A stretch of 64,000 nucleotides of DNA from Planktothrix serta PCC 8927 (lineage in GTDB: Bacteria; Cyanobacteriota; Cyanobacteriia; Cyanobacteriales; Microcoleaceae). The stretch covers positions 119,531 to 183,530 of the forward strand of contig NZ_LR734880.1 in the NCBI RefSeq assembly GCF_900010725.2. The letters are read 5' to 3'. The position numbers and the translations under genes are program-made. Each line of letters starts with the position of its first letter. Position 1 is the stretch's first letter. This document shows positions 1 to 64,000 of this stretch, in pieces. The notes beneath the pieces are model-generated. The model made no database searches, was not told where the DNA came from, and was given only the letters and a program-made list of their open reading frames with translations.

Positions 1-460
1 AAGAATATAACCTCTTGAAACTCATCATCAAGTCAATATTCTCTGACTTTATTAAAAATGATAACAAATTTTACCATCAAATTTTTAAAATTTATTTACA
101 ATTTTATTAGAGCTAAAGTTAAAAAGACTTTTGGCTTTTCCCACCCTATTTTTTATCTAACATCTGGGTAAATTATCTAAAATTCCCCTAGATTTTTTTT
201 AACACCCTATTGTTTTTATACTTAGACAAATTATTTAAAACTTTTATCTAAGTAACAAGAATTGCTTTTGGTTTACCAATGGGAGCGACTTAGAATATGC
301 CGATAAAATTACCTGAACACAGGTATTAGAAGGGTAGTGAGAGTTAGATTAAAACAATTTTTGCCCTATTTTTTCAAGTTTTTCCAACTTTTTAATCTTG
401 TTTAAATAACTTCAATAGCAGTTTTCAGAGTTTAGGGTTTAGAGTTTAAAGTGTGAACTA
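1..460. other. AT-rich stretch without a recognisable gene
   Basis: No convincing reading frame is visible on either strand. The stretch is strongly AT-rich. It contains two loosely similar copies of a short block, CACCCTATTTTTTAT at about 142-156 and CACCCTATTGTTTTTAT at about 203-219, each followed within about 10-15 bases by an AAATTAT(C/T)TAAAA run. It lies outside the left boundary of the TnpB element. I assign no function. Confidence 0.5.
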
Positions 461-490
461 CCTACACCGCCCTAATCGGGTCGGTGTAGG
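461..490. repeat. Right-end hairpin of the TnpB element
   Basis: A perfect 9-bp inverted repeat, CCTACACCG (461-469) and CGGTGTAGG (482-490), encloses a 12-nt loop containing ATCGGGTC. The tnpB stop codon (462-464, read on the minus strand) lies inside the stem, so the last residues of TnpB, DPIRAV, are encoded by the hairpin. IS200/IS605-type elements carry subterminal hairpins at both ends that are recognised as single-stranded DNA, and the TnpB guide RNA normally runs through this end. The loop shares ATCGGGTC with the hairpin at the other end. Confidence 0.6.
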
Positions 491-1538
491 CTTCCGAATT
501 CACAGACCGATGCCCCTTACTTTTACAAGCAGGTGGACTTACACAGCCTCCATCGGCAAAGACGGGGTTCCCTCCGCCTTCAGTTAATATTCTGATTCCT
601 TCATTCCTGATGTTAAGTGCAGCGTTAATATCACGGTCATGGTGAGTATGGCAATTTGGACAAGCCCATTCTCTGATATCCAGAGACAACTCATCTAGGA
701 CATGACCACAACTCGAACAAGTTTTGGAGCTAGGGAAAAAGCGATCAATTTCTACAAGTTCGCCGTTTTTTTGCTTCAACTTGTAATCAATAAAGTTGAC
801 GAATTTTCCCCAACCTACATCAGATATTGCTTTGGATAGCTTCCGGTTTTTAACCATCCCCTTGACGTTGAGGTTTTCAACGACAATCACTTGGCTTTCG
901 TTTACCAATTCTCTTGCTAATTTATGCAAGAAATCTTGGGGATTGGCATATTTAGTTGCGCTATCTCCGTCATGAACAATTGCAAAATCTTTTAACCCCA
1001 GATCAATCCCAATAATATTATCTCCCGACTGTTTAACGTCAGTTCCTTCCACTTCACATAAAATTGAAGCAAAGTATTTATCAGTCGAAGTTTTGGAGAT
1101 TGTTACCGTTTTAATTTTCCCCGTAATTTCTCGGTGAAATATCGCTTTAATTTCACCAATCTTAGGGACTTTTAGATATTCACCGTTAACGGTAACACTT
1201 TGAGGATACTGAATTGATTGCTTGTGATGTTTAGATTTGAAATTGGGAAATTTAGCTCGTCCCTCAAAAAAGTTTTTGTAGGCTCTATCTAAGTTAATTG
1301 CTACGCACTGAAGAACCGATGAGTAGCAATCCTCTTTGAGCCAAGGATATTCTTTTTTGAGTTGAGGGAGCATTCCCTTATAAGATGCTAATTTTAGGCT
1401 TTTGCCAGTTTCTTGATAGTGCTGAATACAGGCGTTTAAGGCAAAATTCCAATACCACCTCGCACAGCCAAATGATTTGGCTAATGCCAATTCCTGTTCG
1501 GCTGTTGGATAGAGCCTGACCTTTGTAGCCTTCAGCAC
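462..1538 (-). CDS. tnpB: TnpB-type RNA-guided nuclease with internal deletion
   Basis: TnpB of the IS200/IS605/IS607 group, a RuvC-fold RNA-guided DNA nuclease that helps keep its element at the donor site. Visible are the helix-turn-helix-like N-terminus, RuvC motif I (GIDLGLKDFA, D179), RuvC II (VVENLNVKGM, E221), a zinc ribbon (CSSCG and CPNC, about 274-296) and RuvC III (HDRDINAALNI, D303). At 358 residues it is short. Only 42 residues separate D179 and E221, against roughly 85-90 in characterised TnpBs; ANP (198-200) runs straight into QDFLHKL where families carry a basic helical segment. The start is GTG at 1536-1538, preceded by TCACCTCCT on the plus strand (AGGAGGTGA on the coding strand), a near-perfect ribosome binding site. 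No tnpA is adjacent. The deletion is in frame, so a protein can be made, but its activity is doubtful. Confidence 0.88.
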   Translation of the reverse strand: MLKATKVRLYPTAEQELALAKSFGCARWYWNFALNACIQHYQETGKSLKLASYKGMLPQLKKEYPWLKEDCYSSVLQCVAINLDRAYKNFFEGRAKFPNFKSKHHKQSIQYPQSVTVNGEYLKVPKIGEIKAIFHREITGKIKTVTISKTSTDKYFASILCEVEGTDVKQSGDNIIGIDLGLKDFAIVHDGDSATKYANPQDFLHKLARELVNESQVIVVENLNVKGMVKNRKLSKAISDVGWGKFVNFIDYKLKQKNGELVEIDRFFPSSKTCSSCGHVLDELSLDIREWACPNCHTHHDRDINAALNIRNEGIRILTEGGGNPVFADGGCVSPPACKSKGHRSVNSEAYTDPIRAV

Positions 1539-1544
1539 TTTAAA

Positions 1545-1553
1545 TCACCTCCT
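1545..1553 (-). promoter_or_regulatory. Strong ribosome binding site deciding the tnpB GTG start
   Basis: On the minus strand this reads AGGAGGTGA, complementary to the 3' end of 16S rRNA, six bases before the GTG at 1536-1538. It supports GTG as the real start of the tnpB frame. Confidence 0.75.
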
Positions 1554-1650
1554 TTTTTTAATGATCACCAATTATTGAACATTCTAGTCCCTGACCGCAA
1601 TTCTGTTACTGAGCCTGCGATGCCCTGAGCTTGCCGAAGGGTCGAAGTAT

Positions 1651-1678
1651 CCCACGACCTCATCGGGTCAGTCGTGGG
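1651..1678. repeat. Left-end hairpin of the TnpB element
   Basis: CCCACGAC (1651-1658) and GTCGTGGG (1671-1678) form a perfect 8-bp stem with a 12-nt loop, CTCATCGGGTCA. The loop shares ATCGGGTC with the hairpin at the other end of the element. This fits the subterminal hairpin of an IS200/IS605-type element, giving an approximate element extent of 461-1678. Confidence 0.55.
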
Positions 1679-2206
1679 GCACGCATGCGGAAGAAGCTAA
1701 AACCTGGAAATCAATGATTGTTTCCCAACGCTGCGCGAACAGGCTAAAAGCGAAAACCCGTTAAAACGGGTTCATGCAGATCAGAATTTAGTCATCTTTA
1801 GATTTAGATCCCTCACTATATATATAGCAGGGAACAGGGAACAGGGAACAGGGAACAGGGAACAGGGAACAGGGAACAGTAAGAAGTGAAAGGGTTTCAG
1901 GGTTTAAAAATGTCCTAACCGTAATGCGTAGCGCTATAGCAGGGAACAGCTTAACTCGGAACACCGCAGGTTCATAGGGGTGTACGGCGCACGGTTTTAG
2001 CATCAGTCTATGTCCTAACACCCCAGGCGCGACTGCTATATGTCCATCTGGTTATTACATAACTTTGTCTGACAGCCCTCTTAATTGCATAACAACAGGA
2101 AACCCCTCACCCCAAACCCCCATGAATACATAACAAATGGGAGGACTACCAGAAAGTATGTAAAAAAATGTAACAAGGGCTACCATTATGCAAATAGTCG
2201 AGTTAT
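1679..2206. other. Gene-poor spacer with simple repeats
   Basis: No credible gene. It contains the CAGGGAA heptamer array (separate entry) and a stray extra heptamer-like unit near 1936-1948. A minus-strand open frame over the array would encode PVPCSLF-type repeats and is a translation of the repeat, not a gene. Confidence 0.6.
1828..1879. repeat. Heptamer tandem repeat (CAGGGAA)n
   Basis: Seven exact copies of CAGGGAA (1828-1876) followed by a partial CAG. This is a typical cyanobacterial short tandemly repeated repetitive (STRR) sequence with a 7-bp period. It is prone to copy-number change by slippage. Confidence 0.9.
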
Positions 2207-2220
2207 TGTATACCTATACA
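2207..2220. promoter_or_regulatory. Palindrome TGTATA-CC-TATACA, candidate operator
   Basis: A perfect 6-bp inverted repeat with a 2-bp spacer ends 16 bp before the ATG of the ribbon-helix-helix gene. Genes of that fold usually repress themselves through short palindromes next to their promoter. The position fits; binding is inferred. Confidence 0.4.
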
Positions 2221-2236
2221 CAGAAAAGTTAAAACG

Positions 2237-2752
2237 ATGTGTGCCAAACGACTGACTATTGCCATCCCCAATGGGTTGTATGAGCGATTGCAGACTGTTA
2301 AACAAGAAATCAACATATCTGGCGTGTGCCAGGAGGCTTTAAACATGGCGATTACACTCAAAGAAACCCAAACCCAAGCATTAACCTTCAACCACCAACA
2401 ACTGATTGACCGCCTGAAACTGGAAAAGAAACTGTTAGTGGCGCAAATCAAAGAACAAGGTCGGAAATTAGGCATTAAATCCGCCATGACCCTTTCCTAT
2501 AAAGAATTCCAACGCATCGAACGCCTCAGTCAAGGTCATGTCAGAATCGAAGCCAGTTCCTTTGCGGGGATGTGGAAATTATTAGCCAGTCGTCAACCTG
2601 AGAAAAACATGGAATTTGAAGGTGAAGAATTACGCGAAATGGCATCTTTGAATGAGGAGAACAAAGCAATTTTTGTCGAAGGTTGGATGGAAGGCGTATT
2701 AACGGTTTGGAATCAAATTAAAGACGAACTTAATAATGTGGAAGCCGAATAA
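2237..2752 (+). CDS. Ribbon-helix-helix protein with an internal second start
   Basis: Residues 3-36 (KRLTIAIPNGLYERL followed by two short helices) look like a CopG/CcdA-type ribbon-helix-helix DNA-binding fold. The rest (about 37-171) is an unrecognised helical domain containing LGIKSAMTLSYKEF and, near the C-terminus, FVEGWMEGVLTVW. The annotated ATG has no clear ribosome binding site. Met37 (ATG 2345-2347) is preceded by a perfect AGGAGG (2331-2336) with 8-nt spacing, so a shorter product lacking the DNA-binding part may also be made. The gene at 3022 is a paralogue of exactly this shorter product. An upstream palindrome suggests self-repression. The role is unknown; an antitoxin-like or plasmid-type regulator is possible. 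Confidence 0.75.
   Translation: MCAKRLTIAIPNGLYERLQTVKQEINISGVCQEALNMAITLKETQTQALTFNHQQLIDRLKLEKKLLVAQIKEQGRKLGIKSAMTLSYKEFQRIERLSQGHVRIEASSFAGMWKLLASRQPEKNMEFEGEELREMASLNEENKAIFVEGWMEGVLTVWNQIKDELNNVEAE
2331..2347 (+). promoter_or_regulatory. Internal ribosome binding site and start inside the RHH gene
   Basis: AGGAGG at 2331-2336 lies 8 nt before an in-frame ATG at 2345-2347 (Met37). The same AGGAGG, the same spacing and the same surrounding codons (SG-CQEAL-MAI) occur before the start of the downstream paralogue, where they are the only start available. Confidence 0.55.
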
Positions 2753-2863
2753 AATCCAGGGATTTAACCTAATGAATTCATTTCAAAGGGCTAATCATGA
2801 TTCGACTATTCCTATTGTTAAAAACTCTGAATTTTGTCAAACAACCCAAATGCGGTTAGCAGT

Positions 2864-2969
2864 AACTATAGCATTTTTAGATCACTTGTGAATTATTAGA
2901 TACAAAAGTAATCGATTTTTTAAATACGAAATAGAGAGAGTTTACAAGTTCGATCAGATTGCTATAGTT
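2864..2969. mobile_element. Candidate 106-bp MITE-like element
   Basis: The ends form a perfect inverted repeat, AACTATAGCA (2864-2873) and TGCTATAGTT (2960-2969). The match continues imperfectly inward (GATC and ACTTG blocks) for about 25 bp. There is no reading frame inside. It sits exactly where the DNA-binding half of the downstream paralogue would be expected. Confidence 0.45.
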
Positions 2970-3021
2970 TTCCCCTTTTTAACTTATTTACTAATCTGGC
3001 AAATGCCAGGAGGCTTTAATT

Positions 3022-3423
3022 ATGGCTATTTCTCTACAAGAACAAATCACTGCCACCTTTGATTCTCAATCCTTAGTTCAACGCTTACGCGAAGACAAAA
3101 AAACCATAGCAGAACAAGTCCAAGAACAAGGTTTTAATTTTGGGATTAAATCGGCGAGTAGTTTATCTTATCAAGAATTTCACCGGATTGAAAATCTGAA
3201 TGTTGCCGGGATTGATATTGACTCAGAAGCATTTGCCGAATTGTGGGATTTTTTAGATAATCACCACTATCAAAATCAAAATCGTTTAGAATCGGGTGAA
3301 TTGAGTCATTTATTACCCGATGATGATCAAAATAAATTAACATTTGTTAAAAGTTGGATGGCAGGAGTTTTATCAGTTTGGCATGAAATTAAAAATAAAG
3401 TTGATAGTGAAGATGGGGAATAA
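3022..3423 (+). CDS. Paralogue of the RHH gene lacking the DNA-binding domain
   Basis: A 133-residue protein collinear with residues 37-171 of the 2237 gene: MAISLQEQ against MAITLKET, GIKSASSLSYQEFHRIE against GIKSAMTLSYKEFQRIE, and FVKSWMAGVLSVW against FVEGWMEGVLTVW. In frame upstream the codons still spell SGKCQEALI, matching SGVCQEALN of the first gene, until a TAA at 2992-2994. The gene is therefore a 5'-truncated copy that starts at the equivalent of Met37, using the AGGAGG at 3008-3013. The function is unknown. It might compete with or modulate the full-length protein. Confidence 0.7.
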   Translation: MAISLQEQITATFDSQSLVQRLREDKKTIAEQVQEQGFNFGIKSASSLSYQEFHRIENLNVAGIDIDSEAFAELWDFLDNHHYQNQNRLESGELSHLLPDDDQNKLTFVKSWMAGVLSVWHEIKNKVDSEDGE

Positions 3424-3469
3424 TTGACTGCGAAATTTTCTGTTTGTTTTCAGTCAAAAAACATTAAAC

Positions 3470-3500
3470 TGTAGAGACGTAATTACACAACGTTTCTACA
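3470..3500. repeat. Dispersed TGTAGAGACG palindrome
   Basis: TGTAGAGACGT at one end and ACGTTTCTACA at the other form an imperfect inverted repeat of 31 nt. It is related to the copies at 10254-10283, 38922-38976 and 54489-54518. Confidence 0.55.
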
Positions 3501-3511
3501 GCTTTTTATTT

Positions 3512-3587
3512 GTAGTGAGTCCTTCAGGACTCTAAGTTTGTAGTGAGTCCTTCAGGACTCTTAGAAAGCCCTGAAGGGCTTACTACG
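3512..3587. repeat. Cluster of CCTTCAGGACT / CCCTGAAGGGCT palindromes
   Basis: Two direct copies of a GTAGTGAGTCCTTCAGGACT unit are followed by the related AGCCCTGAAGGGCTTACTAC (3567-3586). The latter recurs at 24948-24967 and 53347-53366. It could form hairpins in the transcript tail of the gene at 3022. Confidence 0.65.
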
Positions 3588-3589
3588 GT

Positions 3590-3844
3590 TTAAAGTTCAA
3601 GAAACTGGGGCTTAGATTCAATAGATTCTGGATAATTTTCGGGGTCTTGTTGATGATTTTGGGGGGATGAATTAGAACCTAAAGTGAATGTTACGATTAG
3701 AGCGATCGCAATAATAATAATAAATGTCCAGACGGGATCAGAATGTTCAATATGTCGCTCTTTTCCGCAAGCTAAACAGACCCAGTGATTACTATTATGG
3801 CTGTTTTGAATCCATTTACAACGTAAACCATTACATTTTTTCAT
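3590..3844 (-). CDS. Small zinc-ribbon membrane protein, hypothetical
   Basis: Eighty-four residues. The N-terminus has four cysteines in a CX3C...CX2C arrangement (C4, C9, C23, C26 approximately), suggesting a zinc ribbon. A single hydrophobic helix follows (about 38-56, rich in Ile), then a polar tail. The start is supported by AGGAGG just upstream on the minus strand (near 3855-3860). I do not recognise the family. Confidence 0.55.
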   Translation of the reverse strand: MKKCNGLRCKWIQNSHNSNHWVCLACGKERHIEHSDPVWTFIIIIAIALIVTFTLGSNSSPQNHQQDPENYPESIESKPQFLEL

Positions 3845-3938
3845 AATCTTTGAACCTCCTGATTAATTGTGTTTTTGTGGCGGTAGAATTTTGTGTTTCT
3901 TGCCCCCCTTGCTTGGTAAGGGAGGTTGGGGGGGTCAT

Positions 3939-4871
3939 CTATTTTTGGTTGGGGGATAAGTTGTAACGAATTAGGGCGAAAATTAATAAGAAAATGGCGA
4001 ACCATTGCCCGAATGTTGCGGTTTGTTGGAACATTAAGGTGGCAATTAAGAATTGACCTGTGGGGGAAAGTAAGTTAAAAATACCGATGGTTGTAGTGGG
4101 AACATTCCAACGGGGGTTAACAGCTTCGGCTTGTAATAAAATCGGGATTAAAGAAACTAAACTCACCAGCAATAATAAAAGCCATTGTCCGAGGTTTAGT
4201 TCAAATACAGTTGAACTAAAGGCGGGCATAATATTTAAGCTGAACACGGCTAACGGTGCTGGTAATAACAGGGTTTCTAAGGTGACTAAGGTGATGCTAT
4301 TGTTGATCTGTTTAGCGGCGGATTTTCGGGCAATAATAACTAAAGCGAAAGTTAAGCCAATACTGACGAGGAAAAACAGGGATAACGGATCGGTAATCAC
4401 TTGACTGGCGAAAAGTGCGATCGCAATCATTCCTAACCCTAACGCTTGTTTTTTCTGGCGGTTTAAGGGTTCTTTTAAGATAAAATAGGAGAGAAAAGCC
4501 GTTGCAATGGTGCAGAAAAACATTCCCGCAGAGGCGACTTTTTGATAGTTTAAAAGAATCGCTGGATAGAATACGGCTAAATGCAGTAAATATGCACCGC
4601 CAGAAGCGATTAAACTGCGGCAAATTTCGGGTTTACGACCCAAGTTAATCAGTTCTGCAAATTTTCCGCGTAGGGCAAAAATGATTAATAATAAGGTTAA
4701 TACCGCGAGGATACGGACACAAATCGTTAAATAGCAGGGGGAAAAGGAAACCTGTTTAATTAAAATCGTATAAAACGCCCAAAGCGTAGGGGAAGCAATG
4801 GCAGAAATTAAGCCAAAGTTAATGGAAATATTAGCCACAATAGGGGGGCTTTTTTGAAGGTTTGTAGCCAT
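3939..4871 (-). CDS. EamA/DMT-superfamily permease
   Basis: A 310-residue integral membrane protein with about ten hydrophobic segments in two similar halves, the layout of drug/metabolite transporters (EamA, RarD-like). The N-terminal half has GLISAIASPTLWAFYTILIKQ and the second half starts near residue 160. The start ATG at 4869-4871 follows a short spacer. It stands alone between a small membrane protein and an unrelated operon on the other strand, so the substrate cannot be inferred. Confidence 0.85.
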   Translation of the reverse strand: MATNLQKSPPIVANISINFGLISAIASPTLWAFYTILIKQVSFSPCYLTICVRILAVLTLLLIIFALRGKFAELINLGRKPEICRSLIASGGAYLLHLAVFYPAILLNYQKVASAGMFFCTIATAFLSYFILKEPLNRQKKQALGLGMIAIALFASQVITDPLSLFFLVSIGLTFALVIIARKSAAKQINNSITLVTLETLLLPAPLAVFSLNIMPAFSSTVFELNLGQWLLLLLVSLVSLIPILLQAEAVNPRWNVPTTTIGIFNLLSPTGQFLIATLMFQQTATFGQWFAIFLLIFALIRYNLSPNQK

Positions 4872-4958
4872 TTGTCGTACTTCTTTTATCAGGACGACAC
4901 CACCCTATAAAGGGGTTTAATCCCCCGAAAGTTTCCCCCGTGATCGCTGAAATGCTGC

Positions 4959-4964
4959 TATAAT
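4959..4964 (+). promoter_or_regulatory. Candidate -10 element TATAAT (TGCTATAAT)
   Basis: A consensus TATAAT with an upstream TG (extended -10 form) lies about 75 bp before the ATG at 5041. No strong -35 is visible. It probably drives the overlapping pair at 5041-7327. Confidence 0.4.
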
Positions 4965-5040
4965 CGGGGTTAGAAATCGGGGAAAGCCAGAAACCCTGGG
5001 GAAATGGAAAAATTTTTTTAGGGAAACGGGGAAAGCACCA

Positions 5041-5838
5041 ATGAACAAAACACCAAAGGGCAAAAAAAATCGTTCCTATGGAGTCGGTGTTAAATATTGG
5101 GTGAAGGGATTATTTAAAGTCTTGCTGGAGTTAGCGGAAGAATCTGAGAATTGGCTATCAACGAATACAGTTATTATTGAAAATTTGAAGATTGATATTT
5201 TTTGCGAGAACAAAGTTAAAGGTCGAGTCAAACGTCAAGATAAACAATCAATTACCCCAGAACAGGTCAAGGAAGCACTGAATCATTATTTTTCAGAATT
5301 TTTAGAAATATTAGAAGATAAACGTAAGGTAAAAAAAGGTCGAGGTGCGGATATTTGGGAATTTAAGTTAACGTTATGGTGTGAAGATTTAAACGGAAAT
5401 TTAGAGTGTTTTGATCAAAAATGGGAAGCTAAATATCGAGAATGGTTTCCTGAAAATGAAAAAAATTTAGATCAAGATAGTCCAGTGAGTATACTCAGCG
5501 ATAATAAAGTTCCTTCTTATGGTTTGAATTTAACTGAGCATAAACAAAATAGAAAGTTAGGTGATAGATCTATTACTAATTTTACCCCTACTATTATCAA
5601 TAATCATAATTTAAACATTAATCAATTAAACGATTCTTATCCTGCTGATATCCGTGCTTGCCAAAAATTAATTTATTTGTTAAAATCAGAACTATATGGT
5701 AAAAAATCTGAAAGCATAGATGAGGGAGTTTGCTCTCTAACAACTCAAGAAATTCATCAAATTATAGAATTAGTAAATAATCTTGAAGAACAAATTGATA
5801 ATATAGAGGTTAATAAAAATCATGAGCAACCTAGTTAA
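5041..5838 (+). CDS. Unrecognised protein, translationally coupled to a TPR gene
   Basis: A 265-residue, mostly soluble protein. The N-terminal part (about 1-125: VKYWVKGLFKVLLELAEE, ITPEQVKEALNHYF, GRGADIWEFKLTLW) looks like a compact alpha/beta module. It is followed by an Asn-rich linker (about 165-200) and a C-terminal helical or coiled-coil stretch. I recall modules like the first one preceding NB-ARC or TPR proteins in cyanobacteria, but cannot name a family. It overlaps the next gene by 17 bp, so the two are probably co-translated and work together. Confidence 0.65.
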   Translation: MNKTPKGKKNRSYGVGVKYWVKGLFKVLLELAEESENWLSTNTVIIENLKIDIFCENKVKGRVKRQDKQSITPEQVKEALNHYFSEFLEILEDKRKVKKGRGADIWEFKLTLWCEDLNGNLECFDQKWEAKYREWFPENEKNLDQDSPVSILSDNKVPSYGLNLTEHKQNRKLGDRSITNFTPTIINNHNLNINQLNDSYPADIRACQKLIYLLKSELYGKKSESIDEGVCSLTTQEIHQIIELVNNLEEQIDNIEVNKNHEQPS

Positions 5839-7327
5839 TGAAAGCAATCTAAATTTATTTTTTGAAAAAGCTGAATCTTATGAATTTTTAGGATTGTATA
5901 AAAAAGCAAAAAAAATTTATTTAAAAATTCTGCGAAATTCAAAAAAGAATAGTAATAAAGCTACTGAAATTAGAGTTTTATGTAACTTAGGTAATATTGA
6001 ACAATTATTAGGTGACTATAGCAAAGCTATTGATTATTACCAACACAGTTTAATAATTTCTCAGGAAATTGGTGATATAAGATGTCAGGGTAATATTCTA
6101 GGCAATTTAGGGAATGTCTATCAAGCATTAGGTGACTCTAGCAAAGCTATTGATTATTACGAACACAGTTTAATAATTTCTCAGGAAATTGGTGATATAA
6201 GATGTCAGGGTAATATTCTAGGCAATTTAGGGAATGTCTATCAAGTATTAGGTGACTATAGTAAAGCCATTGATTATTATCAACAAAGTTTAATAATTTC
6301 TCAGGAAATTGGTGATATAAGTTCTCAGGGTAATGCACTCGGCAACTTAGGAATAAGTTATCAAATTTTAGGCAAGTACAAAAATGCCATGAGCTTTTTT
6401 GGGCAGCAATTACAAATTGCTCAGGAGATAGGGGATATCAGGATGGTAGCAAATAGCTTAAATCAAATAGCAGGATTATACTATTCTCAAGGAGATTATA
6501 ATCAAGCCGAACCCTTATACCAGAGAGCACTGGCTATTGATGAAAAATCCCTCCCCCCCGACCATCCCCAATTGGCGAGTTCCCTCAATAACTTAGCGGG
6601 ACTCTACTATTCCCAAGGGCGATACTCAGAAGCCGAACCTCTTTATTTAGAAGCGGTAGCCATCATCCGCCAAGCTTTACCCCCCAACCATCCCGACTTA
6701 GCCACCTCCCTCAATAACTTAGCTCAACTCTACTATTCCCAAGGACGGTACTCAGAAGCCGAACCCCTTTATTTAGAAGCGGTAGCCATCATCCGCCAAG
6801 CTTTACCCCCCAACCATCCCGACTTAGCCACCTCCCTCAATAACTTAGCTCAACTCTACTATTCCCAAGGACGGTACTCAGAAGCCGAACCTTTGTACCA
6901 AAGATCACTGGCTATTGTAGAAACAGCCCTCCCCCCCGACCATCCCCAATTAGCAAACCACATCAACAACTTAGCTGGACTCTACGAATCCCAAGGACGG
7001 TACTCAGAAGCCGAACCTTTGTACCAAAGAGTGCTGGCTATTGATGAAAAATCCCTCCCCCCCGACCATCCCCAATTAGCAAACCACATCAACAACTTAG
7101 CTGGACTCTACGAATCCCAAGGACGGTACTCAGAAGCCGAACCCTTGTATATCCAAGCGTTGAGAATTGTGATGCAGAAATTGGGGGAAAATCATCCGAA
7201 TACGCAGACTGTTTGGGAAAATTATCGAATATTTTTAAGCAAGGTTTTAGAAGAACAGCGTACTGAGGAATTATCGGAGGAATGGAGTTTAGAAATCATT
7301 CAGAAAATGTTAGATGGGGAGGGATAG
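5822..7327 (+). CDS. Tetratricopeptide repeat protein (kinesin-light-chain type)
   Basis: A 501-residue repeat protein. After an N-terminal helix pair come 40-residue TPR units (GNLGNVYQALGDSSKAIDYY type, about 45-200), then 42-residue kinesin-light-chain-type units (NNLAGLYYSQGRYSEAEPLY, about 210-450), each with PPDHP or PPNHP between helices. Several units are nearly identical at DNA level (120-bp and 126-bp periods), showing recent unit duplication. There is no catalytic domain. Such proteins usually act as scaffolds. Its partner is likely the overlapping upstream gene; the reading frame begins 17 bp before that gene ends. Confidence 0.85.
   Translation: MSNLVNESNLNLFFEKAESYEFLGLYKKAKKIYLKILRNSKKNSNKATEIRVLCNLGNIEQLLGDYSKAIDYYQHSLIISQEIGDIRCQGNILGNLGNVYQALGDSSKAIDYYEHSLIISQEIGDIRCQGNILGNLGNVYQVLGDYSKAIDYYQQSLIISQEIGDISSQGNALGNLGISYQILGKYKNAMSFFGQQLQIAQEIGDIRMVANSLNQIAGLYYSQGDYNQAEPLYQRALAIDEKSLPPDHPQLASSLNNLAGLYYSQGRYSEAEPLYLEAVAIIRQALPPNHPDLATSLNNLAQLYYSQGRYSEAEPLYLEAVAIIRQALPPNHPDLATSLNNLAQLYYSQGRYSEAEPLYQRSLAIVETALPPDHPQLANHINNLAGLYESQGRYSEAEPLYQRVLAIDEKSLPPDHPQLANHINNLAGLYESQGRYSEAEPLYIQALRIVMQKLGENHPNTQTVWENYRIFLSKVLEEQRTEELSEEWSLEIIQKMLDGEG
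6010..6345. repeat. 120-bp intragenic tandem repeats (TPR units)
   Basis: About three near-identical 120-bp units, recognisable by GGTGATATAAGATGTCAGGG, repeat in phase with the 40-residue TPR. Near-identity at third codon positions points to recent duplication or gene conversion. Confidence 0.8.
6590..7150. repeat. 126-bp intragenic tandem repeats (TPR units)
   Basis: Four to five 126-bp units, each with TCAGAAGCCGAACC and a CCATCCC block, are in phase with a 42-residue kinesin-light-chain TPR. Two adjacent units are almost identical. The base composition is more GC-rich than in the N-terminal repeats of the same gene. Confidence 0.8.
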
Positions 7328-7364
7328 GAAAAGACTTTTGACATTGTTTGAGGAGAGTGCTAGG

Positions 7365-7421
7365 ATGGCGGTAATTATTCCGCTTCCTCGCTTGCAACAA
7401 GGAATCAATGAAAGCAGTTAA
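7365..7421 (+). CDS. Possible 18-codon leader peptide
   Basis: ATG at 7365 is preceded by GAGGAG (about 7350-7355). The frame encodes MAVIIPLPRLQQGINESS and ends at 7421, overlapping the first codons of the next gene (ATG 7408) by 14 nt in another frame. It could couple translation into the toxin-antitoxin pair. It may equally be chance. Confidence 0.25.
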   Translation: MAVIIPLPRLQQGINESS

Positions 7422-7716
7422 GGCTACTGGAAAAATCAATACGGTCGGTCAATTATCTTTAGACTACCCAATAAAAGGGACTCTACCCAGTTCGGTAAGA
7501 GTCATTATTGTTTGGGAAGAAACAGAAACGGAAGTTAATGAATTTTGGCAACAAATTAGTGAATATCAACAACATCCTTTAAGGTCAGCAGAACAACTAC
7601 AACAGGAATTAAAGCAATCTTTGACCGAAGCGGGTTATGATTCTAGGGAGAAAATCATTGACCTTGTACAAGATATTAAACGGGAAATATCTCAAGAACG
7701 TCAACAAAAACAATAG
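7408..7716 (+). CDS. Putative antitoxin partner of a PIN toxin
   Basis: A 102-residue protein. The N-terminus (KINTVGQLSLDYPIKGTLPSSVRVII) is beta-rich, as in small cyanobacterial antitoxins. The rest is charged and helical. It sits 8 bp upstream of a PIN-domain gene, the usual antitoxin-first order. I do not recognise the family, so the antitoxin role is inferred from context. Confidence 0.6.
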   Translation: MKAVKATGKINTVGQLSLDYPIKGTLPSSVRVIIVWEETETEVNEFWQQISEYQQHPLRSAEQLQQELKQSLTEAGYDSREKIIDLVQDIKREISQERQQKQ

Positions 7717-7724
7717 TTAATAAA

Positions 7725-8201
7725 ATGACGAAGATTCCGCAATTAATTTTTTTAGATACTAATGTTTATTTAATCGGTGCAGTTGAACTAGACAGTCCTG
7801 AAGGTTTAATTATTAAATGGCTAGGCTGGGAAGCTCAAAATGATAATCCTGTTGCGGTGATCATTTCTGAAGAATTGATTGACCAAATTTCCAGAGTTGC
7901 TAAACGGTTGAAAAACAAAGATTGGGGCGGAGAACTCATTGGACGAATTTGGCAAAATTTAAAAGTTTTTTATGTCCAGATTGATGATGTTGAGTTAGCC
8001 AAAATTGAAGATTTGGGAGTTATACCCCGTGAAGATGTGGGGGTTTATTTAACAGCGAAAATGGGTCAATGTCAATGTTTTATATCGGCTAATCATAAGT
8101 TAATTAAGGTTTTAGCTCAACAAACAGGGGAGTTTGAATGTTTAACGCCATCTGGTTTTGTGAGTAAGTATCTAAAATTAGATCAAAATGGAGAATTTTA
8201 G
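7725..8201 (+). CDS. PIN-domain toxin-like ribonuclease
   Basis: A 158-residue protein beginning with the PIN signature LIFLDTNVYL (D11). It has a conserved acidic ISEEL in the middle and EDVGVYLTAK followed by FISANHKLI towards the C-terminus, the acidic positions expected of a metal-dependent PIN ribonuclease. It follows the 102-residue gene by 8 bp. Together they look like a VapBC-type toxin-antitoxin module with a non-standard antitoxin. The gene converges on hicB. Confidence 0.75.
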   Translation: MTKIPQLIFLDTNVYLIGAVELDSPEGLIIKWLGWEAQNDNPVAVIISEELIDQISRVAKRLKNKDWGGELIGRIWQNLKVFYVQIDDVELAKIEDLGVIPREDVGVYLTAKMGQCQCFISANHKLIKVLAQQTGEFECLTPSGFVSKYLKLDQNGEF

Positions 8202-8212
8202 AACAGATGAAC

Positions 8213-8446
8213 CTAAAACATTAATGGCTTAACCATTAAATCTTTTCTGGGAATTGACTGATGATCAGCCCTTAAACTTTCAATATATAATTCAATCGCT
8301 TCTGTAATATTATCGATCGCTTCTTCAAAGGAATCTCCTTGAGAATGACAACCTTTTAGAATAGGGCAAAAAGCATGATAACCTCCATCGGGTTCTTTTT
8401 GCAGAATCACTGTATAATTGTAAACTTGTTTATTATTGTTATCCAT
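8213..8446 (-). CDS. hicB: HicB-family antitoxin, apparently orphan
   Basis: A 77-residue protein with the HicB core YTVILQKEPDGGYHAFCPILKGC, then GDSFEEAIDNITEAIELYIESL. HicB proteins neutralise the HicA mRNA interferase. No HicA-like frame (about 60 residues with a GSH motif) is visible within a kilobase on either side; the neighbours are a PIN gene and the gltB leader. It may be a solitary antitoxin or a relic. Confidence 0.8.
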   Translation of the reverse strand: MDNNNKQVYNYTVILQKEPDGGYHAFCPILKGCHSQGDSFEEAIDNITEAIELYIESLRADHQSIPRKDLMVKPLMF

Positions 8447-8886
8447 AAGTTTTGAACTTGTTAGTAATCTACCGACTTTTACCTCAGCATTATTTCATAA
8501 TAACTTACAGTTCCCTCCTGTAGATCCCAGGTTTCGGAATTGGATTTACCTCAAGGGAAGAAAAGACTCACAGCTTGAGCAATGACTCAGAAACAGAAGT
8601 AACGAAAGTTTAAGCGATCGCAATTATTTTTAGTTTTGTTAGGGATTATTAATAATTGACTCCAACCCCGACAATAAAAGGAATAGAAGCGATCGCCCTT
8701 AATAAATTTTACAAAAATCCCCGATCCACTTCCTTAAAGTTTTCCTTAAGATATAACATTAGAACTCTGTCTAATTGGAGAATAGAGCATAATTTAGGTT
8801 ATTCCCTCCTTGAACAACGCATTCGTCACCCTGACAAACGGTTCATTCCTATCCCTCTGGTCATAGATAACGTTAAATTAACTGCA
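8447..8886. other. Leader region of gltB
   Basis: A 440-bp gap between hicB and the chosen gltB ATG. An in-frame extension back to a TTG at 8656 exists, but its 77 codons show no family resemblance (Asn/Arg/Leu-rich, HIP1 site at 8691-8698) and are treated as untranslated. I see no obvious terminator or riboswitch. Confidence 0.4.
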
Positions 8887-11800
8887 ATGAATACTCAAGC
8901 ATTCCCCGAAAAACAAGGTCTCTACGATCCTCAATTTGAACACGACGCCTGTGGGGTCGGGTTCATCGTCCATCAGAAGGGGCAAAAATCCCATGATATT
9001 GTTGAAAATGCCTTAACGATTTTACTCAACCTCGACCATCGCGGCGCCTGTGGGTGCGAAGTCAATACCGGAGATGGGGCGGGAATTTTAATGCAGGTTC
9101 CCCATAAATTCCTTAAAAAAGTCGCGGCGGCGGAGAATATTAGTTTACCCGAACCCGGACAATATGGCGTGGGGATGATTTATAGTTCCCCTGACCCCCA
9201 ACAGCGCCAAAAAGGTCGGGAGATTTTAGAAAAAATTGTCACCGAAGAAGGTCAAACCGTTCTGGGTTGGCGGGATGTTCCTACGGATCATTCTAGTTTA
9301 GGAAATACCGCCCAGTCCAGTGAACCCTTTATGCAGCAGGTGTTCATTGGTCGTAACCCTAATATTAGCGATGATCTGGTGTTTGAACGCAAACTCTATG
9401 TGATTCGTAAATTATCCCATACTGAAATCCGCGTTCCGGGTGCTGATCCTTATTGGTATATTTCCAGTCTGTCCTGTCGGACAATGGTGTATAAAGGGAT
9501 GTTGATGCCTGTGCAGGTGGGACAATATTACCCGGAACTCCATGATCCTGATATGGAGAGTGCGTTGGCGTTGGTTCACTCTCGCTTCAGTACCAATACC
9601 TTCCCCAGTTGGGAACGCTCTCACCCCTATCGTTATATTGCTCACAACGGCGAAATTAATACCCTCCGAGGCAATATTAACTGGATGACCGCCCGCCAGT
9701 CGATGTTTGAGTCCGAACTGTTTGGGGACGATCTCAAGAAAATTCAACCCGTCATTAACGTTAACGGAAGTGACTCGACTATTTTTGATAATGCCTTAGA
9801 ATTGTTAGTCTTAGCAGGGCGATCGCTTCCCCATGCGGTGATGATGATGATCCCCGAACCTTGGACAGCCCACGAGTCCATGAGTGAGGAGAAAAAGGCG
9901 TTTTATGAATACCATTCCTGCTTAATGGAACCTTGGGATGGCCCCGCTTCTATTGCGTTTACCGATGGGACGATGATGGGGGCTGTTCTTGACCGCAACG
10001 GGTTACGGCCTTCCCGCTATTATGTAACGAAGGATGATCTGGTAATTATGGCGTCGGAAGCCGGAGTGCTCCCCATTGAACCGGAACGAGTCGCTTATAA
10101 AGGCCGTTTGCAACCGGGGCGGATGTTCCTCGTGGATATGGAACAAGGGCGGATCATTGCGGATGAGGAAATTAAGGCGAAAATCGCTACAGAACAGCCT
10201 TATCGGGAATGGTTGAATGAACATTTAGTCGCCCTGGAGAACCTCAAAGACCCTGTAGAGACGTTGCATACAACGTCTCTACATCATCGGACGGATGGGT
10301 TAGTGCAGCAACAAACAGCCTTTGGTTATACCTTTGAAGACTTGCGACTGTTATTAACGCCAATGGCGCGGGATGGGGTTGAGGCGGTGGGTTCGATGGG
10401 AACTGATACCCCGTTGGCGGTGTTATCCGATCGCCCGAAACTGTTGTATGAGTATTTCCAACAACTGTTTGCTCAGGTTACAAACCCCCCTATTGACTCC
10501 ATTCGGGAAGAAATTATCACTTCAGCCGATACCACCATCGGGGCGGAACGCAACTTATTAAAACCCGAACCCGAAAGCTGTCACCTGATCAAACTCAAAA
10601 CCCCTATTCTCAGTAATGCCGAATTAGCAAAACTGAAAGCGGTTAACGAAGAGGGTTTTCACGCTATTACCCTGCCAATTCTGTTTAACCCCAAAGATGG
10701 GGTAAACGGCTTAGAAGCGGTGATGACGGGGATTTTTGAGCAAGCTGATAAAGCAATTGAGGACGGGGTGAACCTCTTGATTTTGAGCGATCGCGGTGTT
10801 GATCCGAATAACGCCCCTATCCCGGCTTTATTAGCCGTATCCGGTTTACATCACCATCTGATTCGTCACGGAACTCGGACACGGGTTGGGATTATTTTAG
10901 AATCCGGTGAACCGCGAGAAGTCCATCATTTTGCAGTTTTAATCGGGTATGGTTGCTGTGCGATTAATCCCTATATCGCTTTTGAAAGTATCCACGATAT
11001 GATCTCTCAAGGATTATTGGTGGGTGTGGACTACAAAACCGCCTGTAAGAATTACGTTAAATCCGCAACAAAGGGGGTAATTAAAGTTGCTTCTAAAATT
11101 GGAATTTCCACCTTACAAAGTTATCGCGGGGCTCAAATTTTTGAAGCCATTGGGTTAAATCAATCGGTGATTGATCGATACTTTAGTTGGACGGCTTCTC
11201 GCATTCAAGGCGCTGATTTAGAAGTCATTGCAAAAGAGGCTATTTTACGTCATACCAATGCCTTTCCTGACCGTCCGGGTGATCAAACTCCGACCCTTGA
11301 TGTGGGGGGAGAATATCAATGGCGTAAAGACGGAGAAGCCCATTTACTCAGTCCTGAAGCGATTCATTCTCTGCAAAAAGCCGTTAAGGTGGGGGATTAT
11401 GAATTGTTCAAAAAATACGCTCAGTTGGTGAATGAACAGAATCAGAAATATTTTACTTTGCGGGGGTTATTGCAATTTAAAGAGAAGGATTTAACAGGCA
11501 GGATGCCTGTTCCACTGGAGGAAGTTGAACCCATTGAAGCCATTATGAAACGGTTTAAAACTGGGGCGATGAGTTATGGTTCAATTTCTAAAGAAGCTCA
11601 TGAAACGTTAGCGATCGCCATGAACCGTATTGGTGGTAAGTCTAACACAGGAGAAGGCGGCGAAGACCCAGAACGTTATACCTGGACAAACGAACAAGGG
11701 GACTCGAAAAATAGCGCCATTAAGCAAGTCGCCTCCGGTCGGTTTGGGGTTACGAGTTTGTACCTGTCCCAAGCCAAGGAAATTCAAATTAAAATGGCAC

Positions 11801-13509
11801 AGGGGGCTAAACCCGGAGAAGGGGGACAACTCCCCGGACGTAAGGTTTATCCGTCTATTGCGAAGGTTCGTCACTCAACGCCGGGGGTGGGTTTGATTTC
11901 GCCTCCTCCTCACCACGATATTTATTCCATTGAGGACTTAGCCGAATTAATCCATGATTTGAAAAACTCCAACCGTCAGGCTCGGATCAGTGTGAAATTA
12001 GTCTCAGAAGTCGGAGTTGGAACCATTGCCGCCGGGGTTGCGAAAGCCCATGCTGATGTGGTATTAATCTCCGGGTTTGATGGGGGCACGGGTGCATCTC
12101 CCCAAACCTCTATTAAACACGCCGGACTGCCTTGGGAGTTGGGGTTAGCGGAAACCCATCAAACTCTGGTGTTGAATAATTTGCGATCGCGTATTGCTGT
12201 CGAAACCGATGGTCAGATGAAGACCGGACGAGATGTGGTAATTGCGGCGTTGTTAGGAGCAGAGGAATTCGGCTTTTCAACTGCACCGTTAGTCACCTTG
12301 GGTTGTATTATGATGCGGGTGTGCCACCTGAATACCTGTCCGGTGGGGATTGCTACCCAAAACCCCCAACTGCGGGAAAGCTTTTCGGGTGATCCTGAGT
12401 ATACCGTTAACTTCATGAAGTTCATCGCCCAGGAAGTCCGAGAAATCATGGCTGAGTTGGGTTTCCGCAGCTTAACTGAAATGGTGGGACGCACGGATGT
12501 ATTGGAAGCTAAAAAAGCCGTTGACCATTGGAAAGCCAAAGGCATTGACCTCTCGAAAATCCTCTATCAACCGGAAGTTGGGGAAGACATCGGCCGTTAT
12601 TGTCAAATTCCCCAAGATCACGGTTTAGATAAATCCTTGGATATCACCGTGTTACTGGATCTGTGTAAACCCGCTATTGAGAAGGGTGAGAAGGTTGCCG
12701 CCAAGTTACCGATTAAAAATATTAACCGGGCGGTGGGAACGATTTTAGGCAATGAAATCACCAAAAACCATTGGCAAGGTTTACCGGAAGATACGGTGCA
12801 TCTGCATTTCCAAGGCAGTGCGGGTCAAAGCTTGGGGGCTTTTGTTCCCAAGGGGGTAACGTTAGAATTGGAAGGGGATGCTAACGACTATGTAGGTAAG
12901 GGATTAAGTGGAGGGAAAATTATTATTTATCCCCCAGCTAAATCTACATTTATCCCCGAAGAAAATATCATTATCGGCAATGTGGCGTTATATGGCGCAA
13001 CTCTTGGGGAAGTCTATATTCGAGGGTTAGCGGGTGAACGTTTCGGGGTGCGGAACTCCGGCGTGAATGCCGTTGTGGAAGGCGTGGGAGATCACGGTTG
13101 TGAATATATGACCGGAGGTAAGGTCGTTGTCCTGGGCACCACCGGACGGAACTTTGCGGCGGGAATGAGTGGCGGTATTGCTTATATCTTGGATGAAACG
13201 GGGGATTTTGCCACTCGTTGTAATCCGTCAATGGTCGATTTAGAAAAGTTGGAAGACCCGGAAGAAATTAATCAGGTTTACCAATTAATTGCTAAACACG
13301 CGGAGTATACCAAGAGTCAAAAAGCGTTGAAAATTTTAGCCCATTGGACGGAAATGATTCCGACGTTTGTTAAAGTGATTCCGCGCGATTATAAGCGGGT
13401 TTTAGAAGCATTAAAAGAAGCTGAAAAATCCGGTTTAACTGGGGATGAAGCGTTAACGGCGGCGTTTGAAGCTAATTCCCGTGATGTGGCGCGGGTTGGC
13501 GGAAGTTAG
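8887..13509 (+). CDS. gltB: Glutamate synthase large subunit (GltB; GOGAT alpha)
   Basis: Makes two glutamates from glutamine and 2-oxoglutarate. Numbering from the ATG at 8887 (1540 residues, the normal size): class II glutamine amidotransferase domain with its catalytic cysteine in HDACGVGFI near the N-terminus, a central linking domain, the FMN-binding synthase domain ([17 protein letters not shown]), the 3Fe-4S cysteines in [15 protein letters not shown], and the C-terminal beta-helix rich in glycine ([17 protein letters not shown]). The stretch [16 protein letters not shown] and the nearby gltD favour the NAD(P)H-dependent GltB over the ferredoxin-dependent enzyme, but that remains a judgement. 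Two dispersed palindromes lie inside the gene in frame (10254-10283, 11493-11511), apparently adding a few residues. A hairpin at 13521-13544 follows. Confidence 0.9.
10254..10283. repeat. 30-bp dispersed palindrome inside gltB
   Basis: TGTAGAGACGTTG (10254-10266), a CATA loop and CAACGTCTCTACA (10271-10283) form a perfect 13-bp hairpin. It is read in frame as [11 protein letters not shown] in a variable linker after the amidotransferase part. The same family occurs in spacers at 3470-3500, 38922-38976 and 54489-54518 (the last also exactly 30 bp). Confidence 0.75.
11493..11511. repeat. Second palindrome inside gltB
   Basis: AACAGGCA-GGA-TGCCTGTT is a perfect 8-bp hairpin read in frame as LTGRMPVP just before [11 protein letters not shown]. 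It resembles a small dispersed cyanobacterial palindrome and lies at a natural linker before the FMN domain. Confidence 0.5.
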
Positions 13510-13520
13510 AATGTTAGAAT

Positions 13521-13544
13521 AACAGGGGGCTTCGGCCCCTTGTT
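13521..13544 (+). terminator. TTCG-loop hairpin after gltB
   Basis: AACAGGGGGC and GCCCCTTGTT pair over 10 positions (one G-T wobble) around a TTCG tetraloop, 11 bp after the gltB stop codon. No T-run follows, so termination may be partial or factor-dependent. It could also stabilise the transcript end. Confidence 0.55.
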
Positions 13545-13550
13545 GGACTG

Positions 13551-14702
13551 ATGAATAGCTATATAAATGATTTTAATAGTAAGGAAAATATGGGACTTCA
13601 GGAAGAAATTGACAGCATGAGGCAAGAAATTAGAGCCGATAGATACTCGATGTCTATTGGGGAATGGATCAGTCTTTATGAAAGTGAAGAAATTGATATA
13701 CACCCTGAATTTCAAAGATTTTTCCGGTGGACGGATACTCAAAAAACTAATTTTATAGAATCTATTTTACTGGGAATACCAATTCCACCTATTTTTGTGT
13801 CTCAACGAGAAGATGGAGTTTGGGATGTTGTAGACGGTTTACAACGTTTGTCTACTATATATCAGTTTATTGGAAAATTAAAAGATGAAAATAACCAACT
13901 TATCCCTCCTTTAGTGCTTGAAGGAACTAAATATTTACCTAATCTCAATAATAAAATATGGGAAGATCCAGATGATTCGGAAAACGAAAACTGTCTGACT
14001 CAAGCTCAACGTCTTTTGATAAAAAGAGCCAAAATTGATGTCAATATTCTATTAAAAGAAAGCGATAAGGTTGCGAAATATGAATTATTTCAACGATTAA
14101 ATAATGGGGGATCTCTAGCTACTCCACAGGAGGTAAGAAACTGTATTCTTGTAATGTATAATCGTGAAATGTTTCATTGGATGAAAGGTTTAAGTCAAAA
14201 TCAATCTTTTCAAGAATGTATAGCTCTTGGTGATCGTCTTATTCATGAACAATATGATTTAGAGTTACTGCTCAGGTTTTTAGTATTCCGTAATATTGAA
14301 CAAAATGTAATGAAAGGTATAAAAAATGATTTGGGACAATTCTTGACAGAAAAGATGGTAGAAATGGCAGAGAATTCAGAGTTTAATTATGAAGAAGAAG
14401 AAAAAGCATTTAAGCAAACATTTTCAATTTTATATGAACAGATGGGAAGTGATAGTTTTCGTAGATATTCAGCTACTAAAGATAAGTTTATGGGAGGATT
14501 CTTAGTCTCTGCCTATGAAGTGATTGCTTTAGGAGTAGGTTATCATTGTGAACAGTTATCTAGCTCTAATTTCAACATAAGAGATAAAGTAAAAGAAATT
14601 TGGTCACGTCCTGAGTATAAAGAATGGTCAGGTGGAGGTACTAACGCCCAGCGAAGACTCCCGAAATTAGTTCCCTTTGGTCGCCAAATGTTTCAACCAT
14701 GA
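13551..14702 (+). CDS. DUF262 (GmrS/ParB-like) domain protein
   Basis: A 383-residue protein. Residues about 35-200 match the DUF262 fold: IDIHPEFQRFFRW, SILLGIPIPPIFV, and DGLQRLST (95-102), the DGQR-type motif of ParB/Srx-like NTPases and nucleases. The C-terminal half is helical and has no HNH (DUF1524) motif, unlike GmrSD enzymes. The ATG at 13551 lacks a ribosome binding site; an in-frame ATG at 13590, just after AAGGA, is a likely alternative start. It overlaps the HEPN gene by 4 bp (ATGA). The low GC content contrasts with gltB and gltD. Likely a defence component, with the downstream gene as effector. Confidence 0.8.
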   Translation: MNSYINDFNSKENMGLQEEIDSMRQEIRADRYSMSIGEWISLYESEEIDIHPEFQRFFRWTDTQKTNFIESILLGIPIPPIFVSQREDGVWDVVDGLQRLSTIYQFIGKLKDENNQLIPPLVLEGTKYLPNLNNKIWEDPDDSENENCLTQAQRLLIKRAKIDVNILLKESDKVAKYELFQRLNNGGSLATPQEVRNCILVMYNREMFHWMKGLSQNQSFQECIALGDRLIHEQYDLELLLRFLVFRNIEQNVMKGIKNDLGQFLTEKMVEMAENSEFNYEEEEKAFKQTFSILYEQMGSDSFRRYSATKDKFMGGFLVSAYEVIALGVGYHCEQLSSSNFNIRDKVKEIWSRPEYKEWSGGGTNAQRRLPKLVPFGRQMFQP

Positions 14703-15367
14703 AGAAAATACGGAACCCAGAGGATCTTAATGATAAGCTTTCAGAGGAACTTGTATGGAGAAAAAAAGAGCTTTCATCTTTGAAAGCCATGATTGATTTG
14801 AAATCACCTTCTCCTGATAAACGCAGAGCATTACTTCGTAGCGGAATAACGATCCTTTATGCTCATTGGGAAGGCTTTATTAAAGTAGCAGCTAATAGTT
14901 ATTTAGAATTTGTTGCTATGCAAGGACTTCCCTATAATCAGCTTTCCAATAATTTTATAGCTTTAGCAATGAAAGATCAGTTAGATCAAGCAAAAGACAC
15001 AAACAAGGCAACTATATACTGTGAAGTAGCTGATTTTTTTATAACAAAGCTGACTGAACGGAGCAGAATTAAATATGAAAATAGAATAGCCACATCTAAT
15101 CTTTCATCATCCGTTTTTAAAGAGATAGTTTTTATGCTGGGTTTAGATTACTCCTTTTATGAAACAAAAGAAGTAATAATCGATGAAAAGTTGCTAGGAA
15201 AGAGAAATAAAATAGCTCATGGTGAGTATCTTGACATAGATGAACAAGATTATGATGAGTTGCATCAACAAATAATATCAATGATTGATCATTTTCGTAA
15301 TCAAATAGATAATTGTGCAGCTACAAAGCAATATTGTTGTAATGAGGATAAATCAGGGGAAATTTAG
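14699..15367 (+). CDS. HEPN-type ribonuclease-like protein
   Basis: A 222-residue, all-helical protein with the HEPN RX4H motif RNKIAH (R169, H174). YAHWEGFIK upstream is typical of the MAE_28990/MAE_18760-type HEPN group as I remember it. HEPN proteins cleave RNA in toxin and defence systems. Its ATG overlaps the stop of the DUF262 gene (ATGA), so the two are translationally coupled. The pair sits between gltB and gltD and appears acquired. Function inferred; a regulated abortive-infection nuclease is the favoured reading. Confidence 0.78.
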   Translation: MKKIRNPEDLNDKLSEELVWRKKELSSLKAMIDLKSPSPDKRRALLRSGITILYAHWEGFIKVAANSYLEFVAMQGLPYNQLSNNFIALAMKDQLDQAKDTNKATIYCEVADFFITKLTERSRIKYENRIATSNLSSSVFKEIVFMLGLDYSFYETKEVIIDEKLLGKRNKIAHGEYLDIDEQDYDELHQQIISMIDHFRNQIDNCAATKQYCCNEDKSGEI

Positions 15368-15385
15368 TTGAATAAATATCAGGAA

Positions 15386-15439
15386 GGGCGGGTTTATCAA
15401 GATTTCTGTGAATTAACAAAGATTGTCTCGAACCCGCCC
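15386..15439. repeat. Stem-loop repeat GGGCGGGTT...AACCCGCCC
   Basis: A perfect 9-bp inverted repeat (15386-15394 and 15431-15439) with a 36-nt loop just after the HEPN gene. It resembles a cyanobacterial intergenic dispersed repeat and may end the transcript. Confidence 0.5.
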
Positions 15440-15497
15440 CTACGGATGGTTAAAATTTGATTCAATTAATTAGGATTTATATATTAATGGATTTCAG

Positions 15498-15695
15498 CTA
15501 AGATAAATTCAAAATTTGCTTAACTTCATCTAACGAAAAAGTAGGACTTTCTTGTTCTTCTTGTTGTGCTATTCTTAAATCTTGTAAATCCTGTAAATCT
15601 TCTAACAGTTCTTGAATTTTAAGAAATTCTTCACTGGGTAAAATGACAAATTCTTGACCATTTTTATTAATAAATTCAGGATGAAGTTGAATCAT
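15498..15695 (-). CDS. Phd/RelB-like antitoxin
   Basis: A 65-residue protein with FVILPSEEFLKIQELLEDL, the beta strand and helix pattern of Phd/YefM-type antitoxins, and an acidic C-terminal tail ending SLDEVKQIL that should wrap the toxin. The start is supported by GGAGAATATT before the ATG. It lies 12 bp downstream of a RelE-like gene, giving a toxin-first order. The duplicated DLQDLQDL is a small internal repeat. Confidence 0.7.
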   Translation of the reverse strand: MIQLHPEFINKNGQEFVILPSEEFLKIQELLEDLQDLQDLRIAQQEEQESPTFSLDEVKQILNLS

Positions 15696-15707
15696 AATAT
15701 TCTCCGA

Positions 15708-15908
15708 TTAATTATTATAAGCTTTACTACGATGTTTAACTCGATAGATAACTAAGTTTTGTTCCTCAACTGCAAATAATACCCGATAATCTCCAACTCT
15801 TAAACGGTATTCTGGTGTAAAGTTTGTTAATCGTTTGACATCTCCTTGTAAATTATTTTGCATCCCTTCTATTTTAGCAAGAATTCGTTTCTGTAGTTCA
15901 CAACCCAA
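15708..15908 (-). pseudogene. RelE/ParE-family toxin, N-terminus disrupted
   Basis: The 66 open codons encode the core and C-terminus of a RelE/ParE mRNA interferase (LQKRILAKIEGM, GDVKRLTNFTPEYRLRVGDYRVLF, VIYRVKHR). The first helix is missing. The same frame continues upstream through one TGA as GFEFGQERSLFLEKL (about 15918-15962), which resembles the missing helix, so a nonsense change at about 15912-15914 seems to have broken the gene. Only a TTG is available as start downstream of the stop. The adjacent antitoxin is intact, as expected when a toxin decays first. Confidence 0.6.
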
Positions 15909-16020
15909 AGATCATAGTTTTTCTAAAAATAGCGATCGCTCTTGACCAAACTCAAAACCGAATCGGTTATACTGAAATTATGTTTTAATTTGTACCCTAG
16001 AAATAGGTAGGATAAAAATT

Positions 16021-16266
16021 ATGACAACAACAATTCAAGTTGATATTTCCTTTGATTCATTAATTACAGCAATTAAATCCTTAGATTTATCCCAAAAACA
16101 TCAGCTTTTAGAAATTTTAGAAGATCAGATTTTTGAAGATGAAGCCGAACTTGAAGAAGACCCCAAAATTATTACTGAAATTGAAGAGGCGCGTCAAGCT
16201 TATCAAAGGGGAGACTATCAAACCATTCAAGATTATATGGCAAATCAGCTTGACAAAACAACATGA
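16021..16266 (+). CDS. Small acidic protein, antitoxin-like
   Basis: An 81-residue protein with a short beta-like N-terminus (TTTIQVDISFDSLITAIKSL), then LSQKHQLLEILEDQIF and a very acidic middle. Such proteins accompany toxins in cyanobacteria. A 28-codon frame overlaps its stop (ATGA). No toxin domain follows, so it may be the remaining half of a broken module. Confidence 0.5.
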   Translation: MTTTIQVDISFDSLITAIKSLDLSQKHQLLEILEDQIFEDEAELEEDPKIITEIEEARQAYQRGDYQTIQDYMANQLDKTT

Positions 16267-16349
16267 GTTATTTGGAAAGTCTTAAAACTACGTTGGAAGA
16301 GGCTTTAGAATTTAATCGCCAAGATGCTATTAATGCTGCCAATTGTTAA
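16263..16349 (+). pseudogene. 28-codon frame, possible remnant of a toxin gene
   Basis: The ATG overlaps the stop of the previous gene by 4 bp (ATGA), a hallmark of a coupled second gene. The frame encodes MSYLESLKTTLEEALEFN and stops after 28 codons. I see no continuation in other frames before the Uma2 gene. It may be a truncated partner or chance. Confidence 0.3.
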
Positions 16350-16421
16350 GATTGATCTACCCCTTTCCTGATCAAAAAATCGATTATAATCATCAATTAA
16401 GCTATCTTGAAGGCAACCTCA

Positions 16422-16985
16422 ATGGTACAAACTCCATCCAAAACCATCTCTTTAGAAGAGTTTCTGAAACAACCTGAAACTAAACCCGCCAGTGAATATA
16501 TTGAGGGTCAAATTATCCAGAAATCTATGCCACAAGGAAAACATAGTACAATTCAAGGGGAACTTGTTATCGCTCTGAATGCTATTTTAAAACCTGCAAA
16601 AATTGCCCGTGCATTCCCTGAACTGCGGTGTACCTTTGGAGAACGTTCAATTGTTCCTGATGTTTCTGTTTTTACTTGGGATAGAATTCCCCGTGATGAT
16701 AATGGTGCAATTGCAAATACTTTTTTAATCGCGCCGGACTGGATGATTGAAATTTTATCCCCCGATCAAAGTCCAACAAAAGTGATTAAAAACATTCTCT
16801 ATTGTCTCAATAATCAGACTCAAATGGCTTGGTTAATCGATCCTGAAGAACAATCTATTTTTGTTTATCACTCCAAACAACAAATAGAAGTCTTTGATCA
16901 ACTGGAGTCAGAGATTCCTGTTCCCCTGTTTGCAACCGATGTTAAACTAACCGTTGGGGCGTTATTTGCTTGGCTTTTAGAGTGA
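16422..16985 (+). CDS. Uma2-family (DUF820) nuclease-like protein
   Basis: Restriction-endonuclease-like fold common in cyanobacteria. Seen are SLEEFLKQPETKPASEYIEGQ, the acidic PDVSVFTW, IEILSPDQS and WLIDPEEQSIFVY, which make up the PD-(D/E)XK-like core. The ATG at 16422 is preferred over an upstream TTG at 16407 because GAAGG lies just before it. Cellular role unknown; these genes are abundant and often associated with mobile or variable regions. Confidence 0.85.
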   Translation: MVQTPSKTISLEEFLKQPETKPASEYIEGQIIQKSMPQGKHSTIQGELVIALNAILKPAKIARAFPELRCTFGERSIVPDVSVFTWDRIPRDDNGAIANTFLIAPDWMIEILSPDQSPTKVIKNILYCLNNQTQMAWLIDPEEQSIFVYHSKQQIEVFDQLESEIPVPLFATDVKLTVGALFAWLLE

Positions 16986-17322
16986 AAATCGTTCCCCAGC
17001 AGAACTTCTATATCATTAAGAAATATTGAAAATTCTTTAAATCAACCTTAAATATGCCTTAAAATTCAACAGAGCGAATCACAATGAGGCAAATTAAACT
17101 ATCATCAGATATTGATCTGATTTCAGGAGCCTATCTAAAAATTTCTTAATCGCTAATTTGTCATCAATTGTTGACGATTTCCAGAAAAAAACAGGCTGAA
17201 GTGTGAAAAACTAAGGGTTTAAGTCTTTCAACAACAGCCCTCTCAATATATTTAACAACCTTGACCGTGAACCGAATCAAGACTGCTAACAACCAATACT
17301 CAACAGTTTAACGGAAAAAATT
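16986..17322. other. Upstream region of gltD
   Basis: No gene. It is AT-rich with no strong hairpin or repeat. It probably holds the gltD promoter, but I cannot point to confident -35 and -10 boxes. Confidence 0.4.
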
Positions 17323-18807
17323 ATGGGAAAACCGACTGGCTTTCTGGAATATGCCCGCGAACTCGCTGCGGAACTCGCCCCTTTAGATCGGGTTGGGAAT
17401 TGGGATGAATTTCATCTCCCGATGGAGGATGACAAACTTCGCACCCAAGCCGCCCGGTGTATGGACTGCGGAACACCGTTTTGTCATACGGGAACAATTA
17501 TTAGTGGGATGGCCAGTGGTTGTCCGATCAATAATCTGATCCCGGAATGGAATGATTTAATTTATCGGGGACTGTGGAAAGAAGCCCTAGACCGTCTCCA
17601 CAAAACCAATAATTTCCCCGAATTTACGGGTCGGGTTTGTCCGGCGCCTTGCGAGGGTTCCTGTGTTTTGGGCATTCATAACCCTCCGGTTACGATTAAA
17701 AATATTGAATGTTCGATTATTGATAAAGGCTGGGATGAAGGTTGGATCACCCCTGAACCTCCGGCCAAACGCACCGGAAAAAAAGTCGCGGTCATTGGTT
17801 CTGGCCCTGCGGGGTTATGTGCGGCGGCCCAACTGAATAAAGCGGGTCATGGGGTAACGGTATTTGAACGGGCTGACCGTCCGGGTGGCCTATTAATGTA
17901 TGGTATCCCCAACATGAAACTGGATAAAGAACAGGTTGTCCTGCGACGGCTGAAGGTATTGGAAGACGAGGGGGTTAAGTTTATTTGCAATACCGAAGTC
18001 GGTAAGGACTTTCCGGCTGAAAATTTGTTAAAAGAGTTTGATGCGGTACTTTTATGTACTGGAGCCACTAAACCCAGGGATTTGCCCATTGCAGGACGGG
18101 AACTCAAGGGGATTCATTTTGCTATGGAGTTCCTCACAGCCAATACGCAAGCGGTTTTAAATAAGCAGTCAGGGAGTGATTTTATCTCCGCCCAGGGGAA
18201 AGATGTGGTGATTATCGGGGGTGGAGATACGGGCACGGACTGTGTGGGAACGTCCATTCGTCACGGTTGCAAGAGTGTGGTGCAGTTGGAAATTTTACCG
18301 AAACCTCCCTCAGAGCGGGCTGCCAATAACCCCTGGCCGGAATGGCCGAAGGTTTATAAAATGGATTACGGTCAGGAAGAAGCCGCAGCCAAATTTGGGG
18401 CTGACCCTCGTGTTTATTTAACAACGGCCACGAAGTTTGAAGGGGATGAAAATGGCAATGTTACAGCTATTCATACCGTTGAAGTGGAATGGGCGAAAAA
18501 TGAGAAGGGTCAGTTTATTCCGCAGCATATTCCCGGCACAGAAAAGGTAATTCCAGCGCAATTAGTGTTATTAGCAATGGGATTTTTAGGGCCCGAACAA
18601 CCGCTATTAGATACTTTAGGTTTAGAACGGGATGCCCGCAGTAATATTAAAGCTGAACATGGCAAGTATGCTACCAGTATTCCGGGGGTATTTGCGGCGG
18701 GTGATTGTCGTCGGGGCCAAAGCCTTGTGGTTTGGGCGTTTAATGAAGGTCGTGGTGCCGCCCGTGAATGTGATTTATATTTGATGGGACAGACGGATTT
18801 ACCTTAA
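17323..18807 (+). CDS. gltD: Glutamate synthase small subunit (GltD)
   Basis: Passes electrons from NAD(P)H to the GltB subunit. The 494 residues match the family length. Cysteine motifs for 4Fe-4S clusters are CMDCGTPFC (about 46-54) and CPAPCEGSC (about 108-116). Two Rossmann motifs follow: [14 protein letters not shown] for FAD and [15 protein letters not shown] for NAD(P)H. A C-terminal [18 protein letters not shown] binds FAD. It is on the same strand as gltB but 3.8 kb downstream, separated by defence and toxin genes. The GC content and codon use match gltB. Confidence 0.93.
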
Positions 18808-18818
18808 TTTGTTGTTAG

Positions 18819-18846
18819 AAATCCCTCCTTTTTTGGGGGGATTTTT
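18819..18846 (+). terminator. Rho-independent terminator after gltD
   Basis: AAATCCCTCC (18819-18828) pairs with GGGGGGATTT (18835-18844) around a T6 loop with one wobble, and a T-run continues. It lies 11 bp after the gltD stop. Confidence 0.75.
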
Positions 18847-18925
18847 GAACCACAAAGACACGAAGACACGAAGGGGAATTTAAGTTGCGATCGCCCTACT
18901 CTTTATGTTCTCCAGTTTTCTATTC

Positions 18926-19141
18926 CTATAAGTCATCACCAACCCACTGACCTGCGTGTCGCAATACCGATTGACCAGAAGCAGGTTTATAGGCAATTGT
19001 TTCTGACAATAGGAGATGAATATTTTGGGAATTCTCTTGTTGTTTAATAAATTCAACAAATTTAGCAATTGTATTTAGGTTTTTAGGGGAGATTTGTAAA
19101 AGATTTTGCTCGATTTGCTTTCGCAGTTCAATAGTATTCAT
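18926..19141 (-). CDS. Small helical protein, hypothetical
   Basis: From the ATG at 19141 it encodes about 71 residues starting MNTIELRKQIEQNLLQISP, then LNTIAKFVEFIKQQEN, a pattern of short amphipathic helices seen in small cyanobacterial antitoxin-like proteins. Earlier in-frame starts up to 19198 would overlap the Uma2 gene just upstream. No toxin gene is adjacent. Function unknown. Confidence 0.5.
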   Translation of the reverse strand: MNTIELRKQIEQNLLQISPKNLNTIAKFVEFIKQQENSQNIHLLLSETIAYKPASGQSVLRHAGQWVGDDL

Positions 19142-19181
19142 AATTTTAATAGAGGATAATGGGTTAAATTTAAGTCTAGGA

Positions 19182-19748
19182 TTATTCATCTTCATCAAAT
19201 ACAGGAGGCCAGATTTCTGACACGACTAATTCCCATTCGGGGAGAAGATTAGGAAGGGTTAAAGTATCCCCATTTCCTAATACAATTACAGGCTGATCTG
19301 GGTGGTAAACTTCCAGTTGACAGGTATCGGGATCAATTAGAATGGCAACTTTAACCCCTTGTTGAATATAAACTTGAATTTTATCTCGGATTTTTTTGAG
19401 GCGATCGCTTTGAGATTTAACTTCAACAACTAAGTCGGGAACAAGAGTAGCAAAATAGCGAACACTACGGGGAAGGCGATCGCGCAACACAAAAGACACA
19501 TCCGGTGCTTTTAGGTCACTATTGGGTAAAATAAACCCCCCTGCGGAGTCAAAAACCCGACCCAGGCGACGGGGTTTGACCCAATTGCGAAGTTGGCTGG
19601 CAAATTCTAAGGAAACTTCACTGGCGACGATATCTGATGGGCCCATAATGGTAATATTACCTTGTTCGATTTCAATTTGATAGTCCAAGCCCGCTTCACT
19701 CAGGACTGACTCGATGCGTTCTAGGTCTTTGACGGTCATTTCAGGCAT
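19182..19748 (-). CDS. Uma2-family (DUF820) nuclease-like protein
   Basis: Second Uma2 protein of the window. Core motifs: VKDLERIESVLSEAGL, LNWVKPRRLG-type region (about 60), GGFILPNSDLKAPDVSFV, LVVEVKSQSDRLKKIRDK (the E-x-K of the nuclease core) and VAILIDPDTCQLEVY. The E-V-K is complete here, whereas the 16422 copy has IEILSP. The ATG at 19748 is preferred to a TTG at 19763. It ends with a run of acidic residues and overlaps the possible extended start of the next minus-strand gene. Confidence 0.85.
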   Translation of the reverse strand: MPEMTVKDLERIESVLSEAGLDYQIEIEQGNITIMGPSDIVASEVSLEFASQLRNWVKPRRLGRVFDSAGGFILPNSDLKAPDVSFVLRDRLPRSVRYFATLVPDLVVEVKSQSDRLKKIRDKIQVYIQQGVKVAILIDPDTCQLEVYHPDQPVIVLGNGDTLTLPNLLPEWELVVSEIWPPVFDEDE

Positions 19749-19867
19749 GATGCAGAAGTCCAAATGGATTGTTATGACTGATTTGATGGAAAATGCGATC
19801 GCTCCTTTAACTTAACTCAAATTCTATCTTTCAGTTTTATAGCGTATTTTTTTATATTGAAATCAAT

Positions 19868-20005
19868 TTATTTTTCCCAAAAGGCTTGATTCAATTTATT
19901 CAACTCTATTTTTTCCTTGATTTGGGCTTTTTTTTGCTCAATTTTAGCTTTTCTTTCGGGTGAAATATTCTGAATGAGTTGGTTAAATTTATGATGTCCT
20001 GTCAT
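19868..20005 (-). pseudogene. Truncated HigA-like antitoxin (no HTH)
   Basis: A 45-codon gene, too short for most gene finders. Its ATG overlaps the stop of the toxin gene (ATGA). It encodes MTGHHKFNQLIQNISPERKA and a Lys/Glu-rich helix. In HigA-type antitoxins this segment precedes a helix-turn-helix domain; here the frame ends at FWEK and no helix-turn-helix remnant is visible downstream. Toxin binding may survive while DNA binding is lost. Confidence 0.55.
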
Positions 20006-20388
20006 AATAAACCCTCGTGTTGTAGTTCTTCAATGTATTGATCATACAATCGATCAGCCATCGGGATATATTTATCATAAAATCGGTTATCTCCTGTTTT
20101 ATCACCGCCAGTTAGTAATATGGCTGTGCGTCGGGGATCGAAAGCATAAAAAATTCTTAAGGGATTTCCTTGACTTTGGATGCGTAATTCTCTCAGATGA
20201 GAATGTTTTGATCCATTTACTCCCGAAGAATATGGAAAGGGTAAATTCGGCCCTTTTTCTTCTAGTAATTGGACAACAGTAATAATATCGTCTTGTTGGG
20301 TTTCACCCAAAACATCCCACCATTGACTAAATTCATCAGTATATTCGACTTCCCAGGTTACGTTAACGGGATAAGGTTGATTTGACAT
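20002..20388 (-). CDS. RelE/HigB-like toxin
   Basis: A 128-residue protein of the phage-derived Gp49/HigB type: VEYTDEFSQWWDVL at the N-terminus, VQLLEEKGPNLPFPYS, HLRELRIQSQGNPLRIFYAF, then DPRRTAILLTGGDKTG and YDKYIPMADRLYDQYI. It would cleave mRNA on the ribosome. The gene comes first and overlaps a truncated antitoxin gene by 4 bp. If the toxin is active, the shortened antitoxin must still neutralise it. Confidence 0.8.
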   Translation of the reverse strand: MSNQPYPVNVTWEVEYTDEFSQWWDVLGETQQDDIITVVQLLEEKGPNLPFPYSSGVNGSKHSHLRELRIQSQGNPLRIFYAFDPRRTAILLTGGDKTGDNRFYDKYIPMADRLYDQYIEELQHEGLL

Positions 20389-20576
20389 AGGTTTAGCCTC
20401 TCAATGCTTGACTAAACCCATTGAAAGGCTTATTTTTTATCAAGAACCCACAGCTTTCTATCAAATGCTATCAAATGCTATCAACCTTTAAAACGCTCTC
20501 TCAATTCGCCATTTTTTAGGTGTACTCGGTTAGATGATTAATCTGTGTTACAATAGTCAAAATAGTTAATTCAACA

Positions 20577-20765
20577 ATGGGGAATCAAAACCATAAAAAA
20601 GCAATTCGTAGTTTGCAAAGGAGAATCATTGAACATGAGGATAAAATTAAAAATGAGTTAGAAAAGGATTATCCTGATCAGGGATTGATTAAACATTGGC
20701 AAACAGAAATTCGCGCTTTTGAGAAAGGAGTTCAACAAGCACTAAAACGACTGAGGAGGTTATAA
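20577..20765 (+). CDS. Small basic helical protein
   Basis: Sixty-two residues, rich in Lys and Arg, predicted as two helices (HKKAIRSLQRRIIEHEDKIK and KHWQTEIRAFEKGVQQALKRL). The stop overlaps the next ATG by one base (TAATG), with AGGAGG just before it. It probably acts together with the following gene. I do not recognise the family. Confidence 0.55.
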   Translation: MGNQNHKKAIRSLQRRIIEHEDKIKNELEKDYPDQGLIKHWQTEIRAFEKGVQQALKRLRRL

Positions 20766-21019
20766 TGCAAATTAGCGATCGCACATCTTTTATTCAAAGT
20801 TCTACGTTAAAAATATTGTTAACTGAACTTGGAGAAGAATGTCAAACTATTCTCCAACTTTTAGATAAAATTCGGGCTGGAAATCAATTAAGCGATAGTG
20901 AAAAAGGGGAGAGTTTGGCCGAATTATTAGCAGCTATGATTCATCTACAAACCCATTGTGGCGACGATTTGCAAACATTAATTGCAGAAGAATTAGAACA
21001 GTTACCTGATACAGAATGA
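20765..21019 (+). CDS. Small acidic helical protein
   Basis: An 84-residue, all-helical acidic protein (LKILLTELGEECQTILQLLD, ESLAELLAAMIHLQTHCG). It is translationally coupled to the basic 62-residue protein before it, with AGGAGG at 20756-20761. A basic-acidic coupled pair suggests a complex. It lies 150 bp upstream of the NACHT gene, from which it is separated by a GC-rich palindrome. Confidence 0.55.
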   Translation: MQISDRTSFIQSSTLKILLTELGEECQTILQLLDKIRAGNQLSDSEKGESLAELLAAMIHLQTHCGDDLQTLIAEELEQLPDTE

Positions 21020-21059
21020 TCAGAGTAAGATGGTTAATGATCAAGTTATCCCTCTGTAA

Positions 21060-21079
21060 GGGCGAGGCGCGCCTCGCCC
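21060..21079. repeat. Perfect 20-bp GC palindrome
   Basis: GGGCGAGGCGCGCCTCGCCC is fully self-complementary. It is a frequent type of dispersed cyanobacterial palindrome and could fold into a strong stem in the spacer before the NACHT gene. Confidence 0.7.
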
Positions 21080-21170
21080 CTACCTTGGAATTTTTAAATG
21101 ATTTTAAAGATAGGGTTTTCTTTTTTAACGAATAATTGCTATAATTATTTAAAAGGATTCATGTTTTGAT

Positions 21171-24100
21171 ATGTTATCTTGGGATGAATTTTTACAAGAT
21201 GTTGCAGATGCACAGGGTTTAGTGGATGCCGATGAACGCACAGTATTTTTAACTCGTTTTGCTGAAAAATATTTAAAAACAAGAGTATCAAATACTTCAA
21301 TTGCTGATAAATTAGGCATCAGTAAATCTGATCTGGAACGAAAACTAGGTAAAGTTTATACTATTCTTGAAACTTCTTGCCCTGAATTGAAACCTGCAAC
21401 AAAAGGTAAAATTAAGATTCTACATAGTTTTTTAACACAAGAGTATTCTAAATATCAAAAACAAGAACAAATTCCATCTCAACTCCAAACACCAGTATCC
21501 TCAATTTCTGATATTAACTGGCATCAAATCTGTCAATCTCGCCTCAACGCCTACAAAGAACGCTTTCTCAACAACCCTTTAACAACTGGAAACCACCTCA
21601 ATGTTTATGTTCCTTTAGGGTTAGTGGAACCCAAACAAGAACAGGACAAGCGACAAAAACAGGAATTTAACCCAGAGGAGGGGTCACGGTTTTATCAATT
21701 AGCGGAAACGGAAATAACCAAAACCTATAACGAACCGAATCAATTTTTTGAAGAAGTATTACAAAAAGGAAATAGTAAAAGCAAAGGTCAAAAAATCGCA
21801 ATTATTGGCGAACCTGGGGCGGGAAAAACAACGTTATTATATCAAATTGCCCAATGGATTTTATATAAAGAGTTAGGTTATCCGATTTTAATTCGGTTGG
21901 CGGATGTTGATAAACCATTACTAGAATATTTAACTCAAGATTGGTTACGTTATGCGACTAAAAGCACAGGGGAAGTTTCACCGGAATGGGTTTCTGCATT
22001 TGAACAATTAAGGCGGGGGGATAAGGTTTGGTTACTCCTCGATGCTATTGATGAAATGGGGATAATGTCACCTTTAGCGGATATTAATCAACAGTTAGCG
22101 AACGAATTGCATGGGTTACGGGTGGTGTTAACCTGTCGGTTGAATGTTTGGGAGGGGGAGAAAAACGCTTTAAGGGGTTTTGATGTTTATCGCAATTTAG
22201 ATTTTAATTCCCAACAGATTCAGGATTTTATTGAACAATGGTTTAAGGATAAAACCCAGAGTCAGGAGTTATTAAAACAGTTAAAAGAACCCAACAAAAC
22301 CCGCATTAATGATTTAATTAAAAATCCCCTGCGGTTAGCATTATTATGTCGGACTTGGAAACGGGGGCAAAAATTACCCGAAACCCAAGCCGGACTGTAT
22401 CAACGGTTGGTTAATAGTCATTATCAATGGAAGGATGAACACAAACCGTTTCAAATTCCTGAAGATGTGCAAGAATATCTCCATAAACAGTTAGGAAAAT
22501 TAGCGAAAACCGCGATAAACCGTGAACAATATCGGTTTCGTTTAGAGGAAAAATTCCTTGAACAGTATTTAGGAAAACGGCATCCGTCAAATTCTCAGCC
22601 GAAGTCTCTATTTGATTGGGCGTTAAAATTAGGATGGTTAAATTGGGTGGGGTTAGCATCCGTTGAGGAAAGGGATTCTGATCAAGCGGTTTATGCGTTT
22701 TTCCATCCCACGTTTCAGGAATATTTTGCAGCTTTAGCGATTAAGGATTGGGATTATTTCTTACCTCGAAATCATGTCAATTGTCCGATGGAGGGGAAAG
22801 AGTATCGCATTTTTCAACCCCAATGGAAACAGGTAATTTTATTATGGTTGGGGCGGGATGATGTGGAGATAGAAGAGAAAGAGGCGTTTATTCAGAAGTT
22901 AGTTAGTTTTGATGATGGGTGTGGAGATAGTAATTTTTATGGGAATCGTACCTATTTTTTAGCTGCTGCGGGAATTAATGAGTTTAAACAATGCAGTTTA
23001 TCGGATGAAATTGTAAAACAGATTGTTCAATGGGGTTTTGGTTATTTTGATATTGAGAAGCAAAAATGGATAACTTTTATTGATCCACTTGAGGAAGGTT
23101 CAATAACAGTATTACCAGAGACAATTAGAGAAAAAGCGATCGCTAATTTAATTCAAGTCTTAGAAACTACTGAGAATGAATCTACTCGCAGGAGGGTTGC
23201 CTATAGTTTAGGGGATATTGCTGGTAGAAATGAGTTAGCAATACGAGAGTTAATTCGGGTCTTAAAAATCACTGAGAATGGATTTACTTACAGGTCGTTA
23301 GCCGAGAGTTTAGGGGAAATTGCCGTTGGAAATGAGTTAGCAATAGGGGAGTTAATTCGGGTATTAAAAACCACTGAGAATGAAGAGAATTGCTGGAGGG
23401 TTGCCGAGAGTTTAAGCGAAATTGCCGTTGGAAATGAGTTAGCAATAGGGGAGTTGATTCGGGTATTAGAAACCACTGAATCTGAATCTACTCGCAGGAT
23501 AGTTGCCTATAGTTTAGGGGAAATTGCCGTTGGAAATGAGTTAGCAAAAAAGGAGTTAATTCGGGTATTACAAACCACTCAATCTGAAAATAATCGCCAG
23601 TTATTTGCCTGGAAATTAGGGAAAATTAACCCTGGAAATGAGTTAGCAAGAAAGGAGTTGATTCGGGTATTACAAACCACTCAATCTGAAAATAATCGCA
23701 GGATAGTTGCCTCTATTTTAGGCGAAATTAACCCTGGAAATGAGTTAGCAATAAGGGAGTTAATTCGGATCTTAGAAACCACTCAATCTGAAAATAATCG
23801 CAGCATTGTTGCCTGGAGTTTAGGGGAAATTGCCGTTGGAAATGAGTTAGCAATAAGGGAGTTAATTCGGATCTTAAAAACCACTCAATCTGAAAATAAT
23901 CGCAGGATAGTTGCCTCTATTTTAGAAAAAATTTCCATTGGAAATGATTTAACAATAGGGGTATTAACTCAGGTTTTAGAAATTACTAATGATGAAGAAA
24001 CTCGCAGCAAGGTTGCCTATAGTTTAGGGGAAATTGCTGTTAGAAATGAGTTAGCAATAGAGGCGTTAATTCAGATCTTAGAAACCACTGAAAATGAAGA

Positions 24101-24758
24101 GACTTGCAGGAGAATTGCCAAGATTTTAGGAAAAATTGCCGTTGGAAATGAGTTAGCAAGAGGAGCATTAATTCGGATCTTAGAAACCACTAAAAATGAA
24201 GAGACTCAGTGGATTTTTGCCGGGAGTTTAGGAGAAATTGACCCTGGAAATAAGTTAGCAAGAAGGGCATTAATTCGGATTTTGGAAACTACTGAGTCTG
24301 AATCTAATCGTTGGATTGTTGCTTATAGTTTAGGGGAAATTTACCCTGGAAATAAGTTAGCGATAGGGACGTTAATTCAGGTCTTAGAAACCACTGAGTC
24401 TGAAAATACTCGCTGGACAGTTACCAAGAGTTTAGAGAAAATTGCCGTTGGAAATGAGTTAGCAATAAAGGCGTTAATTCAGGTCTTAGAAACTACTGAG
24501 AAGGAATCTACTCGCAGGACGGCTACCGAGAGTTTAGAGAAAATAATCCAAACAGAAGAACAATATACAGATGTGGTTTTTGCCCTCAAACATAACCTAA
24601 CTAATAAAGTTCTCAACAATAATTTTGATCTCTATATAAAATGCTGCGATGTTCTCTGGAAATGCGCCCAAAATCTACCTTATCCCAAATTTTATCAAGC
24701 ATGGCATCACAACACCCTGACCCCCAATTCTAATAATAACAGTTGTCATTCTGAGTGA
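21171..24758 (+). CDS. NACHT STAND NTPase with C-terminal HEAT repeats
   Basis: A 1195-residue NLR-like protein. Residues 1-95 are an unrecognised helical domain with a helix-turn-helix flavour (TSIADKLGISKSDLERKLGK). The NACHT NTPase follows: Walker A GEPGAGKTT (213-221), Walker B WLLLDAIDE (287-295), and winged-helix parts (to about 540). A linker precedes about 14 tandem 34-residue HEAT-like units (about 656-1130; pattern LIRVLETTESE...SLGEIAVGNELA). No known nuclease or protease effector is visible. Prokaryotic STAND proteins often sense phage proteins with such repeats and trigger cell death. The last residues (SCHSE) come from a dispersed repeat at 24750-24850. Confidence 0.88.
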   Translation: MLSWDEFLQDVADAQGLVDADERTVFLTRFAEKYLKTRVSNTSIADKLGISKSDLERKLGKVYTILETSCPELKPATKGKIKILHSFLTQEYSKYQKQEQIPSQLQTPVSSISDINWHQICQSRLNAYKERFLNNPLTTGNHLNVYVPLGLVEPKQEQDKRQKQEFNPEEGSRFYQLAETEITKTYNEPNQFFEEVLQKGNSKSKGQKIAIIGEPGAGKTTLLYQIAQWILYKELGYPILIRLADVDKPLLEYLTQDWLRYATKSTGEVSPEWVSAFEQLRRGDKVWLLLDAIDEMGIMSPLADINQQLANELHGLRVVLTCRLNVWEGEKNALRGFDVYRNLDFNSQQIQDFIEQWFKDKTQSQELLKQLKEPNKTRINDLIKNPLRLALLCRTWKRGQKLPETQAGLYQRLVNSHYQWKDEHKPFQIPEDVQEYLHKQLGKLAKTAINREQYRFRLEEKFLEQYLGKRHPSNSQPKSLFDWALKLGWLNWVGLASVEERDSDQAVYAFFHPTFQEYFAALAIKDWDYFLPRNHVNCPMEGKEYRIFQPQWKQVILLWLGRDDVEIEEKEAFIQKLVSFDDGCGDSNFYGNRTYFLAAAGINEFKQCSLSDEIVKQIVQWGFGYFDIEKQKWITFIDPLEEGSITVLPETIREKAIANLIQVLETTENESTRRRVAYSLGDIAGRNELAIRELIRVLKITENGFTYRSLAESLGEIAVGNELAIGELIRVLKTTENEENCWRVAESLSEIAVGNELAIGELIRVLETTESESTRRIVAYSLGEIAVGNELAKKELIRVLQTTQSENNRQLFAWKLGKINPGNELARKELIRVLQTTQSENNRRIVASILGEINPGNELAIRELIRILETTQSENNRSIVAWSLGEIAVGNELAIRELIRILKTTQSENNRRIVASILEKISIGNDLTIGVLTQVLEITNDEETRSKVAYSLGEIAVRNELAIEALIQILETTENEETCRRIAKILGKIAVGNELARGALIRILETTKNEETQWIFAGSLGEIDPGNKLARRALIRILETTESESNRWIVAYSLGEIYPGNKLAIGTLIQVLETTESENTRWTVTKSLEKIAVGNELAIKALIQVLETTEKESTRRTATESLEKIIQTEEQYTDVVFALKHNLTNKVLNNNFDLYIKCCDVLWKCAQNLPYPKFYQAWHHNTLTPNSNNNSCHSE
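23146..24574. repeat. 102-bp intragenic tandem repeats (HEAT units)
   Basis: Fourteen consecutive 102-bp units carry GGAAATGAGTTAGCA (with variants) once per unit. Several neighbours are almost identical, such as units 5-8 with ACCACTCAATCTGAAAATAA. Variation is concentrated at a few codons per unit, as in a sensor surface that is reshaped by unit shuffling. Confidence 0.85.
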
Positions 24759-24845
24759 AGCGAAGAATCTCGGAGATCCTTCGCTTCACTGCGTTCCGCT
24801 CAGGATGACATTATTAAAGATGGGTTCCGCTCAGGATGACATTAT
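24747..24845. repeat. GTCATTCTGAG / CTCAGGATGAC dispersed repeat cluster
   Basis: TGTCATTCTGAGTGAAGCG at the end of the NACHT gene is followed by an inverted relative (CTTCACTGCGTTCCGCTCAG) and then a duplicated TTCCGCTCAGGATGACATTA. The unit supplies the stop codon of the NACHT gene and may act as its transcript end. Confidence 0.65.
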
Positions 24846-24947
24846 CAAGAATAGTGAAATTACCGATAATACCCCCGTTGGCAATACTCTAAAGGTACGA
24901 CTTGAGTTTAATTCTTGATTTTGTTAACTTTAAATTGTTGGGAAGAA

Positions 24948-24967
24948 AGCCCTGAAGGGCTTACTAC
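24948..24967. repeat. Copy of the AGCCCTGAAGGGCTTACTAC repeat
   Basis: Identical to 3567-3586 and 53347-53366. It overlaps the 3' end of the CYTH gene. Confidence 0.75.
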
Positions 24968-25425
24968 GGTTTGAAGGGGTTTTTAACTAAATTAACGTTA
25001 TAATATCGGGGATCGGAGGTGACTTCTTCTGCGATCCAGTGGGGAATATCAATATTTTGATCTTCTGTTTCTAGTTCCACTTCTGCTAAGATTAATCCTT
25101 GATTTTCTCCCGAAAATTCATCTACTTCCCAGATTAAATCCCCCATTAAAATTTTATATCGTGTTTTTTCAATTAAGGGGCGATCGCATAATGTTTCTAA
25201 TAATTCTTGAGCATCCTCAACGGGGATTTTATACTCGAATTCCGCCCGACTACTTCCCGTTGTTAAACCTTTAATGGTTAAATAGCCCTGATTTCCTACC
25301 ACACGCACCCGAACAGTTCGCCCGTTGTAGTTAGCAATATAGCCTTGACGATAGATTTCTGCAACCCCTAGCGATCGCCATTCATCCCCTTTGACTAAAA
25401 ATTTGCGTTCAATTTCCGTTCCCAT
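24964..25425 (-). CDS. CYTH-domain protein (triphosphatase-like)
   Basis: A 153-residue protein with the CYTH signature EIERKFLV (ExExK, residues 4-11), then RVRVVGNQGYLTIKG and EFEYKIP, and acidic strands IWEVDEF and LAEVELE that form the metal-binding tunnel. The family hydrolyses inorganic triphosphate or thiamine triphosphate and, in some members, makes cAMP. The exact substrate cannot be told from sequence. Last residues overlap a dispersed repeat. Confidence 0.88.
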   Translation of the reverse strand: MGTEIERKFLVKGDEWRSLGVAEIYRQGYIANYNGRTVRVRVVGNQGYLTIKGLTTGSSRAEFEYKIPVEDAQELLETLCDRPLIEKTRYKILMGDLIWEVDEFSGENQGLILAEVELETEDQNIDIPHWIAEEVTSDPRYYNVNLVKNPFKP

Positions 25426-25505
25426 TTGCAGTGATTAAAAAAATCAGTTATACCTTATTTTAGCACAAATTTTTTATCTTGCATATTTTTCTATTGGGGT
25501 CAAAA

Positions 25506-25997
25506 ATGGTTATTTTAGTGATGGGGGTTTCCGGTTCTGGGAAATCTACAATTGGTCAACTTCTGGCGGAGTCTTTGCATTGGCAATTTAGCGATGCGGA
25601 TGCTTTTCATGCTTCTGAAAGTATTGCTAAAATGCAGAAAAATATCCCGTTGTTGGATAGTGATCGAATGCCTTGGTTAATGCAGCTTCAAAAGGCCATT
25701 GACAACTGGCTAAAAACTGATCAAAATGTTGTTTTAGCTTGTTCTGCGTTGAAAGATTCCTATCGTCAACTATTGTGGCGAGATCCTCAGCAAATGCGCT
25801 TAGTGTATTTAAAAGGGCCAGAAAAATTAATTCAACAACGGCTCCAAAGTCGGTATAATCATTTTATGTCTGCTGATCTTCTGGATACTCAATTAGACAG
25901 TTTAGAAGAACCTAAAACCGCCTTATATGTTGATATTTCCGATTCCCCCTTAGAAATTGTAGCTCAAATTCAAACCTATTTGCAGTTACAACCTTAA
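25506..25997 (+). CDS. gntK: Gluconokinase
   Basis: Phosphorylates gluconate to 6-phosphogluconate. P-loop GVSGSGKST near the N-terminus, DADAFHASESIAKM (substrate region, HxxxNxxKM-like), PLLDSDRMPWL, CSALKDSYRQLL and SRYNHFMSADLLDTQLDSLEEP are hallmark motifs. The ATG at 25506 is preferred, as it starts just before the first strand (MVILVMGVSG); an upstream in-frame start would add nine hydrophobic residues. About 163 residues, the usual size. Confidence 0.9.
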   Translation: MVILVMGVSGSGKSTIGQLLAESLHWQFSDADAFHASESIAKMQKNIPLLDSDRMPWLMQLQKAIDNWLKTDQNVVLACSALKDSYRQLLWRDPQQMRLVYLKGPEKLIQQRLQSRYNHFMSADLLDTQLDSLEEPKTALYVDISDSPLEIVAQIQTYLQLQP

Positions 25998-26010
25998 GTT
26001 TACTCTATCC

Positions 26011-28071
26011 ATGACTGAACAATTTAACTCCTCTTTATTTTCTAGTGTTTCTCGTCGTTCTGTTCTCAAATTTTTAGGCGTTGGTGCGGTTAGTGGGGTG
26101 TTAGGATATTCTCGATTTCATAAACCTGAACCCGCTATTTTTCAGCCGGATATCATTAATTTACCACAATTTTTAACCCAACCGAAACACGTTGTTATTG
26201 TGGGAGGAGGATTAGCCGGATTAGCTTGTGCATATCAACTCAGCCAACGGGGATTTAAAGTCACTTTATTAGAAAAATCTCCTCAATTGGGCGGTAAAAT
26301 TGCCAGTTGGGATATTCAAGTGGGGGATAAAACCTTTAAGATGGAGCATGGATTTCATGGGTTTTTTCCTCAATATTATAACTTGAATTCTTTGGTTCAA
26401 GAGGTTAATATTCAAGATAATTTTGTCTCCTTAGAATCCTATGCGGTTGTTTTTAGAAATAACCAATATCAACCCGAAGTATTCCGTCCCAGTCATTCTG
26501 CTTTTCCTTGGAATGTGGTTGATTTGGGGGTATCTTCTCCTAATCGTTTAAACTGGGGAATTAATTTAACCCATCTCAATCATTGGAAAGTATTTCGAGA
26601 GATTGGAGGGTTTAAAATTCCTAATAGTTATCAACGCTTAGATGAGATTTCTGTTGCAGATTGGGTGCGTGAAGATTTCCCTCAAGGATTATATGATTTA
26701 TATTTTCTTCCCTTTGCTAAATCGAGTTTAAATGCACCCGATAAACTCAGTGTGGGGGAACTGATGCAGTTTTTTCATTTCTATTTTTTTGGGAATCCTG
26801 AAGGGTTAGCATTTAATGGAACTCGTCAAGATATGGGAACCAGTTTAGTCCAACCTTTAGTTAATGCAATTCAAGAAAAAGGCGGAGAAATTTTAACGGA
26901 AGTTACCGTTAGTAATTTTAACTGGAATCAAGGAAAAATTGACTCGATTACTTATTTTCAAGGGAATGGGATTAATACAGTTCCCTTTTGGGTCAAATCC
27001 AATCCAATTTTATCATCTAAAGAGTTTGAATATTTTGGCAATGCTGATGATGTCTATGCAGTATCAACCCATCAAAATCAAGCCATTTCTTTACATTGTA
27101 CTCATCAAGGTTGTACCGTAAAAATGGCAGAGGATGGATATTTTCACTGTCCTTGTCATGGGGCAATTTTTGATCAGAATGGTCAGGTGATTTCTGGCCC
27201 TGCTGAACGGGATTTACCCCAGTATAACGTTATCCAAAGACAGGATGATCAAGTGGAATTAGTGGGTATTTATTCTGATCAATTAGACCAAGAAATCACC
27301 CAACCCCCCAAAAAATGGGGGGAGGAGGGAAACTTTAAACGAGGGGTAAGTGATTCTGATGATAATACAACAGCAGCAAATTCATCTGTTATCCCTGCTA
27401 CAAATTCTCCTCAAATAATGCAGGCGGATTATTATGTATTGGCGACGGATATTCCAGGGACGCAACGCTTATTTACAATCATGACTGGGGAGATTAATTC
27501 GCAGGTTAAGCAACAAATTGAACAATTAAAAGTTGCTGACCCCTTTGCGGTTTGTCGGTTTTGGTTTGACCGAGATTTCCCTTGGGAATATAGCCATTTT
27601 ACCTCCTTATCGGGTTACGATTTAACCGATAGTATTACCCTTTATCATCGTATCCAAGAGGAATATATTAAATGGCATGAACAAACGGGAGGGAGTGTTG
27701 TAGAATTACACGCTTATTGTTATAAAGAAACTGAATTTCCGACTCAAGAAGTGTTGTTAACAACCTTTGAACAGGAACTTTATGAAATTGTCCCCGAATT
27801 AAAAACGGCTACCCTATTACATCGAGAATTAGTTAATCAGAAAAATTTTGCCGGATATCCCCCCGGAAGTTATGCTAATCGTCCGGTGACAAATTCTGGG
27901 GTTTCTAATTTAATATTTGCCGGAGATTGGGTAAAAATGCCCTTTCCCTGTGGTTTAATGGAAAGGGCTGTGAGTAGTGGATTATTAGCTGCTAATGAAA
28001 TTTTACAGCAGGAAGGTTTGCAAAGGCGATCGCTTTTTTCTGTTACTCCCGAAGGCTTTCTCAAGCTCTAA
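26011..28071 (+). CDS. cruE: Rieske-containing FAD desaturase, CruE/CrtU-like
   Basis: A 686-residue oxidoreductase. It has a twin-arginine-like N-terminus (SRRSVLKFLGVGAVSG), the FAD dinucleotide fold VVIVGGGLAGLACAYQL (about 58-74) and GGKIASW as in phytoene desaturases. A Rieske 2Fe-2S domain (CTHQGC...CPCHG, about 365-390) is inserted in the middle, and a closing FAD motif (LIFAGDWVKMPFPCGLMERA) lies near the C-terminus. This layout fits beta-carotene desaturase/methyltransferase, which makes aromatic carotenoid rings. The next gene, a Rieske oxygenase, fits CruH; together they suggest synechoxanthin synthesis. The pairing and symbol are inferred. A Pro/Gly repeat (about 430-460) appears inserted after the Rieske domain. 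Confidence 0.6.
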   Translation: MTEQFNSSLFSSVSRRSVLKFLGVGAVSGVLGYSRFHKPEPAIFQPDIINLPQFLTQPKHVVIVGGGLAGLACAYQLSQRGFKVTLLEKSPQLGGKIASWDIQVGDKTFKMEHGFHGFFPQYYNLNSLVQEVNIQDNFVSLESYAVVFRNNQYQPEVFRPSHSAFPWNVVDLGVSSPNRLNWGINLTHLNHWKVFREIGGFKIPNSYQRLDEISVADWVREDFPQGLYDLYFLPFAKSSLNAPDKLSVGELMQFFHFYFFGNPEGLAFNGTRQDMGTSLVQPLVNAIQEKGGEILTEVTVSNFNWNQGKIDSITYFQGNGINTVPFWVKSNPILSSKEFEYFGNADDVYAVSTHQNQAISLHCTHQGCTVKMAEDGYFHCPCHGAIFDQNGQVISGPAERDLPQYNVIQRQDDQVELVGIYSDQLDQEITQPPKKWGEEGNFKRGVSDSDDNTTAANSSVIPATNSPQIMQADYYVLATDIPGTQRLFTIMTGEINSQVKQQIEQLKVADPFAVCRFWFDRDFPWEYSHFTSLSGYDLTDSITLYHRIQEEYIKWHEQTGGSVVELHAYCYKETEFPTQEVLLTTFEQELYEIVPELKTATLLHRELVNQKNFAGYPPGSYANRPVTNSGVSNLIFAGDWVKMPFPCGLMERAVSSGLLAANEILQQEGLQRRSLFSVTPEGFLKL

Positions 28072-28174
28072 AAACTGCCATCATTGATAGTTATTTTGCC
28101 TTTCTTCGTGCCTTTGTGGTTTCTTCAGAAATCCCCAGTACCTCACCCGACTAAAAACCTCTATCGTTAAGAAG

Positions 28175-29218
28175 ATGAATCAATCCAATATTAATCCTAT
28201 TCGACAGTTAGGAATTAACCTCAATCATTGGTATGTTGTTGCCACCAGTAAAGAGGTAAAAAATCAACCCCTAGGAGTGCAATTATGGAATCAAAATATT
28301 GTTTTATTTCGAGATAGTTTAGGAACAGTTCACGCCCTAGAAAATCGCTGTCCCCATCGACACGTTAAATTGAGTCATGGTAAAATTATTGAAAATAATT
28401 TAGAATGTACTTATCACGGCTGGCAATTTAATTGTCAGGGAGAATGTGTCACGGTTCCCTATTTAGAAAAGGATCAAAAACTACCGAAAAATTGTAAAAT
28501 CAAAGCCTATCCAGTTCAAGAAAAACAGGGTTTTATTTGGGTTTTTCCAGGGGATAATCCTGATTTAATTCAACCCTTAGCAATTCCAGAATGGGATGAT
28601 TTGAATTATATTGCCACGGTTTCAGTGATTCATTGTCAAGGGCATTTTTCCTTTTTAATCGAAAATTTAATGGATATGTATCATGGACATTTACACCAAG
28701 ATTGGCAAGCGTGGACAGATGCTATGTTAGACAAAATAGAAGCAGATGAAAACCGAGTTGATGCCTATTATTTAGCTCAGAGTTATTATAAAATTGATAA
28801 AATTTGGTCAATTTCCCAGCTATTTTTTCCGGCTTTAAGAAAACTTCATCCTGAACCTTTAACGGTGAGTTATATTTATCCTCACTGGGTTTCAACATTA
28901 GGAGAATATTTTAAAATCTACTGTTTATTTTGCCCAATTAGTTTAACAGAAACCCGTGCTTATTTAATCCATTTTACCTCTTTAAATGCCTTTTGGCGAC
29001 TGCATAAACTCCCAATAAAATTTAGGAAATTTGTGAAAGATTTATGTTTTGGTTCAGCACAACAACTCTTAGATGGGTTAGTTAAACAGGATGTTTTAAT
29101 GATTAAACAAGAACAACAGGCGTATTTACAACATCCCCAATGTCAAGGGTATGAATTTAATCGTACTATTAGAAGTGTTCAACGGTTAATTCAACGTCAA
29201 GCTGAACCTTCAACCTAA
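28175..29218 (+). CDS. cruH: Rieske oxygenase, CruH-like
   Basis: A 347-residue mononuclear-iron oxygenase. The N-terminal Rieske domain has [11 protein letters not shown] (about 54-64) and [10 protein letters not shown] (about 73-82). The catalytic iron site is in [14 protein letters not shown] (about 162-175). In Synechococcus 7002, as I recall, CruH oxidises ring methyl groups of the CruE product to carboxyls. It sits about 100 bp downstream of the CruE-like gene on the same strand. Its TAA overlaps the opposing kinase gene stop by 4 bp. The alternative is another aromatic or chlorophyll-type ring oxygenase. Confidence 0.6.
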
Positions 29219-32200
29219 GCTTTTTGTTTCAAAATTAATAAGGTAATATCATCAAACTGTTTTTGTTCACCCCGAAACGTGATCACATCATTAATCACGG
29301 CTTGTTTAATTTCTTCTATCGGGTTTTGCCAATTTTGAGAAATCACATCACAAAGTCTATCCAGTCCATACTGTTGTTTATCAAGATTAAATGTTTCCGT
29401 AATTCCATCGGTATATAAAACCACTCCATCTCCGGTTTTTAACTCAACCGTTGTGGAATTAATAAACTCCGTAATATTTTTATCTAACGCAATTGGAATT
29501 CCTAAATCAATGGTATCAATTCGTTCAATTTCCCCATCACAACGAACAATCAAAATTTCTTCATGTTGTCCACTAACGGTTAATAAACCTTGATAATAAT
29601 TTAAAATCGCTAAAGTTAAATTTCTATCAACATTCATCCGTTCAACATTTTTATAAAGCGTATTATTAAGAATACTTAAAAATTGGATAGGGTCAGTTTC
29701 TCGAATTTCTGTGAGTGTGCGAATTCCCATTTGAGCCATTAACATTAAAATTCCACTTTCTAACCCATGTCCGGTGACATCTCCGATTCCCAACGTCACA
29801 ACACCATCAGTTTCTAAAACATCATAATAATCTCCCCCAACTTCCTCCGCAGGTTCCATAAATCCTACAATTTCTAATTCAGAAATCATAGCAAGTTCTT
29901 CAGGTTTGGGTAAAATCATTTGTTGTAAACGACGAGTTACTTCTAATTCTGTTGCTAACCGTAAATTTTCAGCGTGGAGACGACTAACATTAACATGGGT
30001 ACGAATTCTGGCTAAAAGTTCATCCTTCGCAAAGGGTTTCATCATATAATCATTTGCACCCACATTTAACCCTGTTACGACATCTTGCACTTGAGTTTTA
30101 GCCGTTAATAAAATAATCGGTAATTCAGTAGCATCGAACTGTTCTCGGAGTTTTTGAGTGACTTCATACCCGGTAATTTTAGGCATCATCACATCTAATA
30201 ACATCACATCAACTTTCAGTCCGTTTTTAATTAATTCTAAGGCTTCTTCGCCATTGCTGGCTTGAAAAACTGCATAATGATGTAAGGAAAGATTATTGAA
30301 TAAAACCTGACGATTCACAATTTCATCATCCACAATTAAAATTTTAATGGTTTCTGGAGAATGGTTAATTGACGGTTGAGAAAAACCAGGACTAACGGCT
30401 AATAATGTATTAAGTTGTATGGGTTGTAGAGAATTTTTAATCGAGTTTTCCGTAGGAATTTTAAGGGCATTTTCAGCAAGGGGAAGGGTAAAGGTAAATT
30501 GAGAACCCACACCTAATTCCGATTCAACGGTTACTTGTCCCCCATGTAATTCAACTAATTGTTTAGTAATGGTTAATCCTAATCCCGTACCACCATATTC
30601 TCTAGCGGTAGAACCTTCCGCTTGTTCAAAGGATTCAAAAATTCGATCTAATTTATTAGCAGCAATGCCTATTCCAGTGTCAGAAATAGTAATTGCTATT
30701 TGAGATTTTTCTGTTTCAGACAAAATTCGGGCTGAAATTTCTACAATTCCTTCGGGGGTAAATTTTATGGCATTTCCAATTAAATTATAGAGAATTTGTT
30801 GTAAGCGATTTTCGTCGGCTTCTGCTAGGGGAAAATCAACGGGAATTCGATTAATGAGATGTAAATTCTTTTGAGTAATTAGAGATTGACTCAGGATTAA
30901 AACTGCATCAACAATGACACGAATATCAACAGGTCGCAGTTGCAGTTCTATATTTTGGTAACGCAGTTTAGAGAAGTCTAAAAGGTCATTGACTAAACTA
31001 GATAAACGGCGACCACTCGCAGCAATCATGGCTAAATTGCTGTTAGTTTGGGGGGGTAATTCTCCCGTTGCGCCATCGATTAAAGATTCAGCAATTCCAA
31101 TAATTCCATTCAAAGGTGTTCGGAGTTCATGGGAGGTATTCGCTAGAAATTCATCTTTTAATTGATCTAAATGTTGCAGTTCTTGATTTTTAGATTCTAA
31201 AATTGTAAAGGATTCTTTTAACTGTTTTGCCATGCGATTAAAGGATTTCGCTAATTGACCTAATTCATCTTTTCGTTTGAGATTAAGGGTTTGTTTCCAT
31301 TCTCCTTGAGCAATTTGTTTCGCTGCAACATTTAACTGTAAAATTGGTTTGACAATCCATTGTGCGGTTAATAATCCTATTAATGTGGCTCCTAATAAGG
31401 CTAAACTACATAAAATAATTGTGGTACGAGTATTAGCATTAATTTGTTCCATAAAATCCGATTCAGGAACAACTACAAGAATTAACCAATTAACGGTTTT
31501 TCCTTTATTGAAGGGTAATATTTTAACAAAATAGCGTTCACGCTTCCAAGTAAATTCGAGATCTTTTCCTTGTTTAATATTGTTCAGATTCCCTTGAGTT
31601 TGACTTAAATAGTTTGCTGTGGCTTGGGTTAAGGAATTTTGACTATTAATAGCGGGAAATAACTGTCTTTCGTTATTAATTTCTTGAAAAGGTTTTTCTA
31701 AGGTTGATGTTGCTAATAAAGTTCCCTCACTATCGATTAAAAAGGTTTGTCCTGATTTTCCTACCTTTAATCGATTTAAAAAATCTCCAATTCCATCTAA
31801 CCGTAAAGCGGTATTGAGAACTCCTTGAACTTGTTGGGTTTGAGGATTATAAACGGGAAGCAAAGCACTCATTAATAACGTCGGTTCTAATAGGGATAAA
31901 TAAACCGAACTCCAAGTCGCTTCTCCCGCTTTAACGGCATCTTGATACCAAACTCCTTTGCGAGTGTCAAAATCTTTAACAATTGTTGCAACTTCTGTGC
32001 GATCGCCTTGATTATTGGTTTGATAAGAATAGAAATCAAAATTAGTAAATGTATCAACAACATTAATTCTTAAAGACCCATCACCTAACTGTTCTCCTGT
32101 GCGTTCCTGACCCGCAGCATTGGTAATTTTAATAAAATTAATATCAGGATAAATTTGAACTTGTCCCCAGAGATATTTTTCCCAAGGGTTTAAATTTTCA

Positions 32201-32499
32201 AAGGTTAAAATTCCTGAGCGAATTAAATTTAAGTTCGTTTGATTAATCTTTTCAGGAATGGCTAAATAGGCTTCTAAATTTTGTTCAACTCTAGCACTAA
32301 TTTCATTTTGTAACTGACTCACAACTTGATTAACGGCTTTCTGTCCAGCATAAAAAGATAGCCATCCCACAATGCCAACAGCCCCAAAAATTTGCAGTAA
32401 AAAGGGTACAATTAAAATAGTTCGGATCGGAATTGGATGGCGACTTTTCCGAACAATCTTAATCCAGATTAACTCAAATTTAGGTAAGGAAATAGACAT
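29215..32499 (-). CDS. Hybrid Cache-HAMP kinase, receiver and SpoIIE phosphatase
   Basis: A 1094-residue membrane signalling protein. TM1 about 28-50; extracytoplasmic dCache-type sensor (about 55-350); TM2 about 360-381; HAMP (383-435); HisKA with H457 in [10 protein letters not shown]; HATPase ([22 protein letters not shown]; about 560-675); receiver (ILIVDDE, phosphoacceptor D769 in LLDVMMPK); and a C-terminal SpoIIE/RsbU PP2C phosphatase ([23 protein letters not shown], about 885-1094). One protein thus senses, phosphorylates and controls a Ser/Thr phosphatase output, suggesting anti-sigma or anti-anti-sigma partner switching. The partner genes are not nearby. Confidence 0.92.
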
Positions 32500-32570
32500 T
32501 GATGATAAAAAGTTGTGGTGTTTGCGTGGAGAGAAAGAATAGGCAATAAATCAATCAATTAACTCTTACA

Positions 32571-32604
32571 CTGATAACTGATAACTGATTACTGATTACT
32601 GATT
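32571..32604. repeat. Heptamer array CTGATAA/CTGATTA
   Basis: About five copies of a 7-bp unit (CTGATAA twice, then CTGATTA twice, then a partial unit). It includes the ubiX stop codon, so the last residues ISNQ of UbiX are encoded by the repeat. Confidence 0.8.
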
Positions 32605-33167
32605 CCCTCCCAACGTTTCATCTGGTTTACATCAATATCAAATAGGTCAAGGACGCGACAAACAGTATTCGTGACCATCTGATCAATTGATTCTGGCATC
32701 GTATAAAATGCAGGAACCGGAGGCATAATAATTCCCCCACATTCAGTCACGGATAACATATTTTTGAGATGAATTGCATGGAGAGGCGTTTCTCGCACCA
32801 TTAACACTAACCGACGACGTTCTTTGAGCACCACATCCGCCGCGCGAGTTAGGAGGTTACTGGTGACACCCGTAGCAATTTCAGCTAAGGTTTTCATGGA
32901 GCAAGGAAGGATCACCATCCCCATCGTGCGGAACGAACCACTGGATATTGCCGCCCCCACATCATTGATAGAATAGCTCACGCTGGCCAGATTGTGAAGT
33001 TCTTTGGTATCCATCTCTAACTCATGGGCTCTGGTGATTTCTCCCGCACGGGAAACGACGAGATGGGTTTCTACATCCGTTTCTTGTAGCAGTTCCAACA
33101 AACGCACCGCATAAATAATACCACTCGCCCCACTAATACCAACGATGAGACGTTTAGAACTGGTCAT
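32589..33167 (-). CDS. ubiX: Flavin prenyltransferase UbiX
   Basis: Makes prenylated FMN, the cofactor of UbiD-type decarboxylases. Motifs: VGISGASGIIYAVRLLE at the N-terminus (FMN phosphate site), SSGSFRTMGMVILPCSMKTLA, NLLTRAADVVLKERRRLVLMVRETPLH and the C-terminal MPPVPAFYTMPESIDQMV. 192 residues, the family size. The tail is encoded by a heptamer repeat. No ubiD is adjacent. Confidence 0.93.
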   Translation of the reverse strand: MTSSKRLIVGISGASGIIYAVRLLELLQETDVETHLVVSRAGEITRAHELEMDTKELHNLASVSYSINDVGAAISSGSFRTMGMVILPCSMKTLAEIATGVTSNLLTRAADVVLKERRRLVLMVRETPLHAIHLKNMLSVTECGGIIMPPVPAFYTMPESIDQMVTNTVCRVLDLFDIDVNQMKRWEGISNQ

Positions 33168-33225
33168 GTTATTGGCGGTTTCCTAATCTGAATTCTTTTA
33201 TTTTAAACCTAAATAAACAGGTTTT

Positions 33226-34572
33226 TCAAGAAACTTCCTTTCTGATATCACTGCGAATATGTAAATCCCGTTGAGGATAGGGAATTTCAATATTGTTCTC
33301 CGCAAAAGTTTTCCAAATTTCACAAGAAATTTCACTCATAATTCGTTTACCTCCGATAGGAGTTGCTAACCAAACAGCAATCTCAAAATCTAAACTAGAT
33401 TCTCCAAAATTGATCAAATTGACTAAAGGAGCAGGATCATTTAAAACTTCAGGATGTTCATAAATAATTTTTAATAAAATCTCGATTACTTGTTGAGGAT
33501 TACAATCATAACTTGTTCCCACTATTAAGCAGCGACGCACCCGACGATCACTCCCTGTCATCGTTTTAAGTTCTTGGGTAAAAAAGATTTGATTCGGAAT
33601 AATTTTTTCAGAATTATCTGTCATCACTTGGACTGTTGTGGCTCGAATACTTACTTTTTTAACTTCACTCAATTCTCCGCCAATTTCAATAATATCTCCC
33701 GGTCTTAAAGAACCCTCAAACAAGAGAAATATTCCACTAATTAAATCACTAAAAATCTCTTTTAAACCAAAGCCAAGACCAACGGATAATCCTCCTGTAA
33801 TTGCTGCAAAAGCTGTGGGATTAAACCCAATATATCCAATCACAATCACTATCCCTAAACCGATTAAAAAATAACGAATTAAAATCAAAGAAGCTTGAAA
33901 TGCACCGGAATCTAGTTCGGTTTTATCAACAATAACTTGCAAAATCACATATTGGAAAATACTCACAGCCACTATCCAAAAATATAACCCCACTGTACTG
34001 ATAAAAATCCCTCCTAGGGTGATGGGGCTGTTAAATAAATTGATCACCTCGACTTGCATTAGTTGATTGATATCTACAAATAAACTTAAAATTTCTCTCA
34101 AAACATATAAAATAAATATTGGTCTAAAAAAATAGAATTTGTACTCTTTAACCCGATGAAGCGGAACAAATAGACATAATCCAATTACAAAAACTCGATA
34201 GAATAGATAAACCCATAAAAGCTGGATGGCGATACTCAGGAGTCCTGTTATCCATCCTTGAGTCGTTAATAAATTCTGAACTAAAGTTAATAAAATTAAG
34301 TTAAATCCCCTGCCAATTAGCTCTGGAATCAAGCATAATCCACACCAATAAGGAGCTAATATTGTTTCTTCTTCCAGAGCTTTATTCAGAGTAATTGTAA
34401 ATTGTTTAAATTGCTGTTTAATTTTTTTTCTTACCCCATAGGATAAGCCATGACTCAATAAAATTGAGATCAAAATCACCCCCAGTTGAATTTGGACTGG
34501 AAACCGATCCAAAAAAATCAATAATTTAGTAATTTGATCAACAATAAATGTTAAATTGGGTTGATTAGACAT
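33226..34572 (-). CDS. MscS-family mechanosensitive channel
   Basis: A 448-residue membrane protein with about six hydrophobic segments. The pore helix GGLSVGLGFGLKEIFSDLISGIFLLFE (about 265-291, quoted here in parts: GGLSVGLGFG and LISGIFLLFE) is typical of MscS. It is followed by the beta domain RPGDIIEIGG, NSEKIIPNQIFF. The C-terminus ends with IEIPYPQRDLHIRSD, the MscS signature. It would release solutes under hypo-osmotic shock. It shares its strand with the solute-binding protein upstream, 13 bp away, so they may form an operon. Confidence 0.9.
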   Translation of the reverse strand: MSNQPNLTFIVDQITKLLIFLDRFPVQIQLGVILISILLSHGLSYGVRKKIKQQFKQFTITLNKALEEETILAPYWCGLCLIPELIGRGFNLILLTLVQNLLTTQGWITGLLSIAIQLLWVYLFYRVFVIGLCLFVPLHRVKEYKFYFFRPIFILYVLREILSLFVDINQLMQVEVINLFNSPITLGGIFISTVGLYFWIVAVSIFQYVILQVIVDKTELDSGAFQASLILIRYFLIGLGIVIVIGYIGFNPTAFAAITGGLSVGLGFGLKEIFSDLISGIFLLFEGSLRPGDIIEIGGELSEVKKVSIRATTVQVMTDNSEKIIPNQIFFTQELKTMTGSDRRVRRCLIVGTSYDCNPQQVIEILLKIIYEHPEVLNDPAPLVNLINFGESSLDFEIAVWLATPIGGKRIMSEISCEIWKTFAENNIEIPYPQRDLHIRSDIRKEVS

Positions 34573-34585
34573 ATCGAATTTTATT

Positions 34586-35797
34586 TTAGGGTTGACTCAA
34601 TTTCTGATTAACCGTTTCAACAATTTTCTGAGTGGCATCTTCAGGAGTAATACTTCCTGCTAACACTTGAGGATATAAACTATTGCCCTCTTTCACCCAC
34701 ATACGAGCCGATTTAACTTGGTCTAAAGGAATTGCGATCGCGGTTTTAGCTTGCTGGACTAATATCGCTTCTATTGGGAACAAACGACTATTAACATTGA
34801 TATTTTTATGAGCCGGAATAAAAGAGCCTTGTAGTATTGTTAACCGCTTGCGAATCTGTTCTCGGTTTGTAAAAAATTGAGCTAATTGTAGGGATAACTT
34901 TTGTTGTTCAGGACTCGACATTCGATTAAACAAAATCACACGAGAATAGAGAAAAGGCCCTGCGGGATTGTTTCCTTCCCCTGGTAATAGGGCGACACCC
35001 AAGTTATCTTTCCCTAAAGCTTGGCTATAGTTTGCGAACTGGGAAGAATCACAAAAAACATAGGCTAATCGGTTATTAATAAACGCTTGTTCTAACTCCT
35101 CAATACTCTCGGTAAAAATCATATTAGGTTCATTTTGGGCAGTTTTTAGCCACTCTATCCATTTTGTCCAAATCTTTTGATCAAAAACAAAATTACCTTG
35201 AGCATCAAAGGATTTCCCCCCAAAAGCCTGCACCCCCCAAAAAGTGTTTATAAAGTTAGATAATATCCCCACCGAGTAACCCGTCTTTGCTTGTTCTAGA
35301 AGTTCCGTTAAGGTTTTAGGCGCCGACTTAACTTTCTTTTTGTTATAGCAAAGAGTTTGAGTCATCACCGAGGTGGGTATACCATACATTTTTCCTTGAT
35401 AGCGAACATGACTAATCGCCGTAGGAAGATACCCAGAAAAGTCAAAGTCTTGAATCACCGGAATCAAATTATCCTGAATTAAACCCGGAATCACCCCAGA
35501 AGCAGTAAATAAAAAATCGGGCCCTAAACCTCGATTTGCCTGGACGCGGAATTGTTTCTCTAATTGCTCACTTGGAATATATTCACTAACAATCCTAACG
35601 TCAGGATAGATTCGCATATAATCCTTAAAGGACTCTTGCATCATTTCCTTGATTTGACCCTCAAAGGAATGCCAAACTAAAATCTGTCCCTGAATTGATT
35701 CTCCCTTCGACTCAGAAATTTTCTCTGAACCCTTGGGACTACAACCTGTCAGAAATATTAATACTAAGACAATTAACTGTAAAAAACGGTAACGCAA
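34586..35797 (-). CDS. ABC-type extracellular solute-binding lipoprotein
   Basis: A 403-residue family 1 solute-binding protein. The N-terminal signal ends in a lipobox, LTGC (about 16-19), so it should be lipid-anchored in the periplasm. ILVWHSFEGQIKEMMQE and DFLFTASGVIPGLIQD match sugar-binding proteins. The start codon appears to be TTG at 35797. No permease or ATPase gene lies next to it. The MscS gene follows by 13 bp. Ligand unknown; a sugar is likely. Confidence 0.85.
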   Translation of the reverse strand: MRYRFLQLIVLVLIFLTGCSPKGSEKISESKGESIQGQILVWHSFEGQIKEMMQESFKDYMRIYPDVRIVSEYIPSEQLEKQFRVQANRGLGPDFLFTASGVIPGLIQDNLIPVIQDFDFSGYLPTAISHVRYQGKMYGIPTSVMTQTLCYNKKKVKSAPKTLTELLEQAKTGYSVGILSNFINTFWGVQAFGGKSFDAQGNFVFDQKIWTKWIEWLKTAQNEPNMIFTESIEELEQAFINNRLAYVFCDSSQFANYSQALGKDNLGVALLPGEGNNPAGPFLYSRVILFNRMSSPEQQKLSLQLAQFFTNREQIRKRLTILQGSFIPAHKNINVNSRLFPIEAILVQQAKTAIAIPLDQVKSARMWVKEGNSLYPQVLAGSITPEDATQKIVETVNQKLSQP

Positions 35798-35981
35798 TTA
35801 ATTTTCCTACTCCCTAAACTAAATATTGAAACATTCTATAGCAATCAGCAACTTAGTCTCTACAACTTCTTTGTGTCTTTGTGTCTTTGTGGTTAAACCA
35901 TCCCCAACCCTAACTATAAAATAAGCGATCGCCTTTTTCAATAAAAGCGATCACTTATTCTAAAAGAAACCCGGTTTCTGT

Positions 35982-37670
35982 CTATTTCAACATTCCAGAA
36001 ACCGAAGCCACTTCCGGTTTAGCAATTCGAGGAGCCATAAACCCTTTCGCATACAAATCAGGATTGGCTTTGGCAACTTGAGCATAAGAATCCCGCATCT
36101 GACTATTGAGGGCAACGGTTTTGACATCATAAACCTTCGTCACCATCTTAGGATATAACCCAATCCCCACAATCAATACCAGGAAACTCGCAGCAATGAA
36201 GACCTCACGGGGTCTAGCATCACTAAAGGTGGCTTCTGTAGGTAACACGCAACTGGTTCCAAAACACACCGCCTCATCCTCACCGGAGTTTTGTGAACCT
36301 GTATCACCCAACATACAAGCCGGAGCTTCACCCGTTGCATAAAAGAGTTGACGCAGCATGGAGAGTAAATAAATCGGGGTGAGAATTAATCCCACAGCAG
36401 CCAGCGCCACAATCACCACTCGGAAGGTTGAGCTATACATATCGCTGGTGCTAATCCCAATAAACACCAACACTTCACTAGCAAAGCCACTCATCCCCGG
36501 TAATGCCATAGATGCCATCGCTCCGGCGGTAAACAGAGTGAAGACTCTAGGCATCGCCTTACCGATATAACCCATTTCATCCAAAGCCAGAGTATGGGTG
36601 CGGTCGTAGGTAACACCCGCCAGGAAGAACAGCACCGCCGAAATTAAACCGTGAGAGATCATTTGTAACAATGCTCCACTCACCCCAATATCGGTAAAAG
36701 AAGCAATTCCCAGTAACACAAATCCCATGTGAGACACCGAGGAATAGGCGAGGCGGCGCTTCATATTCGATTGGCCAAAGGAGTTTAAGCCCCCATAAAC
36801 AATATTGACAACCCCTAAAATTGCCAGAATCGGTGCAAAGTAGATATGGGCATCGGATAGCATTTCCATATTCACCCGAATCAGACCATATCCCCCCATT
36901 TTTAATAACACCCCAGCCAGAATCATCGAAACTGGAGCCGAGGCTTCACCGTGAGCATCGGGGAGCCAAGTGTGTAGGGGGAAAACAGCCAGTTTCAAGC
37001 CAAAGGCTATTAATAACCCGGCATACATCAAGAGTTCTAGGGTGAGGGGATAATCCTTCAGACCCAGTTCCACCATATCGAAGGTTAAGGGGCCACCACC
37101 ATAGAAAGCCATTGCTAAGGCAGCCACCAAGATAAATAAAGAAGCAGCGGCCGTATAGAGTAAAAATTTAGTCGCGGCGTAGCGACGTTTTGGCCCGCCC
37201 CAGATAGAAACTAATAGATACACTGGAATTAATTCCAGTTCCCAGACAATAAATAGAAGCAGCAAGTCTTGAGCAACGAACACCCCGATTTGAGCCGAAT
37301 ATAGCAACAACATCAGGAAGTAGAACAGACGCGGTTTTTGATCAACCTGCCAAGCTGCAAATATAGATAGAGTTGTGACTAATCCCGCTAGAAGTACCAA
37401 GGGAAGGGAAATCCCGTCTACGGAAACAGCCCAGTTTAAACCCAACTGAGGCGCCCAAGCAAACTTTTCCACCAGTTGGAAATTTGCACTGCTGGGGTCG
37501 TAATACTTCCAGAAGACATAGCACATTAATAATAAGTCCGCGATGCCTACACCTAGGGCATACCAGCGCAACTGTTTGCCATTTTGATCGGGCAGCACAG
37601 GAATTAGCACTGAAGCAAGGAGTGGAAATAGGACTATCGTGGTCAGCCAGGGAAATTGATCCGCCATCAT
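35982..37670 (-). CDS. ndhD: NAD(P)H-quinone oxidoreductase subunit 4 (NdhD)
   Basis: Proton-pumping subunit of thylakoid NDH-1. The 562 residues hold about 14 transmembrane helices with the antiporter-like core: [36 protein letters not shown] (E and W conserved; quoted within limits), [21 protein letters not shown] and [14 protein letters not shown] cytosolic loop with [13 protein letters not shown] and [10 protein letters not shown] resembles NdhD1-type proteins. No other ndh gene is adjacent, as usual for ndhD. Start ATGATG at 37665-37670. Likely part of NDH-1L, for respiration and cyclic flow. Confidence 0.94.
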
Positions 37671-38041
37671 GATAGTAAGAAAAAATACTCATCTGTGAAT
37701 GATTGCATTGTACTAAACTTTGTAACGATTTGTATATGAATTTTTACGCGGGATAACAATTGACTAAAATCTATGTATATTTTTTTATCGATAGGGTTTA
37801 ATCAATTGTTAAGATAAAATCCGATTACATTTGATAATTTCCCGCCTCAAAATCAAACCTGGTATAGATGTGAATTCTATTTAAAAACCCTACTTAACCT
37901 CTGTAGGGTGCGTAAGCGATCAGCGCACGCACCACCAACCCTAATTGTTGTATATTATTAAAATAGGGCTGTCTTATTTTGATCAGCAACTTCTGTGCTA
38001 TCAGCAAATGTCATGGCTATCAACTCATGCTTTAATAAAAA
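37671..38041. other. Spacer upstream of ndhD, downstream of rbgA
   Basis: A 371-bp gap with no gene. It should contain the ndhD promoter (minus strand). A palindromic GTGCGTAAGCGATCAGCGCACGC-like block (split here: GTGCGTAAGC and GCGCACGCAC, about 37909-37933) is a dispersed repeat. Confidence 0.45.
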
Positions 38042-38878
38042 CTAACGATTAGGTGGTAACTCCAAAGCAATATTGCCTAATAACCCCTTGCGAAAATCAT
38101 TTAACATTTGACGAGCAGTACGTTCGGTATCCCCTTTATGTCTATGTTCTGCTAACTCCTGTAAATAGATATCTCCACTAAGAGCCTTAAATTCTAATTG
38201 ATAACGAGACGCTAACAAATGCTGTAAATTCAAATCTTGCAAGAACTCTATTAACGCCACAGCCACTTGTTGATTTTCATAGGCTGCTTCCCCAATATCC
38301 TCACAAATAGCTAATTTTAACGCATCCTCTTGTTTCTTAATTTGAGTCGGAATTACCCCCGGCGCATCCAATAATTCCAGAGTCTCAGAAATTCTCACCC
38401 ATCTTAACTGACGAGTTACCCCCGCCCGTCTAGCACTGTCCACAATTCGCCGATTTAATAACCGATTAATTAATGCCGATTTTCCCACATTCGGAAACCC
38501 AATCACCACCGCCCGCACTGGACGGGGTAACATCCCGCGTGAGGCGCGTTTTTCATTGATTTGTACCCCTGCCAATTGGGCAGCCTTCGCCACCGCCTCC
38601 ACTCCATTTCCCAACTGAGAATTTGTAAAATAAGCGGTTTCGCCCTGTTGCTGAAACCACTCTTCCCACTGTTTGCGAATATAAGAGGGAATCATATCCA
38701 TGCGGTTAATCACCAGCACTTTTGTTTTACTCCCCACCCACTGCGGAACTTGAGGGTGATGGGTCGCCAGAGGAATACGAGCATCTCGCACCTCCATGAT
38801 CACATCCACCCGCTTTAGTTGTTCCATGAGGGTGCGTTCTGCTTTAGCAATATGACCGGGATACCATTGGATAGACAT
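38042..38878 (-). CDS. rbgA: Ribosome biogenesis GTPase YlqF/RbgA
   Basis: A circularly permuted GTPase that helps mature the 50S subunit. Order of motifs: SIQWYPGHIAKAERTL at the start, G4 NRMD (about 58-61), G1 GFPNVGKSALIN (about 126-137), G2 region GVTRQLRWVR and G3 DAPGVI (about 172-177). 278 residues, the family length. The start is well placed at the conserved WYPGHM-like segment. It stands alone. Confidence 0.93.
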   Translation of the reverse strand: MSIQWYPGHIAKAERTLMEQLKRVDVIMEVRDARIPLATHHPQVPQWVGSKTKVLVINRMDMIPSYIRKQWEEWFQQQGETAYFTNSQLGNGVEAVAKAAQLAGVQINEKRASRGMLPRPVRAVVIGFPNVGKSALINRLLNRRIVDSARRAGVTRQLRWVRISETLELLDAPGVIPTQIKKQEDALKLAICEDIGEAAYENQQVAVALIEFLQDLNLQHLLASRYQLEFKALSGDIYLQELAEHRHKGDTERTARQMLNDFRKGLLGNIALELPPNR

Positions 38879-38921
38879 AGGTTAAGAGTGGGGGGTCTGT
38901 TGACTGTTGACTGTGTACAAC

Positions 38922-38976
38922 AGACGTGCCATGGCACGTCTCTACTGACTGTGTACAGACGTGCCATGGCGCGTCT
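38922..38976. repeat. Two tandem AGACGTGCCATGGC palindromes
   Basis: AGACGTGCCATGGCACGTCT (38922-38941) is a perfect palindrome; a second copy with one change lies at 38957-38976. The two are linked by CTACTGACTGTGTAC-type spacer, itself repeated. They belong to the family also found at 3470, 10254 and 54489. Confidence 0.75.
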
Positions 38977-39012
38977 CTACTGACTGTATCTCCCCCGACA
39001 CCTGACACCCCA

Positions 39013-39429
39013 TTAAGGAACAATCAGAACAGGACAGGGAGATAAATTAATCACGCGGTTGGTGACACTATCGGCGGCACCTTCTTCAGTAAGACCCGCC
39101 CCTCGACTACCCATGACGATTAAATCGGCATTGATTTCATCGGCAACATCACAAATCGTAAACGCGGGTTTTCCCTCTCGTTCTAGGGTTTGGGCCTCAA
39201 TATCATCCTTAGAAAACAGGGCTTTAGCCTCTTCTAGTAAGTTCGCCACCGCTTCCGGGGACGTCATTTGTTCAGAATGGGGTTGAGGCTCTGGAACCTC
39301 TGCATCGGGTTCCACAACCGCCAGAACATACAGACTAGAGTGATAGGTTTTGACAAGATTTGTCACAATTAAGGCCGCTTCGTGGGCTTCACGGCTTTGG
39401 TCAACAGCAAATAAAATGGTTTTAAACAT
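39013..39429 (-). CDS. Universal stress protein (UspA family)
   Basis: A 138-residue protein with the Usp fold: MFKTILFAVDQSREAHEAAL at the N-terminus, LYVLAVVE and the ATP-binding tail DLIVMGSRGAGLTEEGAADS, ending NLSPCPVLIVP. The GX2GX9GS-like nucleotide motif is present in part. Role in stress survival. Stands alone between rbgA and pgk. Confidence 0.9.
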   Translation of the reverse strand: MFKTILFAVDQSREAHEAALIVTNLVKTYHSSLYVLAVVEPDAEVPEPQPHSEQMTSPEAVANLLEEAKALFSKDDIEAQTLEREGKPAFTICDVADEINADLIVMGSRGAGLTEEGAADSVTNRVINLSPCPVLIVP

Positions 39430-39734
39430 AATCGCGGATCTGATAAATTTACGCGCTCACATTTGAGAACATTGTCTGACAATGAACCCAATGAAACAAT
39501 AGTAATACCATCATTCTTAACGGTAAAAGAGGGATGCAAAATATTCAACTAAGCTCAGTGAATATTTTTTTATCTTTTGCTCCGAGACACGGACTTCGGT
39601 AAAATGTTTACGGTGAACGATGGGGTGGTAGACTTCATGGGGTTGACAGACAGCATCAAACTGTCCAAAACCTGACCAATTCCACCTAAATTTAATCGGA
39701 TTCAGACAAGAACACATCCTAGGAGGATAATCCT

Positions 39735-40931
39735 GTGTCCAAAAAAACTGTAGCAGATTTATCAGCATCCGACTTAGAAGGTAAACGGGTGTTAGTGCGG
39801 GTTGATTTTAATGTTCCTCTTGATAAGGGTTCAATTACCGATGATACACGGATTCGTGCGGCACTGCCGACGATCCAAGATTTAACCTCCAAAGGTGCTA
39901 AAGTTATTTTAACCAGCCACTTTGGTCGTCCTAAAGGGATAGACGACTCCCTGCGTTTAACCCCTGTGGCAGCCCGGTTATCGGAATTGTTAGGTAAACC
40001 TGTAATTAAATGTGACGATTGTATTGGGGATGAAGTCGCCCAAGCCGTTTCTCAAATGCAAAATGGGGATGTCACCGTATTAGAAAATGTCCGTTTCTAT
40101 CCCGAAGAAGAAAAAAACGATCCTGAATTTGCTAAAAAATTAGCTTCTGTTGCCGATTTATATGTTAATGATGCTTTTGGAACTGCCCACCGTGCCCATG
40201 CTTCGACTGAAGGGGTAACGCATTATTTGCCTTCTGTGGCGGGTTATTTAATTGAAAAAGAACTCCAGTTTTTACAAGGTGCTATTGAAGAACCCCAACG
40301 CCCTTTAGCTGCCATTGTAGGCGGTTCTAAAGTGTCTTCTAAAATTGGTGTAATTGAAGCCCTTTTAGATAAATGCGATAAATTGCTGTTGGGCGGTGGA
40401 ATGATTTTCACTTTCTATAAAGCTCGCGGTTTAAATGTGGGTAAATCTTTGGTGGAAGAAGATAAACTGGAATTAGCTCGTGCTTTAGAAGCAAAAGCCA
40501 AAGAGAAAGGCGTGACCTTCCTGTTACCGACCGATGTGATTGTTGCGGATAATTTTGCGCCCAATGCCAATGCTGAAACTGTTAGTATTAATGATATTCC
40601 TGATGGGTGGATGGGGTTAGATATTGGCCCGGATTCAATTAAAGTCTTCCAAGAAGCGTTAGCCGACTGTAAAACGGTGATTTGGAACGGCCCTATGGGG
40701 GTTTTTGAGTTTGAGAAATTCGCGGCTGGGACAAAAGCGATCGCTTTAACTTTAGCAGATTTAACCAAAACAGGCACGATTACCATTATCGGTGGGGGTG
40801 ACTCCGTTGCGGCGGTTGAACAGTTGAATTTAGGCGAACAAATGAGCCATATTTCCACCGGAGGTGGCGCCAGTTTAGAACTGTTAGAAGGTAAAGTATT
40901 ACCCGGAATTGCCGCGTTAAATGACAAGTAA
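39735..40931 (+). CDS. pgk: Phosphoglycerate kinase
   Basis: Calvin cycle and glycolysis enzyme interconverting 1,3-bisphosphoglycerate and 3-phosphoglycerate. Motifs: [14 protein letters not shown] (substrate), [34 protein letters not shown] and the C-terminal [12 protein letters not shown]. The start is GTG at 39735, set by a strong AGGAGG at 39720-39725. 398 residues, normal. A clear terminator follows. Confidence 0.96.
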
Positions 40932-40955
40932 TTTTAGGATCATTTAATCCGAACT

Positions 40956-40992
40956 GTAGGGGAAATGGCGGTGTCATTCCCCTACTATTTTT
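40956..40992 (+). terminator. Terminator after pgk
   Basis: GTAGGGGAA (40956-40964) and TTCCCCTAC (40977-40985) form a perfect 9-bp stem, followed by TATTTTTTG. It may serve both pgk and the converging DUF2290-like gene. Confidence 0.75.
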
Positions 40993-41009
40993 TGTGATTC
41001 CAACCCTGA

Positions 41010-41672
41010 CTATATTACAATATTGATGTGCAATAGCTTCTTTTCAGCATCAGTTATAGTTTCAGAAAAAAGATTTTGAGAACTGGGAAATTTATCGGTA
41101 AATTTTTTAAATGCTGTATTATAAAAACTACGCAAAATCAAAGACATGAAGGTAAGAGGTGTAATTGGAGAAGAAACAGGTATCCTACAGTTTTTGAATT
41201 GCCCTAGAGTTAAATGGCATTTAGGATGGTCTATTTCTTGATAATTTTTAGGATCATAATCAAGTCTAATGGGTACAGGTAAAATATTTTTAGCTATTAT
41301 ATCGGCATAAATTTCATCCATTTCATACATTTCAGATTCGTTTTGAAATGCCTCTAAGTTAGGGGATGGAAAAAACGCAAGACGATGTGAAATTAAACTA
41401 GAATTTTCATAAGTATAAAGAAATTGTATTAAAGCCCCATCAATCATTTTTATATTATAGTTTTTATTTTTATTTAGTTCGTTATATATTTCTGCATATT
41501 CAACATTTTTTAATGCTATGGAAATATCTTGCATACCCGAATATGCAATTTTATAAATGTTATTAGGAAATCGTACACATGAAGGAAAATTCTGCTCCTC
41601 TGATAAACCAGTTTCTATTAATTGTGTCGTTAAAGTTTCAATTTCTTTATAAATAACTTGAGAACTAATCAT
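41010..41672 (-). CDS. DUF2290-like protein, partner of the helicase
   Basis: A 220-residue soluble protein. The segment HPKCHLTLGQFKNCRIPVSS followed by PLTFMSLILRSFYN matches what I remember of the DUF2290 family; the rest is unrecognised. No known catalytic motif can be pointed to with confidence; conserved His, Asp and Arg residues are around 150-170 (VPIRLDYDP). Its ATG overlaps the helicase stop by 8 bp, so it is translationally coupled. Low GC content. Likely an accessory part of a nucleic-acid-targeting defence system. Confidence 0.65.
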   Translation of the reverse strand: MISSQVIYKEIETLTTQLIETGLSEEQNFPSCVRFPNNIYKIAYSGMQDISIALKNVEYAEIYNELNKNKNYNIKMIDGALIQFLYTYENSSLISHRLAFFPSPNLEAFQNESEMYEMDEIYADIIAKNILPVPIRLDYDPKNYQEIDHPKCHLTLGQFKNCRIPVSSPITPLTFMSLILRSFYNTAFKKFTDKFPSSQNLFSETITDAEKKLLHINIVI

Positions 41673-43791
41673 TGTTAATTAAAATATCTTTTAAAGTATC
41701 TAACATTTCTGGTGGCAAATCTTCTTTTTGAATCTCACCTCGCTGCAAATCTTCAATTATTTCTTGTAAACTATTTCTGGTTTTAGCTATTTTTTCACGT
41801 CCTTTGGTACTCATATCTCTATTAATCAAATTCATTTTTCTACGTTCTTCTTCAGAAGGATAGGTAAATTCAAGAGCAAAATTTTTATTCTTGACTCTGT
41901 TAAATTCATCTTCTAATCCCACCATTAAAGAACCATAACCTAAAACTCTTAACCACGCTTTACTTCTGGTCATTGCTGTAAATAAGATGTTTCTTTTTCT
42001 GGCAAGTTCTGAACCAGAATAGCATTCATGAGCATCTATGAAATAAATCATAGCAGCTTCATTGCCTTTAGCTCTGTTGATACTCGTAAAAGTAATAGCT
42101 TCTTCACTAAAGAATTCATCTGGTTGAGTGGTAACACCAGCTAAGTTAGAGTTTATACGCTTCTCAAAAAGTAAAGCTCTAATTTTCCCTACCGCCGTTT
42201 TAGTCGTTCGTGGGTTAGAATGAATAACCATTATATCATCATACTTTAACTCATCTTCCGTTATATTTTTTTCTATTTGCTCCACTAACCACGTAATTTG
42301 TTCTTCGTTAGTTCTGAAAGTTTTAAAAATTATTAAATCATCAATCGGTGAATGAGATTCTAAAAATTTTGGACTTGTATTGCTAGTCCTCGAAAGTTTT
42401 ACAAACTGTCCATCTTCTAGCTTGCCCTCCTTAACTTCATAACCAATATCTCTCCATAATCCAGCATATTCAAACATTTGGATTAGCCCTTCAGTTCTGT
42501 AAATACCAAACCCTAAAGCATGAGCAGATGTTAAAATGGGGCGAGAGTTTCTATAACATTTTTCTAGTATAATATCTTGTTTGGGTTCTCCTTGGATATT
42601 CTGAAGTTGAACAAAGGGTTTACCATGAACATTTTTTCCAAAGATATCTTCTGGTGCTTCCATTGTTTTCTTATTAAGGCTTTGTAGCTCATCATAAGCA
42701 TAGACTAATCGTTTCGGATTTTTCAAGATTTTATAGCAAAGCTGTAAAAAGTATTTAGAAAAATCTTGAGCTTCATCTATTAGTATTGCATCATAATACT
42801 GCTCAAAATTTTTTATTTTTATTAGAGCTTCATAACAAACAGCATCAAATTCTTGACCTGATTGATTTGTTATTATCATTCTTGCCGAACTGAAATCTCT
42901 ATATTCAATATTATGTTTTTTACAAATTTCATAATAGATTCCTTCTATAGAAGGGCTACCCCAGGCATGAATAATTTTAACTTTATCCCAGTCTGGTTCT
43001 TCATTTATATGTTCAATAGTAAATGTATTAATTAATTGCTTAAACTGAGCTTTTAGAGAACGAGTATTAAAAGTGACTGCAATATTCCAATCAGGGTGTT
43101 TTGCATGAAGATAGGCAACTTTAAGAGCAAGAACTATCGTTTTACCTGAGCCAGCAAGACCTCTAATTCTCTGTACACCTTCAACAGTTTCAATAACAGC
43201 AGCACTTTGGTTTCTATCTAAGTTAGCGATAGAATCTTCCAATTTCTGAAGTTTTGCACCTTTAGAGTTTTCATTTTTAATATAAGTACGATTTTTCTTT
43301 TTCCGTATAGTTGTTATAGCTTGTATAACCGAGTTGAGTTTTTCAAAGTATTCTTGATTTTCCCAAATTTGAGAATTTAAGTATGTGTTAAGCTCTGACT
43401 CATTCAAAATGATTGGATAATCTTGATTTACACTATCAGGTTTACTACTTAAAGCTGGTGCAAAAGTAGTAACTCCAATTTCTACCATAAGCTTCCTTTT
43501 ATGAGTAAGAGACTTATGTTGAAGTAGCTTTGCTTGAACTTTAGTAATACTCTCATCTTGAACTTCTTCTATATTTATGTTGATGTTATTACCTTCAATA
43601 ATATTAAAAATTACAATACCGTGTTGTTTAGATACTAGGAGAGCATCAATTTGATAACCTCCCTCAGAAGTACCTATAATTGGGTATCCGAGATATAAAG
43701 TCCCATCAATATCGGATTTGTTTTCAAAGTATTCAGCCAATCTCTTGGATGAGACTGGTTTATCTACATCACCTCGAATAACGTTAACCAT
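41665..43791 (-). CDS. Superfamily 1 helicase with degenerate NERD-like N-terminus
   Basis: A 708-residue UvrD/Rep-type helicase. Residues about 15-70 resemble a NERD nuclease (GGYQIDALLVSKQHGIVIFN, D49), but the usual E-x-K after it is replaced (FNIIEG), so nuclease activity is doubtful. Helicase motifs: Q-motif LDRNQSAAV, Walker A GLAGSGKT (211-218), Walker B ILIDEAQDF (336-344), YAYDELQSL, FTSINRAKGNEA and LFTAMTRSK near the C-terminus. It probably unwinds DNA. It is coupled to a DUF2290-like gene. Low GC content and isolation between pgk and a toxin module suggest a small defence island. Confidence 0.85.
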   Translation of the reverse strand: MVNVIRGDVDKPVSSKRLAEYFENKSDIDGTLYLGYPIIGTSEGGYQIDALLVSKQHGIVIFNIIEGNNININIEEVQDESITKVQAKLLQHKSLTHKRKLMVEIGVTTFAPALSSKPDSVNQDYPIILNESELNTYLNSQIWENQEYFEKLNSVIQAITTIRKKKNRTYIKNENSKGAKLQKLEDSIANLDRNQSAAVIETVEGVQRIRGLAGSGKTIVLALKVAYLHAKHPDWNIAVTFNTRSLKAQFKQLINTFTIEHINEEPDWDKVKIIHAWGSPSIEGIYYEICKKHNIEYRDFSSARMIITNQSGQEFDAVCYEALIKIKNFEQYYDAILIDEAQDFSKYFLQLCYKILKNPKRLVYAYDELQSLNKKTMEAPEDIFGKNVHGKPFVQLQNIQGEPKQDIILEKCYRNSRPILTSAHALGFGIYRTEGLIQMFEYAGLWRDIGYEVKEGKLEDGQFVKLSRTSNTSPKFLESHSPIDDLIIFKTFRTNEEQITWLVEQIEKNITEDELKYDDIMVIHSNPRTTKTAVGKIRALLFEKRINSNLAGVTTQPDEFFSEEAITFTSINRAKGNEAAMIYFIDAHECYSGSELARKRNILFTAMTRSKAWLRVLGYGSLMVGLEDEFNRVKNKNFALEFTYPSEEERRKMNLINRDMSTKGREKIAKTRNSLQEIIEDLQRGEIQKEDLPPEMLDTLKDILINND

Positions 43792-43825
43792 AAGATGTTT
43801 ATGTATAAAGGTTGAAGGATATATC

Positions 43826-43919
43826 TATAGCAAGCCTAAATCATTTGTATCATGGCTAGGCTGACGGGGTAAGGGTTTGATCTGGATTTGATTAGTATAA
43901 CTCAATTAGGCTTGCTATA
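43826..43919. mobile_element. Candidate 94-bp MITE-like element
   Basis: Perfect 14-bp inverted termini TATAGCAAGCCTAA (43826-43839) and TTAGGCTTGCTATA (43906-43919) bracket 66 bp with no coding potential. TA-rich flanks could reflect TA target duplication of an IS630/Tc1-type transposase. The terminus resembles that of the 2864-2969 element (TATAGCA core). Confidence 0.5.
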
Positions 43920-44083
43920 TATTATCCTTTGATGTAGCAAAGCGATGTAGAACCTTGAGAAACAATCATTACCCTACAGCAAGTTCTGTATACTGTCGCG
44001 CATGATAAGCTAGTACAATGTTTTAAGCTATATTTAATTTTAGATCTACAATAGTAAAGTCAACCTAAATTATAATATATAAT

Positions 44084-44362
44084 ATGAAAGCAACAGATAT
44101 AAATATTAAACAAATTCCTATTGTTTTAGGACGAAAAGGAGAAATTACCATTCCCCAGGTTGTACAAGATTCCCTCAATATTAACGAGGGAGATAATCTG
44201 ATATTACTGCAAATCGGAGATTTAATTGTACTGACACCTAAACAACCTCAAGTTCCTCAACTGATTGATCAGATCGCAACTCTGATGGAAAATGAAAATG
44301 TCAGTTTGACTGATTTATTAGCAGGTTTGGAAGCAGAGCGAGAAATGATTAATCAGGAGTAG
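44084..44362 (+). CDS. AbrB/MazE-type antitoxin
   Basis: A 92-residue protein with a swapped-hairpin AbrB fold: PIVLGRKGEITIPQVVQDSLNI then EGDNLILLQIGDLIVLTPK (quoted in parts). The C-terminal helix (LMENENVSLTDLLAGLEAE) should bind the toxin. It lies 8 bp upstream of a PIN toxin. It probably represses the pair through its AbrB domain. Confidence 0.85.
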   Translation: MKATDINIKQIPIVLGRKGEITIPQVVQDSLNINEGDNLILLQIGDLIVLTPKQPQVPQLIDQIATLMENENVSLTDLLAGLEAEREMINQE

Positions 44363-44370
44363 CATTCTGG

Positions 44371-44817
44371 ATGCGTAGGATATTTGCGGATACGAGTGTA
44401 TTGATTGCGGGGTCTGGATCGAGAACAGGAGCTAGTCGTGCTGTACTGACAATGGCAGAAATTGGTCTGTTTAAGCTAGTAGTATCCGAGCAGGTTTTAA
44501 AGGAATGCGATCGCAATTTTCGCAAAAAATTACCTGCGGCTTTACCAATTTTTACGCAACTTTTGACTGCTATTAACCCAGAAATTCAACCTGACCCCTC
44601 ACCAGAAGAATCAGCACGCTGGATAACGATTATTGAAGCTAAAGATACTCCCATTTTAGCATCGGCTGTTTTGGCAAATGTTGATCGTCTATTGAGCTTA
44701 AATACAAAAGATTTTACAGCCGAAGTTGCTATCGGGAGTGGTTTAATCATTCAAACTCCAGCCGAATTTATTAGAGAAATTCGAGAAATTGTAGAAAAGG
44801 GTTTATTAAAACCATAA
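44371..44817 (+). CDS. PIN-domain toxin (VapC-like)
   Basis: A 148-residue PIN protein with RRIFADTSVLIAG (D7), VVSEQVLKECDRNF (acidic E), AKDTPILASAV (D) and LLSLNTKDF (D), the usual set of metal ligands. It forms a toxin-antitoxin module with the AbrB-type gene just upstream. It would cut RNA when free. Confidence 0.85.
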   Translation: MRRIFADTSVLIAGSGSRTGASRAVLTMAEIGLFKLVVSEQVLKECDRNFRKKLPAALPIFTQLLTAINPEIQPDPSPEESARWITIIEAKDTPILASAVLANVDRLLSLNTKDFTAEVAIGSGLIIQTPAEFIREIREIVEKGLLKP

Positions 44818-45060
44818 TTTAGCAAACAAAAGAAAGATAATCGAATATTCCTAATTTTAGGATTTTTTCAACTTCCTTAACCCTCTGTTCGTGGCACGTA
44901 TTACCGCAGACGAATTCTTCTCTAATCAGTATAATACTGCTAAAGTTTGTCTGTTGATCAAATAACACCAACAAAGTTAATTGAACACTTCACTCGCCTG
45001 ATGTTAAATCCCGCGAGTGAAGATGTTCATCCTGTAGACGTTTATAACTCCCAGACTTGT

Positions 45061-45288
45061 TCAGTGAGTTTCATGATTGACTTTTTCTTCCTCCACCCGA
45101 CTCAGCATAGCTTCCTGGAGATGGTGATCATGCAAACGGTCTTGAACCAATAACTCCCGTGCGTGTTCCTGAGTTTGTTCCATCGCGTTTTCTTCTTCCC
45201 CGACACGGTTTCGCATAGTTTCCTGTAAGTGTTCTTGGTGTTGACGATCTTGAACCAATAGTTCCCGTGCTTTGTCTTGCATACTCAT
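45061..45288 (-). CDS. Small helical protein with an internal duplication
   Basis: A 75-residue, highly charged protein made of two copies of a unit of about 36 residues: ARELLVQDRQHQEHLQE then ARELLVQDRLHDHHLQE, each followed by M..RV.EEE. The start is backed by AGGAGA 8-10 bp upstream. The duplication is also visible in the DNA. Coiled-coil or helical hairpin likely. I know no function; the His-rich QDR.H..HL might bind metal. Confidence 0.6.
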   Translation of the reverse strand: MSMQDKARELLVQDRQHQEHLQETMRNRVGEEENAMEQTQEHARELLVQDRLHDHHLQEAMLSRVEEEKVNHETH

Positions 45289-45575
45289 GGTTAGATTCTC
45301 CTAGTCCTGTTAAGTATTTCTCTATCTAAAATTTTTACATAATTTTAGTAAAATGTATCGTAAGTAACAGAAATTTTGAGAAACTTAATATTTTAGATCT
45401 TGATTGATTTCTTAATAATTTTTTTCGATCTATCTATTGAGAATCCTTTTCAGTTAAGTTATACTGACAACCATTGGCTCCAGGATAACATCAAAGCCAT
45501 TATCCCTAAGCTTCTCCCTCGTTGTTATTGAAAATAGATTTCATTTGATTGTTAACCTTTATTTACAACAAAATC

Positions 45576-46145
45576 ATGTGTAAATCCCAGAAAAACCATA
45601 CAGAATTCAACCTGACGGGAACTATCCAAACCGTTTGGAGCAAAGATGGAAAGCCTAAAGCCATGACTCTGCTGACTTCTTTAGGATTATTGTTAATTAA
45701 ACTTTCCAAACAAGCCAGAACCCTAGGGATTTCTGATTTAGCTCCCGGTCATCAGGTACAAGTGATCGGTCAGAAAAGACAAGATTTGAAAACCGGAGCG
45801 ATTAAATTAAAGGCTGATCGGGTGCTTTCGACTTCCCAAGCGATATCAACTCTAAACTCATCCTCGATAACTGCCCTCGAACCTCCACAAAACCCTGCGG
45901 TTAAACCTGCAAAAATCTTAGTTTGTCAAAAATCCGCTTGTCGTAAACGGGGAGGTGATGATGTTTGGGAGGTATTGCAACAAGAATTAGCTCAACGGGG
46001 GCTTAAAGATCAAGTCACGATTCAAACAACAGGTTGTCTGAAAAGATGTAAATCTGGCCCTCATCTGGTGATGTTACCCGATAAAACCCGTTATAGCAAA
46101 GTTGAAGCCAAAAAAATTTCCGCGTTGATTGAGCAACATTTGTGA
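45576..46145 (+). CDS. Thioredoxin-like [2Fe-2S] ferredoxin domain protein
   Basis: About 189 residues from the ATG at 45576. The C-terminal half is a NuoE/thioredoxin-like ferredoxin: CQKSACRKRGGDDVW and TTGCLKRCKSGPHLV carry the four cluster cysteines (CX4C...CX3C). The N-terminal half is a small beta domain with IQTVWSKDGKPKAMTLLTS. Cyanobacteria have several of these stand-alone ferredoxins with unknown partners. A terminator follows at 46196. Confidence 0.8.
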   Translation: MCKSQKNHTEFNLTGTIQTVWSKDGKPKAMTLLTSLGLLLIKLSKQARTLGISDLAPGHQVQVIGQKRQDLKTGAIKLKADRVLSTSQAISTLNSSSITALEPPQNPAVKPAKILVCQKSACRKRGGDDVWEVLQQELAQRGLKDQVTIQTTGCLKRCKSGPHLVMLPDKTRYSKVEAKKISALIEQHL

Positions 46146-46631
46146 ACATAAGAATAAATAATAGATTCAGGACTATTTGTTTTGAATTTTAAAAGAATCC
46201 GAGAAAAATCGGATTTTTTATTGAAAATAGTTGGCAACTACTTGACGAAACCATCGGGGTTTGAGGTATACTAGAAAAACCTCAGCCAAGGGGTTATTGT
46301 GACTATAGGCAAAAATAAGAGTCGAAACCCTTAAAAATCGTTGAAGATTGAGAAGATTTAATCGGTTTATCGCTACTGCGACGCACGAGTTTTTTGAAGA
46401 AAAAGTCAAGCCCCAGGTCAGGGTATTGACAAAATTGATAATTTATGTATAGACCCAAAAATTGACTTTGACTCAAAATTAAAAATTGGGTTGCTTGCGT
46501 GTCCCAAGTGGTGAGATGATTGAGATGCGGTCTAAGGGTAATTCCAGAGCGACTTATGGCATAGAATCACTTGTTGAGATTCTGACCAGAAGCGCTCACG
46601 CACTCACTAAAGTTTACAGATAACAATAATT
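46146..46631. other. Terminator and leader of the transketolase gene
   Basis: A 486-bp region without a gene. It starts with a rho-independent terminator and should contain the tkt promoter. A minus-strand frame at 46218-46409 shows no protein-like features. The stretch after 46440 is free of repeats; I cannot name promoter boxes. Confidence 0.45.
46196..46220 (+). terminator. Terminator after the ferredoxin-like gene
   Basis: AATCCGA (46196-46202) and TCGGATT (46209-46215) form a 7-bp stem, followed by TTTTA. About 50 bp after the stop codon. Confidence 0.7.
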
Positions 46632-48620
46632 ATGGCTTCACTTGAAGAACTTTGCATAAATTCGATTCGCTTCCTGGCCATTGATGCCGTAGAAAAGGCA
46701 AAATCCGGCCACCCTGGATTACCGATGGGTGCTGCGCCGATGGCATTTGTGCTGTGGGATCGGTTTATGCGGTTCAATCCCAAAAATCCTAAATGGTATA
46801 ACCGCGATCGCTTCGTACTCTCCGCAGGTCATGGCTCCATGTTGCAGTATGCCCTGCTGTATCTGATGGGATACGATAGCGTTTCCTTAGACGATATCAA
46901 AAACTTCCGTCAGTGGGGTTCTAAGACTCCTGGCCACCCGGAAAACTTTGTCACAGCCGGGGTAGAAGTCACCACTGGCCCCTTGGGTCAGGGAATTGCC
47001 AATGGGGTTGGGTTAGCAATGGCCGAAGCCCATGACGCGGCGACCTTCAATAAACCCGATGCCAACTTGGTAGACCATTATACCTATGTGATCTTAGGGG
47101 ATGGTTGCAATATGGAAGGCGTTTCGGGTGAAGCGTGTTCCTTAGCCGGACACCTGGGACTGGGTAAATTAATTGCCCTCTACGACGATAACCATATTTC
47201 CATTGATGGAAATACCGAGATTTCCTTTACTGAAGATGTCAGCAAACGGTTTGAAGCATACAACTGGCACGTTCAGCACGTTGAAAACGGCAACACTGAT
47301 TTAGATGGAATTGCGGCTGCCATTGCCAAAGCCAAGGAAGTCACCGATAAACCCTCTTTCATTAAAGTCACCACGACCATTGGCTATGGTTCTCCTAACA
47401 AACAAAACACGGCTGGAGTTCACGGAGCCGCTTTAGGGGGAGATGAAGTAGCAGCGACCCGGAAAAATCTGGGTTGGGGCTTTGAACCTTTTGTCGTTCC
47501 CGATGATGCCTTAGCTCATTTCCGTAAAGCCGTTGAACGCGGGGCGAATTTGGAAGCCGAGTGGAATCAAGTTTGGGAAACCTACAAAACCAAATATTCC
47601 CAAGAAGCCGCAGAATTTGAACGCCGGATCACGGGTAAACTCCCCGAAGGTTGGGAAAAAGCCCTCCCAACCTTTACCCCGGAAGAAAAAGGCAAAGCCA
47701 CCCGTCAATATTCCGAAGGATGTCTGAATGCCTTAGCTCCCGCTATCCCCGAATTAATTGGAGGTTCAGCCGACTTAACCCACTCCAACTTAACGGAAAT
47801 GAAGGGCTTCGGCAATTTCCAAAAAGGACAATATCAAAACCGTAACCTGCGTTTCGGTGTCCGAGAACACGGAATGGGTGCAATTTGTAATGGAATTGGT
47901 CTGCATTACTCTGGGTTAATTCCCTATTGCGCGACGTTCTTAGTGTTTGCGGACTATATGCGGGCGGCCATTCGTTTATCCGCCTTATCAGAAATCGGGG
48001 TGATCTATGTGATGACCCACGACTCCATCGCCCTTGGGGAAGATGGCCCTACCCACCAACCTGTAGAAACCATTGCCTCCCTGCGGGCTATTCCTGACCT
48101 GTTGGTGATGCGTCCGGCTGATGGAAACGAAACCTCTGGGGCCTATAAAGTCGCCGTTGAAAATCGTAACCGTCCCACATTGATCGCCTTAACTCGCCAA
48201 GCGTTACCGAACTTAAAAGGTAGTTCTATTGATGTGGTCAGCAAAGGAGCTTATGTTCTGTCTGACTCGGAAGGAACTCCCGATTTAATTCTGATCGCAA
48301 CGGGAAGCGAAGTGTCTCTGTGTGTGGAAGCCGCCGAAAAATTAACAGCCGAAGGCAAGAAAGTTCGGGTGGTTTCTATGCCCTGTTGGGAACTATTTGA
48401 AGAACAAGATGCGGCTTACAAAGAATCTGTGTTACCGAAAGCTGTAACCAAACGGTTAGCGGTAGAAGCTGCCAGCAGTTTCGGTTGGCAACGTTATATT
48501 GGCGATCAAGGCGACATGATCAGTATTGATCGCTTTGGTGCTTCTGCTCCCGGTAACGTGTTGATGGAGAAATTTGGTTTCACCCTGGATAATGTTTTAG
48601 CCAAAGCTAAAGCGTTATGA
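46632..48620 (+). CDS. tkt: Transketolase
   Basis: Thiamine-diphosphate enzyme of the Calvin cycle and pentose phosphate pathway. The 662 residues hold [34 protein letters not shown], the ThDP/Mg motif [13 protein letters not shown]...N (about 155-185), [15 protein letters not shown] and [18 protein letters not shown]. 662-670 residues is the family norm. It is monocistronic, with a terminator directly downstream. Confidence 0.96.
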
Positions 48621-48651
48621 GGCTAAACCTTAATATTAATTAGATTAACTG

Positions 48652-48675
48652 AGGTGGGCTAGACCCACCTTTTTC
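48652..48675 (+). terminator. Terminator after tkt
   Basis: AGGTGGG (48652-48658) and CCCACCT (48664-48670), loop CTAGA, followed by a T-run. About 30 bp after the stop. Confidence 0.8.
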
Positions 48676-48710
48676 ACTTTTGAGAATTTCTGTTAAACAT
48701 CAACAGGATC

Positions 48711-49961
48711 TTAATTTTTTGCAGGTTGACTCAGAAGTTGAGTATAAAGATCGCTTAATTTTAAGGCGACACCTTGCCAACTAAATTGAGTTTCTACTTG
48801 TTTTCTTCCGGCTTCTCCAAGTTGTTTTGCCCAGTCAGGATCAGATAAAATTCGATCAATAGCTTCAGTAAAAGCTAGATCATCTTTGGGCGGACATAAT
48901 AAGCCGGTTACTTCAGGAATTACAGTGAATTTTAATCCTCCTACATTAGCAGCAATTACGGGAGTATAACTAGCCATAGATTCAATAGCGACTAAACCAA
49001 AGGGTTCATAATGACTCGGAATCACACAAACATCCGCCGCTCGATAATATAAAGGCAGGTCTTCGTCTAATATTCGGCCTGTAAATTGGGTAATAGGATT
49101 TAACCCTAATTCATAGACAATTTTCTCAATGCGATCGCGTTCTAATCCATCACTACAACCCGGACGAGAGCCCCCGCCAATAATTAATTTTAACTCAGGA
49201 GAATGACGAAATTTAGAATCAGCGATCGCTCGAACTAAAGTTTCAATCCCTTTTCTAGGATCAAATCGACCAATATAAAATACAATTTTTTCCTGGGGAT
49301 TTAACCCCAACTTTTCTCTAGCCTCTGCCTTAGAAATTCGACCCAATTGATCAATATTAGTCCCACAGGGAATAATATCAATTTTTCCAATTGGCGAAAC
49401 TAATTCTCTTAAAAACTGTTGTTCTTGAGGACTGGTAGCAACAACTCGTTCTGCGGTTTCTAAACAGAGTTTATCAACATTTAATCGAGTTTGAGCAATT
49501 TTAGGAATATCAGAAACGGCTTGATATTTAATAATTCCTAACGAATGATAGGTATGGACTTGTCGCAAAAGTTGACGTTTTTTTAATTCCAATCCCACCC
49601 AACCCGATAACCAATAATTGGTATGAATTAACTCATATTGTATCCCGGTTTCTGCTTGAAATTGTTGGAATTTTTCCACAAACTCCACTAAATAGGGAAA
49701 CCCTTGATCTCTAGGAACAAATTCTTCTGGGCCAGCAATTAACCGAATTGTGCGACAATTAGGGCTATGGTGAACAATCAGGGGTTGATCAGGATGACTT
49801 CTGCGAGTGAACATATCCACTGGCCATCCCAAATCGGCTAAGGCTTTCCCCACCTGACGGACATAAACATTTTGTCCTCCGGCTTCCTCCTGTCCGATGG
49901 CAATGTCGGGATCGCCATGAATCGAGATTAATGCTATAGGTGTTTGGCGTTGAAATGTCAT
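48711..49961 (-). CDS. GT4-family glycosyltransferase, sucrose-phosphate-synthase-like
   Basis: A 416-residue GT-B glycosyltransferase. The N-terminus ISIHGDPDIAIGQEEAGGQN resembles the donor-acceptor site of sucrose-synthesis enzymes and MshA-like GT4 proteins. The C-terminal domain has FYIGRFDPRKGIETL and the EX7E motif HYEPFGLVAIESM. It is cytosolic, using a nucleotide sugar. No sucrose-phosphatase domain is attached, so the product is uncertain. Confidence 0.88.
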   Translation of the reverse strand: MTFQRQTPIALISIHGDPDIAIGQEEAGGQNVYVRQVGKALADLGWPVDMFTRRSHPDQPLIVHHSPNCRTIRLIAGPEEFVPRDQGFPYLVEFVEKFQQFQAETGIQYELIHTNYWLSGWVGLELKKRQLLRQVHTYHSLGIIKYQAVSDIPKIAQTRLNVDKLCLETAERVVATSPQEQQFLRELVSPIGKIDIIPCGTNIDQLGRISKAEAREKLGLNPQEKIVFYIGRFDPRKGIETLVRAIADSKFRHSPELKLIIGGGSRPGCSDGLERDRIEKIVYELGLNPITQFTGRILDEDLPLYYRAADVCVIPSHYEPFGLVAIESMASYTPVIAANVGGLKFTVIPEVTGLLCPPKDDLAFTEAIDRILSDPDWAKQLGEAGRKQVETQFSWQGVALKLSDLYTQLLSQPAKN

Positions 49962-50185
49962 AGGGAGGAAATTAGACTTACATCAAGATGGAGAAGGGGT
50001 TACAACCCCCATTACACCAAAGCGGGGGGAATTTTTAGGGGAATAGAGATAAAAAAAACGGCGAGTTCTGCCGCTGAACTGAAAAAATCAGTCAAAATCC
50101 CTATATCATTTTATCACAAACTGTGCTGTCCAATAACAATAAGCCTAACTAATCATAAAATAGATTAAATTTTGATTGACCAACA

Positions 50186-51025
50186 ATGACTTATTTTTTT
50201 ATTGGGGGTTGTCCTCGTTCAGGAACAACGCTAGTCCAAAGTATTTTATGTTCTGATCCGGCTACCAATCCTTTAATTGGTGAAGTCGGATATCTTTATC
50301 ATTTAGTTGAAGCTTATCATTCAGCAAAACTTGATTTTGAAAGCCAAGGACGCTATTTTTTCAATGACTTCATTGACTTAAAACAATTCAGTACCTCCTT
50401 AGTTCAATCTTTTTTAAATCAACTTCAAAAGCACTATACTGATGCCACTGATCTCGTACTTAAACACCCCGTTCTGAGTCGGTTTTTCCCCGATGTTTAT
50501 GAATTATTAGAAGAAAATGTTAAATTTATTGTTGTTATTCGTGATCCACGAGATACAATTTCTTCACTGATTCAAGTGGGAGAACGAATGAAGCAACAAG
50601 GCAATAAACGCCATTTAACCTCCTTATTTACTCAAAGAAATATGGCTGAATATCTCAAATTTTATCAATCGATTTATGCGCCAGCCTGGAATTTTAAATC
50701 TGATGATTTTCAAAGCAAAACCTGTTATATTAAATATGAATATCTGGTTTGTGATCCCAATTCTGCCTTACAAGATCTAAGAAATTTCACAGGACTAAAT
50801 CTAACCCCATCGGATGTTGAGAAAGTTTGGAAGCGGAATTTAGTAGAACATTCCCAACTCCAAGATGCTGCCCAACCCTTTTACTCCGACCTCTATGGTC
50901 AACCCATTTCCCAGACCCGAATTCAAAAATATCAGCAGGTACTCAATGCGGATGAAATTGACTTTATTGAACATCAAGGATTAGAAATATTTAAACTTTT
51001 TGGATATCCCCTCTCTTTTGATTAA
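50186..51025 (+). CDS. Sulfotransferase-family protein
   Basis: A 279-residue enzyme with the PAPS 5'-phosphosulfate loop GGCPRSGTTLVQSIL (about 7-21), VIRDPRDTISSLIQVG (3'-phosphate site, about 118-133) and YEYLVCDP (about 178-185). It would transfer sulfate to a sugar, lipid or small molecule. Low GC content; it stands 71 bp upstream of ftsW on the same strand. Acceptor unknown. Confidence 0.85.
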   Translation: MTYFFIGGCPRSGTTLVQSILCSDPATNPLIGEVGYLYHLVEAYHSAKLDFESQGRYFFNDFIDLKQFSTSLVQSFLNQLQKHYTDATDLVLKHPVLSRFFPDVYELLEENVKFIVVIRDPRDTISSLIQVGERMKQQGNKRHLTSLFTQRNMAEYLKFYQSIYAPAWNFKSDDFQSKTCYIKYEYLVCDPNSALQDLRNFTGLNLTPSDVEKVWKRNLVEHSQLQDAAQPFYSDLYGQPISQTRIQKYQQVLNADEIDFIEHQGLEIFKLFGYPLSFD

Positions 51026-51096
51026 ATCCTATACTAAACTTGGTATACTAGAGAATCATATTTTCTCCTGCTCCCGTTTACGGTTGTATTTTTTGG

Positions 51097-52299
51097 ATGA
51101 ACTTAAGACAAATTTTCCCCTTTTTTACACCCCCTGTGACTCATTGGTCAACGGAAGCTCGATGGTTACACTGGATAACGTTTCTCTGGTTATTTGTGGG
51201 TTTAATTGTCATGTTCTCGGCTTCCTATCCCATTGCTTATGCAGAACAGGGAGATGGATTATATTATTTTAAACGTCAATTAATTTGGACAGTCGTAGGA
51301 TTAGTCGGATTTAGTTTTATTGTTCAATCTTCACTAAAATTTTGGTTAAAAATTGCCCAATGGGGGGTTTTAATTATTCTAGGATTATTATTTCTCACCT
51401 TAGTTCCAGGGTTAGGAACAACGATTAATGGCGCAACGCGCTGGATTTCTATCGGGCCAATTCCCATTCAGCCTTCAGAATTAATGAAGCCTTTTTTAGT
51501 CTTACAAAGTGCACGTTTTTTTGGCAATTGGTATCGTTTAAATTTGCAAATTCGGTTTATTTGGTTGGGAATTTTTACAACCATATTGTTATCTATTTTA
51601 TTGCAACCCAACTTAAGTACCACTGCTCTCTGTGGCATGACTCTTTGGTTAGTCGCGTTAGCCGCAGGACTGCCTTTTTCTTATTTAGGAGGAACCGCTT
51701 TAGGAGGGATACTTTTAGCCACCTTAAGTATTACGATTAAAGAATATCAAAGACGAAGAATTTTATCCTTTTTAAATCCTTGGTCTGATCCGATGGGAGA
51801 TGGATATCAGTTAGTGCAAAGTCTTTTAGCAGTGGGTTCGGGGGGTTTTTGGGGAACGGGGTTAGGATTATCTCACCAAAAATTATATTATTTACCTATT
51901 CAATACAGTGATTTTATTTTCTCGGTTTATGCAGAAGAATTTGGCTTTATTGGAGGGATATTATTATTATTATTATTAACGATTTATGGAACTCTAGCTC
52001 TACGAGTCGCCCTCAACGCACGACAAATTGAACATCAATTAGTTGCTATTGGGGTGATGGTCGTCATGGTAGGACAATCTCTATTAAATATTGGGGTAGC
52101 AACGGGTGCTTTACCCACCACAGGTTTACCTTTACCCTTATTTAGTTATGGGGGAAGTTCAATGATTGCCAGTTTAGCTTTAGCTGGGTTATTAATTCGA
52201 GTAGCCAGAGAAGAAAATCAAGCGGAGGTGATTTCTTTAGGAGATCATCGTTCAAATCAAAATCGAAATCGTAGAACTGAGCGATCGCCCAAGCGTTAA
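51097..52299 (+). CDS. ftsW: Septal peptidoglycan polymerase FtsW
   Basis: A SEDS-family membrane glycosyltransferase of the divisome. The 400 residues have about ten transmembrane segments with GATRWISIGPIPIQPSELMK, YLPIQYSDFIFSVYAEEFGF and TTGLPLPLFSYGGSS, classic FtsW/RodA motifs. The basic C-terminal tail (NRNRRTERSPKR) is cytosolic. Choice of FtsW over RodA rests on overall resemblance and is fairly sure. Confidence 0.9.
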   Translation: MNLRQIFPFFTPPVTHWSTEARWLHWITFLWLFVGLIVMFSASYPIAYAEQGDGLYYFKRQLIWTVVGLVGFSFIVQSSLKFWLKIAQWGVLIILGLLFLTLVPGLGTTINGATRWISIGPIPIQPSELMKPFLVLQSARFFGNWYRLNLQIRFIWLGIFTTILLSILLQPNLSTTALCGMTLWLVALAAGLPFSYLGGTALGGILLATLSITIKEYQRRRILSFLNPWSDPMGDGYQLVQSLLAVGSGGFWGTGLGLSHQKLYYLPIQYSDFIFSVYAEEFGFIGGILLLLLLTIYGTLALRVALNARQIEHQLVAIGVMVVMVGQSLLNIGVATGALPTTGLPLPLFSYGGSSMIASLALAGLLIRVAREENQAEVISLGDHRSNQNRNRRTERSPKR

Positions 52300-52416
52300 A
52301 CAATTCTATCGATTTCAGTTAAGAACAGGGGATAAAACCTAAACCAGGGTTGAGCGAAACAGAGGACTGAGACTGAATCGCAATTGTAATCATAAATGTT
52401 GAAGTGTGTCACATTC

Positions 52417-53322
52417 CTATTCAGAAAAACTTAAAATTCCCTGTTTTCCATCGAGATGAACAACCCTTCCAACGGGTAAAATCGCATTAGATCCCTCATG
52501 ACCAAAGGGCAAATTAGACACAATAGGAATTCCTAAATCTCCTAAGCGATCGCGTAACACTTCTTCTAGGGTAAAACTGTTAGAATTCCCTTCCGCTTCA
52601 CACCGACTAAATCGTCCTAATGCAATTCCTCGAACCCCTTTGAATGCACCCACCATGCGCCAGTGGGTTAACATTCGATCTAAACGATAGGGTTCTTCAT
52701 TAACATCTTCTAAGGCGATTATAGAATCCGTTAAATCAGGCTGATAAGCTGTTCCTAATAAATGAGTTGCAACGGTTAAATTAGCAGGAAATAATCGACC
52801 CAAAACAGAACCTCCGCCCCAACCTTCCCCTTGTAATTCTTCAAAAAACCCCGTTTCTATTCCATCAAATAACCGTTGAATTGACCAATCTGGTTCACTG
52901 GCTAAGGTGGTTACAACCGGGCCGTGGATGCCGATAATTTGCGGGGAATTAGAAAAAGCCCATAATAATCCAGTAATATCAGAAAATCCGATTAAAAATT
53001 TAGGAACTGGAGAAATTTGAGCGATATTTTTCCACTTCCAACCTTCTAATAATCGAGTTGATCCAAACCCTCCTCTGGCGCATAAAATCCCGCGACAAGT
53101 TTCATCTGTTAGCGCTTCTATTAATTGTTGTCGTCGGTTTTCATCGCTTCCCGCTAGATATCCATTAACTTGATCAAAACCCGATGTGAATTCAAGATTA
53201 TAACCGTGCGATCGCCAAATTTTAACCCCAGCTTCAAACCGCTCCCATTCTCTTAATGCTCCACTGGGTGCGATAACTCTTAATTTATCCCCTGGTTTTA
53301 ATCCTTGAAAATTGATCATCAT
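52417..53322 (-). CDS. LD-carboxypeptidase (peptidase family S66)
   Basis: Removes the terminal D-Ala of murein tetrapeptides in recycling. From the ATG at 53322 (or 53319) it starts MINFQGLKPGDKLRVIAPSG, as in the family. The catalytic serine is in ARGGFGSTRLL (about 90), glutamate in ALEDVNEEPYRLDRM and histidine in FGHEGSNAILPVG. The reading frame extends further upstream through a dispersed repeat into the next gene, but that extension is not family-like, so the shorter start is chosen. Confidence 0.9.
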   Translation of the reverse strand: MMINFQGLKPGDKLRVIAPSGALREWERFEAGVKIWRSHGYNLEFTSGFDQVNGYLAGSDENRRQQLIEALTDETCRGILCARGGFGSTRLLEGWKWKNIAQISPVPKFLIGFSDITGLLWAFSNSPQIIGIHGPVVTTLASEPDWSIQRLFDGIETGFFEELQGEGWGGGSVLGRLFPANLTVATHLLGTAYQPDLTDSIIALEDVNEEPYRLDRMLTHWRMVGAFKGVRGIALGRFSRCEAEGNSNSFTLEEVLRDRLGDLGIPIVSNLPFGHEGSNAILPVGRVVHLDGKQGILSFSE

Positions 53323-53346
53323 TGATTCGCTTTTTGTGAAGATAAT

Positions 53347-53366
53347 AGCCCTGAAGGGCTTACTAC
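53347..53366. repeat. Copy of the AGCCCTGAAGGGCTTACTAC repeat
   Basis: Third copy of this repeat, in the short gap between the LD-carboxypeptidase and the glycosyltransferase; it touches the last codon of the latter. Identical to 3567-3586 and 24948-24967. Confidence 0.75.
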
Positions 53367-54430
53367 GAAATAACTTGAAAGAACCATTGTTCAATGCGAT
53401 CGCCTAAAGCCTCTAAAGAATATTCCCTTTCCGCCTGTTGACGACACGCTAAACGGTCAATTTGATCGATCTTTTGAATCGCATTCACTAACTGATTAAT
53501 ATTATCAGGTTCCACTAACCAACCTGTTACCCCATCTCGAATAATTTCTGTCGGCCCTCCTCGACGATAGGAAATCACCGGAACACCACAAGCTAAAGCT
53601 TCAATAGCCACATTTCCAAAGGCTTCTATCCAGCGATGAGTCATCACTAAAGCCCGACATTGACGCAACTGTTCTTGAAGTTTATCCGTTGATAAAAAGC
53701 CTAAATATTCAATAGGAGCTTGGGAATTATTTTGAATAATTTTTTGCCAGTAGTCTTGATCTTGAATTTTACCCATAATCAATAATGGAATTCCCGTTCT
53801 AGCTGAAGCAATAACAGCATCTTCTAACCCTTTTTCTGGGGAAATTCTACCCACCCAAGCCAATTGATTTTTCGGTTGTTTACAGAAATGATATTCAGAT
53901 AATTTAAGGGCACTACTTAAACAAAAATAACCTCCTTTCAAACCAAAAGTTTCCGCTTGAGTTTGCGTATAAAAAGCAATAGAACCCGGACACTGTTTGA
54001 TCGTATTTTGAACAGCCTGATCCATCACATCAGTTAAAGAACTCATACTGACTAAATGGATTAATTTACCTTTAAAAAAAGGGGTTAAAAATAAAGGCAA
54101 CCAATCATAAGCAAAATTGACAATAATATCATATTGATCAGCAACTTTTATAGCATAATTCCATAGATTTGTCAAGACAGAATTATTCGATAAAATTACT
54201 GGATCATCACGGTTTTGGGTTTGGGCTAAGGTTTGTAATATCCCCGGAATTTCTACTATTGAAAAAGATTCTAATTCCGAGGTTTCAGGAGCAACAATTG
54301 TAATTTTATAACCTCTTTGTCGCAAAATCGTTGCAATATTCAATACTGTTAATTCTACACCTCCTCCTAACCCAGATCCCAAAGGCCCAACGGGAGTAGA
54401 TACTAATAATAATTTTAAAGGTTTGTTCAT
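53363..54430 (-). CDS. GT4-family glycosyltransferase
   Basis: A roughly 355-residue GT-B enzyme. N-terminus LKLLLVSTPVGPLGSGLGGGVELTVLN (quoted in parts: STPVGPLGSGLGGGVE) is the glycine-rich acceptor loop. The C-terminal domain has AWVGRISPEKGLEDAV and WIEAFGNVAIEALACGVPVI with the EX7E pair. The ATG at 54430 is preferred over a TTG four codons upstream. Next to LD-carboxypeptidase and ftsW, a cell-envelope role is plausible. Confidence 0.87.
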   Translation of the reverse strand: MNKPLKLLLVSTPVGPLGSGLGGGVELTVLNIATILRQRGYKITIVAPETSELESFSIVEIPGILQTLAQTQNRDDPVILSNNSVLTNLWNYAIKVADQYDIIVNFAYDWLPLFLTPFFKGKLIHLVSMSSLTDVMDQAVQNTIKQCPGSIAFYTQTQAETFGLKGGYFCLSSALKLSEYHFCKQPKNQLAWVGRISPEKGLEDAVIASARTGIPLLIMGKIQDQDYWQKIIQNNSQAPIEYLGFLSTDKLQEQLRQCRALVMTHRWIEAFGNVAIEALACGVPVISYRRGGPTEIIRDGVTGWLVEPDNINQLVNAIQKIDQIDRLACRQQAEREYSLEALGDRIEQWFFQVIS

Positions 54431-54488
54431 GAATTTGAGCAAAAACAGGAGAAATATAGCAGGGAATAGGGAATGAGTTTCAGAATTT

Positions 54489-54518
54489 TGTAGAGACGAG
54501 CCATGGCGCGTCTCTACA
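54489..54518. repeat. 30-bp TGTAGAGACG palindrome
   Basis: TGTAGAGACG (54489-54498) and CGTCTCTACA (54509-54518) pair around a GCCATGG-like centre. It has the same arms and length as the copy inside gltB (10254-10283). Confidence 0.75.
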
Positions 54519-54580
54519 ACTGTAAAGCGATCACATTTTTTTGTTTAAAATAACAAACCTTTTGTCTATTAACTCTCAAA

Positions 54581-55240
54581 TTATTGTTTTTTGAGCAAAT
54601 CAACCGCTTCTTGTAATAACCGGATAGCCTGTTCTATTTTAGTCAATATTTCTGCTTGGCTAACAGGTTTGGGTGTTGGTGTTGGTGTTGGTTTGGGTGT
54701 AGTTACACCTCCTAATTCATTGACATACCGCAATAAATCTTGATCTCGTCGTAACCATCCATCTAAGAAAATATCTTGACTGGGGTTAGATTTTACCCGT
54801 TGATAACGATAGTCAATTCGACCTTGACAATAGCGTTGGGCGGTTTGTAAATTATTAGCTTTTTCTAAAGCGATTTTTGATTTCGGGCCGAAATTTCCAT
54901 CAACGGTTAACCCGCCAATGGCTTCTTGTAAAAATTCCAAACTACCTTTAACACTAAAATTAACAGCCGTATCAAAATGCGCTACTGCTAAGGGTAACAC
55001 CATCGAATCTGCTAAACAAGGTTTCCAAAATTGTTCATAATAAACCTCTTCTACTTCCGGTTGGGTAATTTGTAAGACCGACTTAGAAGCTAATTTTTTC
55101 CGCAGCAAATAGGTATCATAGGTGGGTTGAGAAATACCATAATTCACTGTCCCCGCTAAATCTCTGGGGTCGCCAACGCCAGCTTCCCATTTTAAGGTAA
55201 ATTTTAACGCAGTTTTAAAGGCTTCAGGATATTCAGGCAT
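54581..55240 (-). CDS. GH108-type N-acetylmuramidase (endolysin-like)
   Basis: A 219-residue phage-type lysozyme. The N-terminal domain has FTLKWEAGVGDPRDLAGTVN (catalytic Glu, about 18) and NYGISQPTYDTYL. The middle has a small peptidoglycan-binding part, AIGGLTVDGNFGPKSKIALE (about 105-125). It ends with a Pro-Thr linker (PTPTPTPKP) and an amphipathic helix. No signal peptide. It may be a domesticated prophage gene or act in envelope remodelling; no other phage genes are near. Confidence 0.82.
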   Translation of the reverse strand: MPEYPEAFKTALKFTLKWEAGVGDPRDLAGTVNYGISQPTYDTYLLRKKLASKSVLQITQPEVEEVYYEQFWKPCLADSMVLPLAVAHFDTAVNFSVKGSLEFLQEAIGGLTVDGNFGPKSKIALEKANNLQTAQRYCQGRIDYRYQRVKSNPSQDIFLDGWLRRDQDLLRYVNELGGVTTPKPTPTPTPKPVSQAEILTKIEQAIRLLQEAVDLLKKQ

Positions 55241-55538
55241 AGTTTTAGTTTAGGGTGAAGTTAGATATTGATAAACCGTGTTGAAATCAATTTCTGGCTG
55301 AGACGGAAAATTTAGCGTCTCCACTCAGGATTTAGCTATTAATTTAACCTGTTTTAACAGATTTATGCTTTGAGCCGCAAATTGATTTCACGGCTCAATT
55401 CTACTGAACTCAACAACAAATGGTAGGGGCGGGGTAACCCCAATTAGTGTCAACTTAACGCTAGAAGTAGGCGCTCAAACCCGAATTCAGGCGCTATCTG
55501 ATTCCCAGTCAATGATCCCCCCTAACCCCCCTTAACAA
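55241..55538. other. Spacer before the ISAs1 relic
   Basis: No gene seen. It is the upstream region of the muramidase gene on the minus strand and contains ordinary AT-rich sequence with GGTAGGGGCGGGG-like repeat matter near 55421-55435. Confidence 0.4.
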
Positions 55539-56386
55539 GCAGGGCTGTTTCAAAGTCGGGGGGAAAAGAGTAAAGAAAGAGCGATCGCTACCTGATAAAA
55601 TCAAGAGCGGTCGCTTATTTTTGTAAAAAATAAAGATGCTAAAAACTTTAATAGAAAAACTGAAAAAAGTCAAGGATTACCGGAAAGCCCAGGGAACAAG
55701 GCATCCGATATGGCTAGTATTATTAATAGTCATTTTGGGGCTAATGTCGAAAAAATTAGGGTACAGAGAACTGGAAAATTTTGCGAAAATCAATCAACAA
55801 GAACTGAGTCAAGTTTTAAAAATCAAGCTAGAAAAACTACCATCATATTAGTCAAAGAACAGGATGTGTATTAAACCTGAAAAAGTTGGAGAACAAAAAA
55901 GAATCAGAAATCAGCCAAGCCCAAAAGATAGTAAGGGATTGCCAGTTAAAAGGAAAGGTAATAACCTTTGATGCGTTGCACTGTAATCAAAAAACTGCTG
56001 CCCTAGTCATTGAGAGCGGGAATGATTATATAATGGCTTTAAAGAAAAATCAAAAAAAGTTATATGAGCAAGTTGAAGCGGTAATAAAATGTGAAAATCC
56101 TTTGAGTGTAGATGTGACTCATGAACACAGCCATGGCAGAAAAGTGACTCGAAAAGTTTCAATTTATCAAGTGGATAGCAACTTTTTTCAGCAAGCCCTA
56201 AATAAATAGATGTAAGTTCTCTATACGAAAGCTTTAGAGAAGTTTTTGTTATTCACAAATCAGAAAAATTATCCCCTGAGCAAAACTCCAGACAATTCAG
56301 TTAGAATTGCTCAGTTTTTTCGCCTCATTCCTAAAAATTGGGGAGTCAATTTGACTCCCCAATTTTTGAAAATGAAACAGCCCTGC
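55539..56386 (+). mobile_element. ISAs1-family insertion sequence relic
   Basis: Perfect 14-bp inverted ends, GCAGGGCTGTTTCA (55539-55552) and TGAAACAGCCCTGC (56373-56386), bracket the broken transposase. At about 848 bp it is well short of the roughly 1.2-1.3 kb usual for the family. A flanking target duplication is not obvious. A HIP1 site and hairpins lie in the left end. Confidence 0.75.
55636..56209 (+). pseudogene. ISAs1-family transposase, broken
   Basis: The first open part (55636-55851) encodes the typical N-terminus KLKKVKDYRKAQGTRHPIWL then LGYRELENFAK. A stop and frame change follow. The second part (55886-56209) encodes the middle of the DDE domain, VITFDALHCNQKTAALVIES (the second catalytic Asp of ISAs1 enzymes) and DYIMALKKNQKKLYEQ, ending after THEHSHGRKVTRKV. 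The first catalytic Asp region and the C-terminal Glu region are missing. The gene cannot make a working transposase. Confidence 0.85.
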
Positions 56387-56459
56387 GAGAAACCGGGTTT
56401 CTGCGTTAACCTTTGCTACTAACAGAAAAATAACTTAAGAAACCCGGTTTCTGACCCCC
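56387..56459. repeat. 73-bp repeat, copy 1 (AAACCGGGTTTCT type)
   Basis: Starts GAGAAACCGGGTTTCTG (56387-56403) and ends AGAAACCCGGTTTCTG plus a C-run (56438-56459), with arms complementary to each other. It abuts the right end of the IS relic. The second copy at 57086-57158 has the same length. Confidence 0.8.
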
Positions 56460-56529
56460 CAGAGTGTATCCCCCCTAACAGGTAACGATAAATGACCACC
56501 ACCACCAACACGAAACGCCAAATGGGGGT

Positions 56530-57015
56530 TCAAAACCCCCCAACCTGTTGTTGATGGATAAACGTTAAAACAGGTAATAAATTATCTAATAATTTAATAA
56601 TTTTATCTTCTGAAAATGCCCCCGTTTGAGACAATTCTTGGTTTAAGTTTTGTCCTTCAATATATTCTTGAACGAGATATTGACGGTTATCTTGACTAAA
56701 ATAGGCGAATAATTCAGGAATTTGTTGATGTTTGCCTAACTGTTCTAATTGTATCGCTTCTCGTTTAAATAGTTCCTCAGCTTTTTGTTGATTATTCGTC
56801 CCTTGCGCTTGGGGAAAAAACTGTTTAATCACACAATAGGGTTGAGAGGGTTTATCTTCATCAACTGCTTGAAACGTTCTGCCAAACCCCCCTTGTCCTA
56901 ATATTTTTAACCCTCGATATCGTTCCCGTAACAATAACTTAGATCCACATTTTTGACAAAAATTTGTGGTTTTCGGGTTAGGATGGAGGCAATCAGGGTT
57001 AACACATTGACTCAT
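56530..57015 (-). pseudogene. Serine/threonine kinase fragment lacking the catalytic loop
   Basis: A 161-codon frame. It has an N-terminal zinc ribbon (CVNPDCLHPNP...CQKCG, about 4-24), as in many cyanobacterial kinases. The kinase N-lobe follows: ILGQGGFGRTFQAVD (glycine loop, about 38-52), CVIKQF (catalytic Lys, about 64) and EYIEGQNLNQEL (hinge). The frame stops after FIHQQQVGGF, exactly where HRDIKPENI should follow. A GGGGGTTTTGAACCCCC-like palindrome lies at the break. With no HRD or DFG motif it cannot be an active kinase. It is bracketed by two 73-bp repeats. Confidence 0.8.
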
Positions 57016-57085
57016 AGTTTAGCCTGGGAATTATGAGATGTTAACTGAATCATAGCAGTAAATCGTTCAGCTTGTACACACCTCC

Positions 57086-57158
57086 GAGAAACCGGGTTTC
57101 TGCCTTAACCTTTGCTATTAACAGAAAGATGGGATAAGAAACCCGGTTTCTGACCCCC
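57086..57158. repeat. 73-bp repeat, copy 2
   Basis: Starts GAGAAACCGGGTTTCTG (57086-57102) and ends AGAAACCCGGTTTCTG plus a C-run (57137-57158). Same orientation, length and arms as copy 1. The kinase fragment lies between the two copies. Confidence 0.8.
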
Positions 57159-57282
57159 ACCAGCACCTCCGAGAAACTACAAAAAAAATCAATAAGGTGG
57201 GCATAGTCCACCCTACAATTATCGAAAATCTTAACACTAAAAACCCCAAACCCACCCTCACTTCAACAACAGATCAGTACAT

Positions 57283-57425
57283 GGTAATAAGCATTAACAT
57301 TACCCGTTACTCTTGTAACAATACTGGGCGTAACTTGTTAGGGCGTCGAACCCATTGACATTGCCCCTTGTCACCATAATTCGCGTTCAGGCGAAGTGTT
57401 TCCAACTTAACCCAGTGGACGGGTT
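57283..57425. ncRNA. Candidate structured RNA (six consecutive hairpins)
   Basis: In 143 bp there are six short perfect stems: GGTAAT/ATTACC (57283-57304), GTTAC/GTAAC (57306-57319), GGG/CCC (57341-57353), TGACA/TGTCA (57356-57373), TTCGC/GCGAA (57380-57395) and AACCC/GGGTT (57409-57425). No protein-like frame spans them convincingly. The density exceeds the local background. It could be a small RNA, or the guide-RNA/right-end remnant of a lost TnpB-type element (minus strand). Strand not determined. Confidence 0.3.
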
Positions 57426-57461
57426 ATACTCGCTTCTGTTGTTTTAGCTACCTGCTAGTGT

Positions 57462-57920
57462 TCAGTTTTCTATTAAATCAGTTTGCCAATTCAAGGCTTG
57501 AATTTGAGCATCCAGTTCTCGATAATTTCTCGATAAATTATCAACTTGTCGCTGAATTGCTGCAATATCAATGGTACTGACAAATCGCACCTCAGAACGA
57601 CTATATCGATCTTGTCGAATGGCTGCTTCTTCCACTAAATTTGCAGTGGTGTTCCGCTTCAATATTAATACATCTCGTTCTGCTAAGGCATCTGCTAAAG
57701 TTTCTCCTTGAAAGGGAGTTGTTGAGTTAGTGCGATTAATTCGTTTAATCAAGATTACCAATTCAGCCGTAACTGATTCTAATTCAGCTAATAAGTCTGC
57801 CGGATTTTCCGCAGGTTCTTCCCCTTCCTGCACTTTAACAACTCTCGACAAACGTTGTCTTAATTGGGCTATTTTTTTCTGACAATCCGCTCGTAAAATT
57901 AAGGCTTCAGCTAATTTCAA
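57462..57920 (-). CDS. DIP1984-family protein
   Basis: A 152-residue all-helical protein: MKLAEALILRADCQKKIAQLRQRL at the start (quoted in part: LRADCQKKIAQLRQRLS), ESVTAELVILIKRINRTNS in the middle, DALAERDVLILKRNTTANL and a C-terminal coiled coil. This matches what I know of the DIP1984 family (also called septicolysin), of unknown function. Its first codon lies just after a CACCTCC (minus strand AGGAGG-like, about 57926-57932). Confidence 0.8.
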   Translation of the reverse strand: MKLAEALILRADCQKKIAQLRQRLSRVVKVQEGEEPAENPADLLAELESVTAELVILIKRINRTNSTTPFQGETLADALAERDVLILKRNTTANLVEEAAIRQDRYSRSEVRFVSTIDIAAIQRQVDNLSRNYRELDAQIQALNWQTDLIEN

Positions 57921-58108
57921 ACAACATCACCTCCATCCCGCCTGCAATTTAATATTTTTTATTTCTGATTAATATACTACATAAATAATACATAGTTGTC
58001 AAGGGGGATGGAAAAAATTTTTGCTCCAGTCATTTCTGAGAATAGCTTGACAAATCTCTATAATTGTGCAGAGATGGGATTAATAGCAAATCCCAACCTT
58101 TAAAGCCT

Positions 58109-59539
58109 ATGCAATATAACACTTTCAGCCTAACAATTAATGGTGAAACGGTTGTGATTCAAGACCTTTCCCCTACCCTGACGTTATTGGAATATTTGCG
58201 ACGGAGTGGACGGGTCGGGACGAAGGAGGGTTGTGGGGATGGGGACTGTGGAGCTTGTACAGTGGCGGTTGTGGGTCAGGGGGCGGACGGAAAACCCCAA
58301 TATCTGGCGATGAACAGTTGTTTAATTCCCTTAGCGACGATGGCGGGACGGGAGATGCTCACCGTTGAAGGGGTTGGGAAAGAGACTCTGCACCCAGTAC
58401 AGGCGGCGATGGTGAGTTTGGGCGGTTCTCAATGTGGCTATTGCACTCCCGGCTTTATTATGAGTTTATTTACTGCGTACTACAACAATCAAGTTGATGA
58501 TGAATCAATAGAAGGGAATTTATGTCGATGTACGGGTTATTTACCGCTTTGTCGTGTTGCAGAAACTGTTAATCATGCTCATGCTTCTGATCAATTTAGT
58601 CAGCGTTTACAACAAATTAATCTACAACTTAATTCTATTCATTATATTACCCCTTGTCAACAGTTTTATCGTCCGCTTCAACTTTCTGAGGTTTTAGAAC
58701 TTTTACAACAGTATCCTCAAGCTAAATTAGTAGCAGGTGCTACGGATTTAGGCTTAGAAATGAGTCATCATCGTCAAGAATTTCCGATTTTAATTTCTTT
58801 AGAATCTGTTACCGAACTTCAAGAACTTAAACAAACTTCAAATGATGTAGAAATTGGGGCGGCAATTTCCTTGAGTTATATTGAAGAACAATTAAAGGGA
58901 ATATTCCCCAGTTTAGATGAAATGTTATCTCTGTTTGCGGCGCGACAAATTCGCAACCGGGCTACCATTGGAGGTAATATTGCCACAGCGTCTCCCATTG
59001 GAGATTTAGCACCTGTTTTATTAGCTTTAGATGCTCAACTACGGTTAGTAAGTTTAGCCGGAGAACGCATTATTTCTATTGCTGATTTTTTTAAAGGCTA
59101 TCGTCAAACGGAATTGCAACCCCAGGAATTGATTGTTTCTATTATTATTCCTAAAACTATTACTGTTAATGCTATCCGTCGTTTTAGCCAATCTTATAAA
59201 GTCGGAAAACGGGGAACTGATGATATTAGTATTGTGTCCGCAGCTTTTACCCTTGATTTAGATACAAATAATACCATTATTCATGCTAGACTCGCCTATG
59301 GTGGAGTAGCAGCAATTCCAATTCGAGCGATTAATATTGAAACAATGTTAATCGGAAAACCTTGGAATATAGAGACAATTCAACAGGCAAAATTGATATT
59401 AAAAGAAACCTTTAACCCCTTAAGTGATTTAAGAGGAAGTGCAGATTATCGCAAACGATTAGTTGCTAATTTATTTGAGAAATTCTTCATTGAATTTTCT
59501 CTTTCCCCTCGTCTCCCCTCGTTTCTAGGTTTTACCTAG
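58109..59539 (+). CDS. xdhA: Xanthine dehydrogenase small subunit (2Fe-2S/FAD)
   Basis: About 476 residues from the ATG at 58109. Two 2Fe-2S centres: GCGDGDCGACTV with a later NSC, and QCGYCTPGF with LCRCTGY. The FAD domain starts near residue 175 (PLQLSEVLELLQ, LVAGATDLG) and has NRATIGGNIATASPIGDLAP. Electrons from the molybdenum subunit pass here to NAD. An upstream TTG at 58064 is in frame but less likely. It is followed after about 100 bp of repeats by xdhB. Confidence 0.92.
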   Translation: MQYNTFSLTINGETVVIQDLSPTLTLLEYLRRSGRVGTKEGCGDGDCGACTVAVVGQGADGKPQYLAMNSCLIPLATMAGREMLTVEGVGKETLHPVQAAMVSLGGSQCGYCTPGFIMSLFTAYYNNQVDDESIEGNLCRCTGYLPLCRVAETVNHAHASDQFSQRLQQINLQLNSIHYITPCQQFYRPLQLSEVLELLQQYPQAKLVAGATDLGLEMSHHRQEFPILISLESVTELQELKQTSNDVEIGAAISLSYIEEQLKGIFPSLDEMLSLFAARQIRNRATIGGNIATASPIGDLAPVLLALDAQLRLVSLAGERIISIADFFKGYRQTELQPQELIVSIIIPKTITVNAIRRFSQSYKVGKRGTDDISIVSAAFTLDLDTNNTIIHARLAYGGVAAIPIRAINIETMLIGKPWNIETIQQAKLILKETFNPLSDLRGSADYRKRLVANLFEKFFIEFSLSPRLPSFLGFT

Positions 59540-59548
59540 AAATACTAA

Positions 59549-59617
59549 AAGGTGGCTCTGCCACCTGTAGAGGCGGAGCCTCTAATCAAGTATTCCCAGG
59601 CGGGAGCCTGGGAACAA
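59549..59617. repeat. Triple hairpin repeat between xdhA and xdhB
   Basis: Three adjacent palindromes: AGGTGGC-TCT-GCCACCT, AGAGGC-GGA-GCCTCT, and TTCCCAGGC-GGGA-GCCTGGGAA. A known style of cyanobacterial intergenic repeat. It may protect or separate the xdhA message from xdhB and lower coupling. Confidence 0.7.
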
Positions 59618-59640
59618 GAGTTAAAATTAAGGATAAATAT

Positions 59641-61968
59641 ATGAACAATAATTCTAAATCTAAACCTCATGAAAGTGCCGTTGGTCATGTCACTGGAAAA
59701 GCGATTTATACCGATGACCAAAGACTCCCAAGTGGAATATTATATTTATGGCCCGTTTTATCTCCCTATGGGAAGGCAAGAATATTAAAAATTGATTATT
59801 CAAATCTAAATAATATTCCAGGGGTTGTTACTCTATTAACGGCTGATGATATCCCTGGAATTAATAACACGGGAACAATTAAACATGATGAGGTTTTATT
59901 ACCCATTGATGAAATTAACTATTGGGGTCAACCTGTGGTTTGGGTCGTTGCAGAAACAGAAATAGCTGCCGAAAATGGGGCAAAAATGATCAAAATTGAC
60001 TACGAACCCTTAACGCCTATTTTAACCATTCAAGATGCGATTAAAAATAATAGTGTTCACGGCGATAAAAATATTATGCGTCGGGGAAACCCCACAACTG
60101 CTTTACAAAAATCTGACTTTATTTTAACAGGAAATATTAAAATTCAAGGTCAAGATCATTTTTATTTAGAAACTCAAGTTACTTGGGTTATTCCTAATGT
60201 TGAAGGCAATTATCAAGTCTATTCTTCTACTCAACATCCGAGCGAAACTCAAGCAATTATTTCCGAAGTTTTAGCAATTCCCAGAAATCAAATTGTTGTC
60301 ACTTGTTTAAGAATGGGAGGCGGGTTTGGAGGGAAAGAAACCCAAGCTAACCCCACCGCAGCTATTGCCGCTTTAGCCGCTCAAAAAACCGGATATCCGA
60401 CTAGAATTCGACTCAAACGAGATCAAGATATGATTATAACGGGAAAACGACATCCTTTTTTAGGTCAATATCAAGTCGGATTTAACCAAAATGGTCAACT
60501 TTTAGCCTTAGATATTGATTTATATTCCGATGGGGGTTGGAGTGCGGATTTATCCTTCCCCATTCTACAACGAGCCATGTTTCATATTGATAATTGTTAT
60601 TATATTCCTAATTTAGAAGTTCGGGGTCAAGTCGTCAAAACGAATAAAGTTTCTAATACGGCTTTTCGGGGGTTTGGGGGGCCACAAGGAATGGTAATAA
60701 TAGAAGAAATTATAGATAGAATTGCCCGAAAATTAGGTTTACCTGCTGAAGTTGTTCGAGAACGGAATTTTTATCACGGAGAAGGAGAAACTAATACCAC
60801 CCATTATGGTCAAGAAATTTTTGATCATCGCATATTTCAAGTTTGGGAAGAAGTTAAAATAAAATCTAATTTTGAACAGCGAAAACTAGAAATTGAACAA
60901 TTTAATCAAAATCATAATTATCAAAAACGAGGGTTAGCAATCACTCCCGTTAAGTTTGGCATTTCCTTTACTAAAACTGAATATAATCAAGCGGGTGCTT
61001 TAATTTTAATCTACCTCGATGGCAGTATTCAACTCAATCATGGCGGGACAGAAATGGGTCAAGGTTTACAAACCAAAATATTACAAGTTGCTTCACAAGC
61101 ATTAGGAGTTAATATTGAACGATTTAGAATCATGCCTACCAGTACCGATAAAGTTCCTAATACTTCAGCCACGGCGGCTTCTAGTGGTTCAGATTTGAAT
61201 GGTCAAGCGGTTAAAAATGCCTGTGAAATCTTGAAAAAACGATTAGCAGAAGTCGCTGCAAAATTGTTAAATTTGTATGAACCGGAAGAGTTAGTCTTTG
61301 AGGAAGATTGGATTTATTGTAAAAATTACCCAAGTCATAAAATAGCTTTTAATGAAGTGGTTAAACAAGCTTATAATCAACGAGTAAGTTTATCCACAAC
61401 GGGCTATTATCGGACTCCTAATATTTATTATGATCCGAAAATAGGTAAGGGTAGACCTTTTTATTATTATGCTTACGGGGCGGCTGTGAGTGAAGTCGAA
61501 ATAGATGGATTTACAGGAACATTTAAACTGCGTCAAGTGGATATTGTTCATGATGTAGGAGAATCCTTAAATCCGTTAATTGATATCGGACAAATACAAG
61601 GAGGTTTTGTACAGGGAATGGGATGGTTAACAATGGAAGAATTAGTCTGGGATGAACAAGGAAGATTGAAAACTTTTGCACCTAGTACCTATAAAATTCC
61701 AACGATTAAAGAAATCCCTAAAAATTTTAATGTTCATTTATTACAAAAAGCGGCACAGGATGGGGTGATTTATGGGAGTAAAGCCGTAGGAGAACCTCCT
61801 TTTATGTTAGCAATATCAGTGCGAGAAGCGATTAAAGAAGCGATCGCAGCCTTTGGTAAAACGGATTCTATTTTCTTAGCCTCTCCAGCCACACCAGAAG
61901 CAATTTTAAACGCCATTGAACAGGTACAATTAAAGTCTGTTAACCCCTGGGAACATTTACCTGTTTAG
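59641..61968 (+). CDS. xdhB: Xanthine dehydrogenase molybdopterin subunit
   Basis: The 775-residue catalytic subunit that oxidises hypoxanthine and xanthine at the molybdenum centre. Motifs: GHVTGKAIYTDDQRLP at the start, RMGGGFGGKETQ and FRGFGGPQGM (molybdopterin contacts), HGGTEMGQGLQTK, SSGSDLNGQAV, and the catalytic Glu in KAVGEPPFMLA (about 718-728). Length matches bacterial XdhB. Forms an operon-like cluster with xdhA and xdhC. Confidence 0.94.
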   Translation: MNNNSKSKPHESAVGHVTGKAIYTDDQRLPSGILYLWPVLSPYGKARILKIDYSNLNNIPGVVTLLTADDIPGINNTGTIKHDEVLLPIDEINYWGQPVVWVVAETEIAAENGAKMIKIDYEPLTPILTIQDAIKNNSVHGDKNIMRRGNPTTALQKSDFILTGNIKIQGQDHFYLETQVTWVIPNVEGNYQVYSSTQHPSETQAIISEVLAIPRNQIVVTCLRMGGGFGGKETQANPTAAIAALAAQKTGYPTRIRLKRDQDMIITGKRHPFLGQYQVGFNQNGQLLALDIDLYSDGGWSADLSFPILQRAMFHIDNCYYIPNLEVRGQVVKTNKVSNTAFRGFGGPQGMVIIEEIIDRIARKLGLPAEVVRERNFYHGEGETNTTHYGQEIFDHRIFQVWEEVKIKSNFEQRKLEIEQFNQNHNYQKRGLAITPVKFGISFTKTEYNQAGALILIYLDGSIQLNHGGTEMGQGLQTKILQVASQALGVNIERFRIMPTSTDKVPNTSATAASSGSDLNGQAVKNACEILKKRLAEVAAKLLNLYEPEELVFEEDWIYCKNYPSHKIAFNEVVKQAYNQRVSLSTTGYYRTPNIYYDPKIGKGRPFYYYAYGAAVSEVEIDGFTGTFKLRQVDIVHDVGESLNPLIDIGQIQGGFVQGMGWLTMEELVWDEQGRLKTFAPSTYKIPTIKEIPKNFNVHLLQKAAQDGVIYGSKAVGEPPFMLAISVREAIKEAIAAFGKTDSIFLASPATPEAILNAIEQVQLKSVNPWEHLPV

Positions 61969-62028
61969 CAGGTTATCCCTCTCGGTTTTCGATCAGATAT
62001 CCTGTTCATCACTCGCCTTTCTAACTCC

Positions 62029-62982
62029 ATGATTATTCAATTTTATCAACAACTTCTTCAAGTTTTAAAGGAAGGGGATGCGGTAGTTGCAACCGTCACC
62101 CGTGTTAGAGGTTCAGTTCCGAGAGAAATCGGTGCAAAAATGATTATTTGTGCCGAGGGTCGAACTTTTGATACCATTGGAGGAGGGTTAGGAGAAGCGC
62201 AAGTTATTCAGCAAGCAATAGAAGTTTTAGAAACTGGACAAAAACAATGTGTTGAAATTGATTTATCGGGTACACCTGAACGCGAAACTCAGGGAGTTTG
62301 TGGGGGTTTAATGCAGGTTTTATTAGAACGATGGTCTGGGGAAAAAGCGATCGCCCTTACTGACCAAATTTTAAATTATTTGCAAGCTGGAAAATCGATG
62401 ATCTTAGTGACTTCTTTTGATACAACTTCTCCTTATTTACTGGCTTATGAGCATCCCATTTCCACCTCTGATCAAACGTTTATCGAAACCTTACAACCCC
62501 CACCCACTCTATTAATTATTGGGGCGGGTCATATCGGAGAAAAATTAGCTAAAATTGCTGATTTTATGGGTTTTAAAATTGTGATTCAAGATTCTCGTCC
62601 TGAACTCACTCAGCCCGAACGATTTCCCCCCAATTCTATCATTTTCAATCAAAGTATTACAACTGTTTTAGAACAATTAACCTGTCATAATAACTTATAT
62701 ATTGCCTTAGTAACACGGGGACATATTTATGATATTGAAGCGTTAAAATGTATTTTAAATTGGAATTTAGCTTATCAATACATTGGGATGATTGGTAGTA
62801 AAAAGCGGATAAAATTGGTTTACCAACACTTACAAGAATCTGGTGTTTCTCTGTATCAACTCGAACAAATTCAAGCTCCCATCGGATTAGAAATTGGGGC
62901 ATTAACTCCCGAAGAAATTGCCATTAGTATTGGTGCAGAATTAATTAAAGTTTACCGAAAACAACCGAAAAATCCGGTTTGA
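62029..62982 (+). CDS. xdhC: XdhC molybdenum cofactor maturation factor
   Basis: A 317-residue protein. The N-terminal part has VTRVRGSVPREIGAKMIIC and GGGLGEAQVIQQA (XdhC/CoxI). The C-terminal Rossmann part has TLLIIGAGHIGEKLAKIADFMG and a later GMIGSKKRI. XdhC delivers sulfurated molybdenum cofactor to XdhB. It is the third gene of the cluster, 60 bp after xdhB. Confidence 0.93.
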   Translation: MIIQFYQQLLQVLKEGDAVVATVTRVRGSVPREIGAKMIICAEGRTFDTIGGGLGEAQVIQQAIEVLETGQKQCVEIDLSGTPERETQGVCGGLMQVLLERWSGEKAIALTDQILNYLQAGKSMILVTSFDTTSPYLLAYEHPISTSDQTFIETLQPPPTLLIIGAGHIGEKLAKIADFMGFKIVIQDSRPELTQPERFPPNSIIFNQSITTVLEQLTCHNNLYIALVTRGHIYDIEALKCILNWNLAYQYIGMIGSKKRIKLVYQHLQESGVSLYQLEQIQAPIGLEIGALTPEEIAISIGAELIKVYRKQPKNPV

Positions 62983-63027
62983 TCTCCCCTAACCCTCCTT
63001 TTTTAAGGGGATTTAGAGAGATCAAAA
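62983..63027. terminator. Bidirectional terminator-like hairpin
   Basis: TCTCCCCTAAC and TTAAGGGGATT-like blocks fold around a T-rich loop in the gap between xdhC (plus strand) and the converging peroxiredoxin gene. Outer bases GATCTC and GAGATC extend the stem. Confidence 0.6.
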
Positions 63028-63065
63028 TAGAAGTTTGAGCCTGAACTTGAGATCAAAAAGAATAA

Positions 63066-63797
63066 TTAGGCTCCCAAATATTGCTCTAAATCTTCAGAAC
63101 CTCCGATTAATTTCCCATCAATAAAAACTTGAGGAACGGTTGTGGCTCCCGCCACCGCTTGTAACGTTTTAGTTGTAATTCCTTTTCCTAAAACAATCTC
63201 CTCAAAATCAATTTCTCGCTCTTTTAATAAAGCTTTGGCACGGGCACAATAGGGACAACCTACTTTGGTAAATAGGGAGACAAAAGAGGATTTAACCGCA
63301 CTAGGATTAATATATTTGAGCATCGTTTCTGCATCAGAAACTTCAAAAGGATCACCCGGAACATCCGGTTCAATAAACATTTTTTCAATCACGCCATCTT
63401 TGACTAACATCGAATAACGCCATGACCGTTTGCCAAATCCTAAATCGGCTTTATCTACTAACATTCCCATCTGTTCAGTAAATTCTCCATTTCCATCAGG
63501 AATCAGAGTGATATTTTCAGCTTCTTGATCTTTTGCCCATTCATTCATCACAAAAGCATCATTCACAGAAATACAAATAATCTCATCGACTCCATTTTCT
63601 TTAAATACTTTCGCTAAATCGTTATAACCCGGAACATGACTACTAGAACAGGTGGGGGTAAATGCACCTGGTAACTCAAAGACAATTACTGTTTTTCCTG
63701 AAAATAAATCATTAGTTGTGACATCAACCCATTCATTATTTTTCCGAGTTCTAAATGTTACTTGAGGAACCCGTTGACCTTCACGATTTTCTAGCAT
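63066..63797 (-). CDS. Hybrid peroxiredoxin-glutaredoxin (Prx5 type)
   Basis: A 243-residue fusion. Peroxiredoxin domain: [20 protein letters not shown] with the peroxidatic Cys (about 50) and [18 protein letters not shown] (quoted in part: [15 protein letters not shown]). The C-terminal glutaredoxin domain (about 165-243) has [21 protein letters not shown] and [10 protein letters not shown]. The fused glutaredoxin probably reduces the peroxiredoxin with glutathione, detoxifying peroxides. It stands alone and faces xdhC. Confidence 0.92.
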
Positions 63798-63853
63798 TGG
63801 TTATACTCCTTCTATTTAAAGTCAAGTTAAGACTAATCAATACAACAGGATAA

Positions 63854-63881
63854 AATTAGAGATTAAGTCTAGTCTCTAATT
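63854..63881. terminator. Hairpin at the end of the recombinase gene
   Basis: AATTAGAGA (63854-63862) and TCTCTAATT (63873-63881) form a perfect 9-bp stem that includes the stop codon of the minus-strand gene reaching the window edge. Confidence 0.45.
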
Positions 63882-64000
63882 TCTGGCAATACTAACGGCT
63901 GTGAGTTCGGCTTCTCGACAGTGTACAGAATTTTCGAGAACCACGATGCTTCCACCGTTTTGTTCTGCCATAAACTCGAATATTTCAAATCCGAATCGAC
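63876..64000 (-). CDS. IS607-type serine recombinase, C-terminal part (cut by window)
   Basis: The minus strand is open from the window edge to a TAG at 63876-63878. It encodes RFGFEIFEFMAEQNGGSIVV and then LENSVHCREAELTAVSIARN. The RFG(F/Y)E block followed by a strand IVVLE is what follows the catalytic region of IS607-type serine resolvases (TnpA), where a longer C-terminus usually follows. The ending after REAEL therefore looks early, suggesting a truncated or frameshifted gene. The N-terminus with the catalytic serine is outside the window. Confidence 0.5.
   Translation of the reverse strand, partial: RFGFEIFEFMAEQNGGSIVVLENSVHCREAELTAVSIARN

Follow-up and report, generated by a model that had tools for sequence, protein, structure and literature searches.

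The stretch of Planktothrix serta PCC 8927 DNA analysed here, 64,000 nucleotides long and called the window below, carries a DUF262 gene and a HEPN gene that are strictly paired in relatives, conserved in their motifs and inherited jointly, and with moderate confidence we read the pair as an antiphage switch, in which a DUF262 sensor releases a HEPN RNase to stop the infected cell. In the mechanism that we propose, the DUF262 protein would likely bind a nucleotide, would sense an infection signal or invading DNA (perhaps modified), and on doing so would release or license its partner HEPN RNase, which, once freed, would cut RNA and halt the infected cell. The single-domain DUF262 protein would thus perform in trans a task that GmrSD, BrxU and SspE each carry out within a single chain, and the HNH DNase would be replaced by a HEPN RNase. 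What we infer in this proposal is that the two proteins form a physical complex, that a nucleotide is hydrolysed, that there is a trigger, that HEPN acts as an RNase, and that this branch arrests growth and defends against phage. The elements of the pair are as follows.

13551..14702, forward strand: DUF262 (GmrSD_N, ParB/sulfiredoxin-like) gene, 383 aa, from the ORF, Pfam and a model lying along BrxU 1-412
13833..13847, forward strand: putative NTP-binding motif D95-G-L-Q-R99 of the DUF262 protein, from the homologue alignment
14699..14702, forward strand: ATGA stop/start overlap of the DUF262 and HEPN genes, from the ORF coordinates
14699..15367, forward strand: HEPN gene (MAE_28990 type), 222 aa, from the ORF, Pfam and a HEPN-like fold
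15203..15220, forward strand: HEPN RX4-6H motif R169-N-K-I-A-H174, from the homologue alignment

On sequence grounds, each protein belongs to its family by both profile and motif. The first matches PF03235 (GmrSD_N) and no other Pfam family, at 4.9e-25 over residues 42-200 (89.3 bits against a cut-off of 33.2), and has the DGxQR motif, of which D95, G96, Q98 and R99 do not vary in any of the 44 aligned homologues. The second matches PF18737 (HEPN_MAE_28990) at 1.7e-43 (149.7 bits against a curated cut-off of 26.8) and has the RX4-6H motif, and all 49 of its aligned homologues keep R169, H174 and G175; it also matches PF18735 at 1.5e-40, and the remaining Pfam output for it consisted of HEPN families and two sub-threshold chance matches. 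Pfam, at E values up to 1, revealed no HNH domain in either protein. The preliminary description of this DNA had proposed a DUF262 and a HEPN gene overlapping by ATGA, with no HNH visible and with D95, Q98, R169 and H174 as the key residues; the ORFs and Pfam agree with it on the genes, their overlap and the missing HNH, and its residue numbering was exact. The true start of the DUF262 gene is probably 13590 (370 aa), because the closest database homologues have 367-371 aa and because in the sister locus of a same-genus relative (G008, L186) the upstream ATG is out of frame and ATGGGACTTCAGG is kept. Both genes look to be under purifying selection; against G008, dN/dS by NG86 was ~0.36 for either gene, and YN00 gave ~0.23 for DUF262 and no value for HEPN. 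A consensus scan found no promoter before the pair.

The predicted structure of the DUF262 protein aligns along BrxU residues 1-412 and is BrxU/SspE-like without the HNH part, and a HEPN-like fold is predicted for its partner. Plain Foldseek with the HEPN model had no match at or below E 0.001, so the call of a HEPN-like fold rests on a separate structural comparison. Against solved structures, the DUF262 profile found three DUF262 entries (E 0.0007-0.006) and the HEPN profile only SPT6 chains (E 0.15). The match of the DUF262 model to BrxU and SspE would also suit a split system of the type IV restriction kind, where DUF262 reads DNA modification and itself nicks DNA while HEPN plays a structural part or serves as a back-up RNase, and the available part of a 2013 survey of HEPN proteins terms the ParB-type partner a nuclease (PMC3710099). 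We hold this arrangement to be improbable, since Pfam detects neither HNH nor another nuclease domain in the 383-aa DUF262 protein and the invariance of R169 and H174 fits a catalytic RNase, not a structural subunit.

The association of the two genes was followed from both sides. Contigs were scanned with a DUF262 alignment and the best 80 of 265 loci were kept; directly downstream of DUF262 in these best 80 lay a separate HEPN ORF in 76, a HEPN fused in frame in one (L051) and a HEPN remnant in three (L041, L052 and L065), and by mechanically assigned starts the 4-base overlap recurs in 54 of the 76. Their hosts, many of them metagenome-assembled records, include cyanobacteria, Thermodesulfobacteriota, Pseudomonadota, Bacteroidota, Chloroflexota, a Treponema, Ca. 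Methanoperedens and a nanoarchaeote. Starting from HEPN, PF18737 was found in 31 of 60 genomes of the host's order, with 57 matches listed, G016 and G049 each contributing two matches for one gene. At least 50 of these 57 have a PF03235 match on the same strand within 3 kb upstream, and four of the seven others proved to be paired on reading the DNA, where in one case the contig edge leaves just the end of DUF262; overall, 54 of the 57 listed adjoin a DUF262 gene or a piece of one, the last three being two HEPN genes beside ParA-like genes and one 34-residue piece. The coupling that had been suggested from this one locus is therefore strongly supported with either gene as anchor, and the opposite state of affairs, the two families occurring mostly apart, is not what these genomes present.

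The length of the DUF262 protein goes with its linkage. Among 150 DUF262 matches listed, 48 of the 75 frames shorter than 450 aa had a HEPN link, against 0 of the 75 longer ones; the longer proteins (here, frames of at least 450 aa) presumably carry their own nuclease. Eight of the 27 short unlinked matches have Menshen-like ATPase partners and another (L251) has a PD-T4-2-like small HEPN; in L274 the neighbour is a 205-aa protein with RNAIAH and no Pfam match, in L256 (1670-3191) and L264 (1664-3213) a DUF262 gene of ~420 aa is followed by a separate 90-aa HNH protein in a split GmrSD-like arrangement, and L248 is a split GmrSD (GmrSD_C, 2.3e-8). In the other 14 of the 27 no partner was recognised. 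On viral contigs, DUF262 lies upstream in 6 of 6 HEPN-anchored cases, and in 38 of 45 DUF262-anchored cases, near-copies and some weak matches included, the next ORF matches the HEPN profile at E 0.05. With stricter profiles, 26 of these 45 have matches over most of the profile for both proteins. Nine of 72,556 plasmid records match, with DUF262 annotated under the match in seven, as does one of 50,697 phage records, partially.

The two proteins have also diverged together. Distances were compared over 79 pairs (76 loci, the window and two paralogues) minus three with a short HEPN, and DUF262 and HEPN distances correlated at 0.85 over the 74 pairs without paralogues (largest of 2000 permutations, 0.26) and at 0.93 with the paralogues (largest permutation, 0.60), HEPN diverging ~1.6 times faster than DUF262. 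This correlation shows inheritance as a unit, not contact. The 585-aa frame of the fused locus L051 was considered as proof of contact and rejected; it may be a frameshift, and no second fusion was found among 117 listed proteins matching L051 residues 330-580, all of which have PF03235 only and measure 349-379 aa.

The genome itself holds nine PF03235 and seven PF18737 matches, and six DUF262-HEPN pairs: that of the window (contig C60) and those on C24, C57, C58, C18 and C56, the last with a 172-aa mini-DUF262. The five other paired HEPN proteins are 16-29% identical to the window HEPN. The HEPN of C18 matches PD-T4-2_B weakly (3.5e-5, PADLOC), and in a profile comparison between it and the window HEPN family only 23 columns, around the motif, aligned, at a probability of 20%. 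Two long DUF262 proteins are encoded on C17 and C57, and a complete Menshen system (NsnA, NsnB and NsnC; 397, 422 and 295 bits) on C62 (L021 4861-8025). C35 carries a dyad of a ParA-like gene, identified by eye, and a HEPN gene, of a type named in the 2013 survey (PMC3710099), which in its available part proposes it as a toxin-antitoxin system. The order ParA/Soj-like gene (by eye), then HEPN gene, was seen in L023 (6354-8148) and L279 (1569-3449). Mini-DUF262 proteins of 172-187 aa, with only the ParB-like half, lie beside HEPN genes of ~245 aa in L018 (8304-9602), L276 (2670-4037) and L278 (2368-3704), and two of these three have lost residues of DGxQR.

Toxin-antitoxin behaviour is the main rival to the switch that we favour. 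HEPN would then be a constitutively active RNase toxin and DUF262 an antitoxin that restrains or modifies it as MNT does HepT, any defence being a by-product of antitoxin loss; we consider this unlikely. DUF262 is encoded first, as would suit an antitoxin, and the literature, as far as its available text goes, describes antitoxins that modify the toxin in MNT/HEPN pairs. Surroundings were examined for 56 of the 57 listed HEPN matches, and every one of the 56 had beside it either a DUF262 gene, a piece of one, or a ParA-like gene. Both genes were intact in 74 of the best 80 of 265 loci, HEPN alone was broken in five, both were broken in one and DUF262 alone in none, a pattern of decay as if a free HEPN were not tolerated; these 80 loci, however, were found through DUF262, which selects for an intact DUF262 gene, and we rejected HEPN decay as proof of a toxin-antitoxin system because of this bias in the sample. 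Against such a module, in one HEPN-anchored locus (G035:C62) an in-frame stop interrupts the DUF262 frame and the neighbouring HEPN frame is free of stops (some in-frame stops fall at natural gene ends, as in C18, and were left uncounted), mini-DUF262 proteins with lost motif residues adjoin full-length HEPN genes, and, in the published texts available, the DUF262 part of SspE, and by proposal that of BrxU, activates a nuclease and does not neutralise a toxin.

The location of the pair was compared within the genus. In the window, gltB lies upstream, and an 81-aa ORF, a Uma2-family gene and then gltD (from 17323) follow the pair; two further features mark the edges.

13524..13540, no strand: GC hairpin behind gltB, with the pair beginning just after it; like the hairpin in G008, and in G002 such a hairpin precedes a different HEPN gene
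15368..15635, no strand: flank whose homology in the empty site of G007 (L188) starts at the first base past the HEPN stop

The end of gltB was located in nine of the ten genus genomes searched, the window's own included, and the DNA that follows was taken from the eight relatives. The pair occupies this site in two of the nine, the second being G008 (L186), with DNA 94% identical. The site is empty in G007, where homology resumes right after the HEPN stop; the hairpin behind gltB is missing from this relative, so the left boundary of the insertion cannot be placed. G002 has a like hairpin, followed in place of the pair by a 401-aa Swt1-type HEPN protein (L183 602-1807; 4.1e-7), which also gave a PADLOC match to PDC-M34B at 1.6e-11, and the remaining five relatives have other ORFs behind gltB. 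No match to gltD was found by blastn in the ~8.5-9 kb behind the gltB end in any of the eight, therefore there was no insertion into a genus-conserved gltBD operon. The proposal that the pair was inserted between gltB and gltD consequently stands in so far as both genes flank it here, but the arrangement is incidental. From these comparisons, the spot behind gltB is a small variable site that received different HEPN genes.

The Uma2-family gene (PF05685, 2.4e-38) lies at 16407-16985 on the forward strand, between the pair and gltD, and Uma2 is also the commonest listed Pfam family next to pairs elsewhere. The closest gene of 90-900 aa to either side was taken at the 76 loci, longer ones being dropped, which gave 137 immediate neighbours; among these, and for the 25 of 107 Pfam families listed, we counted Uma2 in 10, pheS in nine, N6_N4 methylase in three, AAA_21 in three and Mrr in two; the counts are uncontrolled and no enrichment of defence genes is claimed from them. 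PADLOC matches among these neighbours included helicase-type models common to housekeeping proteins and, in three, type II methyltransferases. Nine Nostocales loci have in common an upstream 330-aa gene with 90-96% identity to that of L027, and these were taken as the nine pheS. The window also contains a complete Helicase + DUF2290 defence pair (41010-43791, reverse strand; PADLOC, 1226 bits for the helicase and 350 for DUF2290) and, at 21171-24758 on the forward strand, a 1195-aa NACHT/STAND protein with HEAT repeats from a 102-base tandem array, for which PADLOC gave no match at 1e-6.

The solitary position of the pair among housekeeping genes here, and its fixed locus beside pheS in the nine Nostocales genomes, could be taken as signs of a non-defence module for RNA processing or stress in the cyanobacterium. 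We give this very little credence, as the pair is present at the gltB site in so few of the genus genomes, its homologues are scattered over distant phyla, pairs occur on plasmids and viral contigs, and five further HEPN-DUF262 pairs share the genome.

A tree of 98 single-domain DUF262 proteins, built from matches of 330-480 aa in the loci at hand and not a census, places the HEPN-linked proteins in several supported clades. Ten Menshen-type proteins form their own clade (support 100/99), as do the three labelled HNH-linked (100/100), the HNH label of L257 not being Pfam-based. The clade of the window DUF262 (100/99) also holds the C24 type and is separate from the PD-T4-2-like clade (C18, L251), which includes three proteins without a recognised partner. 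Labels were given by rules and by hand, and three are wrong: L239 and L243, with broken window-type HEPN partners, are labelled PD-T4-2-like, and L260 is labelled HEPN354.

Tentatively, the single-domain DUF262 protein could be a plug-in, NTP-gated infection sensor that, across related clades, works in trans with a variety of killers, namely no fewer than four kinds of HEPN RNase, the ATPase of Menshen and small HNH nucleases; the window pair would represent a large branch, from cyanobacteria to archaea and with a HEPN unmodelled in PADLOC, that turns the sensing of modified DNA into RNA destruction. The best-known role of DUF262 is that of the sensing half in type IV restriction enzymes, which cut DNA; if this branch works as proposed, the same sensor widely switches on an RNase, a link between modification-dependent restriction and abortive infection. 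Common in occurrence, the branch has five sister pairs in this genome and has a HEPN outside the models of PADLOC-DB 2.0.0, in which no family matches the window HEPN at E 10. Six HEPN pairs and a Menshen system in one filamentous cyanobacterium make a built-in panel for what each sensor recognises, and, being parallel, the pairs could be used to examine what determines the specificity of the trigger.

Among known systems, PD-T4-2 likewise consists of a DUF262 protein and a HEPN protein, its domains including both according to the available part of one report (PMC10952713), and another, also available in part, describes how it protects E. coli against T4, both in the strain it comes from and in K-12 (PMC9519451). 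Because this relative, with the same two domain types, protects against a phage, a defence role for the window pair can soundly be inferred. The window DUF262 matches PD-T4-2_A at 1.7e-31 (107.6 bits), second to NsnA (PADLOC), whereas the window HEPN (222 aa, PF18737) has no PD-T4-2_B match at E 10, and the window DUF262 falls in a different supported clade from the PD-T4-2-like pairs of the order, the comparison being made through the models and those pairs. With Menshen the window pair shares a single-domain DUF262, matching NsnA at 8.8e-61, but with 204 bits against 397 for the genome's own Menshen; the Menshen partners are the ATPase NsnB and NsnC, and the genes next to the window DUF262 are HEPN, gltB, Uma2 and gltD. 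Reading the pair as Menshen from the NsnA match was rejected, the partner genes being absent and a full system lying on C62. GmrSD and BrxU have in common with the window protein the DUF262 fold with DGxQR, while the window pair has no DUF1524/HNH (GmrD), fused or adjacent, by Pfam, its partner being a separate HEPN protein. SspE, as described in the accessible text, couples recognition to GTP hydrolysis and then to nuclease release (PMC13251355); its HNH nuclease lies in its own chain and its partners in PT modification are SspABCD, none of which was seen beside the window pair. In the literature covered, mostly open-access titles (PMC12839542, PMC11811056 and PMC13092281 among them), we found no published test of the MAE_28990-DUF262 branch itself. 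The closest precedent in print is the 2013 survey by Anantharaman et al. (PMC3710099), whose available part places MAE_28990 HEPN "in operon with a ParB nuclease and DNA methylase genes" and RiboL-PSP-HEPN in an "operon with ParB", and reports no experiment on these operons. The former have the HEPN family and the ParB-type (DUF262) partner of the window pair; they include DNA methylase genes, and the window pair instead adjoins gltB, the 81-aa ORF, Uma2 and gltD. The pair had been put forward as a distinct architecture, which does not hold, as the pairing is found both in that survey and in PD-T4-2; it is a further member, on a branch separate from the PD-T4-2-like and Menshen clades, of an architecture already in print.
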